Assembly (NCBI GenBank): GCA_025765615.1
Contig: JAIVFJ010000068.1
Location: 231,745 to 295,744 of the forward strand
From: Zopfochytrium polystomum
Taxonomy: Eukaryota > Chytridiomycota > Chytridiomycetes > Chytridiales > Chytridiaceae
Direction of reading: 5' to 3'
Length of the DNA: 64,000 nucleotides
The position numbers were made by a program, and so were the translations under genes. This document shows, piece by piece, positions 1-64,000 of the stretch; within the stretch, counting starts at the first letter, position 1; the number at the start of each line of letters is the position of its first letter. Under the pieces are notes generated by a model. That model made no database searches. It worked only from the letters and a program-made list of their open reading frames with translations, and was not told the origin of the DNA.

Positions 1-414
1 TTCTGAGTCTGATCAGGTAAAACAGAGAGAGCTGCAAGACGTAAAACGAGCTTCTTGAGCGTCGGAGGATTTCCTGGATAAAGTGCTTTGTGGATTGGAT
101 TGTGCGGTGATGGCCCGAGCCGTGTTTCTCCTGCACTTGCGATGGGTGCCACACCAGGTCAAGTATCACGGCGGCAATATCTGTTGGGGGGAAAATGAAT
201 TAGGAGCGGTCAGAGTGGAAGTTCCAGGGAGCCGGGGAGAGTACCCACGAATGAGTGCGTCCACCACCGCGACTCGGCTCAGTGGTTGTGGGTCTGTAGT
301 GCGATTATCCGACTTGTTGATGCAAGAAGCCTCGTTGGACGAGGAAGGAGCCCTCCGAGTGGGCAGTGGAGTTGAGCGATTCCGAACGGGCGCAATATCG
401 ACCGAGAAGGCCAT
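1..414 (-). CDS. Cyclin-like protein, 5' part (runs off the left edge)
   Basis: The minus strand opens with ATG at 414. Exon 1 (414-249) encodes a Ser/Pro-rich leader. A 68-nt intron with donor GTGGGT and acceptor CCAACAG fits at 248-181, and exon 2 (180 to 1) stays open to the window edge. Exon 2 contains a helix-rich stretch with ILRRSRSSFYVLQLSLFYL, which resembles the first helices of Pho80/PCL-type and CNPPD1-type cyclin boxes, where a short basic segment is followed by LQLALYYLxRL. Such cyclins bind and activate a CDK partner; which CDK cannot be told. Splicing keeps the frame (phase 1), which supports the model. The gene continues to the left, so length, C-terminus and exact family are unknown. 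Transcription diverges from the methyltransferase gene, with microsatellites between them. Confidence 0.55.
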
Positions 415-540
415 TTGATGTGAGGGGGGGGGGAAGGGTGCTGCTTTCCTCTTAGTTGGTTGTGCAGCGCACGGGAGTTGGTGGCGGCAAGGCCCCTTTT
501 TTCAAATAGGACTTTGAAGTTTGAATTCGACTCCCGCTTT

Positions 541-565
541 GGTGTGTCTGTGTGTGTGCTTGAAC

Positions 566-640
<75 letters not shown>
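541..640. repeat. Compound GT/GA/GT microsatellite
   Basis: A (GT)n tract is followed by about 20 GA units (567-607) and then about 15 GT units (610-640). A second short GT tract lies at 907-932. The microsatellite sits in the region between two divergently transcribed genes, and the open frames running through it are translations of the repeat only. Confidence 0.9.
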
Positions 641-1065
641 ACTGATTGTTGCGTAATCGTGGAGTCGCTGAAAGGAAACAGAAGGGTTTTTTTTTGGGCG
701 CGGCTCCCGATATTTATAGGTTGGAGAAGAGGAAGGAAATACAAAAAGAAAGCAAAAAAATTTTACATAGGGGGGGAAGGAGAAGTGCATGCAGTAAAGT
801 AAACAAGAAACAAGCAGCAAAACGCGATCCGCCTTTGTGAATCGCGCTGGCACGGCATGACTGACTGACGGCCAGGGCCAGGGCTGCCTGCCTGCAAGAG
901 CCCATCGTGTGTGTGTGTGTTTGTGTGTGTGTGCACTTCATTCGTCGTTGTGCATTCATGTGAAAAAAAAAGAAAGAAGAGGAAAAAAAAAAAGAAATGA
1001 AAAAGAAGGAGACACCCACAAAATTCACAAAGTCAATCGGAAAAAGCGCTTTGGCCACTGGGACT

Positions 1066-2307
1066 ATGCTGACAAGGCGTGCGTCATCGCCATCCTCCTC
1101 TTCGTCTTCCTTTTCAGCATCATCATCGCTGGCACCGCAGCAGCAGCAAGCCGCGCCCTCTTTCCGATCGTACGCGCTCTTCAGCTCGCCACGTGATCAC
1201 CGTCATTCCCACTATCATGCGCCTCCGATTGCGTCGCGCGAACCGCCATCCCATCCCCCCGCCCACCCACTCCCTGATGACAAGGCCGAATCGGCTTTTT
1301 CCCCCGTCGAGGAGGCCCTCCCTCCAGCCGCAGGAGAGGCATCAGCATCAGTCACAGTGCACCTCCATGAGGACTCGATCCTCTCGCCCTTTGGCCTTGC
1401 GAGCAAGGCGTGGCCGGCCGCCTCAGTCCTCACTCAGTACTTTCTCGACAAGTCCCTTGATGGGGGAGGGTCATTCTTCCCATTCTTCCTTTCGCCCGCA
1501 AACCGAAGGCCCACACCGAGTGGTTTCGCCCGCTCTTCTCGGATTCGTGTTATGGAGTTGGGAAGCGGAACCGGCTTTGCGGGAATCTGTCTTGCACAAA
1601 TTATCGCGTCGCTTCCACCCAGTCCGACCCAGCGCGCGGTCGACGTTGTCATCACCGACCTTCCTGAGGTGGTACCGCTCATGCAAGCGAACATCGAAGC
1701 CAACCCCACCCACCTGAGAAAAGCTTCGGACCTCGTTGACGTTGTGGGCTCGACCGACTGTGGTGGTACTGTGAGCTTGCACGCGCGGGCTTTGGCATGG
1801 GGAGACTCCGATCATTTGAACTCCATCCTGGCCGAATATTCGTCTTCATGTACACCATCTGCACAACGCCATCCCGGCGCCTCGGCCCCCTTTGATTTGG
1901 TCTTTGCAACCGACGTTGTCTATTATCCCCACCTCTTCGAGCTGTTGATACAGACGCTCGTGCAGCTGACGCCCACAGCCCCGGCTCCACCTAGGCTGCA
2001 GCACATCGGGAACAGTCCCCGGCCTCCCCACCCAGACATTTTGATTGCGAACCGCATTCGGGAACTCTCAAAAGAGCTTCCCTTTTACGTGCGCCTGGGA
2101 AAGTACTTTGATTTTTACCCTGTTGACGACTGGGATCCTTTTTGGAAGGTGCACCGGAAAAAGGGCTTTGTCGTGTTTTGGCTGAAGAGGAAGGAATGCG
2201 ACCTAGAATGGGACGGGTCGGAGGAGTTTGAGTCGCTCCTGATGAATTGGATGACGTTGGACAATGATGACGAGGACAATGAGGAGGATGGGAGCCTCCA
2301 AAAGTAA
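1066..2307 (+). CDS. METTL21-type protein lysine methyltransferase (Methyltransf_16)
   Basis: This is a single-exon class I SAM-dependent methyltransferase of about 413 residues. Residues 1-150 are Ser/Pro-rich and hold the family pattern of a conserved Trp ahead of motif I (LASKAWPAASVL). SAM-binding motif I is MELGSGTGFAG at about residue 163. The post-I acidic motif TDLPEVVPLMQANI is at about 197, and the family's D-x-VYY motif reads FATDVVYYPHLFE. The C-terminus is acidic. METTL21/FAM86/EEF2KMT-like enzymes methylate lysines on chaperones or elongation factors; the substrate here is unknown. The frame is also open from an upstream ATG at 997, but I prefer 1066 because the first 23 codons are lysine-rich, low-complexity sequence. 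The stop is only about 180 bp before the C2CD3 start on the same strand. Confidence 0.85.
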   Translation: MLTRRASSPSSSSSSFSASSSLAPQQQQAAPSFRSYALFSSPRDHRHSHYHAPPIASREPPSHPPAHPLPDDKAESAFSPVEEALPPAAGEASASVTVHLHEDSILSPFGLASKAWPAASVLTQYFLDKSLDGGGSFFPFFLSPANRRPTPSGFARSSRIRVMELGSGTGFAGICLAQIIASLPPSPTQRAVDVVITDLPEVVPLMQANIEANPTHLRKASDLVDVVGSTDCGGTVSLHARALAWGDSDHLNSILAEYSSSCTPSAQRHPGASAPFDLVFATDVVYYPHLFELLIQTLVQLTPTAPAPPRLQHIGNSPRPPHPDILIANRIRELSKELPFYVRLGKYFDFYPVDDWDPFWKVHRKKGFVVFWLKRKECDLEWDGSEEFESLLMNWMTLDNDDEDNEEDGSLQK

Positions 2308-2489
2308 AAGACGAGATGCCCGTTTGCTTACTGGACAGGCGTTGGTTGGCTGGGATGAGAAATCGCCTTGTCAACTGCCAGCTGAGGCACAGCTTGCTGT
2401 TGCCTGATGATGGCCACCAGCGCAGACGCTGCCTACGCGGTTGGTCCACCGCCTCCCCGTTTTAAAGCTCGCCGACGCTTTCTACTCAC

Positions 2490-5400
2490 ATGCGCTTCCT
2501 TCTATCGAAGGCTCCATCCATTCCTCCAGCCGTTCAAGGACCTGTCCAGTTTTACCTTCGAGTGTCCGTTCCCAAGATTCTATGGACCAACCCACCTTCC
2601 CCAGACCGTCGCGCTCTCTCTCAGCAGCCGTTCCAATCCTCCATCCGGCCGCGCGTAGAATTGTCATGGTGGGGAAGCGCTGACCCTCCCTCCTCCTTCC
2701 ACCCATCCAGCGTGGGCGACAGGCGCACCGTTCTCTCCGAGGGCGCCCGCGTCGCCGACCGCCACACCTTGCGTTTTCCTGTGCGCTGCAACAAGCAAAA
2801 ACTCCACAGTTACCTCACCGACATGGGCCTGCTCGTGCTTCAGATCTTTGCCTACGGACGCTCCTCCCCAGTGGGCATTGCCAAAGTTCCCGATCTTGCC
2901 GTCGTTGCCGCTCTGCCGTACTCTCGTCCGATCAACGGGTGGTTTTCGGTCCTGCGGCCCCCTGACGGGGACGCGAATATTGGTGCGGTCCAGAACGCGA
3001 AACTGAGAGACCTGGGCGAGCTGAACGTGTCTGTTGTACTCGAGCCTGTTCCAACCGTGCGCATCAATGAAGCTGAGATGCAGGACACCCGGTTTGATGA
3101 GCCAACTCACGACGATACCGGAGAAGCAGGGGCCATCAGAAGCGAGCAAAGCGAGGAAAGTCCTCTTGATGCCTACATGACAGAAGACGGCGAAGTCTAC
3201 GTGGTAGAGGACGATGATGCTGCTTCTTTGACTGAAGTAAAAGTACCGAATGCAGTGTCCACTGGCAGACCCGCAGACAGCCTTTCAAGCCCGGACGCAC
3301 CATACAATGGACCTATCGGCTCTTTGGACAACGAAGCAGAAGCAAGACAATCGATGCCGACCGGGGCGGACAGAATGTTCAACGACATTTTCAATCGTGC
3401 ATTGCGACTGCGCTCAGAGATTGACAATGCGTTGTCCAATAACCCAAGCGCCCGAGGTCCAGTTCCACACACTTCCCAAGAAACAGCTGCCAATACCACA
3501 TCGCAGTGGCACAACCCTGTATTTGTCCCCGACTCCTCCAAGATAGACTCTGAACTCGACGGCCTCGAAGATTATGTACTAGCAGTCCACGAGGATGAAC
3601 TCAGTGAGACCTACTCGGATATTTTGTTGGATGATGACCTTGTCATCGAGGCTTTAAACTCGTGTCCGGCTCTGATGCAAGAAGTTGACGCGCCGAGTGG
3701 CACTGCCAACAGAAGAATTGACTTCCGAATAGAGGACGATGACTTTCTGTCGATAACAAACTCAGACGACTGCAACGCAGCAGGACCACAAGCTCTCAAA
3801 AGTTCTCAAACAAATCGGGACGATGGCCCGCCTCTAGACGCCGAAGTATTGACGGCGCTTGGCCGGGTACATTCTATCCGCGTCACCGCGGTGAAACTGG
3901 AATTAAAGACGTTCACGATGAATCGCTCTACCAGCACAATCTTTATTCACTTTGAATCGGACGAGTTTCGCCTCCCGGACCACTGCAACCTCGCATCCGA
4001 CTTTACAGCCAAGTCGACAGTTCGATTATCCCACAACGCAGGAGCAAGAGCCCCTCCACAGCTCTCGAATATGATTGTTATAGACCAAAGTGCAATTTTC
4101 CCAGCCCGTTTCGACGGAAAGGACGTGAGCGATTGGCTGAAGGCAAAAATTGATTTTTCAGTGATTGGATCAGCGGCTGCCGCAGAGGCGAAACTTGTTT
4201 ATGCAGCAAAAGCGAAAACAGTTCAGCCTGTCTTTTCAGCCTTTGGGAGCTGGCGTTGCAAAGAAGTTATTGCGACGCCCGATTTCAATTGGTCGGGTCG
4301 TGTCCCACTATTTGCAGTCGCACCGGCCCCGAAAAATCCTAGAAACGAGTCAGCAAGGGCTCACCGACATGTTGGTGACTTGCTGCTTACAGTGGAGCTT
4401 ATTTCGGTTCAACCGCCGCCTTTCAAAACTTCCTTGAAGGCGGCGGCGCCGCCTGATGAGGATACTCAGCAATCTGGGAGCTCAGAGGTTAAGGTGGAGA
4501 ACGATCCTCCGACCTTAAGTCGACCGCCAAGCATTGGCAAGCAGCCATTTTACTTATTTGTTTCTATAACCACGGTGCGTGGGTTGTCGGTTTACTCTGG
4601 TACCCCAAAACCCTGTACGACACTTCTGAATCTTGTGGTGCGTCTTTTCGCATCCATCAGTCATCCAACATCGACACCTCCCATTCCGTACCTTCCCCCG
4701 GTGGACTTGGTGACTGGTCGCTTGAACAAGCCACTTAACTTCGACTTTGCCCTGACTGTTCCGCTCGCTTTGACCTCATCTCTGCTCCAATCGATTGAGG
4801 ACGCGTCCATTGTCGCGGAGGTTTGGGCAAGTGACATAAGTAGTTCAGTGATGCCCTCTGCGAACGACTCGTCAGATTTAGGTGAACGTACCGGCCAGAG
4901 CTTAACCGAGGCTGCATCGAGACAATCCACCGTTGGAGTAACCTCTCGGCAACCTTTCCTGACTTTTGCCGAGCACGTTGAGGATGGAAAGAGGCTTGTA
5001 GGCTTGCTAAAGCTCCCTTCGGGCCATTTGTTGAAGATTTTAGTGGCAACATGCCTTGGCGAAGACGGCTCTGTGGGCCCTGCGAACATCGAAGCTCCGA
5101 TTTTGATGCCCGAAACCGAATACCCAGTGATCGACCCCTTCACGGGGAGTTCGAAAGGCTGGATAACTGGATTTATGGCGATCGGGTCTTGGGAACAGAT
5201 ACTTTCTATTCGTCGTCCTGAAAAAGCCAATGCAAGCTTTTCATCGTCCGCCCCAATTTCCCGCGTTGGCGACAAAAAGGCCCGAGCTCGATCCAACGAA
5301 AGACAGAAAGCGGAAAAAGCGCTCGAAAAGGGAGCAGCAAATTCCGTCGCAAGAGTACCACCTCGACCGCTTTCTTCCGTTTCTCGTCCTGACGAGGAAA

Positions 5401-8400
5401 ACGAAGAGGAAATGGTTGAACCAGAACCTTCGGCAGCAATTGAAGTGACGATTCATTCGGCATGCGGGCTTAGAGGGCTCGTGGAGGCCCTTCGACCCAT
5501 ATCGTCAGTCAAAGGAAAGCAGAGGCTCAGCGATGCAGACGAGACGTATACCTCTTTGGACTACGCTCGCGAAGTTGGGACGAATTCATCAGTAGTCGTT
5601 GTGTTCCCCGAGTCTTTCAATGAGCCTATGCTGTCTAGTCGATCCTCCCTCATAAGCGCGAAGGAATTACGATCTTCTTTCAGTCCGCGACGCATCCAGA
5701 CCCCGATAGTAGCGCGGTCGTTCATTCCTTCCTACCGCCACAGTTCCACAGTCGCTTTCGAGGCTGTGGATGCGACCTTTTTACGATGGGTGCGCGGAGC
5801 AAACACCATATCTGCGTTTATATGGCACCATGTTCCCCGTAGTGAAGGTGGAGGCGACATTCTCCTCGGGCGGTTGACCGTGCCAGTGAAGAGTCTCTTA
5901 GAAAGGCCGGAAGGTTTGAACAACGAGTGGATCCCAGTTCGACCAGTCGAGTCCATTTCGTCCCATAGCCCTGGCAGCGATTCAGAAGCCCAAGTTGACG
6001 GTCCTTGCAGAGCCGCCGTGAAGCTATCGATGAAGATTAGCCGCGGCTTTGAGTTTGGTACATCTCTCGACGCTGTGCCCTTCTTGCAGCCCGACCGACT
6101 TGTCCGCTTTTCGCTTCGTGTTTTTCGAGCCTTGCTTTCCGTTCGGAACCTTTTGGAAATCTGGCCGGCGGACCGCGAGGCCGTCGTCTTCAAGTGGAAC
6201 CGGCCGTTCCAGGTATATGTCGCCAGAGACGTCGCCCTGACCGGGGACGGCACCCGTCCGCGGCCACTAGCGACCGCGGCCATCCCGATTCCCCAGTCCT
6301 TTCCGTCTCACGCGGCTTCAGACTTGTTTTCGGTCGAGCCCAATGCCGAGTGGGTCGAGGTTGTCGAACCATCGAACGACCTGCTGCTGCATTTGCGATC
6401 AAATCCAATAGTCATTGAAGTACTGTCGGTGGGTTCAGACTACCCGATCAGCGAGGGTGTTTCTCTCGGGCGCGTCTACATTGACGCGTGGGACGCTGCC
6501 GCGACTATACGGCGCAACTTTAGACGAAAGGCCGGCATGGAACCATTTCGAGTAGAGGCGGGGCTACCTCTGATTTCCGAAACTAACCCGGATTTGGGTG
6601 GTGCGACAGTTGACGTTAGCTTGAGCGTCGAGGTTGTTGAGGTATCGCATTCGGAGAAGGTTGATCGAGGTCCAGCAGGTTTCCTTTTGCTGTTTGTTGG
6701 TTTGCATGTCTTTTGCTCTAATCCAACTCGCATGAACGCCCCAAGAACCCAGAATTGAGACAGCGAAGAAACCAATCTGGCCCACAGCGGCAAAACCACC
6801 GAAAGCAGAAATTGCTGTCTCTTCCCCACCGTTGCCGACACCCGCGATCAAAATTAAGCTGATTTTTGAAAAAGGGGTGAACTTGCTTGAAGACTCACAG
6901 TCGCTGGCAGCCTTTCCCTGGAACGACAAGCAGTTTGGAAAAACGGGCCGGCCGCCTCACACGTTCGTCCGCGCTCATCCTTCCACCAACCGCTTATTCC
7001 AAATAGCGGCCGAAAATCCTTGCACCATTGTTCCTTTCAACTGCGCTCCAACTTGGAACTACTCCATCACCATCCACGCCCCGACTTCGAAAGAAGTGGC
7101 GAAAAAACTGCTTGAGGAAGGAGCAGTTGAGGTCCAGCTCCTCTATGTCGACAGTTTAGGCGCTGACGGTCAACCTATCGGGTCCACTCGACTTATTGGC
7201 TCGGCGATGATCCCTTTGAAGTCTGTTCTTGACAGGAACAATAGCAGTGGACAATGGTTCCCAGTCAAGGATGCGCAATCAGGCAGAGTGGAAGGGGCGA
7301 AAATCTTGGCAAGAGCGTTCGTGTCGGAAGGTGCCGACTACATTGTTCAGGAGACGGCGGATGCATCGGTCGAGCCAACGACGAATGTTCCCGTCGATGC
7401 AAAAGACACTCTTGGCTCAAGTGATGCAGGTGCCAAAACTCAGGCACCAAGCTCGTCTATTGATGTTGATTTGACTTTGACTGTAGGGACGAGCGTCGAT
7501 GCGGGTGATCTGCCGACGGCAGATGCAAAAGACTTCCTCAATAATCGGCAATCAAGTCACCTTCGTTCACAAGTTCTTGAGCCGCGGCCCCATGTCGACG
7601 GTAAGCCTAGCGCATGACCCACCTGTTCCATGCTCAACTCTAAATTACATTTTGCAGCACTTGAAGGGGCTGTCCCCCTCGATCCTGTGTCGGGCTTCTC
7701 TGCAAGTCTTCAAAAGACGTTGGACGAGCTGGAAGATCTTCAAACCCTTTTGAAGCAGAAGCGACAAGGCTCTCGAGCGCCGATTCTGCCTCTGCCCCCC
7801 CCTAAAGAAAGCTCCACCAGAGCTGCTCAAAGTTCACAGTCGCTCGACCAGCAGGATCAAGGCAGTCTTTTGATCGAGCTCACCCCTGAGGAGGCAGTCC
7901 AACCGGCCGCTCCCGTTGGAAGTGAGGATCTACATGGCCGTCAACCGAACAACCAGCTTCTTGGTCGCCCAAGCGCGGATCAACACCTCCTTGACACGCC
8001 CCCCGACCCTCTCATCGCCAGCAAGTATGCAGCGCTCTCAGACATTGGTGACTTCAGTCCCTCACCAATCGCTGCTGTGGCTTTGTCGACTCCCTCGCCA
8101 CTTCCGAATGCGAACGAGACGCAATTTTCCTCGCAACCAGCGTTACTGGCTTCATTGAAGATTGCAGAGGACCCAATACCGCAAGGGCTGTGCGAGGAGT
8201 TAGCGACGGTGAAAGAAATGGGTCATGAACATGAAGCAGCTGAGCGTTTTTGGAGTGCAGCCGAGTCCGCCGAGGACCTGATTTGTGCAGATCGTGTTCA
8301 AGTTCCCTTATTCGAGGTGAATGGTCTCGATAGGTTATCTCTTACTCATTGGTCACACACTAGGCCGAATCGAGCACAAATGCATCGACCAGCAATGTTC

Positions 8401-10277
8401 TTCCGACTGCTGCAACTTCACCTGAATCCTTACAAAAGGAGACACAACCCCTTCCTTCAAGCACCGCGCAGAGAGCTGACTTGCCATCTCAGCCGAAGTC
8501 ATCAATTGCATCGCCGATGGTTGACGCGCTGTCCTTCAAGGACAATGCCTGGACAAAATGGGTTTCTGATCAGGAAGCCCAATCAACACCACTCTTGACG
8601 ACAGTATCTAGCGGTGAGGAGTCCTCGCGCATTAATACCGAACACCGAACCACCAGCGGCCCAACAGCATCAGCACAGAACCTACAGATGAGTGCATTGG
8701 CTGGGTCGAATTTGCGGTCCAGCATCGCAATTACGACGGGCAGTGGTAATGGCGGTAGACGTGACGCGAACGACGAGACAAGCGGAAATCGGCCAGCGTA
8801 CTCATCAGCTTTTATCGGAAGTCGCAGATTCAGAGAGGTTGCTGATAGTCAATTTGACGAAGATGATGATGCGGAGGACAGCTTGGACGAGTTTCTCGCA
8901 CGTGCGCAGCGGACGGCTGCAGCAGCTCGGGCCGCCACAGCAGATGACGCGAGTGAGGCTCGAGTTGGGAGCCCGTTCGCCTATTTTGAGGAAGAGGATG
9001 ATACTGACAGTGACTTTAGCCTCGTAATGCCCCCGAGACGCCGAACTGAACTTTTCGAGGTCACATCAGGCGGCCTGGCGCGAACGAAAGAATCACACAT
9101 CTCTGGTCCGGGAATGTTTGGAGCATCGGCTGACCTGCGTAGGCGGCTGGGCGCATCTCCACAGACGCCCACGCCGTCGGCAAACGTGGAAGGGATGGCT
9201 TCGGGGTTGGAACCCCAAGAGCTCCGCTCCTCGTCGTCGCACCGCGTTGACCCGTGCTTCATGGATGGAGTGGTGAAGCGCAATCGTGCAGCGGCCGGAG
9301 GCCAGAGCACATTAACAGGAGCGAGAGCATTTCACTTCGCGGGTAGAGCTGGCGACGACGAGGACGAAGACGATGTCGGCGGGCCAGTGGACCGCCGCTA
9401 TTTTGACGGCACGCTGGGTCGTCGCGCTGTCGGCATTGTCGATCGCGGATCCTCCGTCGATACTCGCCGCCGCAGCCACGGTCTAGTTTGCTCGACCCTT
9501 GCGTCTCCCAGCCCCTCCTTCCGCCCTGTTACCACCTGCGACGGTCTCGGTCACGCGGGTCCCCGGTTCGGCTCGAAGCTCCACGGAGGAACGCGCAGCG
9601 GCCGGAAAGATGGCGCCCGAGACGGGGACGGCAATGGCGACGACAACGACGACGGTGACTCCGAGCTGCAGGGCATTCTTGCACGCGCGCGCAGAATCGT
9701 TGCAGAAGGCTCGGCACGGCCGGTTTCAGCGGCAGCTGCGGCGGCGGCAGCAGCCTCGCGGCCTCTGGGCCCAAGCGAGTGGGGACCAGCGGATGCTGCT
9801 GATGTTCCGCGGCGCTCCACGGCCACGTCCGGCCGACCGGCGCTGGCAGTGGACACGGTCGGAAGGGAGGCGCTCACTCTGGCCGACGCGGCCGCCCTGT
9901 CTAGGCAGCGATGGATGAAGCCACCCCTGTCGGTGCGCGGGCCGGCGACGGCGGCTACGGGCGCGGCGGGACAGCACAGTGGCGGTGCCGCTGCACGGGC
10001 GGACGGGGGCGACCTTGGAAGAACCTCGCTGCGCTCGTCCCTTTTGAACAGAGATGCGACGGCGGCCGAGGAGTCGCCGCGGGAAGGCCGCAGGTCGTTG
10101 ACCGCTCGTGAAAAGCCGAAGCTGGGCAGCTTTTCCAGCGCGGCGAGAGCGACTGCCGACCCGTCTGACGCGAGCGTGACGGCGGCGGCGACGGCCTCTA
10201 GGAGTTCGGATGGAGCGAGCACCATCACCAAGGAAGAGCTGGGCAGGATTGCGCGAATTTTCGCTGGGGAGCCGTGA
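2490..10277 (+). CDS. C2CD3: C2CD3-like centriole elongation protein (4 exons, about 2532 aa)
   Basis: C2CD3 is a multi-C2-domain protein of the centriole distal end, needed for centriole elongation and basal-body/cilium formation. The N-terminus here matches the diagnostic C2CD3 domain: an LRV/VPKILW strand, ELSWWG, SYLTDMGLLVLQI, PINGWFSV and LGELNVSVVLEP, all in the order of the human protein. Further C2-like blocks occur at about residues 686-760, 983-1120, 1200-1330 and 1424-1530. The C-terminal 700 residues are Ser/Ala/Asp-rich and disordered, with acidic DEDDD patches. My exon model is 2490-6678, 6764-7600, 7658-8316 and 8364-10277. The introns are 85, 57 and 47 nt, all GT-AG, and the joined length is exactly 2533 codons including the stop (human protein about 2350 aa). 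The intron 2 donor is GTAAGC with acceptor TTTTGCAG. The first acceptor could instead be at 6787. The C-terminal half is GC-rich and open in several frames. Confidence 0.9.
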
Positions 10278-11134
10278 ACAATCATTCTTATACAGGAGGG
10301 TTGGGAGGTGCAGAAGAGGGCGAGGTTGCCATCAGGTGGAAAGTTTCATATTTATGTAGAAACAACACTTGTTCGTGGAAGAAATTGTTCCCACATCAAT
10401 CGACTTGCAGTGCCAGTTGTGTTTACGACGAGCGGCAAGGACCCCAACAAAAACAAACGTACACGTCAAAAATAAAAAATGAAACAATGAAAAAGAAATG
10501 GGAAACGAAAAGAAGAGGATCAGTTGTCAGAGAAGCAACAAAACACATCCCAGACTAAAGTCAAGAAGAAAGAAAAAAGAATAAAGAATAAGAATGATGT
10601 TTCTCCTGGGACACATCACCCAACACCCAAGTGAAGGGGGTTTGTTGTTTCTCTGTGTAAAAGATATTGAAGGACGTTGTACAGGTTAACAGCAGCCATT
10701 GCATCGCAGTCCCACATGGTTCCTGAGGTTGGTGACCTCATGATTGCATGCAATTTTGGACTGCGGCTGCCATTAGCTGGCTGCTCTCTGTACACAGGCT
10801 CGACATCACTTTGTTTTGAAAGAGAAAAAAAACAAAAGGGAAAGAGAAAAGTTTGTGTGAAAGAAGCTGGGCAACAAAGGCCACACTGTACTCTCTCTTG
10901 CTTGTCTCGCCCGTGGTGGCTTCCCTGTTGGGTCTTGGACATTCTGTATTCATTGATGTCAACGAATTTGAGAATGAGGCAGGTGCTTTTCAACCGCCGT
11001 CAAAATCTCAAATTGGGATCGCACTGACCACAAAGGTGGGAAGAAGTGGCAGGATTGGAAAAGAATTTGGTCCCACTTCCAATCACCACCACACTATTCT
11101 GTTAGTTTTGGGTCTTTTGGCGTAAGCAGTGTGC
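10278..11134. other. Intergenic, no recognised gene
   Basis: AT-richer DNA with A-rich tracts (10500-10600). Only short open frames occur, and none has a recognisable motif or codon pattern. It ends at the AGGAG that forms the left target-site duplication of the chromovirus. Confidence 0.5.
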
Positions 11135-11139
11135 AGGAG

Positions 11140-11440
11140 TGTCAGGAACATGGCAGGACAGGACAAGGCAGACAAGGAACTGAGAGGAGTGATGATTGTA
11201 TTGGAAACAATAATTCACTTGAGGGATGGGACAGGTCCCCCATCCCCCTCTTTTGAGAGTCTTCCTTGTCAAGACCCAAAGAAAGTTCCAGAAAGAGCAA
11301 TTAGTAATACAATGATACCAATGATACCAATGACAACAAGACAAGTCAGGAAAGCAAAGAAGGTTCCAGAAGGTTCCACAAGGTTCCCTGAAGGACTGTT
11401 CTAGAAGGTTCCAGAGGTTTCCAGAGGGTGATTCAAAGCA
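11140..11440 (-). repeat. 3' LTR of the chromovirus
   Basis: About 301 bp, starting TGTCAG and ending GCA on the plus strand. It is nearly identical to the right LTR. It lacks about 10 bp that include the TATA box present in the right copy, so the two LTRs have diverged since insertion. Confidence 0.92.
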
Positions 11441-12811
11441 TCATCTCCCCCTTTTAGGCCTCTTCTGCAACTTGGTGGGGTACCTGGTCTTGAACTTGAG
11501 CAGAAGGTCTTGGCAGTGAGTGAGGTTTGACTCAGGTTCCCAGGTGTTGTCAGCATCTGAGTAACCTTTCCACTTAACAAGGAACTTGAGTGTCCTTCCA
11601 AACCACTTGGCATCCAAGATTTGTTCAACCTCAAATTCCTCTTCACCTTCTACCTCAACTGGAGGAGAAGGAGGAACAACTCTGCCTGGAATGGAATTGG
11701 CCACAAACCTCTCCAAAAGGCTGACATGGAAAACTGGGTGGATCTGCATGGATGCAGGGAGATCCAGCTTGAAGGTGACTGGATTGATTTGCTCCAAGAT
11801 CTTGAAAGGTCCCAACTTGAGGTTGTCTAGCTTGGGACTTGGTCTTTTGGTCTGCAAGTTCTTCCTCAGAAGCCAAACTTGCTGACCCACAGCAAGGTCA
11901 TGGTCCATTCTGTGAGTGTTGGCAAATCTTGAGGCATCTTCTTGGGCTCGCTTCTGGGTGGAGTCCAGGAAGGTGCTGATGATCTTGAGCTTATGCAAGT
12001 GTGAAGCCACAGCAGGAGCTTGGACATTGGATAGGATCTCTTGTCCCAGAAGATCTCCTCTTGGATTGAAGGCACAGGTTGCAAAGAAAGGAGATAGCTG
12101 GGTGCATGAGTGGAGAGAATTGTTGAGAGCAAATTTTGCCAGCGGAAGGAGGGTGGGCCAATCATCCTGTTGATAGCTGACATAGCACCTCAAATACTGC
12201 TCCAGAGTCTGGTTTGTTCTTTCTGTTTGTCCATCAGTCTGAGGGTGATAAGCAGTTGACAGTTGAGACTTGATTCCAAGGGCTACTGTGAGTTCTTTCC
12301 AAAATTGGGATCTGAACTGTGGTCCTCTGTCACTGATGATTGACTGAGGCAGCCCATGGAGCCTGAATATGTGCTGCAAAAACAGGTCTGCTATTCCTTG
12401 TGCATCTATTTTCTCAGCGCAGGGGATGAAATGGGCCAACTTTCTCCTTCTGCAGATGACAACAAGGATAGAGTCAAATCCATGGGATGGGGGCAGTTTC
12501 ACAATAAAGTCCATGGATATTGATGACCAAGGGCTGATGGCAATTGGGAGGGACTCCAGAAGTCCATAGGGCTTGTATCTGCTGGATTTGTTTCTTTGAC
12601 AGGTTTCACAGCTGCTGGCATAGTTCTTGATGTACTTCCTCATGCCTGGCCAGTAGAAGTCTCTGGAAACAAGCTCATATGTCTTGTGCTCTCCTGGGTG
12701 TCCAGCTGTTGCTGCATCATGCCTTGTCTTGAGTATCTCAAGTTTTTCCTCTTCTTGGCTGATTTGAATCTTGTGAGGCTTGGGGTCCTTGGAAATAGCA
12801 TGGGCCCACAC
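11441..12811 (-). CDS. Integrase with chromodomain (pol C-terminal part)
   Basis: An intact 456-residue open frame. Near the N-terminus is the integrase zinc finger (HDAATAGHPGEH followed by CETCQRNK). The catalytic core then shows the D,D(35)E triad: SMDFIVKLPP, SDRGPQFRSQFW and TDGQTERTNQTLEQ. The last 70 residues form a chromodomain (LVKWKGYSDADNTWEPESNL), which in chromoviruses targets insertion to marked chromatin. In a complete element this would be the C-terminal end of a Gag-Pol polyprotein made after RT and RNase H. Here the upstream RT/RH is absent, so the first Met is incidental. The preserved frame contrasts with the broken gag, suggesting either recent decay or chance. Confidence 0.9.
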   Translation of the reverse strand: MWAHAISKDPKPHKIQISQEEEKLEILKTRHDAATAGHPGEHKTYELVSRDFYWPGMRKYIKNYASSCETCQRNKSSRYKPYGLLESLPIAISPWSSISMDFIVKLPPSHGFDSILVVICRRRKLAHFIPCAEKIDAQGIADLFLQHIFRLHGLPQSIISDRGPQFRSQFWKELTVALGIKSQLSTAYHPQTDGQTERTNQTLEQYLRCYVSYQQDDWPTLLPLAKFALNNSLHSCTQLSPFFATCAFNPRGDLLGQEILSNVQAPAVASHLHKLKIISTFLDSTQKRAQEDASRFANTHRMDHDLAVGQQVWLLRKNLQTKRPSPKLDNLKLGPFKILEQINPVTFKLDLPASMQIHPVFHVSLLERFVANSIPGRVVPPSPPVEVEGEEEFEVEQILDAKWFGRTLKFLVKWKGYSDADNTWEPESNLTHCQDLLLKFKTRYPTKLQKRPKRGR

Positions 12812-12852
12812 ACTGTCAGGAAGCAGTGAAAGGTGTGTATTGGATTGTGGGG

Positions 12853-13240
12853 TTAAACCATCTCCCCCTTCAGGTGCAAGGTCTGTCCTTCTGTGCTCAT
12901 CAGTGGGGGGGCTTGAATTCTTGACTGGGAACTGTGATTCTTGGATCTTTGACTGAGAGTTCTGTTCTTGGCAACGACCGTGAGCTCTGGAACTTGAATC
13001 TTGAATGTGGACTGTGAACTGTGGTACTTGAATATTTGACTGTGGGTTCTGTGAACTAGAGTCTTGGTGATGGTGAGCTCTATGAGCTCTACTTGAATCT
13101 TGACTGTGAACTGTGAACTGTGGAACTTGAGTCTGGCTGTGAACCTTGAATCAAGGACTTGCGAGCATGAGACCTGGGGGCTTGACTTGAGTTTTGGGTG
13201 ACTGTTCCAATTGGTGGAGGTTGGACTTGGCCAGTGACCC
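12853..13240. repeat. Degenerate short-period repeat between protease and integrase
   Basis: The plus strand is filled with variants of GAACTGTG and GGAACTTGAATCTTGA, spaced roughly 25-40 bp apart. It occupies the position where reverse transcriptase and RNase H should be, so it may mark the deletion scar or an expanded minisatellite. Confidence 0.6.
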
Positions 13241-13268
13241 AATCAATGGCAGGGTTCTGGGCTTGCAG

Positions 13269-14581
13269 TCATGGTAATCCCAGGATGACAGAGAATGTGG
13301 GTGAGCCAAGATCCAATACTTCCAGGTTGACCATGGATGGTGGAAAGTCTTGGATGTGGAGGTTTAGCTTGGTTTCATGGCTGATTTCCTTGAACAGAGC
13401 ATGATTGGCAAAGTGGACCTTGAGGGGTGTGGATTTCTTGATGGTGGGAATGGCACAAGACTTGGCAAGGGTGGCATCAATGATGTTGCAGGATGATCCA
13501 GAGTCGATAAGGGCCTTGGTTGTGATGGTTGACTTGGGTGAGAGTTGAACCTTGACATCCATGGTGAGTTGGTGGGGCTTGGAATCTGAGGTGTTTGTGG
13601 TGCTGGTGGTGGTGATGAAACAGGGGCAGCTTGGAGGAGGGTCCAGGGAATTGCCCCTCAGTGAGCCTGGACCTGGGAGTTTGGGTGCTTCGTCCTTGGG
13701 CAGTCCTTGACAGTGTGTTCCTTGGAGCCACAGTAAAAACACAGTCCCTGCTGGGCCCTCCTTGTTTTCTCCTCTTGGCTCAGAGGACCCTTAGGAAGTG
13801 TCTCAACTGCATCCACTTGCATGGGTTCAGGAGCTGTAAGAGCTTGAGGGACTGGGGTAGGTCTTGATGTAGTTCCTACTTGTCTTTGCTTCAGCCTCTT
13901 GCAGTAGAGTCTGTTGTCAATCTTGATGGCAAGGAGAATGTACTCTTCCAAGGTCTCAGGGATGTGCAGAGACTGGGAGAGCATGTCTTGGATAGACTCA
14001 TGGAGACCATCATGGTACAGCTCCATCAGAGCTGCATCATTGTATCCAGAGTCTCTGGCTAGTTAGTTGCTTGAATTGGTTGGTGCAGGCCACACAAGAT
14101 TGCTTACCTTGCTTGATATGCTTGAGCTTGGATCTTGCTGTCCAAGATGCGTAGGGGTCACCAAAGGTAGCCTCCAGCCCCTCCCAGAGCTCTTGCAGGG
14201 TGGTGGGTGTGCTTGGGAGAGATCGGTACCATGATTGAGCTTGACCAGACAGGAGGGTGCTTGTGAAAAGAACCTTGACTTGCTCACTGGGGAATCTTGA
14301 AGGTTGGAGAAGGATGACATTCTCCACAGTGGCCATAAAGTTCCTGAGGTCTTTGGCCAGCCCAGTGAACTTGTCAGGGCTGGGAACCTTGGGCTCTCTT
14401 GCTTGGTTGGCTTGGGGCAGGGGAAGAGCTTGATGTTCTTGTTGGTGAAGTTGTTGTTGAAGCTGGTGCTGCTGGTGAAGGACTTGTTCTTGAAGTTGGT
14501 GTGTCTTGAAAGGGCTTGTAATTGGTCCATCAAGGCTTGGAAGGCAGTTGCATCAGGGAAGGTGTTGTTTGGGTCAGACAT
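13269..14581 (-). pseudogene. Gag and aspartic protease region, frameshifted
   Basis: The minus strand starts with an ATG at 14581, and the reading continues in three different frames. A Gag N-terminus (14581 to about 14400) is followed by the capsid-like block (14336-14037, SGQAQSWYRSLP). A third frame (14026-13658) has the zinc knuckle CFYCGSKEHTVKDC. The protease frame (13742-13269) has the active-site motif ALIDSGSSCNIID. The protease frame ends at a TGA where the family has Trp (ILGLPW), a single-base nonsense change. At least two frameshifts and one stop make this copy unable to produce a normal Gag-protease. Confidence 0.85.
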
Positions 14582-14608
14582 GATGGCAGAGAGTAGTAGG
14601 AGAGGGTG

Positions 14609-14619
14609 AAGTGAATTAT
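14609..14619 (-). promoter_or_regulatory. Putative self-priming primer-binding site
   Basis: Two bases inside the 5' LTR, the minus strand reads ATAATTCACTT. This is the exact reverse complement of AAGTGAATTAT at the predicted RNA 5' end in the LTR (plus 14692-14702). I recognise no tRNA 3' end here. In Tf1 the first 11 bases of the RNA prime reverse transcription in this way. Confidence 0.6.
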
Positions 14620-14621
14620 GA

Positions 14622-14929
14622 TGTCAGGAACATGGCAGGACAGGGCAAGGCTGACAAGGAACTGAGAGGAGTGATGATTGTATTGGAAACAATAATTCAC
14701 TTGAGGGATGGGACAGGTCCCCCATCCCCCTTTTATACCTTTTGAGAGTCTTCCTTGTCAAGACCCAAAGAAAGTTCCAGAAAGAGCAATTAGTAATACA
14801 ATGATACCAATGATACCAATGACAACAAGACAAGTCAGGAAAGCAAAGAAGGTTCCAGAAGGTTCCACAAGGTTCCCTGAAGGACTGTTCTAGAAGGTTC
14901 CAGAGGTTTCCAGAGGGTGATTCATAACA
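14622..14929 (-). repeat. 5' LTR of the chromovirus, with TATA promoter
   Basis: About 308 bp. On the minus strand it carries TATAAAA (plus 14731-14737) about 30 nt upstream of CAAGTGAATTATTG, the likely transcript start. It ends ATAACA directly before the right copy of AGGAG. Confidence 0.92.
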
Positions 14930-16460
14930 AGGAGCTTTGACCTCATACTGCTCTGCAAAGATGACTTGCAGCATTTTGCAAGTGATGGTCCTTGTAACAG
15001 TTTTGTATAAAGACAAACACAAGACTGACAGAAGCCAAGCTCAACCTCCCACCACCATCACCCTCAGTAGTGTACACCACAGCAGCCCAATCCATCAAGC
15101 AGCCAACATAGTGAATCCTTTCAGTCCCTGTCGACGTTAGTCCCAGTCTGGTCTTGTCTTGCAGGTGAAGGGTTGGCTGTTTGGAGACTTTTCTTGGTGC
15201 TCGGAGTCATCAAATTCGTGTGCCTGCAGCCTCGCTTCTGAATCTTCATCCGTGTCCAAGTGAAGCCTCTTGGCCTGCAGATTTGTCATACTCCAATTGA
15301 AGTAGAAAAGGGACTTCCTCATTGTCAATTTCGTTGTCATCCTCTCTTTGCAATTGCCTTTTTTGTAACCATGCCCTGACTCTGGTGCTTTTCCTTGTGC
15401 TTGTACACCTGGGGGGTTCCGTGTTGTTCTCCTGCTGCTAGCCGCCCGTTAAACCGCCACTTCAGCTTCTTCAACTTCATCACCTGGTGGAGCTGTCATA
15501 AACCCATCATCCAAGTCACATTCGGTTATGACTATGTGTCTTGTTCATTCTTGTTCTTTGTTCCAGGCTTGAAGCCTGTGAGCGACGATTTCTTGCACAT
15601 GTTGGTCCTCTGCCTCCTGGAACTGACAGGTAAGTGCCTCTCCAGCTGCTTACCGCGCTCTGCGCAGTTCATCAATAATGGTTGGTGATGGTGTTGGTTG
15701 AAGTTCTGGTGTGTGTTTGGGTATTTCCCGTTCCTTCCCCTTCCTGGACATGGTTGACTCTGCAATGATTGTGAGAAGAAGGAGGCAACAGAAGAGTTTG
15801 ATTTTTTGAACTGGCCAAACAGGATTATGAGATCTTCAATCGAATCTAGTAATAATGTCTAGCAGAGGGGGAACGACAGCATAGGCCCAATTATCAGACT
15901 CACACGTTTGTAATTGCACTCCCGTGAGGGCATCTGCAAATGTGGAATACTCAATCGTATCCAACCTCCCGTCAACTCTAAGTCATCAGCATTCTGTCTT
16001 CTCCCATCGTCCCAGTTGTCGCACAACGGTTGACTGATGGCTGGACTTGAAGCAAGCTTAATGACAAGGCAAAACTGACAAGGGAGAAAAGATAAGAGAT
16101 ATGGAGCATTTACATGATTAGATACACGTATAAACTAGAGGGGGCTCGAGGTTACATAGACCCATTTGTAACTGAAGATCCAAATAACTCTTTCGTCATT
16201 ACAAAGAATGATTCTAATTGCGCAAATAAGTTGCAATTCTTTGGTGCTTGCAAGGCTTGTGAAGTGCTAAAAAAAAAGCTTTCTCGTGGTACACGTTACT
16301 GTTTTAAAATTCAAACAAACAAGTGCATCAATTTAAGTAGACAAGCGTATCTGAGGATGAGGATTGTGTCCGTAGTTGCAGGCGAAACAAGGTCATCGAA
16401 CGGAGAGATTTCAATTTTTTAATAAGGAAAAAAAAAAACAATAAATAAACGGCGAACCCC
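14930..16460. other. Unresolved intergenic region with possible exon remnants
   Basis: Nothing here could be assigned. Two small stretches look exon-like. A 67-residue acidic frame on the minus strand (15340-15137) has a run of Asp/Glu. A plus-strand segment near 15570-15630 is framed by a good acceptor (TTTGTTCCAG) and donor (ACAGGTAAGT). Neither extends into a longer gene I can support. A 102-residue frame at 16114-16422 shows no recognisable motif. Confidence 0.35.
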
Positions 16461-18109
16461 TCAGCCGTGCGCATGATGTGAACTGTGCCGAGACGATGCA
16501 GGACCCGACGACGAAATAACAAGCCTTGGAAGCGAGTCCTTTCTTCCGCGTTCGTTTCCCGCACTTCCATCCTTCGATACGGCGCAAAGATGTGCCGAAA
16601 ACACTGTTTGGAGAAAAAAGGGGTTAAACAAAATTATAAAAAAATAAATTATGCAATGCCCCCCGGCTGCTCTCACCGTCCAGGGCCTCGCGAAAAGCTT
16701 TGTCGCTTGGGTCATCCCAGCGGTTGATCCACTCGTCGGTCGGAAAGCTGTAGCCCAAACCTCGCAACGCCAATACTGTGCAGCACACGGCAAGCACCTA
16801 TTTTTTTAGGTGGGTGTGTGCGGTGTGAGTGTGAGTGTGTGTGTGTGTGTGTGTGTTTTCGCATTTTTCATAGAGTACAAAACCGTTACAGCGAAAAAAC
16901 CAGAAGAAAAAAAAAAAGAACACCAACCTTTGGGTGGAAATCCAGACATATCCTTGCATCGACGTACACTTCGTTTGCAACGGTCCACGCAAACTCCGCC
17001 AGGGCGTACTGGCCGCCGATCGACTTGTTCTTTTCTGCTTAATTCGTTGACAAAGGAGAAGAGAGAGGAAAAAAGAAATATTGATTAAATGATTAATAAA
17101 AGGAAGAAGAAAAAGACTCCTGGTACCGGCATGCTCGTGCCACACCCAAAAGTCCTCGAGCACCATCACCAAGTGCGGGTATACGAGCTCGACGTTCGTG
17201 TCAAAGTGCAGGATCCGGACGAGAAGCAGTTCGGCGTTGATGAGGGACTCCTTCAGTTCCCAATACAGCTGGGGAGACAGAGCGTGGTCAGTGCTAAGGA
17301 TGACGGCCATTGCTCTGTTCCAGGCCCGAACCGAGTTTTCCGTGTCGAGAAAGCCGTCGGATCCGTGATTGTAGTACCTTTTTGAGCGTGCAAGGTGCTA
17401 CCGAATTCACATCAAAGCAAAAGAAAAAGGAAAGGCCAAAAGAACAAAGAAAAAGGACCCACCAGTAGCCCACGTTCAAGATATCCCGCAAGCGCCTAGA
17501 CATTTCAGTCTGCTTGCACGCCAGGTAGATGCATGCCGACACCATCAACTGTTGCGGCGGGAGGGGGGGAAGAAGGACATTTGTTGGAGGTTAGCACACC
17601 GAGAAAGAAAAAAAGAAGAAAAAAAATGGAGGAAATGAAAAGCAACTCGCGTCGCACCGCGTCACCGAGGGGTGGGGCGAGCTGCTTGGCCGCCTGCTCG
17701 GCCTTAAAGCGTTGAAAGCTGTGCAGGTAGTAGAGCGCGGTGGCTGCCGTCGTCTGCGGCCTGTGTGTGAGTGAGCGAGTGAGTGCGTAATCTGCAATAC
17801 GATTTCAGTGAGTGAGGGTGAGTTGACGCTCTCACCGCACCGGGCGGCGAAAGGGACGAGTGGGGCAGCCGCATTGCAGTTTGCGTAATGTGTTTGGTCG
17901 GCTCGGGGGTTCACTCACAAGGCCAGCATGTGGGCAAGCGACAGCGCGGTGGCGACGGCGGCCGCTGCCTGTGCATCTGCATCTGCTGCTGCTGCAGCTG
18001 CTGCCGAGAGGGCGACGTCCTCGCCGTCGTCGTCAAAAGCAACACCTGCGGAGGAGGCTGACATGTCCGGCCGTGCGGTGCCAACGGCGGCGGCGCGATC
18101 GCCCCACAT
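16461..18109 (-). CDS. Cyclin-Q-like cyclin (CCNQ/FAM58 type), multi-exon
   Basis: This is a cyclin pieced together from about eight short exons. Exon 1 (18109-17919) is Ala-rich, with AHMLAL at the start of the cyclin box. Later exons give TAATALYYLHSFQRF (near 17750), SACIYLACKQTEMSRRLRDILNVGY (17532-17465), ELKESLINAELLLVRILHF (about 17265-17205), and an exon near 17039-16929. The gene ends at 16461 after EALDVFSAHL. Order and spacing match cyclin Q, whose partner is CDK10: YLAxK, RDIINV, a Tyr/Phe-rich NxxYF stretch, then FWELRDSI. Most junctions are GT-AG. The last intron joins in frame across GACG/TGTTTT. The acceptor before the second exon (about 17880) has no clear AG, so that junction is unsure. 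Other transcription-type cyclins (L, T, K) are possible alternatives. Confidence 0.65.
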
Positions 18110-18220
18110 TCGACTGCCTGTCTGTCTATCTGTCTGTCTGTGTGTCTGTCTCTGGGTCTGTCGGCCGCCGATTTGACCGAAAAAAAATTGAAATAAGACC
18201 GTCGCGAAGAAACGAAATTG

Positions 18221-18643
18221 GGGTTGTCAAACCCCCCTCTTTTTTGTTGGGAACAGACAAACAAAACGTTGCACAATTTTTCTGCCACTGTTGCAAACTG
18301 ACTTTTTGGACCCATCAAAACGTTTCTCTTGCGGAAAGCTCCTCGCAAGGAGCTTTTGTTGGAAAGACTTTCATTGCAAACCAGCGTTGTTTATCATGTT
18401 TTGCAGTTTCCCATTTTTGGAAGGTCGCCACACATGGAAAATCTTTCCAATAATGGGGGGCTAGGTGGTTTGTCTCTCAGTCTGCCTCTGGTCCTCTCTC
18501 CCCTTCTCCATATCTATTGCCATCGCCATCACCAGGTTTGACCACCAACTTTCATTTCGTTGGAAACGAAATAAAAAAACAGTGCAAATCGGAATCCATT
18601 TCGTTTTAAACCAGTCAGTGTGGGGAAGGGGTTTGACAACCCC
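18221..18643. repeat. MITE-like unit with 16-bp terminal inverted repeats
   Basis: GGGGTTGTCAAACCCC near 18220-18236 is mirrored by GGGGTTTGACAACCCC at 18628-18643. The roughly 400 bp between them holds further short self-complementary pieces, such as AACGAAAT copies, a GCTCCTCGCAAGGAGC hairpin and TTTCC/GGAAA pairs. No coding potential is seen. It could be a small non-autonomous DNA transposon. No target-site duplication was established. Confidence 0.4.
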
Positions 18644-19473
<830 letters not shown>

Positions 19474-20223
19474 ATGGCGGCACCGCAGCTCCAGCACAAG
19501 AACTCGTTCCCCCACTCGTACGTCTTCTCGCACGTGGTGGTATGTGTGTTACTCTCCGCCCCGCCCATCGCATACATAGTGGACTGTTACGCACTCACGC
19601 ACGCACGCACACATGCGCCTGCACAACACCACTAATACTCATGCCTCATAACCATGACCGTCGTGTCAATCATTATCATCATCGTCATCGTCATCCTCGT
19701 ACTTGTGCTTGCCTGCCACAGATGGACAGCGAATACGCCCACCTGTCAGGCCAGCTTGCAATGGACGGCACAAAGGTAGTGTATCCCTTTCATTGTGGAG
19801 GTTTCTGGAGGTTTCTCCAAAACTCAGTGGCGGACGCCCCAGGTCGCTCCAGGCACGCCGCAGATAGAAACGCGAAAGTGCATGCAGCAAATCAGCGACA
19901 CCCTCAAGTCGGTTGGGTTGACCATGGGCCACCTCACCCGCGTAAACCTCTGTATGTGGATCTTTCTCACTCCTTCCTACGCGTGCTCTGAACGCCGCCT
20001 TCATAGAAAGTGGCACTCTGACAACACTTTTGCTTCCAAAAACCAACAAAAACTACCAGATATCACCAACTTGGCCGACCTGGACGAGATCAACCGCGAA
20101 TACGCCAGGTTTTTTCCCGACGGGAAGTATCCAGCCAGAACCTGTGTCGTTGTTGCTGGCTTGATTGGTGGATGTCGGATTGAAATCGAGGCGACTGCCC
20201 GACTGCCCAGCAGCAAACTGTAA
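19474..20223 (+). CDS. RidA/YjgF/UK114-family protein (4 exons, 130 aa)
   Basis: RidA-family proteins are small trimeric enzymes that hydrolyse reactive enamine/imine intermediates; some relatives have other roles. Exons are 19474-19539, 19722-19775, 19843-19951 and 20060-20223. The joined frame is exactly 131 codons, the usual family length. Visible family features are HLSGQLAMDG (the VSGQ strand), a central helix with GLTMGHLTRVNLYITNL, the NREYARFF block, and the C-terminal signature PARTCVVVAGL followed by IEIEATARL. The Arg of PARTCV is the conserved ligand-binding residue. The introns are 182, 67 and 108 nt, all GT-AG. Exon 1 is weakly conserved, so another start is possible. Confidence 0.85.
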
Positions 20224-20951
20224 AATGCCGGTCGTGCGGAGCAGGCAGGCTTGCAAACTTCTTGGAACAAAGACCGTGGTAACGCTTTCTTCATTTCTAT
20301 TCGTGTGGGTCAAAAAAATTCATCTGTAAACCATCTCTATATGAGCAGCTTGCCTCAACCTGCGACCCCTGCGCCGGCCTCTTTTCCTTCTTTTCTGGAT
20401 TGAGGTTGCGACTCGTGAAGGATGACCAACGGCTTCGTTCCCGTTCCATTTTGTGATGGTACACGATAAATGAATAAATGAATGGAAGCAACGGTACTGG
20501 ACGTTGGGTGGTGTGCATCTCGAAGGCGCTGGTGGTGTCTATATAGCGGCTTCACTGTCACGACTGCCGAAGAGGGCGATAAATAGCAATTATCTCCGTC
20601 ACGACGACGCTCGGTGAACCCTCGTGGTATTAAACTTGCTGGCGTAGGAAGCTGTCCATCACAGCCTTTAATACACCAGCTTCATTACCTCCATTGAGAC
20701 CACCAGGCACCTTCGGGGACACAGTTTGCATGCCTTAAAAATTCGTAACAAGGTGGCCGTGCTGAAAGCGAAAATTTCCCGGTTCGGGGTCGCCGTGATC
20801 AAGCTTGCCCTCCCCTCCATCGGCATTGGAAGAGCAGCTTGCCCTTACACTCAGACTGCAGAGTGCAGCGTCCACGTTTGTGAATATCGGCAACGATTGC
20901 GTTGACGGTGCTCCTGCTCACTTCTGCCCGTGGCCAAATTTGTGAGCGTTG
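20224..20951. other. Intergenic with a possible minus-strand 3' exon
   Basis: A minus-strand stretch at about 20735-20635 reads as a short tidy C-terminus (VPGGLNGGNEAGVLKAVMDS) before a stop. A second stretch near 20900-20830 also looks codon-like, but I could not join them. The rest, up to the HECT-ligase start, holds only weak TATA-like sequence near 20541. Confidence 0.3.
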
Positions 20952-23900
20952 ATGGACTCGGCCCTGATGAGTGGTGAACGGTGCTCAACAACAGCTGCAG
21001 TGGGTTCGATTGCCAACGCCGGTGCTGACGGTTTCGCGGCCGCTTCTTCGACTCTGGGCTCTGATGGCGCGGACAGATCGCTGTCAGCGCTGGCGTCTGC
21101 AGTCACATCGTCGTCGGCACCAGCTGGCCATTCCGGCTCAATGCGGCGGGTTGACCAACAGTCGGGTGTGGCCGACAGATCGTCGACTCCGTCAGGTCTT
21201 TTAGGTTCAATGCGGCGGGTCGACCTTCCTCTGTCCACTCCGATGAAGGATCCAGGCGCCTCACCTTTGAACGTTTCAGCTTCAGCTTCGGTCAGGGAGC
21301 CCAGTGTTGGTGGCACTCCTCTTGCTCTGGCGGATGGCGGCTCGCGATCTCCATCTTTGAACGCTCGTGTCCGTTTCGAAAAACTAGTGAGAAGGTTGGC
21401 GATGCCTAATCGGTTGCTCGAGCAAACCGTTAACTGAGGTCTTTTTTTCCCTTCGTGGACCACAAGACATTATTACCAGTTGACCTTTGGTTGCCAAGAT
21501 ACCTCATGCACCCACAAACTATGCGCGTCTTGTCCTACGGGCCCCCGTCTTGCGCCGCAAGCTGCTGCCGTCATGGCCGTTCAGCTTGCTTCTCGACCCC
21601 GCCACTTTATCTGTCCCCGCATTCCTCTTGAGCCAAACATCTCGTTGAGCGACGTGCCGATCAACCTCTCCACAAGACAAGGTACACCGACAGGAAGCCC
21701 CTCTGCCAGCCCTAAACTATCAGGTCGAATCGCTGTTGCAATGACGGGTGGATCAGCATCGTCAGCCAATCAGTCTTTGCCCCCTTCATCTGTTTCTGCG
21801 GGAGACCCAACCTGGCCACCACCTCAAGACGGATCCCCAGTGGATCGTACGAGCAGCACGCCGTCCAAGCCGTTCTTATTTTCTCTCTTGTCCTCGTCTC
21901 CTTTCTCTTCGCTGTTTCGACCGGCAGATGAAGGCTCTCCCGCCAAGCCATCCGAAACCCATCCGTTATCGAGCAGCTTGCCGCCGTCGATGTCGAGGAC
22001 GTTACTCCGCTCACCCCCTCTCAGACTATGAGAGCTCGGCCGTTTCTGCTCCAAAAAAAGAGACTCTTCGGCAAGATTCGACGGTGCAGCCCACCGCGTC
22101 CCCATCCAGCTACCTCAGCCTCAAGGCGCTGGGACGGATCGGGAGCGACGCGATTGGAAAATCCAAGTCTTTGCTTGACCTCCCAAGCTTGTTGTCAGCA
22201 TCAAGTAAGTGGCAAAATTGACTTTTGATGTGGACCCAAATTTTATACTGAGTATTGTGAAAGTCGGGTTCAGCAGTCTGTCGAGCCGAGAGGGCAGCCC
22301 TTCAAATGATGGCAATCGCGTCTCGGACTCCGAGGACTCACGCCCTCCATCACCTGGTACTACACCGGACGTTTCCCCGCCTGCGCTTTCATCTAAAGCC
22401 ATTGATATCAAAGGAAAGAGGCGAGATGTGCTCAATGAATCTTCTCCCCTATCCTCGCCGGCATTGATTCCTGTAAAGCATGAAGATGACGAGGTCCCAT
22501 GGCTGGAATCTTTGACCCTGCCGATGATACAAAAGGCAGTCGACGCTTATGTTGCATCGTCCAAAGCAAGATCCTCCCCAAGCTGGGTGGACCTATACGG
22601 CATTTTTTCCCACAACAGTGACCAAGCGCATCTGATTTCAATGATTCGGGGGGGCTTTTCCAGTAGCGACGTGCTGAACCAGAGTTATCTTGTGAGCGTG
22701 CTTGTGCATTGGACGCTGGTCAAATAGTAACTGCATTCTGATGACAGATCGATCCAGCCATCGCATCGAGCCCAGACCGTCTTAATTTAGATGTTGCGGC
22801 CGTGCGAGCGGCTTACAAAATTATTCTCGACCTGGTACTTTCACTTTGTTGACGCAACTGCCCGCATCATTTAATATACAAATTGCAGGAACCTAAAGAA
22901 GTATTTCACAGGACGTTGCTGAACGCATCAGAGATTGCGCTTGCCATGATCCAATTAAACGCCAAGAGGCTTCATAGCGGTAACGCGGCTTCCCTCCATC
23001 AATTTATTATTCTGCTCGAGGTAGAAGCCGCAAAGCGACTTTTTCCTGTGCGACAAGCTCTTACTCTTATTTTTTAGTCCCCCCTCCTTGAGGACTCCAA
23101 GTATAGGGAAGGAATTTTGAAGAAACTTTGCCTCGTTCTCGGCAGCCTTCGAAGCAAGTCAAAACAGACCTTAGGAAGTTGGCTATCAAGGTGATGGTTT
23201 TTTTGTTTTTTTTTTTTTTTTGTTTTCCTGAAAAATTATTGTGGTTGGTTACTGTTCCAGATACGAAACGTCAGATTTTCGGCGCATTGTTCAGATATTT
23301 CAAACGTACGTCTCTGAGCACTTTTCAAACGGAATGAAGGCAGACGACGTCATGATTTCTGCCGTTCGTGTCCTAAGCCTGCTGTATAATGCGAATGAAT
23401 CCATGGCACCTGCACATCGCCTTGCCATAGCGTCATTCTACAATGATGCCCTGAATCGGAAGCTCAATTTCAAGGAGGAATATCGAAACTGGAAAAAGAC
23501 ATTGGAGAAGAGCCCGAAAGTGGTTGACTTCTCCTACTTCAACTATCCCTTTCTGTTCGATCCCGTTGCAAAAACCCGTGTGATGCACATCGACGCTATG
23601 GTTCAAATGTCCCAAGAGTTTGAAGAAGCTGTTGTTCATCAGGCAATTGTCATTCACGCGCAACGTTTCCTTCAGGATTCACCATCAATTGCGAATTTGG
23701 AACAAGAGCTGAAAGGCGCCACAAATCCTTTCTTTGTCCTGGAAGTCCGTCGGCAACATCTTGTCAAAGACGTCCTGGACCAAATTCGACGCAAAGAGAA
23801 AGACATGAAGAAGCCCCTGAAGGTGAAATTCATTGGAGGCGGCGAGGAAGGCATGGATCAAGGAGGTGTGCAGAAGGAATTTTTCCAGGTCCTTGTCAAT

Positions 23901-25079
23901 CTTCTCTTTGATCCTGCTTACGGCATGTTCACGTACGAGGACGACACACGCTACTGCTGGATCAACAGGGCTTCGCTGGAGTCGGAACGGCAGTTTGAGC
24001 TTGTTGGGATTGTTCTTGGTCTGGCTTTGTACAATGGGGTAATACTGGGCATCAATTTTCCACCTTTGATGTACAAAAAGTTACTTGATGAGGAGGTGAC
24101 CCTTGAGGATGTGAAAGTGGCCTTTCCGGTAGGTGATTTACTTTGAAGACCAAGTGGTGAAGATTGATGTCAATGTTTCACCGCGCAGTCTCTGGGCCGC
24201 GGCCTTCAACTATTGCTTGACTGGACTGACGGAAGTGTTGCCGATGTCTTCATGCGCAGTTTCGAAATCTCCTATGACGTCTACGGTCAAGTCAAAACGT
24301 TTCCCCTGGTTCAGAATGGGGACAATATACCAGTGACGAATGACAACCGAGGCGGTGCGTAGTTCCGTACAACAGCAAACAGCATCTGCCAAGCTTAACA
24401 AGTCGTTCCAGAATATGTTGACATGTATATCAAACATTATGTGAATGAGTCGGTTCAGCGCCAGTTCAACGCCTTCAGGCGTGGATTTCACAGGGTTTGC
24501 GGCGGGAAAGCAGTCAAGGTCTGCCAAAATCATCCTTTTGTTTGCATTCGTACTAACTGGATCAAAGATGTGTCGAGCAGAAGAACTGGAGTTGCTGCTC
24601 TGTGGAACGGCTGACTTGGACTTCTCGGACCTTGAAAACGGGGCCGATTACGATGACAGCTATCATGCAGAGCATCCATTTATCAGGTGCCCAATGTTGT
24701 GGAGTTTTGACAAATACTGACATTCTTTCCTCAGGCAATTCTGGAGCATTGTGCATGAGATGACATATGACCAGAAGAAAAAATTGCTCATGTTTGTCAC
24801 TGCTTCTGATCGGGTGCCCCTGAAAGGATTGGGTAATCTTACATTTGTGGTTCAGCGCAATGGGCCCGATACAGGACGGTACGTTTGTTGTTTTTTGTTT
24901 GTTTGGTTTCCATTTTTAGTTGACTCAATTCATCCTTCGTGACCGTCTCCATTGGCAGGCTTCCCACTGCTTTGACTTGCTTTGGACGGTTACTCCTCCC
25001 GGAATACTCAACTCAGGAGAAGTTGAAAGAACGTCTGATCACTGCCATTGAAAATGCAAAGGGATTTGGACTTGTCTGA
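20952..25079 (+). CDS. UBE3A-type HECT E3 ubiquitin ligase with AZUL zinc finger
   Basis: The protein transfers ubiquitin from an E2 through a HECT cysteine to substrate lysines. Exon 1 (20952-21428) is Ser/Ala-rich and joins in phase 0 to exon 2 at 21480, creating the AZUL finger: RLLEQT, then [18 protein letters not shown], as in UBE3A. After a disordered Ser/Pro section come short exons (22274-22691, 22748-22834, 22889-23020, 23078-23190). They are followed by the HECT domain: 23261-24128, 24189-24355, 24412-24518, 24568-24686, 24735-24878 and 24959-25079. HECT hallmarks are [51 protein letters not shown] and [20 protein letters not shown]. The catalytic Cys codon is 24978-24980. The protein ends NAKGFGLV, close to human UBE3A. 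The frame between about 21.95 and 22.06 kb changes in a way I could not resolve (short introns or indels). Confidence 0.9.
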
Positions 25080-27640
25080 ACTGCTGTTGAATATTACAGA
25101 GTGCGACGCTGTAACATCTCCCAACACAGAATCTCCTTCCTGCTTTGTTGAGGGCAAACAACATATAGATTTGATGAGTGGGTTAATGACATTGTGGGAA
25201 TGACAACGTTAACAAAATGTTAAACTGGAGTGCAACATGGTGACACCTGAGCGTCCTGCCTCGAAGTTGGTCAAGAGAACAGCATAGAAGTTGTCCCATG
25301 ATATATATTATGTCTAAACTACGTGGCTTGCGTAGAGCCGGTCCAGGCTTCATGCTGGTTGAACATACACCTGGTGTGGTCGGAATGAGTTCGAGTTGTG
25401 GTCGACTAGGACTTCTTCCACCAACTAGTAGAGTTGTGATCCGAAGAAGCGGATTCCGGATATCCACCGAACATCTGTTTCTCCCTGTCTGCCAAAAGTA
25501 GACACAGACATGGCTCCTGTGTCATAAGCATGGATACGGTGCGGAGATGGATAACTGTCTGGCGTACATTTTACTGATTAAACATAGCAGACACATCGGA
25601 GATCTGAGCAGCTGACATAATGACGGGCAGATTGGAGAATCACCTACTCTTCAAACCAATGCAGGTGCTTGAGTCAAAAGACTAAATTAGGAGCAACATC
25701 GTCCAGACTTGGAAACTACCAAGCAAAAGGTCCTTTTTTGGGCTCCCCAGAAACCGAGTGTGCTGTTGAAGTTGCAGCGTAGAAGACAACGTTGTGAGTG
25801 AAGGTGGTGTCGCACGGTGGCAGAAGGGTCAAATCTGCAAAGCAAAGCGAGCAACTGAGAGGTAGAAAGAAAGGATGAGGGAGTGAGCAAAGCGACCAAC
25901 CAAGGGCAAGCGAGTAAAGAGAGCTTGTTTGCACAGGGACTGGCAAATTGCAATGATAGTGTGTTGTGTTTTCAATAAGAAAACTCTGCCCAATTTATGC
26001 TCCTGCAGAGAGTTTCACCAGTTTTCCTGTTTTGCCTATCTCAACAAATTGTAAACTGCTTCAGACAGGTGTGAGACTGTGCTCTCTAACTCCTCACCTA
26101 GGGTTATAGGTGGAAACTAGAGCATGGACCTAAATACCAATCCTGACTAATGAAAAGGGGCAAAAGGAGGGTGTCTAGGGGCACTAGACAGGAAAGTATA
26201 TTTGGAGTCTTAAAAAGCCCAAGAAAAACACAAATAAATCTCTAACACAAAAGAGGGGTTTCTCACACCAAAGCATGAAACAGACACAATCACAAAAGAA
26301 AGCATAATCCTCTGGTGCAAGACACAGAAGGGTTTCATCTGGGGCACAAGGCCAAAGCCAAGTTAGACCAGAGACAGAACCGACTTGATCGGTAAGACCG
26401 ACTGAATCGGTAAGGGGAGTGGCTTGCCACTACAACCCATCAAAAGAAACAACAAAAGAAATAAACAACAAGTCAAACCCTGAGTTGGAGGGGGTTGGAG
26501 AGACAAAGGGCAGACACAAGGAACAGTTAGTGTGCAGAGGTGCCTGTTGAACCAAATCAGAACTGTTTTCCACTTAACAGAACCAGACACAACCTGTCTC
26601 ACTCCAAGGAGAGTGTTCCAACTCAATCCAAGGAAGAGGGTGCAACCAGGGTGGGAGACAGTGGGACTCTTCTTGCTCCATCCTACCAGGAGACAGACCT
26701 CTGCCTCACCAGGCCAGAGAGAATAACCTGTCTTAGAAGCAAGGAAGGTCAATACCCACTCCCACACACAAGGAAGACACCAAAGACAACCACAGGTATT
26801 AGCATGGAAGGAAGAGGGTCTGAACCCAGCGAACCAGGCCCACCAAAGGCCAAAGGAACCATCACCAGGGACAGGGAGGAATACCAGAGAGACCATACCA
26901 CCACATAATACCTGACCAGCCAACTCATTCATATCACCTTGAGAGACCTGGATTTGAAGTGATGTATTGACAGGAACCGGCGAGGCACTACCACAGTTTT
27001 ACCCTCCCACCGTCCATCATCAAGTAGCTCCTACCCCAGACCAGCCTAAACAGTATGTGCAGAATGGTGAGGTGCACTGGGACTTGAACCCAGCACACTG
27101 CCATAAATGGCCAAGAGAACCAATTCTCCTGTCACACACCAGGGGACTGCCACCCCCAGCTCATACACACAGTCAGAGAAGGAATAAGGGCAGGCAAGAA
27201 GACTTCAGGTACAGGTTCTAAGGGGCAACAAGAATGGGGGTGGGCTGTGTTGGAGTTTGCACACATTACCTACATCTTTTAAGATCCTCTGACCTGTCTT
27301 CAAGAGAAACGATAAGTTAAGATGGCATAAGGACTGATCCAAGTGTCATCTACACTTTCTCAATCTCTGACACTGTACGAGTGCTTAGAGGTGGTTTCAA
27401 TCCCCAGTCTGGGTAGACCACATCAGTGTGCTTCACTCTTGCAATTTGATAGGAATGATTATAGGAGCTTGACAGGGAGCCTGACTTACTTCTTTGCACA
27501 CATAACTCCATGGAAGTTCTGGCCAAATCAGCGTGATGCAACAATGATGTCATGCCTGCCTCCTGACTCCTCAAAGTCTAAACTCTATCTCTCAGAGCTA
27601 AAAGGCTATCACCAGAGTCTGATTCCTGAGACCACCTGCA
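25080..27640. other. Repeat-rich region without a supported gene
   Basis: Low-GC, AC-rich on the plus strand between 26100 and 27240. It holds a tandem pair of CGACTTGATCGGTAAG / CGACTGAATCGGTAAG near 26380-26412 and a tRNA-like segment at 27071-27140. The open frames at 26363-26932 (minus) and 26540-26908 (plus) lie over each other and have no motif. The composition suggests decayed retroelement or SINE sequence. Confidence 0.4.
27071..27140 (-). repeat. tRNA-like sequence (tRNA-derived SINE head or tRNA pseudogene)
   Basis: On the minus strand the sequence can be folded into a wobble-rich acceptor stem (GGTGTGT with GTGCACC), a D-arm-like hairpin (GAGAATTGGTTCTC) and a perfect T-arm (CTGGGTTCAAGTCCCAG). 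The middle hairpin is not a normal anticodon arm. It keeps pol III A- and B-box-like elements, as expected for a SINE head. Confidence 0.4.
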
Positions 27641-27641
27641 G

Positions 27642-27648
27642 TATAAAA
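27642..27648 (+). promoter_or_regulatory. TATA box upstream of the tyrosine-recombinase retroelement
   Basis: GCAGTATAAAAGGGGGAG is a strong TATA context. It lies about 320 bp upstream of the point where the retroelement frame opens, so it may be the element's promoter (inference). Confidence 0.4.
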
Positions 27649-27828
27649 GGGGGAGCCCCAGCAGCTCCAGAGAAGCATCATCCCAGATCCTGATCACATC
27701 TGCCTGCTCTCTCTCTACCCTCGAATACAACAAACAAAAACCATTATTCTTATCTGAGTCAACATACCCTCTACCTTGACCTGCGAAGCTCTTCAAGTTC
27801 TACCTCAGGTCGATACCTCGTTCGTATA

Positions 27829-27972
27829 GGGCGCTTCGCTCTTACAAGAAAAGGGTGTGCTCTGCACTCTAAACAAGACCAATCTGTCTGAGAGCATCGG
27901 CTCTCCATCTACTTTGGCAACAAAGGGCGCTTCGCTCTTAACAAGAGAAGGGCTCACGCTCTAAACAAGCTT
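27829..27972. repeat. Two direct repeats of a GGGCGCTTCGCTCTTA-containing unit
   Basis: GGGCGCTTCGCTCTTA followed by AAGAAAAGGG or AAGAGAAGGG occurs at about 27829 and again about 97 bp later. Both are followed by CTCTAAACAAG. The pair lies just before the retroelement coding frame and may belong to its 5' terminal region. Confidence 0.6.
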
Positions 27973-29762
27973 TATCGCTCCACGCCGACTCAAGTCTGTT
28001 GGTGCCCTTCTGACACGCCAGGCGCAATCACCAACAGACAGGCTAGCCGCTGACAGCCTCGCGGCGGTGACAGCTTTCGCCGCTGCCCCTGCCGAGGCGG
28101 CCCGAGAGTCCCTCCCTGCGTTGGTGGCGCGCGTCCAAGCAGCGGCGAGAGTGGCAGAGCACGCCGCTTTGCTGGCCCAAGCTGATCTGGCTACGGCAGT
28201 CAAGGCCCAGCGCTTGCATGTTCTTCGCAACAGCCCACTCAAGGCGTTCGCCGAGGAAATACTGGAGGCTCACCCGGTGGGGAATGACGCTCATCCCCCG
28301 CTCATCGCCCCAGGCATCAACCTGGCTGACTGGGTCAATAAGGACTACCGTCATATTTACGAAGCCAAGCACGGCGGGAAGTTTTTTCCAGCCGGCTCCC
28401 GCGGTCGAGGTCGTGGTCGCGGGGGCAGATTGTCAGGCCAGTCTTCCAGGCGCGGGGGCGGGTGGCGGCGCAGGCCGCGGCGGCACGTCGCGCGGCAAAG
28501 CTCGCAGCAGCCCTCCGGCTGGGAGCGAAGCGAAGTGACCCCTCAGAGCGCTCCCCGGCCGCCCCAGACGGAGCGGGCTGCCGGGGCCGTTTCCAATCCG
28601 TTCCCGTCCGGGCCGGGGCCTCCTCTTCGGAGACCGCCAGCACCCCCCTCCCCGGTCGACCTCGAGGACGGGGAACTTCCCCCGCCTCCTGGTTTTTCAG
28701 AAGTGTTCCCGACCGACGGGGATCAGTCCCATCTCAAGTCATGGACCGAAAACTGGCGCGAGCTCTCCACATGCCCGCACCGGCTGCGGGGTCTCTTTCT
28801 CCGACAAGACCCTCGCGAAACACTCTTCCCCAGCGCACAGTCGTCAGCATGGCTCTCCGGTCGCCTACTGACGATAGCGGGGTTGGATCCACCCCTGCGT
28901 CCCGCGCTCCTAGCCCTCCTATTCCCGATACCGTTGCCAGAAGTCCCCGTGGGGGGTCGACTCCGTCATTTTTGGGAGATGTGGCGCAACCTGGGAGCAC
29001 AGCCGGAGTTGGTGGAGACGGCTCGGCTCGGCGCGAATCTCCGTTGGCGTCAAGGGGGACGAGTCCCTCCGGCCCGCCCCCTCCGCAAGAACCCGTCCGA
29101 ACTGGACCAACTCCACCTCCTGGCCAAGATGGAGGAGATGGTCCAGAAGGGCGGCGCCCGCGACTTCACGGCAACGGCCACTTCCGCCTTGAGGGAGGGG
29201 AGATTCCCACGGGGCTGGATGGTCAGCCCCACGTTTCTGATCCAGCAAAAGAACAAGATTCGACAGATTGCGGACTACCGAGGGGTCAACGTGCTGCTCG
29301 AGACCCCTCCGAGGTTCACCTTTGCAACCCAGGCATCGACGGTTCAGTTCATGTCGACGCAGGCCTACCTGGGGGGGGTGGACATTGCGGACGCCTATTG
29401 GCACATTGCAGCCCGCTTGCCCGACAGGCGGCGGCTGATTGTCATGGCACTCCGACGCCTCTGGCAAATCCTCGTCCTCACGTTCGGCGTCGCCCCTGCG
29501 CCGCAGATTTTTTCAATGATGTTGAAATTTCCGGTTGGGCTCCTGCACCAGATCGGTCTGGCCATCCTGAACTACATGGACGACCTGGCCACCTGCGGTA
29601 CGACGTTGGCCGAAGCCTCCTGGGCTCTGCTCCTCACAATCCTGCTCCTGCAGGCCCTGGGGTTCCTCATCAAGTGGGAGAAGTTGGAGCTGCCCGAAAC
29701 CGTTCGCCAGTTCATTGGACTGCAGTGGGATCTGCATCAGGGCCTTGTCTCCCTCCCGGAGA
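27965..29762 (+). CDS. Gag-like N-terminus plus reverse transcriptase
   Basis: The frame opens at 27965 after a TAA. It encodes an Ala-rich helical stretch, an Arg/Gly-rich segment (RGRGRGRGG), a proline-rich linker and then the RT domain. RT motifs are KIRQIADYRGVN, a palm strand with GGVDIADAYWHI, and the catalytic box LNYMDDLA near 29568-29591. After FIGLQWDL and SLPEK, the similarity continues into RNase H only in the next frame: an extra A in GAGAAAACGCC at about 29762 separates them. This could be a programmed +1 shift or a mutation. Confidence 0.75.
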
Positions 29763-31148
29763 AAACGCCTAGCTGCACTGCGGGCGTGCTTGCTTCTGGC
29801 TGCACGCTCCGACCGCCTCCCGCTGAAGACGGTTGCGGCGATTCTAGGAACGATACAGTCGGCCTCCCTGGCGCTCCCTGCGGCGGTGATTTTCGCTTGC
29901 TCTCTCCAACGCGACCAGAATCAGGTTGTCAAGCAGAAGGTGGCCCCCCTCCCGGTGACAGGAGTGCGGAAAGCGTGGGCACGCCTCTGGGTCAAAATCT
30001 CCCCCAGCAGTCAAGCGGCCCTGTGGAAGCTGCTGAGCATGCTTCAGGACTGGAATGGACAGTCCTTTCTTCCGCGGGCTCCGACTCTCATCTTGACGGC
30101 CGACGCGACGCCCTCTCATGGGTGGGGGGGTCATGTGCTCCTACCTGGATCGCTGAGTCCCCTACGGCTGGGAGAACCGTGGTCTCCGGCGATGCTGCAT
30201 CGATTTTTTCCCGAAATTCCGGCCGCCACGATTGCTTTGGCAATTTTGGGCCAACGTCTTGGGCGTCTGATTTCGAACAACGTCCTCGAAGCCCTAGCGC
30301 ATGTACGTCTCGCACAGCTGCTCCGCCGTCGCAGTCTCCTGCCCCCCCAGGGTCACTTCCTTCACCGGTCGGACAACACCCCCACAGTGTTCTACATAAA
30401 CCGAGGCGGGGGCGCTCGAGCAGATCGCCTCTCGTGGACCGTGGAGATCCTCCTTCGAGATCACCTGTCAGCGGGTTCTTCCTGCAAGGCAGAACACATT
30501 CCAGGGGACCTGAACATACTGGCCGACGCAGACTCTCGCCAACCAGCCGACCCGGCGGGATGGACTCTGTCCTCCTCGCTGTTTCGCCAGTTCGACCGGC
30601 TGTGGGGCCCGCATTCAATCGACCTCTTTGCGTCCGGACTCAACTCCCGGTGCACCCGATACTGCTCCCGGAATCGCCTGGATCCCCTGGCAGTCGCTCA
30701 CGACGCTTTTGCAGTGACCTGGGCGGACGAGAACGCCTGGATTCACCCACCATGGGTTCTTCTGACTTGCGTCTTGGCCACCATTCGCAGGACTGGAGCG
30801 GAAGCGACAGTTATGACCCCCTTCTGGCCGTCCCAGGTCTGGTTTCCGTTAGCGCTAGAGATGGCAGTCGCCCCCCCGTTCAAGCTGCCTCCTGGGTCAC
30901 ACTTGTGGGAGGAGACCGGCCAGCCAGCGCGGCCTCACCCAATTGGGCCAGCAGTCATCTGGCGGCTCAGCGGGAGATCGCAGGACTCGGCTGCCTTTCA
31001 CATGCGGCTGTCGAGCTCCTCTCCGCCTCCAATGCCCCGACTACCGTCCGGGCCCATGACAGTCGATGGAGACGATTCGTGGATTGGTGCCAGTCACGGG
31101 GTCTGGATCCCCTGGCAGCCTCTCTCCAGGAAGTCCTCGAGTACCTAG
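29715..31148 (+). CDS. RNase H domain and DIRS-type C-terminal extension
   Basis: Read in the +1 frame relative to RT. RNase H signatures are ILTADATPSHGWGG (first catalytic Asp), HRSDNTPTVFYINRGGG, and HIPGDLNILADADSRQ. It is followed by the block typical of DIRS/Ngaro RT-RH proteins: SIDLFASGLNSR, then HDAFAVTWADENAW and a Trp/Pro-rich PFWPSQVWFPLAL. The useful similarity runs from about 29763 to about 31000. Beyond that the recombinase continues in the original frame. Confidence 0.75.
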   Translation: MDCSGICIRALSPSRRKRLAALRACLLLAARSDRLPLKTVAAILGTIQSASLALPAAVIFACSLQRDQNQVVKQKVAPLPVTGVRKAWARLWVKISPSSQAALWKLLSMLQDWNGQSFLPRAPTLILTADATPSHGWGGHVLLPGSLSPLRLGEPWSPAMLHRFFPEIPAATIALAILGQRLGRLISNNVLEALAHVRLAQLLRRRSLLPPQGHFLHRSDNTPTVFYINRGGGARADRLSWTVEILLRDHLSAGSSCKAEHIPGDLNILADADSRQPADPAGWTLSSSLFRQFDRLWGPHSIDLFASGLNSRCTRYCSRNRLDPLAVAHDAFAVTWADENAWIHPPWVLLTCVLATIRRTGAEATVMTPFWPSQVWFPLALEMAVAPPFKLPPGSHLWEETGQPARPHPIGPAVIWRLSGRSQDSAAFHMRLSSSSPPPMPRLPSGPMTVDGDDSWIGASHGVWIPWQPLSRKSSST

Positions 31149-32131
31149 CGATCCTCTTCGTTCAGCTCGATGGCGAGGTGTCTGGTATTGCAGCGCACAG
31201 GGCAACTTTGGCAGCAGTTTTCGGTTCGCGCTTCTCTATCGCAGGGGGGGCCCAGCTTAAGGCGCTACTACGCGGCATGCACCGGGCCCGCCCGAGCCCA
31301 CGGCAGGCGTTCCAATCCTCAAAGCCAGCGTTCGATATCGAGATTCTGTGGAATCACCTTGAAAGCGCCATGGCAGATAACGCAGCTCTGCCCACCCGCG
31401 CCCTGCAGGCGAAATTCTGTTGCCTGCTGATGATGATGGACCGGCGACGACTGGCCGACATCGGCCACATCCCCGACACTACCCTTGTCGTAGACACAAA
31501 GGCCGTCCGCTATCAGATGTTTCGCCTAAAGACTTGGTCCCCTGGTGACCCCGACCTGACCACCGTGCGGTCGCTTCCCCGGCACCCTTTGCCTGCCTTG
31601 GACGTTGGCGCCGTCGCCCTTGAGATCAGGGCGCGTCAAGCCCCGTGGCGCCGTCCCGGAGACGACGCGTGTGGGAAGCCGCAATTTGGTTTCCTCCTAC
31701 GTGTCTCTGGCCCTCACGTGGACTTCATCGATTCCGGCGGGGGGAGTCTTCGCCATGCGGTTCAGGACGTGATGACAGCAGCAGGCATCCCGCACGTGTC
31801 CTCACGCGGCTTTACTCCTCACGACATCATCGACGCAGCAGCCTCCATGATGCTGGCGCTTGGTTTGGGCGAGGACTCAGTTTGTGACGGCCGGTGGCGT
31901 TCCGAAGCAACGCTCCGGCAACATTATGACCGGCACAAGCAAGATCTTTGGTGTCTCGGGGACCCAATTCCAGCGGCCTTCTTGTCCCGCGATTGCCTCG
32001 GCCCGTCCACCCCCTCGGGCACCGAGAGCGGTGGCAGCTCGAGTTCTGTTCGAGGGTCATCTCGCCGCGCTCGCCCACGGGGGCGGGCGGTGGCAGTCCC
32101 GGCTGCCCGGCGGTCTGCTCGGACGAAGTAG
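31000..32131 (+). CDS. Tyrosine recombinase domain
   Basis: A core-binding helical part (TTVRAHDSRWRRFVDWCQ, then EVLEYLAILF) is followed by a catalytic domain. The likely catalytic residues are the Arg in MMMDRRRLADIGHI, the HxxR-like region ending GFTPHDIIDAAASMML, and the final Tyr in LRQHYDRH about 30 residues before the end of the conserved part. DIRS-type recombinases integrate circular double-stranded cDNA without target duplication. The stop is at 32129-32131, and the last 60 residues are Arg/Ser-rich. Confidence 0.8.
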
Positions 32132-32157
32132 CACCCTGGGCCGACTGACACAGGAGA

Positions 32158-32664
32158 TTGTCTCAGCGTAGCGATTCATGCAGCTTAAGCCGCGATCTCC
32201 GAGGAGGGAGGCCCAGGGTGCTTTCCCAACCCACGGCCTCCCGCACCCTGGGCTCTCCCCCTCCTTCTCCTCTTCACGGTCGGGTTTCTTTTCCCTTGGG
32301 CAGCCTTCACCGACTTCTCCCCTTATCCTCACGAGTCATTGCGGCCGGAATCGTCCGGCGCACATATACCCTTACTCCTAGTCTTATGGCGCTGGTTTTT
32401 CCTGGGCGGCCTTTTTTCCCCACAGGGGTTTTTTTGTCCGGGTTTTTTTCCCAGTCGCCTGGTGCTCACGCATCTCCCAGCCTCTCTCTTCGCTCTCTCG
32501 TCGCTCCGACTGAGCGAAAAAAAGATTGGCTTTTTTCATTTTTTTGTTTGGTTTTTGACCAAGATGCTCAGACTGAGCGGAACAAAGCTTTGAAAAGCAC
32601 CCTGGGCCTCCCTCCTCGGAGATCGCGGCTTAAGCTGCATGAATCGCTACGCTGAGACAAAGTG
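32158..32664. repeat. 67-bp perfect inverted repeat flanking about 370 bp
   Basis: TTGTCTCAGCGTAGCG at 32158 starts an arm that continues to about 32224. Its exact reverse complement ends GCTGAGACAA near 32660. The loop is T-rich and holds another GCACCCTGGGC copy. It begins about 27 bp after the recombinase stop. It may be the terminal or internal complementary region of the retroelement, or an independent foldback element. No matching copy was found left of the retroelement. Confidence 0.85.
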
Positions 32665-33322
32665 CAAAGTGCAAGTGCTTCACATTACGGTCCCCACCAG
32701 CTTGTCTCGCCAATTTTCGCACTTGTTTTTCATAACAACCGACCAAAAAAATTTTATTTTTTACTGATTTTTCGAGGGCTCAGAAAGGAGGCGAGGGAGA
32801 AGAAAACTTTTCCGGATACTGCTGTAAGTGCTTGCTTGGGCCGCCACGTTGGAAGTGCTTCGGGTTATATTTGATGAATTCTTCCCTCAATTTATCCGCC
32901 GGTTTCGCACAAGGCTCACCAATCGAGCGTAAACTGTGGGCCGTTGGCCCACCGCGTTTACAGTCAATCTCCCACAGAAATGACCCGGCTTTTAAAATGG
33001 AAAGCGGATGATGCCTATAATCGTCCCGAGAACGGCAGCTTGGTAAATGGGGCGTGGCGAGGGAATCGCGACTGGTTCGACCCCTGCGTTCCAGTCGAGG
33101 CAGCAGATCGGTGTTTCTGCATAATGGATGTAGGATGCCACAGTAACCACACTGCCGCCATCCTGACCATTTCGCCCACAACCCCGTTGGTTTTGTCACA
33201 TTCGCAAACTCTTCCGCTGCAATTTGAAGAAGGCTCTGGAATCATGAGGCGTCCGTTGCGTCGAGACTCTTGATGAAAAAAGTTGAGCAAGTTCATTGTT
33301 GCAAACCTACTGTCTCTTCACA
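32665..33322. other. Intergenic, nothing recognised
   Basis: Mixed-composition DNA without supported coding sequence between the foldback repeat and tRNA-Ser. Confidence 0.4.
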
Positions 33323-33404
33323 GACAACGTGGCCGAGTGGTTAAGGCGACAGACTTGAAATCTGTTGGGGTTTCCCCGCGTAGGTTCGAACCCTGCCGTT
33401 GTCG
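33323..33404 (+). tRNA. tRNA-Ser (anticodon UGA)
   Basis: An 82-nt cloverleaf. The acceptor stem is GACAACG with CGTTGTC and discriminator G. The D-arm is GGCCGAGTGGTTAAGGC. The anticodon stem-loop is CAGACTTGAAATCTG with anticodon TGA. The long variable arm (TGGGGTTTCCCCG) is typical of class II tRNAs. The T-arm is TAGGTTCGAACCCTG. It is intronless and lacks encoded CCA. Confidence 0.95.
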
Positions 33405-33560
33405 CAGGTCGGAATCATCGCAGCATTAACCTCTTCACCTATTGTTCGATGCTCACCAAGTTGGCCCCCCGCCGACCTTTTCGTCCGCTTGCTGCCTCGG
33501 GATATTCTTGAGCAAAAATGGCGACACTCCTGCTTCTGCACTTCGTGAGGCACGTTTCCC

Positions 33561-33630
33561 CGGACGAAGGATTGAACTCCGATTTCCACCAAGTGAACTC
33601 ACGCTCTTCCAAGTGAGCTAGATTCCCAAC
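33561..33630 (-). pseudogene. tRNA-like pseudogene A
   Basis: On the minus strand a good A box and D-arm (TAGCTCACTTGGAAGAGC) and a T-arm-like stretch (CGGAGTTCAATCCTTCG) are present. The acceptor strands do not pair and the anticodon arm is not formed, so this is probably a dead tRNA or a tRNA-derived repeat. Confidence 0.4.
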
Positions 33631-33632
33631 GA

Positions 33633-33701
33633 GTGGAAAGCCCGGGGATTGAACCCGGTACCTTAAGCGCTGGTGGTGTCTTGCCATTAGACGACCCGGG
33701 A
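33633..33701 (-). pseudogene. tRNA-like pseudogene B
   Basis: On the minus strand a D-arm (GTCTAATGGCAAGAC) and perfect T-arm (CCGGGTTCAATCCCCGG) are visible. The 5' TCCCGGG does not pair with the 3' GCTTTCC, and the anticodon stem has only three pairs. It lies only a few bases from pseudogene A on the same strand. Confidence 0.4.
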
Positions 33702-34097
33702 AGTCGGAAGTACAGAGTTCAGCAATTTTATATTCTGCGCTTACTCTGCCGTGTCGGCGTCCTCACGGTTAGTGAGAGGTGGTGGCCGCCATTTCAAGTG
33801 TAGGACGACCCGGTGGGGCACAATGCCAACAAGTAGAGAGTGCTCGCCAGTCCTGATGATCGGCTCCCGACAGCTTGCGAGATGCAAGCGGCAAATCCTG
33901 GCGGCCACGAATGTACTCGCGGGCTGCGAGCTGAAAAAAAAAAAGAAAAAAAAAAATTAGGGCGTCGCGTTATGATGGCAAATTCACTCGGCGCGTTGCT
34001 CCGTTTGTTTCCGTCGAGTCGCAGCCTTGACAGAAAAGAAACGGAGACGGAACAAAAAAAAGCCAAAAAAAAAAAAGGAACCACCAAGGTGCACACG

Positions 34098-34918
34098 ATG
34101 GCGGCGCCGGTGCCGGGGGCGGGGGGCGGGGGCGACGACGGCAGCAGCAAGAACGCACAACCACCACCACCACCACCACCACCGGGCATCATCATCCTTA
34201 GAGATTGTGCTGGAGCCATATGTGCTCCAAGAAGACGTCCCTGCGATCGACCCTGTCGACTTAATTCGCGAATTCGGCCGCCCGCGTTCCACTTTGAAAT
34301 GCGATGGCACGCCCAGTTCGTGGACGCGCTGACGGCGGTGCTTCAGATAGAGGCTGTGGCAGCGGCGCGTGATAGGGCGGAGGCGGCGGTCTGCATAGAA
34401 GTGGAGGCGGAGCGCGAACGAGTCAAAAGCAACGAGTGCGCAAAGAGGCCAAAAGACTGCGCGAAGAGACCCATTCGCTCTTCGAGAGGACCGCGGAGCT
34501 GCGCGAGGAGACGAAGGCGGTTTTGGAGAAAAGCGACGAGGTGGGACCAGAGGGGTGTGATCGTGCAATAAATCAACTCGAGATGAGGCCTCCTGTAACT
34601 TCGACGGCGTCCTCAACATCGGCCTCTTCTTCTCCGCCGCCACCCACCCACCATCGAAGCACTTCGACGTCGCCGCGGCAGCTTGCGAGGAATACTGCCC
34701 GCCGCAGAGAGGCGGTGAGGAATCGGCGACCGGCGTTTCCGCCGCGATCGCGGACGAGGGCGAGGCGATCGGTATTCGCAAACGAGTTGGCCGCCAGTTC
34801 AGAGGACGCGCTCGTCCCAGCCGACATCGAGGTAGTCTGCGTCACCATGAGGTTACGACAGTCGAACAAGGTCATGCAGGCTTCTTGGATTCCTTCGTTG
34901 CCTGCTGAAGAAAAATAA
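34098..34918 (+). CDS. Hypothetical coiled-coil protein, reading frame uncertain
   Basis: A Gly/Pro-rich start with the ATG at 34098 is followed by acidic helical sequence (LTAVLQIEAVAAARDRAEAA, about 34330-34395). A strongly charged coiled coil follows (KRLREETHSLFERTAELREE, 34448 onward), but it lies in another frame. A one-base indel or tiny intron near 34430 would join them. The tail is Ser/Pro/Arg-rich and stops at 34916-34918. The size and charged coil recall small trafficking-complex subunits, but there is no specific family match. The minus strand is also open here, so even the strand is not certain. Confidence 0.35.
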
Positions 34919-35194
34919 CACTCAAGGGAGGAAACAAAGATCAATCAGTCCATTGAGCAGCAAGTTTTTGCACTAACAAATCCTGGGGTCCAGCGAGGAT
35001 CACGTTAACTGGATCCAAAATCGCCCAATAACAGTGAGACGTAAAAAAAACAAAAAAAAAAAAAAAAAAAAAAAAAAACACCAAGTGCCCCCCCATTTCC
35101 CCCTCTTGTATGCACGTGTGATACAGTAAAATAGTCAGAAGGACTTGCCAAGACAAATTCGACGACAGCCAGCACCCTTGCTTCCCTTTGCCAG

Positions 35195-37321
35195 TTAGTG
35201 CTCGCAAAGCGAAATGCCGTACGCCTCCGCAAACCCGCCAACCTGCCCGCTGCTCCGCTCCTCCATGACCAACCGCGCGACCTTCCCCGCCTCCTCCTCG
35301 GTCCACGTCGCGCCCGCCGCCCTCGCGATTTCCCCGACAGCTACCACAGGCAGCCTGCCCCCGCGCCCGAGGGCCTCCGCCAGCTCCCCGACGACCCACT
35401 TTGTCTGCTGCCTCGGCACGTCGCGGGTCGACGGGATCCGCACACCCGGGTCGACGACAAAGAACGCCAGCACGGCGCGGCGGCCCGGGCGCGTCTTGTC
35501 CGCGAGCTCGAACGGCATCACGCGGTGCTGGTGAAAGTTTGGGAACGCGACGGCGCGGCCGTGCATCGCGCGGACGTCGCCGCTGGCGCGGACGCGGCTG
35601 CCGCCGGACTGGCTTTTGAAGCCGTACACCTTTTCGATGCCGTAGTAGCGGTCTTGCTGGTAGTCAAAGTCCGGCTCGCGGTAGGCGTGGCGGAAGGCGA
35701 CGCGCGAGTCGGCGATATTGTCGAGGTTGTAGTAGACGAGGACGGTCGCGGCGATCGCCTCGTTGTACATGCCCTCCAGGTGCCATTTACCCCCCCGGTA
35801 GGACGGCTGGTCGGGGGTCAGGCGGATCTCGGCCATTTTGACGATCACCTGGAGCGTGGTGTCGCGGAGGCTCTGCGGGTCCAGCGAGATCGGGGAGCGG
35901 TCGAAGAAAGACGGGAAGCGCGGAACGCGGATCGCGCAGTGCATGCGCTGGTACCGGACGCGGTCGGCCATGGAGATCCACCCGTCGGCGCTCTCCCCCG
36001 CCGCCTGCACGTCAGGGTCGTTTTCGTGCGCGGCGAAGACTTCCGGCGTCACGTTCCCGTGCCCGAAGCGGCCCGAGAGGAACTTGTGCTTCCGCAAGAA
36101 CGCTTCGGTCGGCTCCCACTCGCTCTTGTCGGAAAAGCTGCTTTCAGAGTACGGCGCGTTGTCGCGCCGCTCGTCGGGCACTGCGTCTGCGGATCCGATG
36201 GTGCACTCGAGCATGGGCAGGATGCGCTCAAACACCTCTGCGATGGTCTGGAACAGCTCCGGGTGCGCCTTTTCGTCCAGGTTGTTCACGTACGAGTCGA
36301 TGGTGACCGAGCCGTCCGCGGCGACGCGGAACTCGGACGGCAGCCACTGGAAGCTGTACGAAACGTCCGCTTCGGTGGTGGATCCCCACCTCGTGGGCTC
36401 GGGTTTCGCCGGTGCCTCCACCACCGATTCCCCGACGATCGCGCCCGGTGTGGCGGAAAAGAGCGTCCGGCCGAAGCAGAGCGGGTAGTCAGAGGGGTGG
36501 ATCAGGTCCAGGACCAGCCCGTCCGACCCGGGATGCCAGCGGCCGGCGTCGAGCGACGCGGCGACCAGCGGCTCGGCGAGGTCGGCGATCCTGCGGCGGA
36601 GGGATTCGGGCACGGCGGTGTCGGACACTATGACGCCGTGCGAGGCGGTCGGCCACGCCACGGCCTCGTCCTTGCAGCGCGGCGTCGAGTACCGCAGCAT
36701 CGCGCGCGCGGCGATGTCCCTCAGCTCCTCGATCATGAACGCGGCGGCGGCCTTTGCCGACTCTCGGATGTCCTCGGCGGTCTCGGGCGGCAAGTCGAGC
36801 GACAGACGCATCTGTTTGAACTCGTGGGTCGCGTCGTGGGTCTTGCGGAACAGGTAGCACATGACGCAGAGGTCGTACGACGGCGGGCAGGTTTGGCAGA
36901 CGAAGCGCGGGCCGGGGAAATCGTAGGCGCTGCATTCGTCGCAGCGGACGCCGACCCAGCCGACGGATTCGCGGACTTTGGCGAGCGGCTCGGTCGAGTC
37001 GCCGTCGATGGAGCCGTAGCGGTAGGCCAGGTCGAAGGCGAGGCCCATGTCGATCAGCGCGGCCTCGGCCTCGGCCTTCCAGCGATCGGCGACGGTCGTT
37101 GGTGGTGCCGCTGTCGCAGTGGCGGAGTCGGGGACGGCGGCAAGGAGCTTGCGCCACCAGTCGGTCTTTGATCCGAGGACGGCGTTGAGGACTCTAGTGT
37201 AGTGCGCCTCGCGCAGCGTGATGCAGGGTAGCTGAGTGTTGCGCAGACGCTTGGCGCGCTCGACGACGGCCGAAAGAGCGTCGCCAGGTTGCGTTGTCGT
37301 TGTCGATGTCGTTGCGTCCAT
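35195..37321 (-). CDS. ZZ-finger plus DUF4246 protein (708 aa)
   Basis: An intronless gene read from ATG 37321 to the stop at 35195; the frame continues upstream but only through T-rich, low-complexity sequence. Residues about 1-120 are helical. At about 130-180 there is a ZZ-type zinc finger (VRCDECSAYDFPGPRFVCQTC, then CVMCY and a His pair HDATHEF). The remaining 500 residues match the fungal DUF4246 family: SYSFQWLPSEF, YVNNLDEKAHPEL, SYRGGKWHLEGMYNEAI, VYYNLDNIADSRVAFR and FPNFHQHRVMPFEL. The HxE and distal His/Arg patterns suggest a 2-oxoglutarate/Fe(II) oxygenase fold (inference); the substrate is unknown. The ZZ finger may bind a protein partner. The reverse strand carries a 657-codon frame that is only a GC-rich shadow. 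Confidence 0.85.
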   Translation of the reverse strand: MDATTSTTTTQPGDALSAVVERAKRLRNTQLPCITLREAHYTRVLNAVLGSKTDWWRKLLAAVPDSATATAAPPTTVADRWKAEAEAALIDMGLAFDLAYRYGSIDGDSTEPLAKVRESVGWVGVRCDECSAYDFPGPRFVCQTCPPSYDLCVMCYLFRKTHDATHEFKQMRLSLDLPPETAEDIRESAKAAAAFMIEELRDIAARAMLRYSTPRCKDEAVAWPTASHGVIVSDTAVPESLRRRIADLAEPLVAASLDAGRWHPGSDGLVLDLIHPSDYPLCFGRTLFSATPGAIVGESVVEAPAKPEPTRWGSTTEADVSYSFQWLPSEFRVAADGSVTIDSYVNNLDEKAHPELFQTIAEVFERILPMLECTIGSADAVPDERRDNAPYSESSFSDKSEWEPTEAFLRKHKFLSGRFGHGNVTPEVFAAHENDPDVQAAGESADGWISMADRVRYQRMHCAIRVPRFPSFFDRSPISLDPQSLRDTTLQVIVKMAEIRLTPDQPSYRGGKWHLEGMYNEAIAATVLVYYNLDNIADSRVAFRHAYREPDFDYQQDRYYGIEKVYGFKSQSGGSRVRASGDVRAMHGRAVAFPNFHQHRVMPFELADKTRPGRRAVLAFFVVDPGVRIPSTRDVPRQQTKWVVGELAEALGRGGRLPVVAVGEIARAAGATWTEEEAGKVARLVMEERSSGQVGGFAEAYGISLCEH

Positions 37322-38013
37322 TGTCCGGCAAGGAGGAGCGTGCGCCGTGACTGTGCAAAAATGTCTGCTGTGGGGAACTTTTCCTTCTTTTTTTTTTTTT
37401 TTTCCCCAACCCGCGCGAGGCATTCTCCTTGATTTGTTTGGTTCCGGCGTACGCGTTTGAGGGAAATGGGGAGGGAGAAGGGGAGGGGCGAAAGGAATAG
37501 AGTTTTGGAGCCTTTGACTTTTGCCTACGTTTTCGAAGGTTAAGCGCAATATTAATACTCGTGTCGTTTTCAACACACCTTCATTCCTGCTGCCGCCGCC
37601 GCTGCGCCCGTCAACACCAAATTTCCAGCAGCCGCCATCGCACCTGCCCCAATTTTGAAGATGCTTGGGCCAATTTGCACTTCGCCAAGTGAAAGTGCCA
37701 CACCTAAGAGAAGTCAACCCAAAATTCTGTCTGCCCAAATTTCAACAGAGGAGGCGGCTGTGACGAAGGCGATGCGAGACGAGTTGGCAAGCGAAAATGG
37801 AGCGACGGAGAAGGGTACATCTGATTCTGGAAGGTTGCGAAAGCCACTTGCAACAGCCAATAATATGTATCCTAATGAAACCGACTGGGACCTTTGATTC
37901 AATTGAAGGTTTCCAAGAGGTGTTGGTCCTGCTCAACCTTTTTCCAAGAATGTGCCCACGTTTACGTAAAACTTTCTTTGTCAAGATGTGCAATTGGGAG
38001 CCCGAAATTCCAA
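37322..38013. other. Intergenic, probable DUF4246 gene upstream region
   Basis: Contains a poly-T tract at 37388-37403 just upstream of the DUF4246 gene. No independent gene is supported. Confidence 0.4.
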
Positions 38014-38085
38014 AGCAGCGTAGTGTAGTGGAAGCACGTTGGGCTCATAACCCAAAGGTCGAACGATCGAAAAGTTCCGCTGCTA
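38014..38085 (+). tRNA. Initiator tRNA-Met (CAU), copy 1, with a T-stem mismatch
   Basis: Seventy-two bases beginning AGCAGCG and ending CGCTGCTA, with anticodon CAT in TTGGGCTCATAACCCAA. The A1:U72 pair and the unusual T loop ATCGAAA mark an eukaryotic initiator tRNA. Compared with the copy at 53.6 kb it has A instead of C at the 3' side of the T stem, breaking one pair. It may be a weakened or decaying copy. Confidence 0.85.
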
Positions 38086-38994
38086 CAGATTATTAGCCCA
38101 TTGACCTGGGCCACCCACCTCATGACTTAGTGATATTTACGTCTGAATTGCTTTCGAACGCTCTTTGTACCGGTCACTGGGGTCAACCTCGCAGATACTG
38201 GACCTTTCATTGACAGTATTTGTGCCCGTTCACATGAACAGGTCAACTTTTGAAAGTTTTTATGTGTCGTTTCTCCTGCATGCAGTCAGCTGCTCCGACC
38301 GACACCCGCGAAGTGTTGCTGCATGGAAAACGCAAGCAGGAGACTTTCCCAGTGTGGAAAGGGCCGGAGGTAAGTAAATTGTGTTCTGCTACGCTGTGAC
38401 AAGGATTTCGGCCCGAACAGGCGGGCAAACACGCTTGCGCGACACCGATTTCCGTCACAACTCGACTCATGGCAATGATTCTGCTTGTGCGGGTGAAATA
38501 GCAGCATCCGTTTTCCGGTCAATTGCACGCAATTGAGCAAAGCAAAGGGCCAGAGACTGGACACAGACACTTCCACTGGACGGGTGCTGGCAAACAAAAC
38601 GGGACAATCAGCTGAGCAAAGAGAAAGCCAAACATCGGAATGCCCATCGAGCGAGTGTTTCCCGTCACGATAGCAGACTTCTTCTGCGCCGCATATCAGG
38701 TGAACAACCCAATCCAAAATCTCCCGGCGGCCGACGCCCTTTGGGTTAAGCCTTGAATCATCTCCTATTTGTTTGTAAGCTCAACTTTGCCTGTCTGAGA
38801 GGTGGCACACCCCACGTTGCAGTCGCGCCTTGCCATTATTCCTTATTTTTTTTTTTGGAGATGCTTTCGTGGGGTATGCTTTGACTTATCTCAAGTTACT
38901 TCTCCTTGGCCACTTTTGGTCCCTTTTTTTTTATGCCAAGCCAGCCCATCCATCAAACAAACACAAAACTTCGCCACACAAGTGCAACAACCCA
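38086..38994. other. Intergenic, nothing recognised
   Basis: No supported gene between the initiator tRNA and the F-box protein. Only short overlapping frames on both strands and T-rich tracts near 38845-38935. Confidence 0.4.
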
Positions 38995-40138
38995 ATGCGA
39001 CGCACATCGCCTCCACGACCGACGACCTCATCCCGCGACGTCGCGGCGAGACTTGGGCGCAAGTATGCATCGAAACAGGCCAGTTGCCTACCGGAATCGT
39101 CTCAGCCTATCCAGCAAGAAGTGCAAGGCCCGAGACGCGCCGCAGGGCTGAGCGACATTCCCGCCTCGATCATCTTCTCCATCTTCGTCCTTCTTCATCC
39201 TCACGACCTCGTGAACGTCCGCAACGCGTGCTACACATTCAAAGCCATCGTAGAGGATATCGATGGAGATTCACCAAATCAGCAGACCCATTCGGAAGTG
39301 CGCAGTCTCTGTCGTCTGGGCCCGTTTGCGAAGTCATATGTTTCAAACTGGTTCAACCCTAACCTCATCAGCAAGCATGGAATCAGGCTTCCACAAAGCG
39401 TCGGAAACAGGTATCGGGGTGAATCAATCGTGAAATACTGCTTCCCCCAGAGGCAGCTCCCGGGTTGCATGTGCGAACCCATCGCCGGCACTCCTGGCCA
39501 TGTACCCCTGCCACCGCCCCCACCACCGCCACAACCTGGGGCCCCACGGCCCCCCACCACCTGCGATATCCTGCCGCCGGGGGCCCCCCAGTTCATGCAA
39601 GCTTTGCGACACCGGTCCTCTCTGGCGCAAGCTTCCACCGTCGTTCGCAGCAGCGGCCGTCGCGCGGTTTGGGCTGCCCATCGAGTTCTTGGGTCTGCTC
39701 CACATGGGGCTTGCCCTGAGACTCGCTCGCGTCTCCGAACGGCGCCTGCTGCCTCCGAATGTCCACCAACCCAGCCTCGCGGAGCTCAGGAGCGACAGGC
39801 GGCTGGAGCAGGTCGCTGCGCTCTCGCTGGGGCTCACATACTTGACGTCGGGCCCAATCCGCGCGGACGAACTCCCAAAGATTCCGCTGGACGCTCTGCT
39901 TGCGGACTCCGGGCGCGTTTTGAAGGTGCTTTGTCTTACAGCGGCCGGGCCGTGGGCGCTGGCGGAGGCTCTCGACAGAGCTGATTGGGCCAAGGGGGCC
40001 AGGAGAACCAATGAGTGCGGCGGCGAGCTGGTGCACCGGTGCGTGGCAAGAGCGGCGCTGCAAGCCGCTCGTGAGGCCGGACGCGGAGACTTTGCGCGTG
40101 TAGTGATTGAGCGCGACGGTCGGCTATTTAACCTGTGA
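38995..40138 (+). CDS. F-box-like protein, exon structure uncertain
   Basis: The ATG at 38995 begins a frame with an F-box-like motif: LSDIPASIIFSIFVLLHPHD, then VRNACYTFKAIV at about residues 55-90. F-box proteins act as substrate receptors of SCF ubiquitin ligases. The frame continues to about 39440 before entering a proline-rich stretch. The best C-terminal coding signal is in another frame (about 39640-40138: FGLPIEFLGLLHMGLALRLA, then KIPLDALLADSGRVLKVL and a stop after GRLFNL). A short intron or an indel between 39440 and 39640 would join them, but I could not choose the sites. Confidence 0.5.
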
Positions 40139-40211
40139 GCAGCTGCTGTGAGTAAGGAATAAAGGAGGGAGTCGATGGTGGCATTTTAATATCAAAACCA
40201 TATCAACCTTT

Positions 40212-41114
40212 TTGCTCTTTGCCTTCGCCGTGGGAGAATTTTCAGGACCTCCAAAACAGACGTCCACACGCCAGCACCGCACTCCCCACCTTCACCCCCA
40301 TCTTCCATGGGGAAAAAGCAGCAACAAAACGCACATTGCCAGTAGCACCTGTTCGTTTTTCTCGCCCTCAAGGTATGGATACCTCTGCAATCACAAAGTA
40401 TCAAATCGACGCCGTTGGAGTCCGCTCAAAGCGGGCCTACGACCGTTGTACGGGTAGGGCACGGCGCTACCTGTAAAGCGAGTCCACCCTGCAGCTGGTC
40501 TTCTCTTCCACCAAAGCGGTGACGTCCATTGTCCTTCTCCACATGGTCGAGCAAAACTATTTCGACCTCGCGAAGCCGGTCGCAGCGTATTGGCCCGAGT
40601 TTGGCGAAGGCGGGAAAGAAAGGGTGACCGTGGGAGACCTGCAGCACCACGGCGGCGGTGCCGTTCCTTGGACGAGTACCCCGTGCCCTCGCCTGAATGC
40701 CCTCGCCTGAAGGCGTGGTGGACGAGGAGCCGCTAGCGATCAAGATTTGCGGGCCAGCCGCACGCGCTCGGGGGTGTCTCGCGCAGTGCGTACCAGGGTT
40801 AGGGTTTTCGTAAAAGGGGTTGGTTCTTAAACGAAGCCGTGAAGCGCGCGCATCCGGATGGAAAGTCGCTCCGCGAGATCATGCTATTGAGTGGGAAGAG
40901 GCCGTAATTCTCTGTTCTCGGCGTTCAGGTGGAGTTCAGGCCTCGCTCTATCGCTTTGCTGAATGCCGGCCTCTTCACACTACTTCTCAACCAACCCAGG
41001 GACGACATCCTTCCCAAGCTATACCCAGCCGCAGACGAAACGACCACCACAAGCGCCGACCCGTCAACCCCCAGCACCTACTCCTTCTTCTACGGCCTGT
41101 CGCCGGCCAACTAA
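40212..41114 (+). pseudogene. Beta-lactamase-family serine hydrolase, broken copy
   Basis: A short segment at 40485-40670 shows the class C beta-lactamase/LACTB-type active-site region: LVFSSTKAVTSIVLLHMVEQ (SxxK nucleophile), then DLAKPVAAYWPEFGEGGKE and VTVGDLQHH. Upstream sequence is interrupted by a TAA directly before this block. Downstream the similarity ends in a frameshifted stretch; another piece (GLFTLLLNQPRDDILPKLYP) lies at 40965-41030. The YxN and HxG motifs are not seen in frame. GGGTTAGGGTTTT occurs inside it at about 40797. Confidence 0.6.
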
Positions 41115-41340
41115 GGTCAAGGACAGTGAGAGTGCATCCGATGGCTGGGAGCGAGGAGGCAAAAGCGTCAAGTAGATTCGGAAACGAGAACTTGAAATAC
41201 ACAAGAGAGCTAATCTGTGTGTCTGCCTTCGTTTTGCAAGAGTAGTAACGCCAAAAGTAACAGACTTCAAACTGGGTTGGCAAGGCACGTTACTCGGCCT
41301 TAACGGAACCTTCCATCGGAAACGAAATTCTACAAAAGTT

Positions 41341-42830
41341 CCAGGTTACGGGCCGTACCCGTGAAAGGAACGGGGCAGTAAGCGCAGACTTTGAAGAGCG
41401 TCAGGCGATGTCCGAAGAAGCAAGCGGACTCAAAACCTCCATGTTCACCGTCGTAGCCGCCGGACTCCCAAAAACTATCCAAGCTATTGGCTGGATGGCC
41501 ATTCAACCAGGCAGAAGACCTTGACATTGGAAAACACGGCGCTACCCGAGAACTAGTGATGAAAGCCCGTGGTGTGGCGCCCACACTCGAGAACCATATT
41601 CTTCAAATAGTCCAAGTTACTGGCTCAAAAGCGCATGTCGAGTGAGGTAGATGACTTGGACTTTGAGGAACGTGGTTCAGTTGGATGGGTCGGGGAAATG
41701 TGGCCTATGCGGGGTTGTCGGGGCTGGAAAATGAGGGCGACACGACCAGTCGGAGTTTTCGAAAAGCTTGGGTTCTCCTCAAAATCCAAGTTACTCGCCG
41801 AACGCGCTGAGTCAACGCAAATACATTCGGGGAAAAACTTTGATTAAAAGGAAACCAGGGTGGAGATTTTGGAAAAGCAGAGCGAGTCGTGGTGTGGAAG
41901 GGGTGGGACGGTAATCAAGGTCACTCGAAGTTCTCCAAAAAAATCCAAGTTACAGGCCCGAACCACTTTTGAACGGGGCAGTCGACTCAGACCTTGAAGA
42001 ACTTCGAGGCAAAACGAAACTTTGATTTTTACTATGTCGCGGCCAAATTCTCCAATAATATCCAAGTTACTGGCTCGAAGTTGATTCCATCGAGGCAGAA
42101 TACTTAGACATCGGAGAAGGTGGCGCATCTCAGAAGTGGAGACAGGAGGAAGCACAAGCGGTCGAATCCGACAATCGGTTCGCCACGACGTCCAAATTCT
42201 TCAAATAGTCCAAGTTACTGGCTCAACGCCCAATGGCAAGCGAGGCAGATGACTCGGACTTTGAGGAATGTGGCTAGTTTGGAAGGCGGACAGGGGGAAC
42301 AGTGGATGCGGACAGAAAAAAGAAGAAGCAACACCGCAAAGAAACCGGAAACTTCAGCCGCCTGGGTTCTCCTTAAAATCCAAGTTACACGCCGAATACG
42401 GTGAGATCATCTCCGTGCATTAGGGGAGCAACTCAGATCAAGGGAAACCAGACCGAAACGCTTTCAAATAGTCCAAGTTACGGCCTCAACACCCAATGGC
42501 AAACGAGGCAGATAACCCGGACTTTGAGGAATGTGGATAGGTTGGAAGGCGGACGGGGGGAAGCGGTGGATGCGGACTGAGTGAGAAAACGAAGTGCCAA
42601 CACCGCAAAAGACAGGAAGCCTGGGTTCTCCTTAAAATCCAAGTTATTTGCCAAAAATGCTGAGATCATCTCCAAGCATCCGGGAAGCAACTCAGATTAA
42701 GGGAAACCAGGACCGAAACGTTCAGGGAAGGAGTTGACAGCATCGTTGAAGGGAGGAGTGGAGTTCTGGAGGTCGAGAGGCGAGCCACGCTGACGGTCCC
42801 AGCGTCCCGGGAGGAATCCAAGTTGACCGC
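41341..42830. repeat. Degenerate tandem array with TCCAAGTTACTGGC core (11 copies)
   Basis: The core TCCAAGTTAC or a variant occurs at about 41341, 41479, 41612, 41786, 41945, 42062, 42210, 42380, 42473, 42639 and 42818, an average spacing near 148 bp. Within it, 42189-42461 and 42462-42721 are two adjacent copies of a roughly 260-bp higher-order unit, about 85% alike. On the minus strand each core spells a variant of NLDF/NLDI, so the array may descend from a repeat protein. No open frame survives. Confidence 0.8.
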
Positions 42831-42924
42831 CCGTCTGAAAGCCTCTCGATCTCGCGGAGAAAAGTTGAGCTGACGGAGCAAGGGAGGATGGGTGATGGCA
42901 ATCTGAGCGAGATCGGTGGTCGAG

Positions 42925-42932
42925 TATTTATA
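42925..42932 (-). promoter_or_regulatory. TATA box pointing into the tandem array
   Basis: The minus strand reads TTCTATAAATACTCGACC. About 30 nt downstream is a C/T-rich likely start region, and the tandem array follows. This could drive a transcript through the array (inference). Confidence 0.35.
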
Positions 42933-43357
42933 GAAGAATCGGCCCAAGCAGCCCCACCTAGCCGACGCGACAACTCCGACCATCCGCCGGCCCAAGCGCA
43001 CATCACTGCTGCGGCAAAAAAGGCAGAGACATCCACCCAAGCCCGACGGACATCTTGCAAAGCAGTTGCCCAGCTCGTCGCAACTCGTGCGCTGTTACAG
43101 TTCTTTGAGTGTATGGTCGCATTTTTTTCTTCTTTTTCTTCGCGGTGCCCGCCCAGTACAAGAAAGTTCGCGACACTCACTTTTGCAACGTTCCCTCCCT
43201 TCGATTACACATTTTTCCATCGATCCGAACGACCGTCGCCCGCCCCTCCAACAACGTTCCATCGGGTCAGAATGCAGACGGGCAGTGGACCCTAAAGTGG
43301 ATGCAGCATGTGGATAGACGCGTATATCTGATGCAGTCTTCGACTTGGGCGGAAGTC

Positions 43358-44562
43358 CTACAGTATATACCAAGCCAATGATATAGCTGCAGAGTTATCG
43401 CTGGCCAAGTCGATCGCAATTTCCGAGTACCTAATCAGCGCGCTGGCTTTCCACCACTGAAGAACCTCCACAGAGCGAGCGTAGTCCATGGCGTGAAGTC
43501 CATCGAGGAGGCCGCTCGCCAGATGTTGCACCAAAAAGTTGAGAAGACCGGTGAAGCTGACAGATTGAGGATGGCAGATCTCGCTCAAAGCTCAGACCTG
43601 CAATTGCGGCAAGCGAAATAGAGTCGCCAGGGCGAGGCGTTCGTGCGGCGATTCGATTGGATCCTCAATCATTCGAGCAAGGAACGGAAACGAGGGATCG
43701 GTCAGCAAAACGACACGCATTTTATCAGTCTGCTGTGGTTCCATCTTACTTTGAATCGTCCTCTAGTCCGCCTATTTCCTCCAGACGATCCCCCACCAAC
43801 TTCGGACACAATCTTTACTGTACCAACACACGAATTCTTGAAACATTTGTCGGGCTTTGGGCAGTCCGTTCAGCCACCGTTCGAACTAGCCAGACTGCTT
43901 CCACCAGTCGACTGTTGGTTAACTTGAAGATTTCCGCATCCAGTCTGGTACTAAGACCGCTGTCCTTCCACCATTGTAAGCTTTTCGTGCATTGGTATCG
44001 GATGGCGCGATCCACTGCTTCCTGGGTGTACTTGAGCTCGTATCCGCTGTCTTTCCACCACTGCAGCACCTCTATCTTGCCTCTTTCGCTCGCGAGATCC
44101 ATCGAGTACGCATTGTACATGAGCACAAGCCCGCTGTCGTTCCACCATTTAAGGACCTCGATGAATCCTTCGCACGACGCCCACCGAACAGCCTCCTCAT
44201 CATACATCAAGGGTAAGCCACTGTCCTTCCACCGCAGCGCATTAACATTGCCTTTTTTCGTTACTGTTCATCGCCTGCTTGTCATACTTCAACTCCAGAC
44301 CGCTCTCCTTCCGCCACTGCAGCACATTTGTAAGGCCTTTGAGTGAGGCCAGCTCCATCGCTCGCGCGTCATACTTCAGCGGGAGTCCGCTGTCCTCCGC
44401 TGGAGGAGGTCAACCCGCCCTTTTGAGCAGGCCGACTCAATCGCCCGATTAGAGTACGCGAAATCCAGCCCGCTGTCTTTCCACCACTGAAGGATCTCCA
44501 CAGAGCGTGCCTCGTCCATTGCGTAATCATCGTCAAGCGTTTTTTGTAACATAGCGCTTCAG
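43358..44562 (-). pseudogene. Ankyrin-repeat protein, frameshifted
   Basis: The minus strand carries repeated units of about 33 residues with the signature A...ASxxGxIEVLQWWKDSGLxLKY. This ankyrin-like pattern is abundant in chytrid genomes. The reading starts with an ATG near 44550 and passes through several frames. A longer intact piece of about four units is at 44210-43815, and a last unit is at 43480-43358 (YARSVEVLQWW). Frameshifts occur near 44395 and 44260. A similar single unit sits antisense to the putative coiled-coil gene near 34.7 kb. Confidence 0.7.
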
Positions 44563-45102
44563 GGCGTGGCTGTCACACACCACCGGCTGTTGCCATGTCG
44601 CAGACACCCATCACTTAGCGTGCGGAGATCAAAAAGGAAAGAAGTCCAATGAGTTCAGCTGTGTCGGAAGAAGCACCGCCGTTACGATTCAAAGAGGGGG
44701 ACCAATTTGAGCGAAAGCGCTTTTGGACAAAATGGCGACATCACCATCACGAAATTGGGTGCGGCGTTTGAGCGGAAGGGCAAAGACACACAACGGCGGT
44801 ATAGGTGACGGAGCGGCCGGCCTTGGGGTACCAAAGAAAACGACGGAATCTCTTGCGGTTTGGTAGTGGGGGAGCAAAGCAACGGAAAAGAGAAAAAGAC
44901 CAAGACGATCAAGGGGTAAGGCTCAACATGGAGGAGAATAGGCAGCAAGGAAAGGCAAACAACCGTATTCAGAAAAACGGTATCACGTTACCCACGGCAA
45001 CATGTCTCCAAATGCGCACCATATTCCCCCAATTTCCGTCGACGCCGCCGCCGCCGTCCCCCTTTCCCTCACCCCCGAATCTCAAACACCAGCCCGCTTC
45101 AA
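44563..45102. other. Intergenic, 3' side of the Rab5 gene
   Basis: No gene is supported. The region contains C-rich sequence that reads as proline-rich frames on the plus strand. Confidence 0.4.
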
Positions 45103-46009
45103 TCAGCACTGACACGGCTGCTGCTCCGCGGCGCCGCCCGGCCCCTGGTTCAAGTCCACCCGACTGTTGCCGCTCGCCCCCCACTCCACCCGCGCCGCTG
45201 CCCGATCCCTGCCCACGCGACCGTGAAGCGAGCAGCTGGTCCAGTGGGATTTTCTTGGCTGATGAACGGGTTCATCGGGATCAGCGGTGTCGGATGAACA
45301 GAAAAAGAAAAGAAAGTGCAAAGGAAGGAAAAACTCACCAATCTCTGTAAACACCTCCATCACAAACTGGCCCGACTTGGCTGACGCCTCCGTAAACAGC
45401 AAGCCAGACTCGTTCGCGTAGGCCTGCGCCTCCTCGGTCGGGATCGCTCGCGTGGCGGCCAGATCGAGCTTGTTGCCGACCAGCGCGATGACGATATTGG
45501 CGTTGGCCTGCCGCTGGAGCTCTTTGACCCACGATTTGGCCTTGTCGAGCGAGGACTGGGTGTGGGTGCAGGAACGAGTGTCAACCGGAGATTGGAATCA
45601 GATTGGAGGCGAAGCGATCGATCGACGCACAACAAAAGGGCCCTGAGCTCACCGGCTTCGTAATGTCGTAAACGACAACCGCCGCCTGCGCGTTCCTGTA
45701 ATACATCGGCGCCAGAGAGTGGAACCGCTCCTGCCCCGCGGTATCCCAGATCTCAAACTTGATGACCTTGTCTTCCAGCTTGCACTTTTGCGTCAGGAAC
45801 GCGGCGCCGATCGTCGGCTCCTTGTTCTCTTGGAAATCGTTGTTGACGAAGCGGAGGACCAGCGAGGACTTGCCGACGGCGGCTTCGCCGAGGAGGACGA
45901 GTTTGACTTGGATGGGTTTGGCGGCGGCGGCGGGAGTGGGCTGGGTGGAGGTGTTGGCGTTGAGGGCGGTGGCGGCTTCGGCGGCGCGGTTGTTGTTCGG
46001 GCGGGACAT
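45103..46009 (-). CDS. Rab5/Ypt5-type small GTPase (3 exons, one apparent frameshift)
   Basis: Rab5 controls early-endosome fusion. Exons are 46009-45653, 45555-45339 and 45258-45103, all with GT-AG borders. The G-box motifs are [14 protein letters not shown] (P-loop), a switch I region with [11 protein letters not shown] (Rab5 signature), [15 protein letters not shown] and EASAKSG. After [11 protein letters not shown] the tail should end [18 protein letters not shown], a CxC geranylgeranylation motif, but this lies one frame off. A six-base C run on the plus strand (45177-45182) would have to be five bases for the frame to connect. The N-terminus carries a Thr/Ala-rich 35-residue extension. 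As sequenced the third exon would read on past the prenylation site. Confidence 0.92.
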
Positions 46010-46430
46010 TGTGTGGTAAGAGTGATGGGTAACTTAGAGGAAAAGGACTAGGATAAGAGATCGGCTTTCTTTCGGTCGCTGTGTCGATCGATCGGTGGGA
46101 CGGCCTTGTGGACGACGCTGATGGGGTTGCTGATGATGCTCGGAGGGGAGGTGGGAAGAGTGGAAGAGGGTGGCGAGATCGTGGCGGAGGCTGGGCTGTT
46201 TCTTATCTTTTTCTTTTCTGGTCTTTTTCTTGTGTGGCGAGGCAAGCGCGTCGCGCGACGCAGAGGGGGCCGTGCCAAAGGAGCAGCCGAGTGCGAGTGC
46301 GTTAAGCTGCACCTCGGCTGACGGCAAGCGACACAGTCAGCTCTTCTAAGGTGCGTGGACAAGTGTTTGCCCCCGCAGACGGAGGAGACTAGCTCGGAGT
46401 AGCTAGCAGCATCCGATCTGCACTCATCAT
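46010..46430. other. Upstream region of the Rab5 gene
   Basis: No independent gene. C/T-rich stretches read on the minus strand lie upstream of the Rab5 start codon. Confidence 0.4.
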
Positions 46431-46454
46431 GTACAACATTGTCGCTCTGGTCCG

Positions 46455-46570
46455 CTCTTAGATGCATCAGATCGGACCGCAGAACTAAGCAGGCTGAGAC
46501 TTCATCTCCTCAACCAACGCTCTCATGTTGGGTGTCGTCGGTATGACGGGAGCTGGCAACGACGCCGGGC
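46455..46570 (+). ncRNA. 5S rRNA-like sequence (fragment or derived repeat)
   Basis: GCATCAGATCGGACCGCAGAACTAAGCAGG resembles the conserved 5S core around the A box (GATCTCGG..AGCTAAGCAGG). Further on TGTTGGGTG and a pairing GACGGG are seen. The 5' and 3' arms do not clearly pair and the spacing is longer than normal, so it is more likely a derivative or pseudogene than an active 5S gene. Confidence 0.3.
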
Positions 46571-47575
46571 CCCCGCAATACGCGAATACATGCTTTCGTC
46601 CCCACCCGAGGCGCCCGCTGGCGTCATTGTGAGTTTTGAAAGAAGTACTCAGTCGATTGTCTAGGCTTTTTGTTTTACCCGCTTTCTTTTTTTTTTTTTT
46701 TTTTTTTTTCTATTGGGACGAAAGCAACACCCCCTGTCAAGGAAATATGGGAACGATTTTCCGCGAGATGCGTAGCGATGTGATGATAACCGATTTGATG
46801 ACGGAGAGGATGAATAACAATTGGCGAACAAACAGAGCGGGCCCAGAGACCGACAGCCCGATGATCGAGAAGGACAACAAAAATGACAGCAGAAAGCCGT
46901 TTGAATGTGCGCGTTATGAAGGCAGCGCAACACCCAAAAACTCTCTGCAGACGCGAAACACACCCCGCATGCCGCTATGCGCCGAATCCCAGCCACGCCT
47001 GGCCGCCGCAGTCACGGCGGATTGCGGCGGCCCTGCGGCGTCCTCCCCGTCCTACTTAACGCGGCTCCGACACGCACCGGTCGCGGAAACTCGTGGCCAG
47101 CCTCTCGCCGTGCAGGCGATGGTGCTTGATGACGCCCAACCTTGGCGGCTAGACGACCGCGCTGGCGTGCAGATTGCCTGCGGTCGCTGTTCCGGGCGTC
47201 GCCATCTCTATTGGTCCTCGTCGCGGCCATCTCGCACCCCGGGGTCGCGACCGAGGTCTGCCCGTCGGCAACGTGGCTCGTCGTATCGTACTGTCGCGCA
47301 CTCGCACGATATCGGCAACTTCCAATACGTGATAAGGAACAAGAACGTGCTGGTCGTCGTCGCGATGGAGCTCTGCCTGGCACCAACACCGCCGTGTAGT
47401 AGTCGTTGCTGCCGTTGTCGTCGTTTGGCAGCAACGGTGATACGCGCGGGGGTTCGCCCCAAGTCGAAATTTGGAGAGAAGGAGCGGCCCTTACAGTGGG
47501 TGCTGCAACATCCTATTTTACATAGGCCAATGACACACGGAATCAAAAAGTATGTGAACTATCACGAAGGAAAGG
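46571..47575. other. GC-rich region of unclear content
   Basis: A poly-T tract (46686-46710) is followed by DNA open in several frames, including a plus-strand frame of 343 codons. It is rich in Arg/Ser with no motif. I do not consider it a supported gene. Confidence 0.4.
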
Positions 47576-48283
47576 TCAAAAGGGTGTGTGGAGTATTTCA
47601 TCAGGAGGAGGAGAAGAAACCCTTGCCAAGCAACTTTCTGCAGAGCGAAGCGCCAAACCCTGCTTAGTCTGCCTTTTTTCTCCATCCCAGCCAGGACAAG
47701 CCAGCGAAAGCTCCCGCAGCGCAATACAAACCCGCTGGTAGCCCGCACCTGTCATGCAGCTGCACTCCAGAATGTCCACTGGGGCACCTGCGGCGCAGAA
47801 CGGCGCGACGACGGCAGAGATTGCGTCCCTCCTCGCGGCCACGCTCGCCTTGTCCTGTGGGGCGGCATCTGCGTGGGTGCCGACCACAATGACGGGGAAG
47901 GCGGCTTCGAGGATGAGCGATCCGATCTCGGCCAGGACGCCGGCTGTGGGGTCGACGCCGGCGGCGACATCCCAGCAGACGACCACAAAGTCATGTCGCG
48001 TCTCGACAGCGAGGGGGAAGAGCCCCGGGCAAAACAGGTAATTCACGACGTCGAGTCGGCGGGCCGTGCCGTCCCACCAATCCTGCGCGGACCGCGGGAT
48101 CCGCATGGCGAACATCCTCTTTTCAAAGTGAAAGCGGACCATGTTGCGGTGGATGGGGAATTCGGCGGTGCAGTTGGCGCCGTCGAAGCAGTTTTCCCAG
48201 ACGTGGACTAGGGTCGCCTTGCCCGCTGAGGCGGCCCCGATGAAGCTGCAGCGACGTTCGATGTTGACGTCGCGGACAGGCAT
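47576..48283 (-). CDS. Degenerate Rho-like small GTPase
   Basis: About 235 residues from ATG 48283. The fold order of a Rho/Ras GTPase can be followed: RRCSFIGAASAGKATLV (P-loop position, but GKA instead of GKT/S), a switch-like stretch, VVVCWDVAA (strand beta4), PVIVVGTHADAA (in place of TKxD) and LECSCMTGAGYQRV (Rho-type ECSxLT). The DTAGQE switch II motif is missing and replaced by an unrelated segment. It may not bind or hydrolyse GTP normally. The C-terminus has no obvious CaaX box in this frame, so the last exon may be mis-modelled. Its neighbour Rab5 is on the same strand 1.5 kb away. Confidence 0.6.
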   Translation of the reverse strand: MPVRDVNIERRCSFIGAASAGKATLVHVWENCFDGANCTAEFPIHRNMVRFHFEKRMFAMRIPRSAQDWWDGTARRLDVVNYLFCPGLFPLAVETRHDFVVVCWDVAAGVDPTAGVLAEIGSLILEAAFPVIVVGTHADAAPQDKASVAARRDAISAVVAPFCAAGAPVDILECSCMTGAGYQRVCIALRELSLACPGWDGEKRQTKQGLALRSAESCLARVSSPPPDEILHTPF

Positions 48284-49316
48284 TGACAATATGAGATCGA
48301 GCGTTGTGGGTTGGTGGGTGGGGTGGCAGAGTCAGCGAGCGATGGATGGGATTGAGGGGGTCTTGTTTTGTTTTTTTTTTTTTTGTTTTTTGTTTTTGTT
48401 TTTTTTTTTTTTGTCGTTTCTGCTTTTGCGGCGTGCGACGCATCCCCCGGCCTTTCGTTGGCTGACTTCGAACTCCAGAGGCTCGAAAAGGAGGAGGAAT
48501 GAGAAGGAACCGGATGCTGGCAAATGGGGTGTGCCGGCGAGGGGCGTCCTTCTTGTTATGGCGGTTCTGTTTGTTGGGAGTGGAGCGGGTGAAGCCAAAC
48601 CTCCGCTCGATTGTCTGGTGTTGGCCCCGGAGTGACCGCAGAATATTCAGTCAGCTGTGGTTAGGGTTTTGTTTGCTTCAGCTATGGAAATACAGTGGAC
48701 TAGGTTTGATGGAGCTGTGGCCTATAGTCTAGTGGCAAAAGGGATGAGACAAGCCTTTAAGATGGGAAGCTCCTGGTTATTAGCAGAGCCAGTACCCAGG
48801 ATTCAGCTCAAACTCAACGAAGATGGATGATGTGGTTCAGTTCTATCTTTATTCAAGGACAGCTAAATGGTAATAAAGGTAGAAATAAATGTAGGGGGCA
48901 AAATAACGACATAGTCACAACTGGAGGAGAGCTTTTAGGAGACCCCAGCTAAGACCATGATCAGTGAGGTTAGGAATCTCACACTTCCTCCACAACGCAA
49001 TGAGGCTTCCATGAAAGACGCAGGTAGGATTCAGTGTGCTGGTCGCCCTGTATGACCCAATTTATTGCAGCAATTGCCAAGCCCTTGCGTTCGTTATCTT
49101 ATATTTTTCGCAACTCGAGGCGAAGTCGCCAAACTTCGTTCGGGCGTTGTTGAGGTTGTCTTTCAGCTTTCGAATGGGGAGCTTCGCGTTTTTGTCAGCA
49201 TCTCCTGTCAGCACTGCTTTCTAATCCAAGCTATATAAACACTTACAACTAACCAGAAACATCACGTGCACTTCGCCACATTCGCGATCCCTCTTCCCTT
49301 CGATTCACCCAAGCAC
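48284..49316. other. Intergenic with poly-T and a SINE-like segment
   Basis: Poly-T/TTTG tracts at 48366-48415. Around 48716-48790 the plus strand has an A-box-like TATAGTCTAGTGGCAAAAGG, similar to tRNA-Glu-type heads, but no clear B box. GGTTAGGGTTTTG occurs at about 48659. No gene is supported. Confidence 0.35.
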
Positions 49317-50119
49317 ATGTCGCCAAAGCCAGTCATCGTCGTCGCGGGTTTCGGTCCCGGCATCAGCCGCGGCGTCGCTATCCACTTTGCCCAAAGGAAG
49401 GGCCTGGCCGTCGCGCTCTTGGCACGGACCGAGTCGAAGCTACTCGTCGCTGAAAAAGGTACGATCTGCCGTTTCCTCACAGCTCTCAACCGCGCGGTCC
49501 CCCCCCCCCCCCCCCGCACTTCACTCACACGCTCACTCATTCCGCAGAACTTGCCGCGCTCGGCATCACCGCAAAAGCCTTCCCCGTCGACCTCTCCGAC
49601 GTCGACGCCGTCCGCGCCACCATCGCCTCCGTCCGCGCGTCCCTCGGTCCCATCCACATCCTCTTCTGGAACGCCGCCGCCCTCGGCACAAACACCCTCC
49701 TCACCGACCCGTCCGCACTCGACGCCGCGCAGTACGCCTACAAGATCCAGTTCGCCTCCTTCGTCGCCAGCGTCCATGGCTCCCTCGAAGACCTGAAGTC
49801 GACGCGGGTGGGCGATCGCCTCGGCGCGATCCTGGTGACGGGTGGATATCTGGAGGAGATCGCCGAGGGGACCGCGAAGATGGCCGTGGCGTGGCGGTTT
49901 TCGACGATCGCGGTGATGAACGCCGCCAAGCGCAAAGCGGTGCATTTGTTGAATGAGGAGCTGGCGGGGAGCGGGGTGTACGCCGGGGAGGTGACGGTGA
50001 TGGGGCTTGTTAAGGGGACGCCGTTCGACGACGGGACGGCGACAATCGAGCCGGCGGCGGTTGCGGAGAGGTTTGAGCGGTTGTACGAGACGAGGACGAA
50101 GGTGTTTGACGCGATCTGA
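49317..50119 (+). CDS. Short-chain dehydrogenase/reductase-like protein (2 exons, 237 aa)
   Basis: Exon 1 is 49317-49458; an 89-nt intron with a C-run lies between donor GTACGA and acceptor TTCCGCAG; exon 2 is 49548-50119. The joined frame is exactly 238 codons. The N-terminus has the nucleotide-binding beta-alpha-beta motif VAGFGPGISRGVA, followed by ALLARTESKL (NADP-type Arg after beta2), FPVDLSDVDAV (the conserved Asp) and HILFWNAA (equivalent of NNAG). The usual catalytic YxxxK is not present: the matching helix reads TIAVMNAAKRKAVH, with Met/Asn in place of Tyr. It belongs to the GxGPGIG subgroup of SDR proteins, several of which lack the Tyr. Function is unknown. Confidence 0.8.
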
Positions 50120-51059
50120 GGGGGTGATGCGCGCCCTGAGCCCGCAAGTCGAGTGCGCACAATAGAGGCTTGTTTATGTTTGGCAATGACGTAACGATGC
50201 GCAGAAATAGCTGTTTCTTTTTCTATGCTGAATCTTGTTGGCGCTAAATTGAGGTTCGGGCATGACTTCCGAGGCGAGGAGAGACAGACAACTGGATTGC
50301 CAAGCTTCTCCTGCTCTCTCTCTCTCTCTCTCTCACACTATCGCTCAAGGAAACTGGCGAATAAGGAAGGAAGAGAACGGAGAAGAAAATAGCAAGCAAT
50401 CTATCTGTTTTTTTTTTTTTTTTTCTTCTTTTTCGCCTTCCATTCGATGGTCCCTGGGCTTTTCTTTCGGCAGGCGTCGCATAAAGTAAGCTGCACATCA
50501 ATTGCATGGCGCAGTTAACCCTGAGCCGCTCTCAATATCGCTTGCTGCGAGGAAAGCAAAGCTAGAATCACCACCGCTTCACCAAACTCAATTTGTTGGA
50601 GTCAGATTGGCCTTTCAGCGAACCTGACTTGTGTAAGTCGCATCAGTGGCGGCAATGAGGTTGCCATTGACATCGGAATCTTGCTTCCTTGGCTCAAATC
50701 ACTGAAGTAGGGTTGATGGTACTGGTGCAAGTGCATCAGTTTTAGCAAGTTGCGTGATATTCTCATCAACAGACTTTCTTTTGTTGAGAAGTTGTTGACT
50801 TTCAGCATATGCTTAGTTTTCTTCAGGATTTTCCAGTAATCAGCTATGAATTCTGGCTCCATATCTCCATTGCTGCCCAGTTGTAATTTGGATTTTTTGA
50901 CGTGGGTCTGAAACGCCCCTTTTTGGCCAGAATGTTCGTTTGGCCGCTTTCGGACCAGTCTCATTATAACACACTGCGCAAGTAACATTCGTAAAGCCGT
51001 CGTTACTTTGAGTACGAAAAGCACTTGTAATTTCTCTTCCCGTTGTTTGAATGGGCCTG

Positions 51060-51093
51060 CTCCGTCTGCTGGTTGCGCAACCAGCAGACGGAG
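51060..51093. repeat. 34-bp perfect palindrome
   Basis: Two 17-bp arms, CTCCGTCTGCTGGTTGC and GCAACCAGCAGACGGAG, with no spacer. Confidence 0.95.
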
Positions 51094-51665
51094 GTTCTGC
51101 AAGCCCAATCTCCTGACACTAGAGAACAATATGCACGCCTTGCACATCCCACTCCCTAATTACTCATCGTGGGCCATTGGCGCATAGACCTTGCTTCCAC
51201 GTTTCCCGCTGCTGCCCACTCCCATCCCCACGCCCATACCCGCCCTCTTCGACTCCTTCTCCTTCTTCTTCTTCCTCTTCTTCTCGACCGACATTCCCTT
51301 ATTCCTCCTCGCCCCACCCTCCCCACTCGACCCTCCTCCTCCTCCGTCAAACCCCATCAGGCCTGTCCAAGCGCGAGCGCCACCGCCGCGCTCCACAACG
51401 TTGCGGTCGTCATCGATGGTGGACAGCGCCACAGCACCCTCCACTATCCCGACCGCCGGCCGAAAGGCGAAGACGGGTCCTTCACTCTGCAGCGACTGTT
51501 TGTCGTCTGGAATTGGCGCGAGGGGCCAGGACATTGGTTCCGGGAGGGCGGCAGTGAGAGGCGCAGGGCTAGGGAACAGGGGAGGAGGAAGGGTGGACGG
51601 GTCAAGTGTTGTAGGGAAAGAGAGCGTGAATTGTGAGGGGCCACGGTTAAAGAGGTTGAATCCAT

Positions 51666-51755
51666 GCACGCACACGTACACGCACACACACACACACGAA
51701 CACGCACACGAACCCACACAACATACACACACACCCACCCACACACACACACACA
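51666..51755. repeat. (CA)n-rich microsatellite
   Basis: Interrupted CA repeats such as CACACACACACACG and CACACACCCACC. The long Thr-His and Cys-Val frames here are translations of the repeat. Confidence 0.9.
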
Positions 51756-52256
51756 GAGAGAGCGATGAGGGAACGAAGGGACAACCAGACAGCGGCACTC
51801 ACCCCGCTAACGCGGTGTCGGCAGCGGCGGCGGGCAAGGCGAGAAAGAAGAAGAAGAAAGTAGAGAAGTCGACTACGGCGTCGACGACGGAGCGGAAGAA
51901 GCGCTTCCACGAGAGCGGCTGGATGCGTTGGCTGAGGTGCATTCGAATTTATTTTTATTTTTTTCATTCCATTGTATTTTCAGTTTGGTGTGGTTGCTTT
52001 GTCTCTTTTCGATTCTCCTTTCTCTTTTCCATTCGATTATTTTTTTTTTTTTCTTTTTTTTTTTCCGTTCCGGTTTTGTTTACGGGGGTCGAACGATGAT
52101 TTTCTTGTGCGCGTCCGCGGTTTTGCCGATAGGCTTTCGCTCCTCCTTTGGTCCTTTGGAAGGGAGAGAAAAGAGAAGAGGAAGGGACACACATGAGTAA
52201 AGCTGCTCAGTCATCGACAGCCCAAAGTACGGCCTCGAGTTAGCCCCGCTTTAATC

Positions 52257-52925
52257 ATGAAAATTTACTCTGCGCAATGCGGCCCGGTCAAGACAACGGC
52301 GAAGGCCGCCTCGAGCGTCTGTACGTACCCTGAGGATCCGCTCGAGGCAGGTGAAGTTCCCGATTTTGATCCAGACGCCACGACGGACTGCTGGTTCGCC
52401 ATGGCGGCGGACCCATCGCCGCCGACAGTGGATGCCAGAGCAAGCACATTCTACAACGACGACGAGGTGGAGGACGGCTTAGCGTTCGGATTCCCGTTCC
52501 AAGCGGGCTGCGCAAAGTGGATCTGCTGCGCTCTGGCTGAGCGGGGCGTGTCGCTGGAGCAGCTGGTCGCGTACCTCGGCGAGACCCTCGCGGATCAGGA
52601 CGGCTTGAAGAAGTGGATGGGCGATCTTGAAGAATGCTGTCCCGATGGTGCGAGTATCCAAGAGATCCACGACGTGGACTATACAGACACTACCCTTAGG
52701 CTCTTTGGTTGGCACGCCTACTCCTTTGCTCGCCCCGACACGATCTGGTGGCAGAAGGACTACGGCATTAATCCACATTTTCCGGATCTGCGTCCATCGT
52801 GGAACGAAGTGGCCGCAAAAACTATTCTTGGCGACGACGGCGATTTCGACATGTGGAGCGATGGAGGCACAACCCGGCTCAGATCACGAAGGCGGCGACG
52901 GCGACGGCGACGCAGAAGAAACTGA
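52257..52925 (+). CDS. Hypothetical acidic protein (222 aa)
   Basis: A single open frame from ATG 52257. The composition is acidic with well-spread Trp residues (GYxFPFQAGCAKWICCALAE-like core, KKWMGDLEECC, RPDTIWWQKDYG). The last 15 residues are nearly all Arg from a CGA/CGG repeat, which may be repeat expansion or the wrong frame after a splice. It is not recognised. The even codon usage and lack of low complexity in the core support it being real. Confidence 0.5.
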   Translation: MKIYSAQCGPVKTTAKAASSVCTYPEDPLEAGEVPDFDPDATTDCWFAMAADPSPPTVDARASTFYNDDEVEDGLAFGFPFQAGCAKWICCALAERGVSLEQLVAYLGETLADQDGLKKWMGDLEECCPDGASIQEIHDVDYTDTTLRLFGWHAYSFARPDTIWWQKDYGINPHFPDLRPSWNEVAAKTILGDDGDFDMWSDGGTTRLRSRRRRRRRRRRRN

Positions 52926-53593
52926 GGGGGACGACAACAATGACGACGCAGCAAAACTAGCCAAGTGGAGGCGCAAACGCACGAGTTTCGCCGACGGGCG
53001 GCGTGCCCTCCCCCTGCTCTCAACAAATCGCGCATAGTATCATCACGGCCGTGCGACTGCGTGGCGGACGCTGTCGAAAAGTGACGGGTTCGCTCGGATT
53101 CCCGGATTCGCCAGGGTGCGGGGCACGCGCATCAGGGACGCGGTGCGAGGCTACGATGAGCGAGACGTTGACTGGAAGCGCGCGTACTTTTGCTACGAGA
53201 GCCGGAACGCCAGGAGGATTACGAGAAACGCAAAGTTTTTGGTGGGGAGGGCAGCTACGCGTAAGCATGTGCGGTGTGGCGTTCCAAAGACTGACTCTGA
53301 ATGAGCGGAAATACGATTTTTCTTTTGTGGTCCGTTCGGTCAGAGGAGTCGCAAGAAATTTTACCAAAAATCTATTTCAACATTCCCCAGACTGCAACAA
53401 TCCATTCAGCTGCTCTGCTTTCGCGCCCGAAGGTCTTGCGCATCACCAACACGACAATACGATTTTTGCGCGACTGAGATATTCTGCAATTAAACTGGTA
53501 GCACAATGCCCATCAAATGACTCGAGCAATGACTACCAAGCCACGGTTTGCGAAATGTTTCATTCCTTGTCGTCCTAGGAGATCCTAGGTAAA
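52926..53593. other. Intergenic, nothing recognised
   Basis: Short frames only. The Arg-codon-rich repeat at the end of the preceding gene continues into this stretch. Confidence 0.35.
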
Positions 53594-53665
53594 TAGCAGC
53601 GGAACGTTTCGATCGTTCGACCTTTGGGTTATGAGCCCAACGTGCTTCCACTACACTACGCTGCT
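53594..53665 (-). tRNA. Initiator tRNA-Met (CAU), copy 2, intact
   Basis: Seventy-two bases; the minus strand begins AGCAGCG and ends CGCTGCTA. All stems pair, including the T stem GAACG with CGTTC. It differs from the copy at 38.0 kb by a single base. The A1:U72 pair and ATCGAAA T loop identify the initiator. Confidence 0.95.
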
Positions 53666-54018
53666 CGTGGCTAACTATAGAACATAGCAAAATAAAAATA
53701 AAATGCACAATGCCCATGTTCCCTCACCTATCTTCGTCACCGAATTCTGTCTTCACGGTCCACTCGTCGTCGTGGAGCCGCGCTGCTTTTTTGTTTGGTG
53801 TGGCTGCAGCGAAGCGGCCCTTGTCCTCATTTTTGCCAAGTACTGCATGTGATCAACACAAAATATAAATTCTTATCAGTTTTCTTGGAGTTGTGCATAT
53901 TCCAGCCGGGGAAGCTATTTGGAGGATAGGCTTTGTGAGTGAGTTCAACAACCAATTGCTCCTGACCAAGGTTGGTGAGCCAGAGTGGATACGATTCAGA
54001 TTGCCTCCGTGCGCATTG

Positions 54019-54090
54019 TGGAGGCACAGGGGATCGAACCCTGGGCATCTCGCATGCGAAGCGAGCTATCTACCACTGATATATACCCCC
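54019..54090 (-). tRNA. tRNA-Ala (anticodon CGC)
   Basis: A 72-nt cloverleaf. The acceptor stem is GGGGGTA with TGCCTCC, and the 3-70 pair is G:U, the alanine identity element. The D-arm is TATCAGTGGTAGATA and the anticodon arm CTCGCTTCGCATGCGAG (CGC). The T-arm is CAGGGTTCGATCCCCTG, and the discriminator is A. It is intronless. Confidence 0.93.
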
Positions 54091-55312
54091 ATTAATGTAT
54101 GTAGATCCCCCGGTAGTAATAACAAAACTTGCTGTGAAGCCTGTGACATTCCATCCACAGTCTCGCTTGGAGGAGCTGAGTGCGTCTTATTTGTGTCCAT
54201 TACGCAGATAAAGAGGCAGAGTGCCAGATCTGCACGTCTTGGCAAATGAAATTGAAGGGGTGAAGGGGAGGAACGAAATGCCTGGAATGTTCTGTACATA
54301 TATGGAAAACCGCTTTTTCCATGCAAGTGCAAGGAGTGTGGATGATGCACAGCTTCAAACATCATACAGAATTGCTGGCCAAATTCCCTGGTGGGGCTAC
54401 TACGGCGGCGCCCACAACTACGTCCTGCAGGGATCCACCGGCTTCTCCCTCGGCGACCTCAACGCATCCGCCGGCATTGACGTCACGACCCTCGGCCTCC
54501 CCGCCCGTCGTCCGCCACCAGCCACCGCCTCACCCTCTCCTTCACCCTGTTGTTTCCATCCGTGCCCAAACAAATTTTTCGCGAACAACTCGCTTCCGCT
54601 GATTTTGTATGCGTCGAGGGGCGCGGCTCTGCCGTAAGCTTCAAAATGTGCTTGAAAGCACGAAAGAAAAAAAGCGAAAAATAAGATACGATCAGGTTAG
54701 GTAACGATGATGGACTCGATTTTTTACCGCAATGTGACCACACAAATCTTAAACCCTTTGCCATTAAAAGCAATCAAACTTTATGCTTGAAACCTTTTGC
54801 AGCGCTTGTTTTGCACAAAGTGGCTGCGCTGGTTGCGCTCTTTCAATGTTTTTGGGGGGAAAAGCCGACGAAGATGATCAAAACATTTCGCGATCGTGCC
54901 TGAGCCGCAGTTGCAGATTTGGAAAGAAAGAGCCACAGGTGCTCCCTCCATACCTTCACATCTACGTCAACAGCAGATCTGCTCTTTATTCCCTTCGTCA
55001 TACCACCGAAACAAGCGCATATGGAGCAAAAAAAAGGCCACAAGCGTTTGAGCAGAACAACGCAAAAGAAGAAATAACAACTTTTGGTGTCAAGCCAGAA
55101 AGTCCAACGTGGCACTTTGCGGTTGACCACCACCACCAGACTCTGCCGCAACCACAAGCTGGGGCGCCCCGAACATCATCGAGATTTTTACCCTAGTTTT
55201 ACGGTGAGTACATCGTCTCGAGCCAAGGAACAAAAAAAAATTGCGAGAGGGTAAAACAAGGAGGAAGCAAGGCCCGGGGAAACAAACCATTCTTTGAGAG
55301 TCCCTGGTTTAC
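54091..55312. other. Intergenic with an unsupported frame at 54221-54637
   Basis: A 138-codon plus-strand frame contains a compact segment (IPWWGYYGGAHNYVLQGSTG) that looks protein-like. It ends in a proline-rich frame and lacks a family match. The rest shows no gene. Confidence 0.35.
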
Positions 55313-56140
55313 CTATAACACGCAGCGTTCCAACTTTGGTGGCCGTGAGGTCCGTCGTGTACTGGAATGAAAGACGAAGATTAGAGCATGCACGTTGGAG
55401 CAACTCCAGGAATAACCCTGGTCGCCTCGCACCATAAAGTAAAGCGCAAACCTTGACACCTTACTTCTTGGTTGCAAAAAACTCGAACGAAATCGAATTC
55501 TGCTCGCTGTGCAGCGGATAGAGTAACCGCGAACCGACGCTCCCCATCTCGATGACATCGCCCAGCTCCACGAACATGTCCAAAGCGTTCCGCACCAGCT
55601 TCTGCCCGTTCACCTCATACACGCGTTCCCGCGGATCCCCCGCCTGCGCTGGCCGCGTGATGCGAATTCCGTACCCGTGCGAGCTGCGCTTCACAGGCGC
55701 CTCTGCCGCCCCGCCCGCCGCGAGAAGCACCGCTCCCTTCACCACGCACACCCCCGGATCCGTGGTTCGCCGGCTCGAACGTGGACCGGACCGTCGCCTG
55801 AAGCACCGGGCTGTTTGCAAAGTTGCCGACGAGCACGACCACCCTCGCGGCGCGCGGGAGCTGCTTGAGGTGCTCACCGAACCGGCAAACAGTTTCGCAA
55901 ACGTCTCGGCGGGAGGAACAGGCTGCGGGCGTCGAGCTCCAGGTTGCTGTTGATCAAAGGAAAAGGATATTGTTTTTTTTTTAGAACCGACGGCCTCCCG
56001 CCCGAACGCGTAGCATGTGAGGCCGTCGGCGTACAGCAGGATCGCTGTGTCTGTCTTGCCGCCGTGCGTCACGCGGCCCCTGACGTCCCAAATGCCTTCT
56101 TGCCGCGCGTCGGGTTGAGGATGTTTCCGAGCTTCAATAA
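55313..56140 (-). pseudogene. HSPA12-like Hsp70 family protein, internally deleted and frameshifted
   Basis: On the minus strand, THGGKTDTAILLYADG near 56072 matches the end of the HSPA12 N-terminal part and aligns with THGGKTATAILMKQDD of the gene at 59.8 kb. The sequence then jumps to the C-terminal half: VVVLVGNFANSPVLQATV (in another frame), DPGVCVVKGAVLLA, SSHGYGIRI, LDMFVELGDVIE and VGTLRVIGKPG near 55320. The central ATPase segments are absent, and at least two frame changes occur. It therefore looks like a decayed relative of the HSPA12-like gene 3 kb to the right. Confidence 0.7.
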
Positions 56141-56275
56141 CTGAATTTACATCAGTGCGGTGCGATAGAAATTCGAATAATGGACATAAATTTAGCTAGC
56201 GCTTGCGGTTTGCGTTGGATGAAGAGCACCATCGGAGAATTTGTTTGCAAAAGTAATGCGTCTTCCTCACACGCC

Positions 56276-58838
56276 CTAAGGCCTGCGTCCACGTTTGGGC
56301 TGAGGGGAGAAGGGGGAGGAGATGACGAAGAGAGGATCAGTAACCACAGCACAGCGAGCGCAGCTGGCTTTGACAATATGTGCCTGCACTTGTAATCCCA
56401 TACCAGCAGCAACCTGAGGCCAGGACAGCAATCGACTATCTTCTGAACGGCCTAAACTTATTCGACTTTCTGGCACTTCACGGCATATACTCTTCACTTG
56501 ACGGGCGCCACACCGCGCAAGCACCACCCTTTTCTGCACCACCCCACACTCGCTAACCAAGGCCGGCAAAAGAACGATCTGGACCCCCGCGTCGATCCTG
56601 CTTGAGTCGAAAAACTCGATTCGCCCCGCACAGATCTGTTGTTCATCGCCACTTTCGCCGTCGTAACCGTCTTCAGGTCGCTTCGTCTCGAACTCGACCC
56701 ACAAAGCGGGCTCGACGAGGGCCGCCTGGATCGCCAGTTTCAGCACGGCGTGCATGGATTCCACCACAATCCCGTCCCATCCCGACGGCGGCACGACTCC
56801 CCAACGATCCGCGGTCCCTTCCAGCGGACGCACCAGCGCCACAAAGGCCGAATATACGTCGGACACCAACTCCTCAAAGACCGAGGCCGACGATGACAGC
56901 TCACCGCGTCGGATCACGGCCACCTGATGGTTGTGCACCTCCTGCACGATTCGGTCAACGTTCGACTGCAGATAGCCCACTACGAACTGCATGAGGCGGC
57001 TGCTTGCCACTGATGACGGCGGGTACAGCGACGACGGCGATGACGGTGGCTCGCCTTCGCCGGCCGCTGCGGGTTTTGCTTCCCCAACGCCAGCCATTTC
57101 AGCGATCGAGCGCAAGCGCAGCCGGATCGACTCGAATCCCAGTCGCACAACTGCCTCGCAGAAAGGCTGCCAGTTGAGGGCGGCGCGGAACGTTGACGAG
57201 ATGAGAAAGCTTTCCAGCTTGCCTCTTGCGCTCGCGAACGCGCCGAGAACGGTCCGGACCTCAAGACCGCGAAGTTGGCCGTTCATGGTCGCTGCAATCG
57301 AAAGAAGTTCTCCACGTTCGGCTGTCAGGGTTTGAATTTCGGCGTCTGCGCGCAAGAGCTCCCCTTCGAGCTTGCGAAGGAGGCCTTCGAGGGTCGCAAT
57401 TCTTGTGTTCAACCTTGTGTTCTCATCAGTCAAGTTTTGGAGGTGTTCCAATTCTTTTGCAGATGTAGTAGCGCTTGAGGTGGAAGCGCAACTCTCAATC
57501 GACTCGGAGCTCCTGCATGAAGGGATCGAGAGACTCTTACCCCAACGCGAGTGGCACTAGTAAAATACTTACAGTGAATGCGTTTTATTCGGCAAATTTC
57601 CCGACCGGTGACTGCTGTCGTCCGCCGACTGTATCGGCTGCTGCTGAAAACAAGGGTATTTGTTGCTTTCCTCGGAGCTCCTCGGTTCCGAGGAGCTCCG
57701 AGGAAAGCAGCAACTACCGTTGTTTTTACTTTCTTTTTCGTCCCAGGTACCTTCCGCATTTGTTATAGTGGAGCTGAAGACCATCTTGAACGCTTTCAGC
57801 CTGCTGTCATGATCATAGGTCTTGGCTTGGCTACAGTCGCGAAAGTATTGCGGCAGCGAGGCGAGTGGAACTTCTGGCCGTTTCAAAACGGGATGATCGC
57901 ACTCTTGCAAAGTCTTGCGTACAATGACCCAGCTTTTGCGCAGGTCCCTGATGGTGCTATCAATTTCACATTTGTTCGCCAAACTTTCGGGGAGGATGCG
58001 AACCTTGTGAACTGAAACTGATTCACCAAGTTGTGAATGTACATCGTCATTCTCTCCTCCGAATCTGTCTGTCCGTACGGCTTGGTAAGCTGTAGCAACC
58101 TTACACAGAGGATGACCGCCTCAGCGTTGCTGCATGACAACAACCTCATGGCCGCAGTTTTCAAATCCAAAATTTCTTTGTCAAGTCTTGCCGATTCTGT
58201 GTTAGAAAGCTGACGAGGACGCATTTTACTTACGCGTACGGTAGTATTAAATCGTTCAGAACAGTCTGCGAGTCGTAAAATAGTTCCAACAAGTTTGCGA
58301 CCATCGGCAGGTCAATTCCTTTTGGAATTCGCGCGTTGTTTCCGCGCAGATAGTTGAAGGAGGGGGGTTCCTGCAACTCGTCCTTGATCCACGATGCCAG
58401 GGCTGAGGACTTCGATAATTTCTGCCTGAGGCGGAGCGCCGCTCTTCCGTTTGATGTGGAAAAAGGGGAAGGATATGGAAGCAAATCAAAAACAAGGATA
58501 CGAGTCGCAGCGAAAAAAAAGCAATAGAATGAGAGGGAAAAGTCGCATGTGTTGAAGAAACTGTCATACCGAAAGCGACTCTCCTCCAGTTTGACTAAGT
58601 CTTTAGTTATGGGTAAGGCAGGCGCTTCTCTGCCACTGACAAACTCCGACACCAACGCAGCTCCAGAATCAATCGAAGCCGGGTGCCAGATGGGATCAAA
58701 GATTACAGTCATGGCGAACTTCCTTGCGCGTCCAGCGATCCACCTCGCGACATCCGTGGGGGCGGGGGCACGGTCTGGCGGGATTGCCCTCGAACTCGCG
58801 ATGGTACCGCTCATTGGTGGCTCATTGTTCAAGTTCAT
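56276..58838 (-). CDS. Hypothetical multi-exon coiled-coil protein (possibly two genes)
   Basis: On the minus strand, exons can be read at about 58814-58570 (start MSGTIASSRAIPPD), 58445-58230, 58224-57890 and 57512-56276. The last one begins with a Ser/Thr-rich stretch and then a clear coiled coil (NTRIATLEGLLRKLEGEL). It continues as a mixed alpha/beta region with ALNWQPFCEAVVRLGFESI and EELVSDVYSAFVALVRPLEG. Another exon-like stretch at 57982-57780 has LRKSWVIVRKTLQECDHP. I do not recognise the family. Exon joining was not verified, and a palindromic insertion at 57.67 kb lies in the middle, so this could be two genes. Confidence 0.45.
57666..57707. repeat. 20-bp inverted repeat with 2-nt spacer
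   Basis: CTTTCCTCGGAGCTCCTCGG, TT, then its exact reverse complement. Both the outer edges and the arms contain repeated GAGCTCC, and a further GGAGCTCC occurs at about 57505. Confidence 0.95.
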
Positions 58839-58845
58839 TCCATTC

Positions 58846-58850
<5 letters not shown>

Positions 58851-58880
<30 letters not shown>
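58851..58880. repeat. Poly-T tract
   Basis: About 30 T residues upstream of the minus-strand hypothetical gene start. Confidence 0.9.
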
Positions 58881-58884
<4 letters not shown>

Positions 58885-59173
58885 TATTTTTTCGTTGGTG
58901 CTGCGCTGAAGAAAGACAAAATGAACTCCAGACTGTTTTTATACAGTTTGGACGTGCACTTGCACTCAGTCACTGGATCACTTCCAAAACCGTTGAAAGT
59001 GAAAAAATACTTGCGAAATGCTAGGGTTTTGGAAGTGCTCCACTTGCACCTGATATTGCACTTCACTTTGCACTTCCACACTTGCACCGCATAGAAAAAA
59101 AAGCTTCCTCGACTTAAATGCCTGCCCTTTCCTGTGGAAATCAAAAAACAAATCAGACTCTTTCAGTTGAACC

Positions 59174-60589
<1,416 letters not shown>

Positions 60590-60598
<9 letters not shown>

Positions 60599-60613
60599 TA
60601 GGTTAGGGTTAGG
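60590..60613 (+). repeat. Telomere-type repeats at the HSPA12/LINE junction
   Basis: GGTTAGGGTTAGGTTAGGGTTAGG, a mix of TTAGGG and TTAGG units. The G-rich strand reads rightward, so the chromosome end would lie to the right. Confidence 0.9.
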
Positions 60614-61792
60614 TTCTTGAACTCTGTGAGGCGGCCCTCCTTTGTGGAGTCGCCACTTGTGGTTCCCACAACCAAGGCCTATGACATTGAGTTGCCAGTG
60701 GTGAGAACAAAGAACATTGAGGCTGCAGACATGCTGCTGATGCACAAGCGGGCTCTGGTGAGGTGTCAGCAGAAATCCTCCCCCACAGGGGTGGCTCAGG
60801 CTTTGGAAGTGCCCTCACACATGGGGCCATGCCAAGTTATTCGATCTGGTGCGGCATTTAACAGGAAGTGGCTCAGACACCTGCTGATGTGGATGGCTGG
60901 GATGGTAGCATTTCACCAACAGTGTGCAAGGGCTGGCTGTGCAGAGAAGTGCACTAGGAGGCATGTTTTGGAGTGTTCAGGGGTTAAGGACAGGCTGGAG
61001 AGGCTGCATCCTGAGTTGATTCCCACTGCAGAGCAACAGGATTTGAACATTTCAGCAGTAGATTTGGGCCTAAGGTCGCTGGTCTTTTGGGCCCCCTACA
61101 GTGCCAAAGCTGAGGGCAAGATCTCTAAGGAGACTCGCATTACATCAAAGAAGATGGGAATGAAGCTGGCCAGGATGATCATGCAGATGCGCATTGAGTG
61201 TGGAGGACTTGCGAATTTCACTGATGCTTCAGAGACAACAGCAGCAGAGGAGGCAGAGGTCGTGGTGGAGGCAGGTCGTGTGGACCGACAGGATATGAGC
61301 ATTCAGGAACGGATGGCAGCAGCCAGGGTGCGCAAGCTTGCAAGGTCAGTCATCATCACCACCTACGATCCAGTACGGAACAAACAATGGCGGGAGTCAA
61401 GGGAGAAGTGGAAGAAGAAGGAAACTGAGGGTGTTGAGGGGACAGTGGACGGCAATGGGCATGTGGACTCTGATTCAGAGGAGGAGGCTGGAACTGGGTG
61501 ACAGTTTGTGCAGTGTTTCAGGTGCAGTTCTTCGAACCTCATTTGTTATCTATTTGTTTTCTTGTTGTTTAATTTCATTCACCTCTGTGGATCTTCTCCT
61601 CTCTTTCTTTTCGATCTAGTTGCTGTCCTTTGTTCTTCTCTTCTGCCTTTTGATTCTCTACCTGGCACCTCGTTCTTGCCTCTGGACATGTTTCTCCTAT
61701 TTCATATGTACGCACTTTTTAACTTTCAAAGTTGCAGATTCCTCACCCTCTCCCTCGGGGGCGGGTTGGAGCGAATAAATCCCGTTGAAAAG
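60614..61792 (+). mobile_element. Telomere-associated LINE copy 1 (5'-truncated)
   Basis: Contains the C-terminal 294 codons of a LINE protein ending at 61501, and then a 3' UTR of about 290 bp. It is identical, as far as I can read, to copy 2 but begins about 313 bp later in the unit (at TTCTTGAACTCTG). The protein has a Cys/His cluster (GCAEKCTRRHVLECSG) typical of LINE C-termini, followed by an acidic, coiled tail. Confidence 0.85.
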
Positions 61793-61807
61793 TTAGGGTT
61801 AGGGGGT
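61793..61807 (+). repeat. Telomere-type junction between LINE copies 1 and 2
   Basis: GTTAGGGTTAGGGGG directly joins the 3' end of copy 1 to the truncated 5' end of copy 2. Confidence 0.9.
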
Positions 61808-63297
61808 TCGCACTGCGCCCCCTGACTCACACACAGCTGAAGGATGCGCAGAAGTTGCAGGACAAGTGCCTGCGGCAGGCGCTGTCACTGGGGAAGACCT
61901 CCTCAGGGGCGGCCCTGCATCTGATGTTTGGAGTGGTCCCTGTGGCAGCCAGGAACAGGATGCTGAACGCCAGATACTTTTTCAGACTGCACCACATTCA
62001 GGATGCTCGCAACACAACGGCTCAGATGTACAGGCACATGGTGGAAAAGATTGCTTCAGGGGCCTCTGTGGGACAGTCCTTGACAAAGTTTTCGCTTGAC
62101 TATACGGATATTCAGTATTTCTTGAACTCTGTGAGGCGGCCCTCCTTTGTGGAGTCGCCACTTGTGGTTCCCACAACCAAGGCCTATGACATTGAGTTGC
62201 CAGTGGTGAGAACAAAGAACATTGAGGCTGCAGACATGCTGCTGATGCACAAGCGGGCTCTGGTGAGGTGTCAGCAGAAATCCTCCCCCACAGGGGTGGC
62301 TCAGGCTTTGGAAGTGCCCTCACACATGGGGCCATGCCAAGTTATTCGATCTGGTGCGGCATTTAACAGGAAGTGGCTCAGACACCTGCTGATGTGGATG
62401 GCTGGGATGGTAGCATTTCACCAACAGTGTGCAAGGGCTGGCTGTGCAGAGAAGTGCACTAGGAGGCATGTTTTGGAGTGTTCAGGGGTTAAGGACAGGC
62501 TGGAGAGGCTGCATCCTGAGTTGATTCCCACTGCAGAGCAACAGGATTTGAACATTTCAGCAGTAGATTTGGGCCTAAGGTCGCTGGTCTTTTGGGCCCC
62601 CTACAGTGCCAAAGCTGAGGGCAAGATCTCTAAGGAGACTCGCATTACATCAAAGAAGATGGGAATGAAGCTGGCCAGGATGATCATGCAGATGCGCATT
62701 GAGTGTGGAGGACTTGCGAATTTCACTGATGCTTCAGAGACAACAGCAGCAGAGGAGGCAGAGGTCGTGGTGGAGGCAGGTCGTGTGGACCGACAGGATA
62801 TGAGCATTCAGGAACGGATGGCAGCAGCCAGGGTGCGCAAGCTTGCAAGGTCAGTCATCATCACCACCTACGATCCAGTACGGAACAAACAATGGCGGGA
62901 GTCAAGGGAGAAGTGGAAGAAGAAGGAAACTGAGGGTGTTGAGGGGACAGTGGACGGCAATGGGCATGTGGACTCTGATTCAGAGGAGGAGGCTGGAACT
63001 GGGTGACAGTTTGTGCAGTGTTTCAGGTGCAGTTCTTCGAACCTCATTTGTTATCTATTTGTTTTCTTGTTGTTTAATTTCATTCACCTCTGTGGATCTT
63101 CTCCTCTCTTTCTTTTCGATCTAGTTGCTGTCCTTTGTTCTTCTCTTCTGCCTTTTGATTCTCTACCTGGCACCTCGTTCTTGCCTCTGGACATGTTTCT
63201 CCTATTTCATATGTACGCACTTTTTAACTTTCAAAGTTGCAGATTCCTCACCCTCTCCCTCGGGGGCGGGTTGGAGCGAATAAATCCCGTTGAAAAG
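61808..63297 (+). mobile_element. Telomere-associated LINE copy 2
   Basis: A 1505-bp unit including its junction. The frame is open from the telomere repeat to the stop at 63006 with no start ATG: the sequence begins inside the protein, downstream of the RT catalytic core. The first visible part, LQDKCLRQALSLGKTSSGAA followed by LMFGVVPVAARNRML, is the region seen after the RT thumb in many LINEs. The Cys/His cluster and an acidic tail (DSDSEEEAGTG) follow. The catalytic RT motifs are not in the unit, so movement would need a full-length copy elsewhere. Confidence 0.85.
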
Positions 63298-63312
63298 TTA
63301 GGGTTAGGGGGT
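63298..63312 (+). repeat. Telomere-type junction between LINE copies 2 and 3
   Basis: Identical GTTAGGGTTAGGGGG, exactly 1505 bp after the previous junction. Confidence 0.9.
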
Positions 63313-64000
63313 TCGCACTGCGCCCCCTGACTCACACACAGCTGAAGGATGCGCAGAAGTTGCAGGACAAGTGCCTGCGGCAGGCGCTGTCACTGGGGAA
63401 GACCTCCTCAGGGGCGGCCCTGCATCTGATGTTTGGAGTGGTCCCTGTGGCAGCCAGGAACAGGATGCTGAACGCCAGATACTTTTTCAGACTGCACCAC
63501 ATTCAGGATGCTCGCAACACAACGGCTCAGATGTACAGGCACATGGTGGAAAAGATTGCTTCAGGGGCCTCTGTGGGACAGTCCTTGACAAAGTTTTCGC
63601 TTGACTATACGGATATTCAGTATTTCTTGAACTCTGTGAGGCGGCCCTCCTTTGTGGAGTCGCCACTTGTGGTTCCCACAACCAAGGCCTATGACATTGA
63701 GTTGCCAGTGGTGAGAACAAAGAACATTGAGGCTGCAGACATGCTGCTGATGCACAAGCGGGCTCTGGTGAGGTGTCAGCAGAAATCCTCCCCCACAGGG
63801 GTGGCTCAGGCTTTGGAAGTGCCCTCACACATGGGGCCATGCCAAGTTATTCGATCTGGTGCGGCATTTAACAGGAAGTGGCTCAGACACCTGCTGATGT
63901 GGATGGCTGGGATGGTAGCATTTCACCAACAGTGTGCAAGGGCTGGCTGTGCAGAGAAGTGCACTAGGAGGCATGTTTTGGAGTGTCAGGGGTTAAGGAC
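63313..64000 (+). mobile_element. Telomere-associated LINE copy 3 (cut by the window edge)
   Basis: Matches copy 2 from its first base. One difference is seen near 63986 (GAGTGTCAGG against GAGTGTTCAGG), a 1-nt deletion that would shift the frame. The rest lies outside the window. Confidence 0.85.

Follow-up and report, generated by a model that had tools for sequence, protein, structure and literature searches.

Putative APE-type LINEs specific for telomere repeats form head-to-tail arrays with 12-bp spacers at chromosome ends of the chytrid Zopfochytrium polystomum

Retrotransposons found at chromosome ends differ in the endonuclease they carry and in the way they face the end. Elements of the MoTeR, FoTeR and CRE type carry a restriction-like endonuclease after the reverse transcriptase (RT) in a single ORF, while the endonuclease of SART1 is of the APE type. 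HeT-A and TART attach at the chromosome end without an endonuclease and with their 3′ end proximal, and Coprina is an endonuclease-deficient telomeric Penelope-like element. Athena is described as a telomere-associated Penelope-like element (PMC10088271). In SART1 the endonuclease and the RT lie in ORF2 and ORF1 is separate, and the same source describes SART and TRAS at telomeres as full-length only (PMC4700185). According to PMC7265360, SART1 inserts in the TTAGG strand, with a cut between TT and AGG and a required long poly(A) tail; at least three repeats are needed and the first two received no insertion, 12 bp of upstream repeat are suggested to be important, and in 21 repeats mostly the 15th and 17th are hit. 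For the fungal MoTeR elements head-to-tail arrays are reported in which MoTeR1 can be mixed with MoTeR2, the latter probably using the MoTeR1 RT, the 5′ ends lying nearest the chromosome end and the spacers ranging from half a repeat to over 20 (PMC7367193). FoTeR is described with typically 3-7 repeats on its 3′ side (PMC12857005), and MoTeR and FoTeR, with their restriction-like endonuclease, are grouped with Cnl1, SLACS and CRE (PMC7367193; PMC12857005). Nested clusters of the LINE Zepp were earlier reported at chromosome termini in Coccomyxa/Chlorella, most clusters lying inside chromosomes at about one per chromosome (PMC3446292).

The stretch of DNA analysed here (the window, 64,000 nucleotides) is the final 64 kb of contig C68 of Zopfochytrium polystomum (C68:231745-295744), a contig of 295744 bases in an assembly of 80.16 Mb in 761 contigs; the window and the contig stop at the same base. 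As shown in Table 1, the C68 end holds three head-to-tail, 5′-truncated copies of one LINE with GTTAGGGTTAGG between the copies. An initial annotation, made from the letters of the window, had described copies of one truncated LINE spaced exactly 1505 bp apart. This distance was confirmed both for the 3′ ends of copies 1 and 2 (61791/63296) and for the 5′ ends of copies 2 and 3 (61804/63309), and the Cys/His cluster that had been noticed in the encoded C-terminus is also there. The copies belong to the same family, named A here, but copy 1 is shorter than copy 2. Likewise, the spacer is telomeric as annotated, but consists of only 12 nt; the extra Gs belong to the next copy.

Table 1. Coordinates of the features at the C68 end (positions in the window).
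Feature	Position	Strand	Basis or remark
Hsp70-like gene, 3′ side cut by telomere repeat	59174..60590	+	start codon judged by eye
Telomere remnant, 23 nt, proximal edge of the array; final 12 nt = GTTAGGGTTAGG	60591..60613	+	sequence
LINE copy 1, family A, 1178 bp; truncated at position 4853 of the full-length C253 copy	60614..61791	+	
ORF2 C-terminus in LINE copy 1	60614-61501	+	
AATAAA close to the 3′ end of copy 1	61774..61779	+	same motif in copy 2 at 63279-63284
12-bp stub GTTAGGGTTAGG, read as target-site duplication	61792..61803	+	
LINE copy 2, family A, 1493 bp; truncated at position 4538 of the C253 copy	61804..63296	+	
ORF2 C-terminal 400 aa in copy 2	61804-63003	+	stop 63004-63006
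Cys/His cluster, ORF2 C-terminus, copy 2	62428..62481	+	translation; alignment A1
12-bp stub GTTAGGGTTAGG, second	63297..63308	+	
LINE copy 3, truncation as in copy 2, cut by the C68 end	63309..64000	+	

The C68 copies are identical in their overlaps, bar 8 mismatches within the final 14 bases of the contig. The base at the sixth position of copies 2 and 3 is also present in 6 of 31 family A matches at other loci and is hence not private, which leaves the shared truncation point as the sole argument for duplication of these two copies. As copies 2 and 3 have one truncation point, we assign the exact 1505-bp repeat to duplication, most likely a later tandem one. The near-identity of the copies had been ascribed to repeated insertion or recombination; repeated insertion suffices for most of the array architecture, whereas the 1505-bp repeat fits tandem duplication better.

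At its proximal edge the array borders an Hsp70-like gene (Pfam HSP70 match 3.1e-5 at window:60216-60503). Two 96%-identical Hsp70-like copies, on C146 and C233, continue beyond the C68 break point without telomere repeat there, and we conclude from these uninterrupted homologues that the C68 copy was interrupted by the telomere repeat. The telomere annotated at the array start is therefore present, but amounts to 23 nt only and sits in this gene. A second gene is apparently interrupted at an array edge on C396.

Searches of the genome with the element, in which the best candidates were scored, gave at least 45 DNA matches and at least 105 protein matches. A full-length family A copy on C253 starts GGGGACTTTTT, ends ...AATAAATCCCGTTGAAAA and carries an ORF1 of 680 aa and an ORF2 of 1274 aa. 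A second family, B, is 52-54% identical to A over the C-terminal 400 aa. Frames of 1257-1297 aa contain 31 of the 105 protein matches listed (13 of family A, 18 of family B), one A frame having an internal stop. Pfam recognised RVT_1 in the family B ORF2 (5.8e-26), with an Exo_endo_phos match that stayed sub-threshold (1.3e-4, 22.3 bits vs. a cut-off of 24.5); the endonuclease of family A was recognised by eye. Alignment A1 joins family B with three relatives (32-36% identity). All four of its members match RVT_1 as well as Exo_endo_phos and Exo_endo_phos_2 (the latter at best 1.1e-8), and C1066, C1069, H1077 and C1081 are invariant. The Exo_endo_phos-type endonuclease (EN) precedes the RT, and ORF1 is separate. 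The best PDB relatives were 8c8j ("RNA-directed DNA polymerase"; 1.2e-20) and L1 ORF2p (2.8e-20), with R2 behind (4.8e-14). A full-length RT-bearing relative, which the initial annotation had expected with a restriction-like endonuclease, was found in the same genome, but its endonuclease is APE-type.

The whole-ORF2 search with family B returned 93 relatives. The best named one was Zopfochytrium polystomum P0004, a predicted protein that includes parts of the LINE and of which parts map to C252 at 84-98%, and the next was from Cladochytrium tenue. The N-terminal piece of the family A ORF2, used as sole query, gave no relatives, and no relative of the element was detected in the viral contigs searched. 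For the analysis of selection we used 30 family A loci, of which 29 were gap-free over the C-terminal 400 codons, 28 were without a stop and 17 were distinct. The 17 distinct copies gave a pN/pS of 0.13, and the wrong frames 1.7 and 1.9; the family A ORF2 is under purifying selection. A and B are two predicted autonomous families of a telomere-repeat-specific LINE with an APE endonuclease.

Exact 3′ ends of A/B elements occur 160 times (97 + 63) in the genome. The 11-nt stub GTTAGGGTTAG follows at 133 of them (82 + 51) and is absent in its exact form at the other 27, while the reversed control pattern gave 0 matches vs. 133, so the 3′ end with its stub recurs far more often than expected by chance. 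The junction seen on C68 recurs elsewhere in the assembly, and on many contigs its location is terminal. In elements with both an intact 3′ end and an upstream stub, the upstream and the 3′ 12-mers were identical in 19 of 19 pairs. Since the search fixed the first 11 bases, this duplication test rests on the 12th base, for which 2 of the 19 pairs carry a variant. Both variants are matched on the two sides: C429 has GTTAGGGTTAGA twice (A/A) and C201 has GTTAGGGTTAGC twice (C/C). Random re-dealing of the 3′ stubs reproduced the agreement in 290 of 100,000 shuffles. The pair test omitted L020 (same place as L009), L016, loci shorter than 300 bases and inner stretches shorter than 100 nt; the variant tails of L029, L038 and L049 fell outside it, with their upstream stub beyond the sequence examined. 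The matched pairs indicate that the elements target two telomere repeats and that each insertion duplicates the site, and we read the 12-bp stub GTTAGGGTTAGG as a target-site duplication.

The insertion junction lies at GG/GTTAGG, and the elements have precise 3′ ends, ending ...GAAAA. In 15 of 41 junction rows homology to a LINE or SINE copy begins at nt 13; these rows represent 14 places, because L031 and L048 show one junction, and for the row L012:3002 the reference was cut from L012:3002 itself. The remaining rows comprise the 5′ ends of full-length copies, SINE heads, starts shifted by one to a few bases and unplaced sequence. In the four cases with a non-LINE neighbour upstream, the telomere remnants measure 23 (C68), 27 (C396), 15 (C429) and 12 nt (C16), and all four terminate in GTTAGGGTTAG followed by G or A. 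At the distal edges we observed 16 nt (C44) and 18 nt (C190) of repeat after the LINE 3′ end and then a Penelope-like element, the C190 case being the one exact TTGAAAAG end that enters a third repeat. Variable array edges with fixed interiors are expected if each duplicated stub is itself a target.

Location was counted for the first 100 of the 133 tails, which lie on 40 contigs, with 74 of the tails on contigs of at least 100 kb and 26 on shorter ones. On the longer contigs, 43 of the listed tails within 20 kb of an end face outward and 2 face inward; counted by contig ends, the same limit gives 20 outward vs. 2, and a 40-kb limit gives 46 tails outward and 8 inward. More than 20 kb from an end lie 29 of the 74 listed tails, some of them mid-contig (C102, C52, C55, C16). 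Internally on C16, two outward arrays face each other, possibly as a result of end fusion or of a misjoin. The elements thus sit at chromosome ends mainly in one orientation, with their 3′ ends outward, and internal copies occur too. On C20 telomere repeat caps a family B element that is cut within its C-terminal coding part; among the loci examined, no intact LINE 3′ end stands directly before a long telomere tract. The genome has TERT exons at C88, with two matches above cut-off. The match positions further revealed larger tandem duplications of ~11.18 kb on C253 and ~16.25 kb on C44, showing that recombination too reshapes these ends. An identical downstream junction with the Penelope-like element occurs at two B tails on C44, and the A tail at the end of this contig has the same junction letters.

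Other elements accompany the two LINE families. A third family, C, uses the same site with a 12-bp duplication; the longest forward frames of its 1371- and 1605-bp copies are 222 and 308 aa, the 308-aa frame has no Pfam match, and the family is probably non-autonomous. A tRNA-headed SINE of ~410 nt, with at least 43 matches, is found at the 5′ end of LINE fragments. Its constant 3′ end CTAGGTACG is joined to various LINE positions in the exactly placed rows (5 of 11, 4 distinct), each time with a one-G overlap, and such joins are best explained by template jumping. The SINE begins within 20 nt of an A/B tail in 11 of 34 tested rows (of at least 43), as judged from the 72 typed tails of the 100 listed, and its 3′ end followed by TTAGGG gave 0 exact matches. 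We also considered the ~410-nt module at truncated 5′ ends as a known RNA; it matched no Rfam family at gathering score, and ARAGORN found no tRNA in the five loci with this module. At the C63 end lies an element in which direct repeats of 1283 bp (99.5%) flank a frame that matches RVT_1 weakly and below threshold (0.0039). The 64 relatives of this frame include one that carries a GIY-YIG domain and one of the rotifer Adineta, and the frame contains an RYIDDLF motif, which we take to be a Penelope-like sign. From these features and the motif we infer that the C63 element is Penelope-like; no endonuclease domain was found in it. Penelope-like pieces on C14, C16, C44 and C190 have the sense strand inward at right-hand ends, and their orientation is opposite to that of the LINEs.

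It could be argued that the LINE RNA itself encodes the 12-nt stub as its 3′ terminus, so that this RNA would end GUUAGGGUUAGG, and that the arrays result from the RT jumping from RNA to RNA end-to-end. Template jumping by the R2 RT is described as established in vitro (PMC8857657), LINE-LINE junctions show a blunt join at one constant position (nt 13, in the 15 of 41 rows and 14 places given above), and the same RT evidently jumps to another RNA, as the SINE end joined to differing LINE positions illustrates. However, both variant stub pairs match across the two sides of one insertion, and the repeat register is kept in all four cases with a non-LINE upstream neighbour. Moreover, the overlap of one G in the SINE-LINE joins (5 of 5 rows) is seen in none of the 15 nt-13 rows. 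Concatemers formed by template jumping, once the leading reading, were set back by the variants matched on both sides and are kept for the SINE-LINE joins; as the origin of the arrays we regard them as improbable.

Less probable still is an assembly artefact, or a satellite inside the chromosome, as the source of the repeats. Their location at a contig end, the identity of the three C68 copies and the internal position of some arrays would suit this explanation, and the number of 1505-bp copies on C68 is provisional. Yet, in the first 100 tails listed, 40 contigs carry this type of junction, with differing truncation points, the reading frames are full-length and under purifying selection, the arrays are biased outward at contig ends, and C20 and C190 continue into real telomere tracts. 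Least likely of all is a passive gathering of ordinary LINEs at the ends, or their end-joining at breaks, with repeats added by telomerase. Telomerase is present, a gene is interrupted at the C68 array edge and apparently another at C396, and on C20 the telomere directly adjoins a LINE whose C-terminal coding region is broken, all in keeping with such a history; but neither 12-bp duplications with matched variants nor the head-to-tail order of the examined arrays would be expected from it.

Very probably, the C68 copies are 5′-truncated members of family A of a telomere-repeat-specific APE LINE, the arrays of which grow by target-site duplication. Under this explanation the endonuclease would recognise two telomere repeats and cut them, nicking the C-rich strand where the 12 bp begin on the left and the G-rich strand where they end on the right. 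The 3′-OH of the C strand would prime reverse transcription from ...GAAAA, with the help of base pairing to telomeric read-through RNA, and elements would often be truncated at the 5′ side. Because each insertion duplicates its target, fresh targets flank every element and the arrays extend head-to-tail with fixed 12-bp spacers, and lengths other than 12 bp would persist solely at the array edges. On C68, the chromosome would have broken within the Hsp70-like gene, the broken end would have received a short telomere, LINEs would have inserted into it, and recombination would later have duplicated one 1505-bp unit.

More speculatively, the chytrid chromosome end may be layered, combining telomerase repeats, self-perpetuating arrays of APE-type LINEs, a further family sharing their site, tRNA-SINE/LINE chimeras and a Penelope-like element in opposite orientation, with LINE insertion beside newly capped breaks helping to rescue broken chromosomes. 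If true, LINEs at capped breaks would mean chromosome rescue, beyond mere telomere parasitism. The 12-bp duplication provides a concrete growth rule for the arrays and a readable target for an enzyme assay, and telomerase, LINEs and a Penelope-like element together make this chytrid a natural case in which to test how chromosome ends are shared between telomerase and retrotransposons.

In the top-ranked open-licence PubMed Central literature on telomeric LINEs, fungi and chytrids we found no chytrid or APE-type fungal telomeric LINE ("APE" was not among the query words). The MoTeR-like array initially annotated holds as far as insertion into telomere repeats at chromosome ends is concerned. 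Like MoTeR and FoTeR, the chytrid LINE is a fungal telomeric non-LTR element; however, its EN lies before the RT, its ORF1 is separate and it has no restriction-like endonuclease, and in contrast to MoTeR its 3′ ends face outward and its spacer is a fixed 12-bp duplication. With an APE-type endonuclease and a 3′ end facing the telomere, it is not MoTeR-like. It resembles Zepp in its clusters at chromosome ends; the duplication of telomere repeat was observed here for the chytrid LINE. It differs from Athena and Coprina in RT family, the Penelope-like element of the chytrid being a separate element in opposite orientation, and from HeT-A and TART in its distal 3′ end and its EN domain. Bombyx SART1 is closest in its mode of working, with its APE type, its orientation in the TTAGG strand, its need for three or more repeats and the lack of insertions in the first two, but it is a different element. 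An APE-type EN and the RT in ORF2 with a separate ORF1 are shared with SART/TRAS of the R1 clade, but this LINE has a fungal host and often occurs as truncated copies. Unlike SART1, the chytrid LINE inserts between GG and GTTAGG, not between TT and AGG, its 3′ end is a fixed GAAAA and its spacers are fixed at two repeats. As the fungal MoTeR and FoTeR are of the restriction-like type and the chytrid LINE is of the APE type found in SART/TRAS, the comparison suggests that telomere targeting arose either independently or at a much earlier time.

A second gene appears to be interrupted in the same manner as the Hsp70-like gene at the edge of the C68 array. On the minus strand of L021, a locus on contig C396, a gene that looks kinase-like by eye gives way to a 27-nt stretch of telomere repeat, beyond which lies a LINE array; copies of this gene occur elsewhere, most of them 87-95% identical. 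Behind the uninterrupted Hsp70-like genes of C146 and C233 (loci L050 and L051) lies a piece of LINE 3′ UTR, 80% identical, which is old. Truncated LINEs are also joined to a tRNA-headed SINE through the constant 3′ end of the latter. For the SINE copies on C56, C80, and C277 (87-93% identical), LINE A and B were absent downstream within the stretch examined.

Features located at contig ends, in LINE arrays and in the window
Feature	Position	Strand	Remarks
D5-like primase/helicase frame	L016 (C56 end), 5312-6499	minus	D5_N 3.7e-9; DUF5906 1.3e-6
Penelope-like element	L017:1427-4195	minus	C63 end
Degenerate AGAAGGTTCC repeat	window:11358-11429 and 14847-14918		same repeat at both places
Inverted LINE B 3′ end	L012:2757-2800		immediately behind a telomere-repeat stub, here and in L028
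Inverted LINE B 3′ end	L028, 4378	minus	
tRNA-headed SINE family	L024:3007-3416		~410 nt; with at least 43 matches genome-wide

The element at the C63 end, which we infer to be Penelope-like, has direct repeats of 1283 bp, and no endonuclease domain was found in it; further pieces are present on C14, C16, C44, and C190. At chromosome ends its orientation is opposite to that of the LINEs. Between 470 and 494 kb of C16 (L012, L028, L046) two LINE arrays face each other with the Penelope-like element in between, possibly through an end-to-end chromosome fusion or an assembly misjoin.

Across the whole assembly (TTAGGG)3 was counted 336 times on the plus strand vs. 2 on the minus strand, and therefore left-hand contig ends are almost without telomere tracts, perhaps an effect of assembly or trimming. 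The D5-like frame lies in AT-rich surroundings near a degenerate telomere tract, and six tRNA genes are located within 7 kb of the chromosome end, with telomere tract, at C15 (L011). The two AGAAGGTTCC repeats of the window are spaced 3489 bp apart.

As the inverted LINE B 3′ end on C16 carries part of the telomeric tail, CCCTAG, its sequence suggests read-through of the RNA into the telomere repeat. The inverted arrangement resembles that produced in twin priming.
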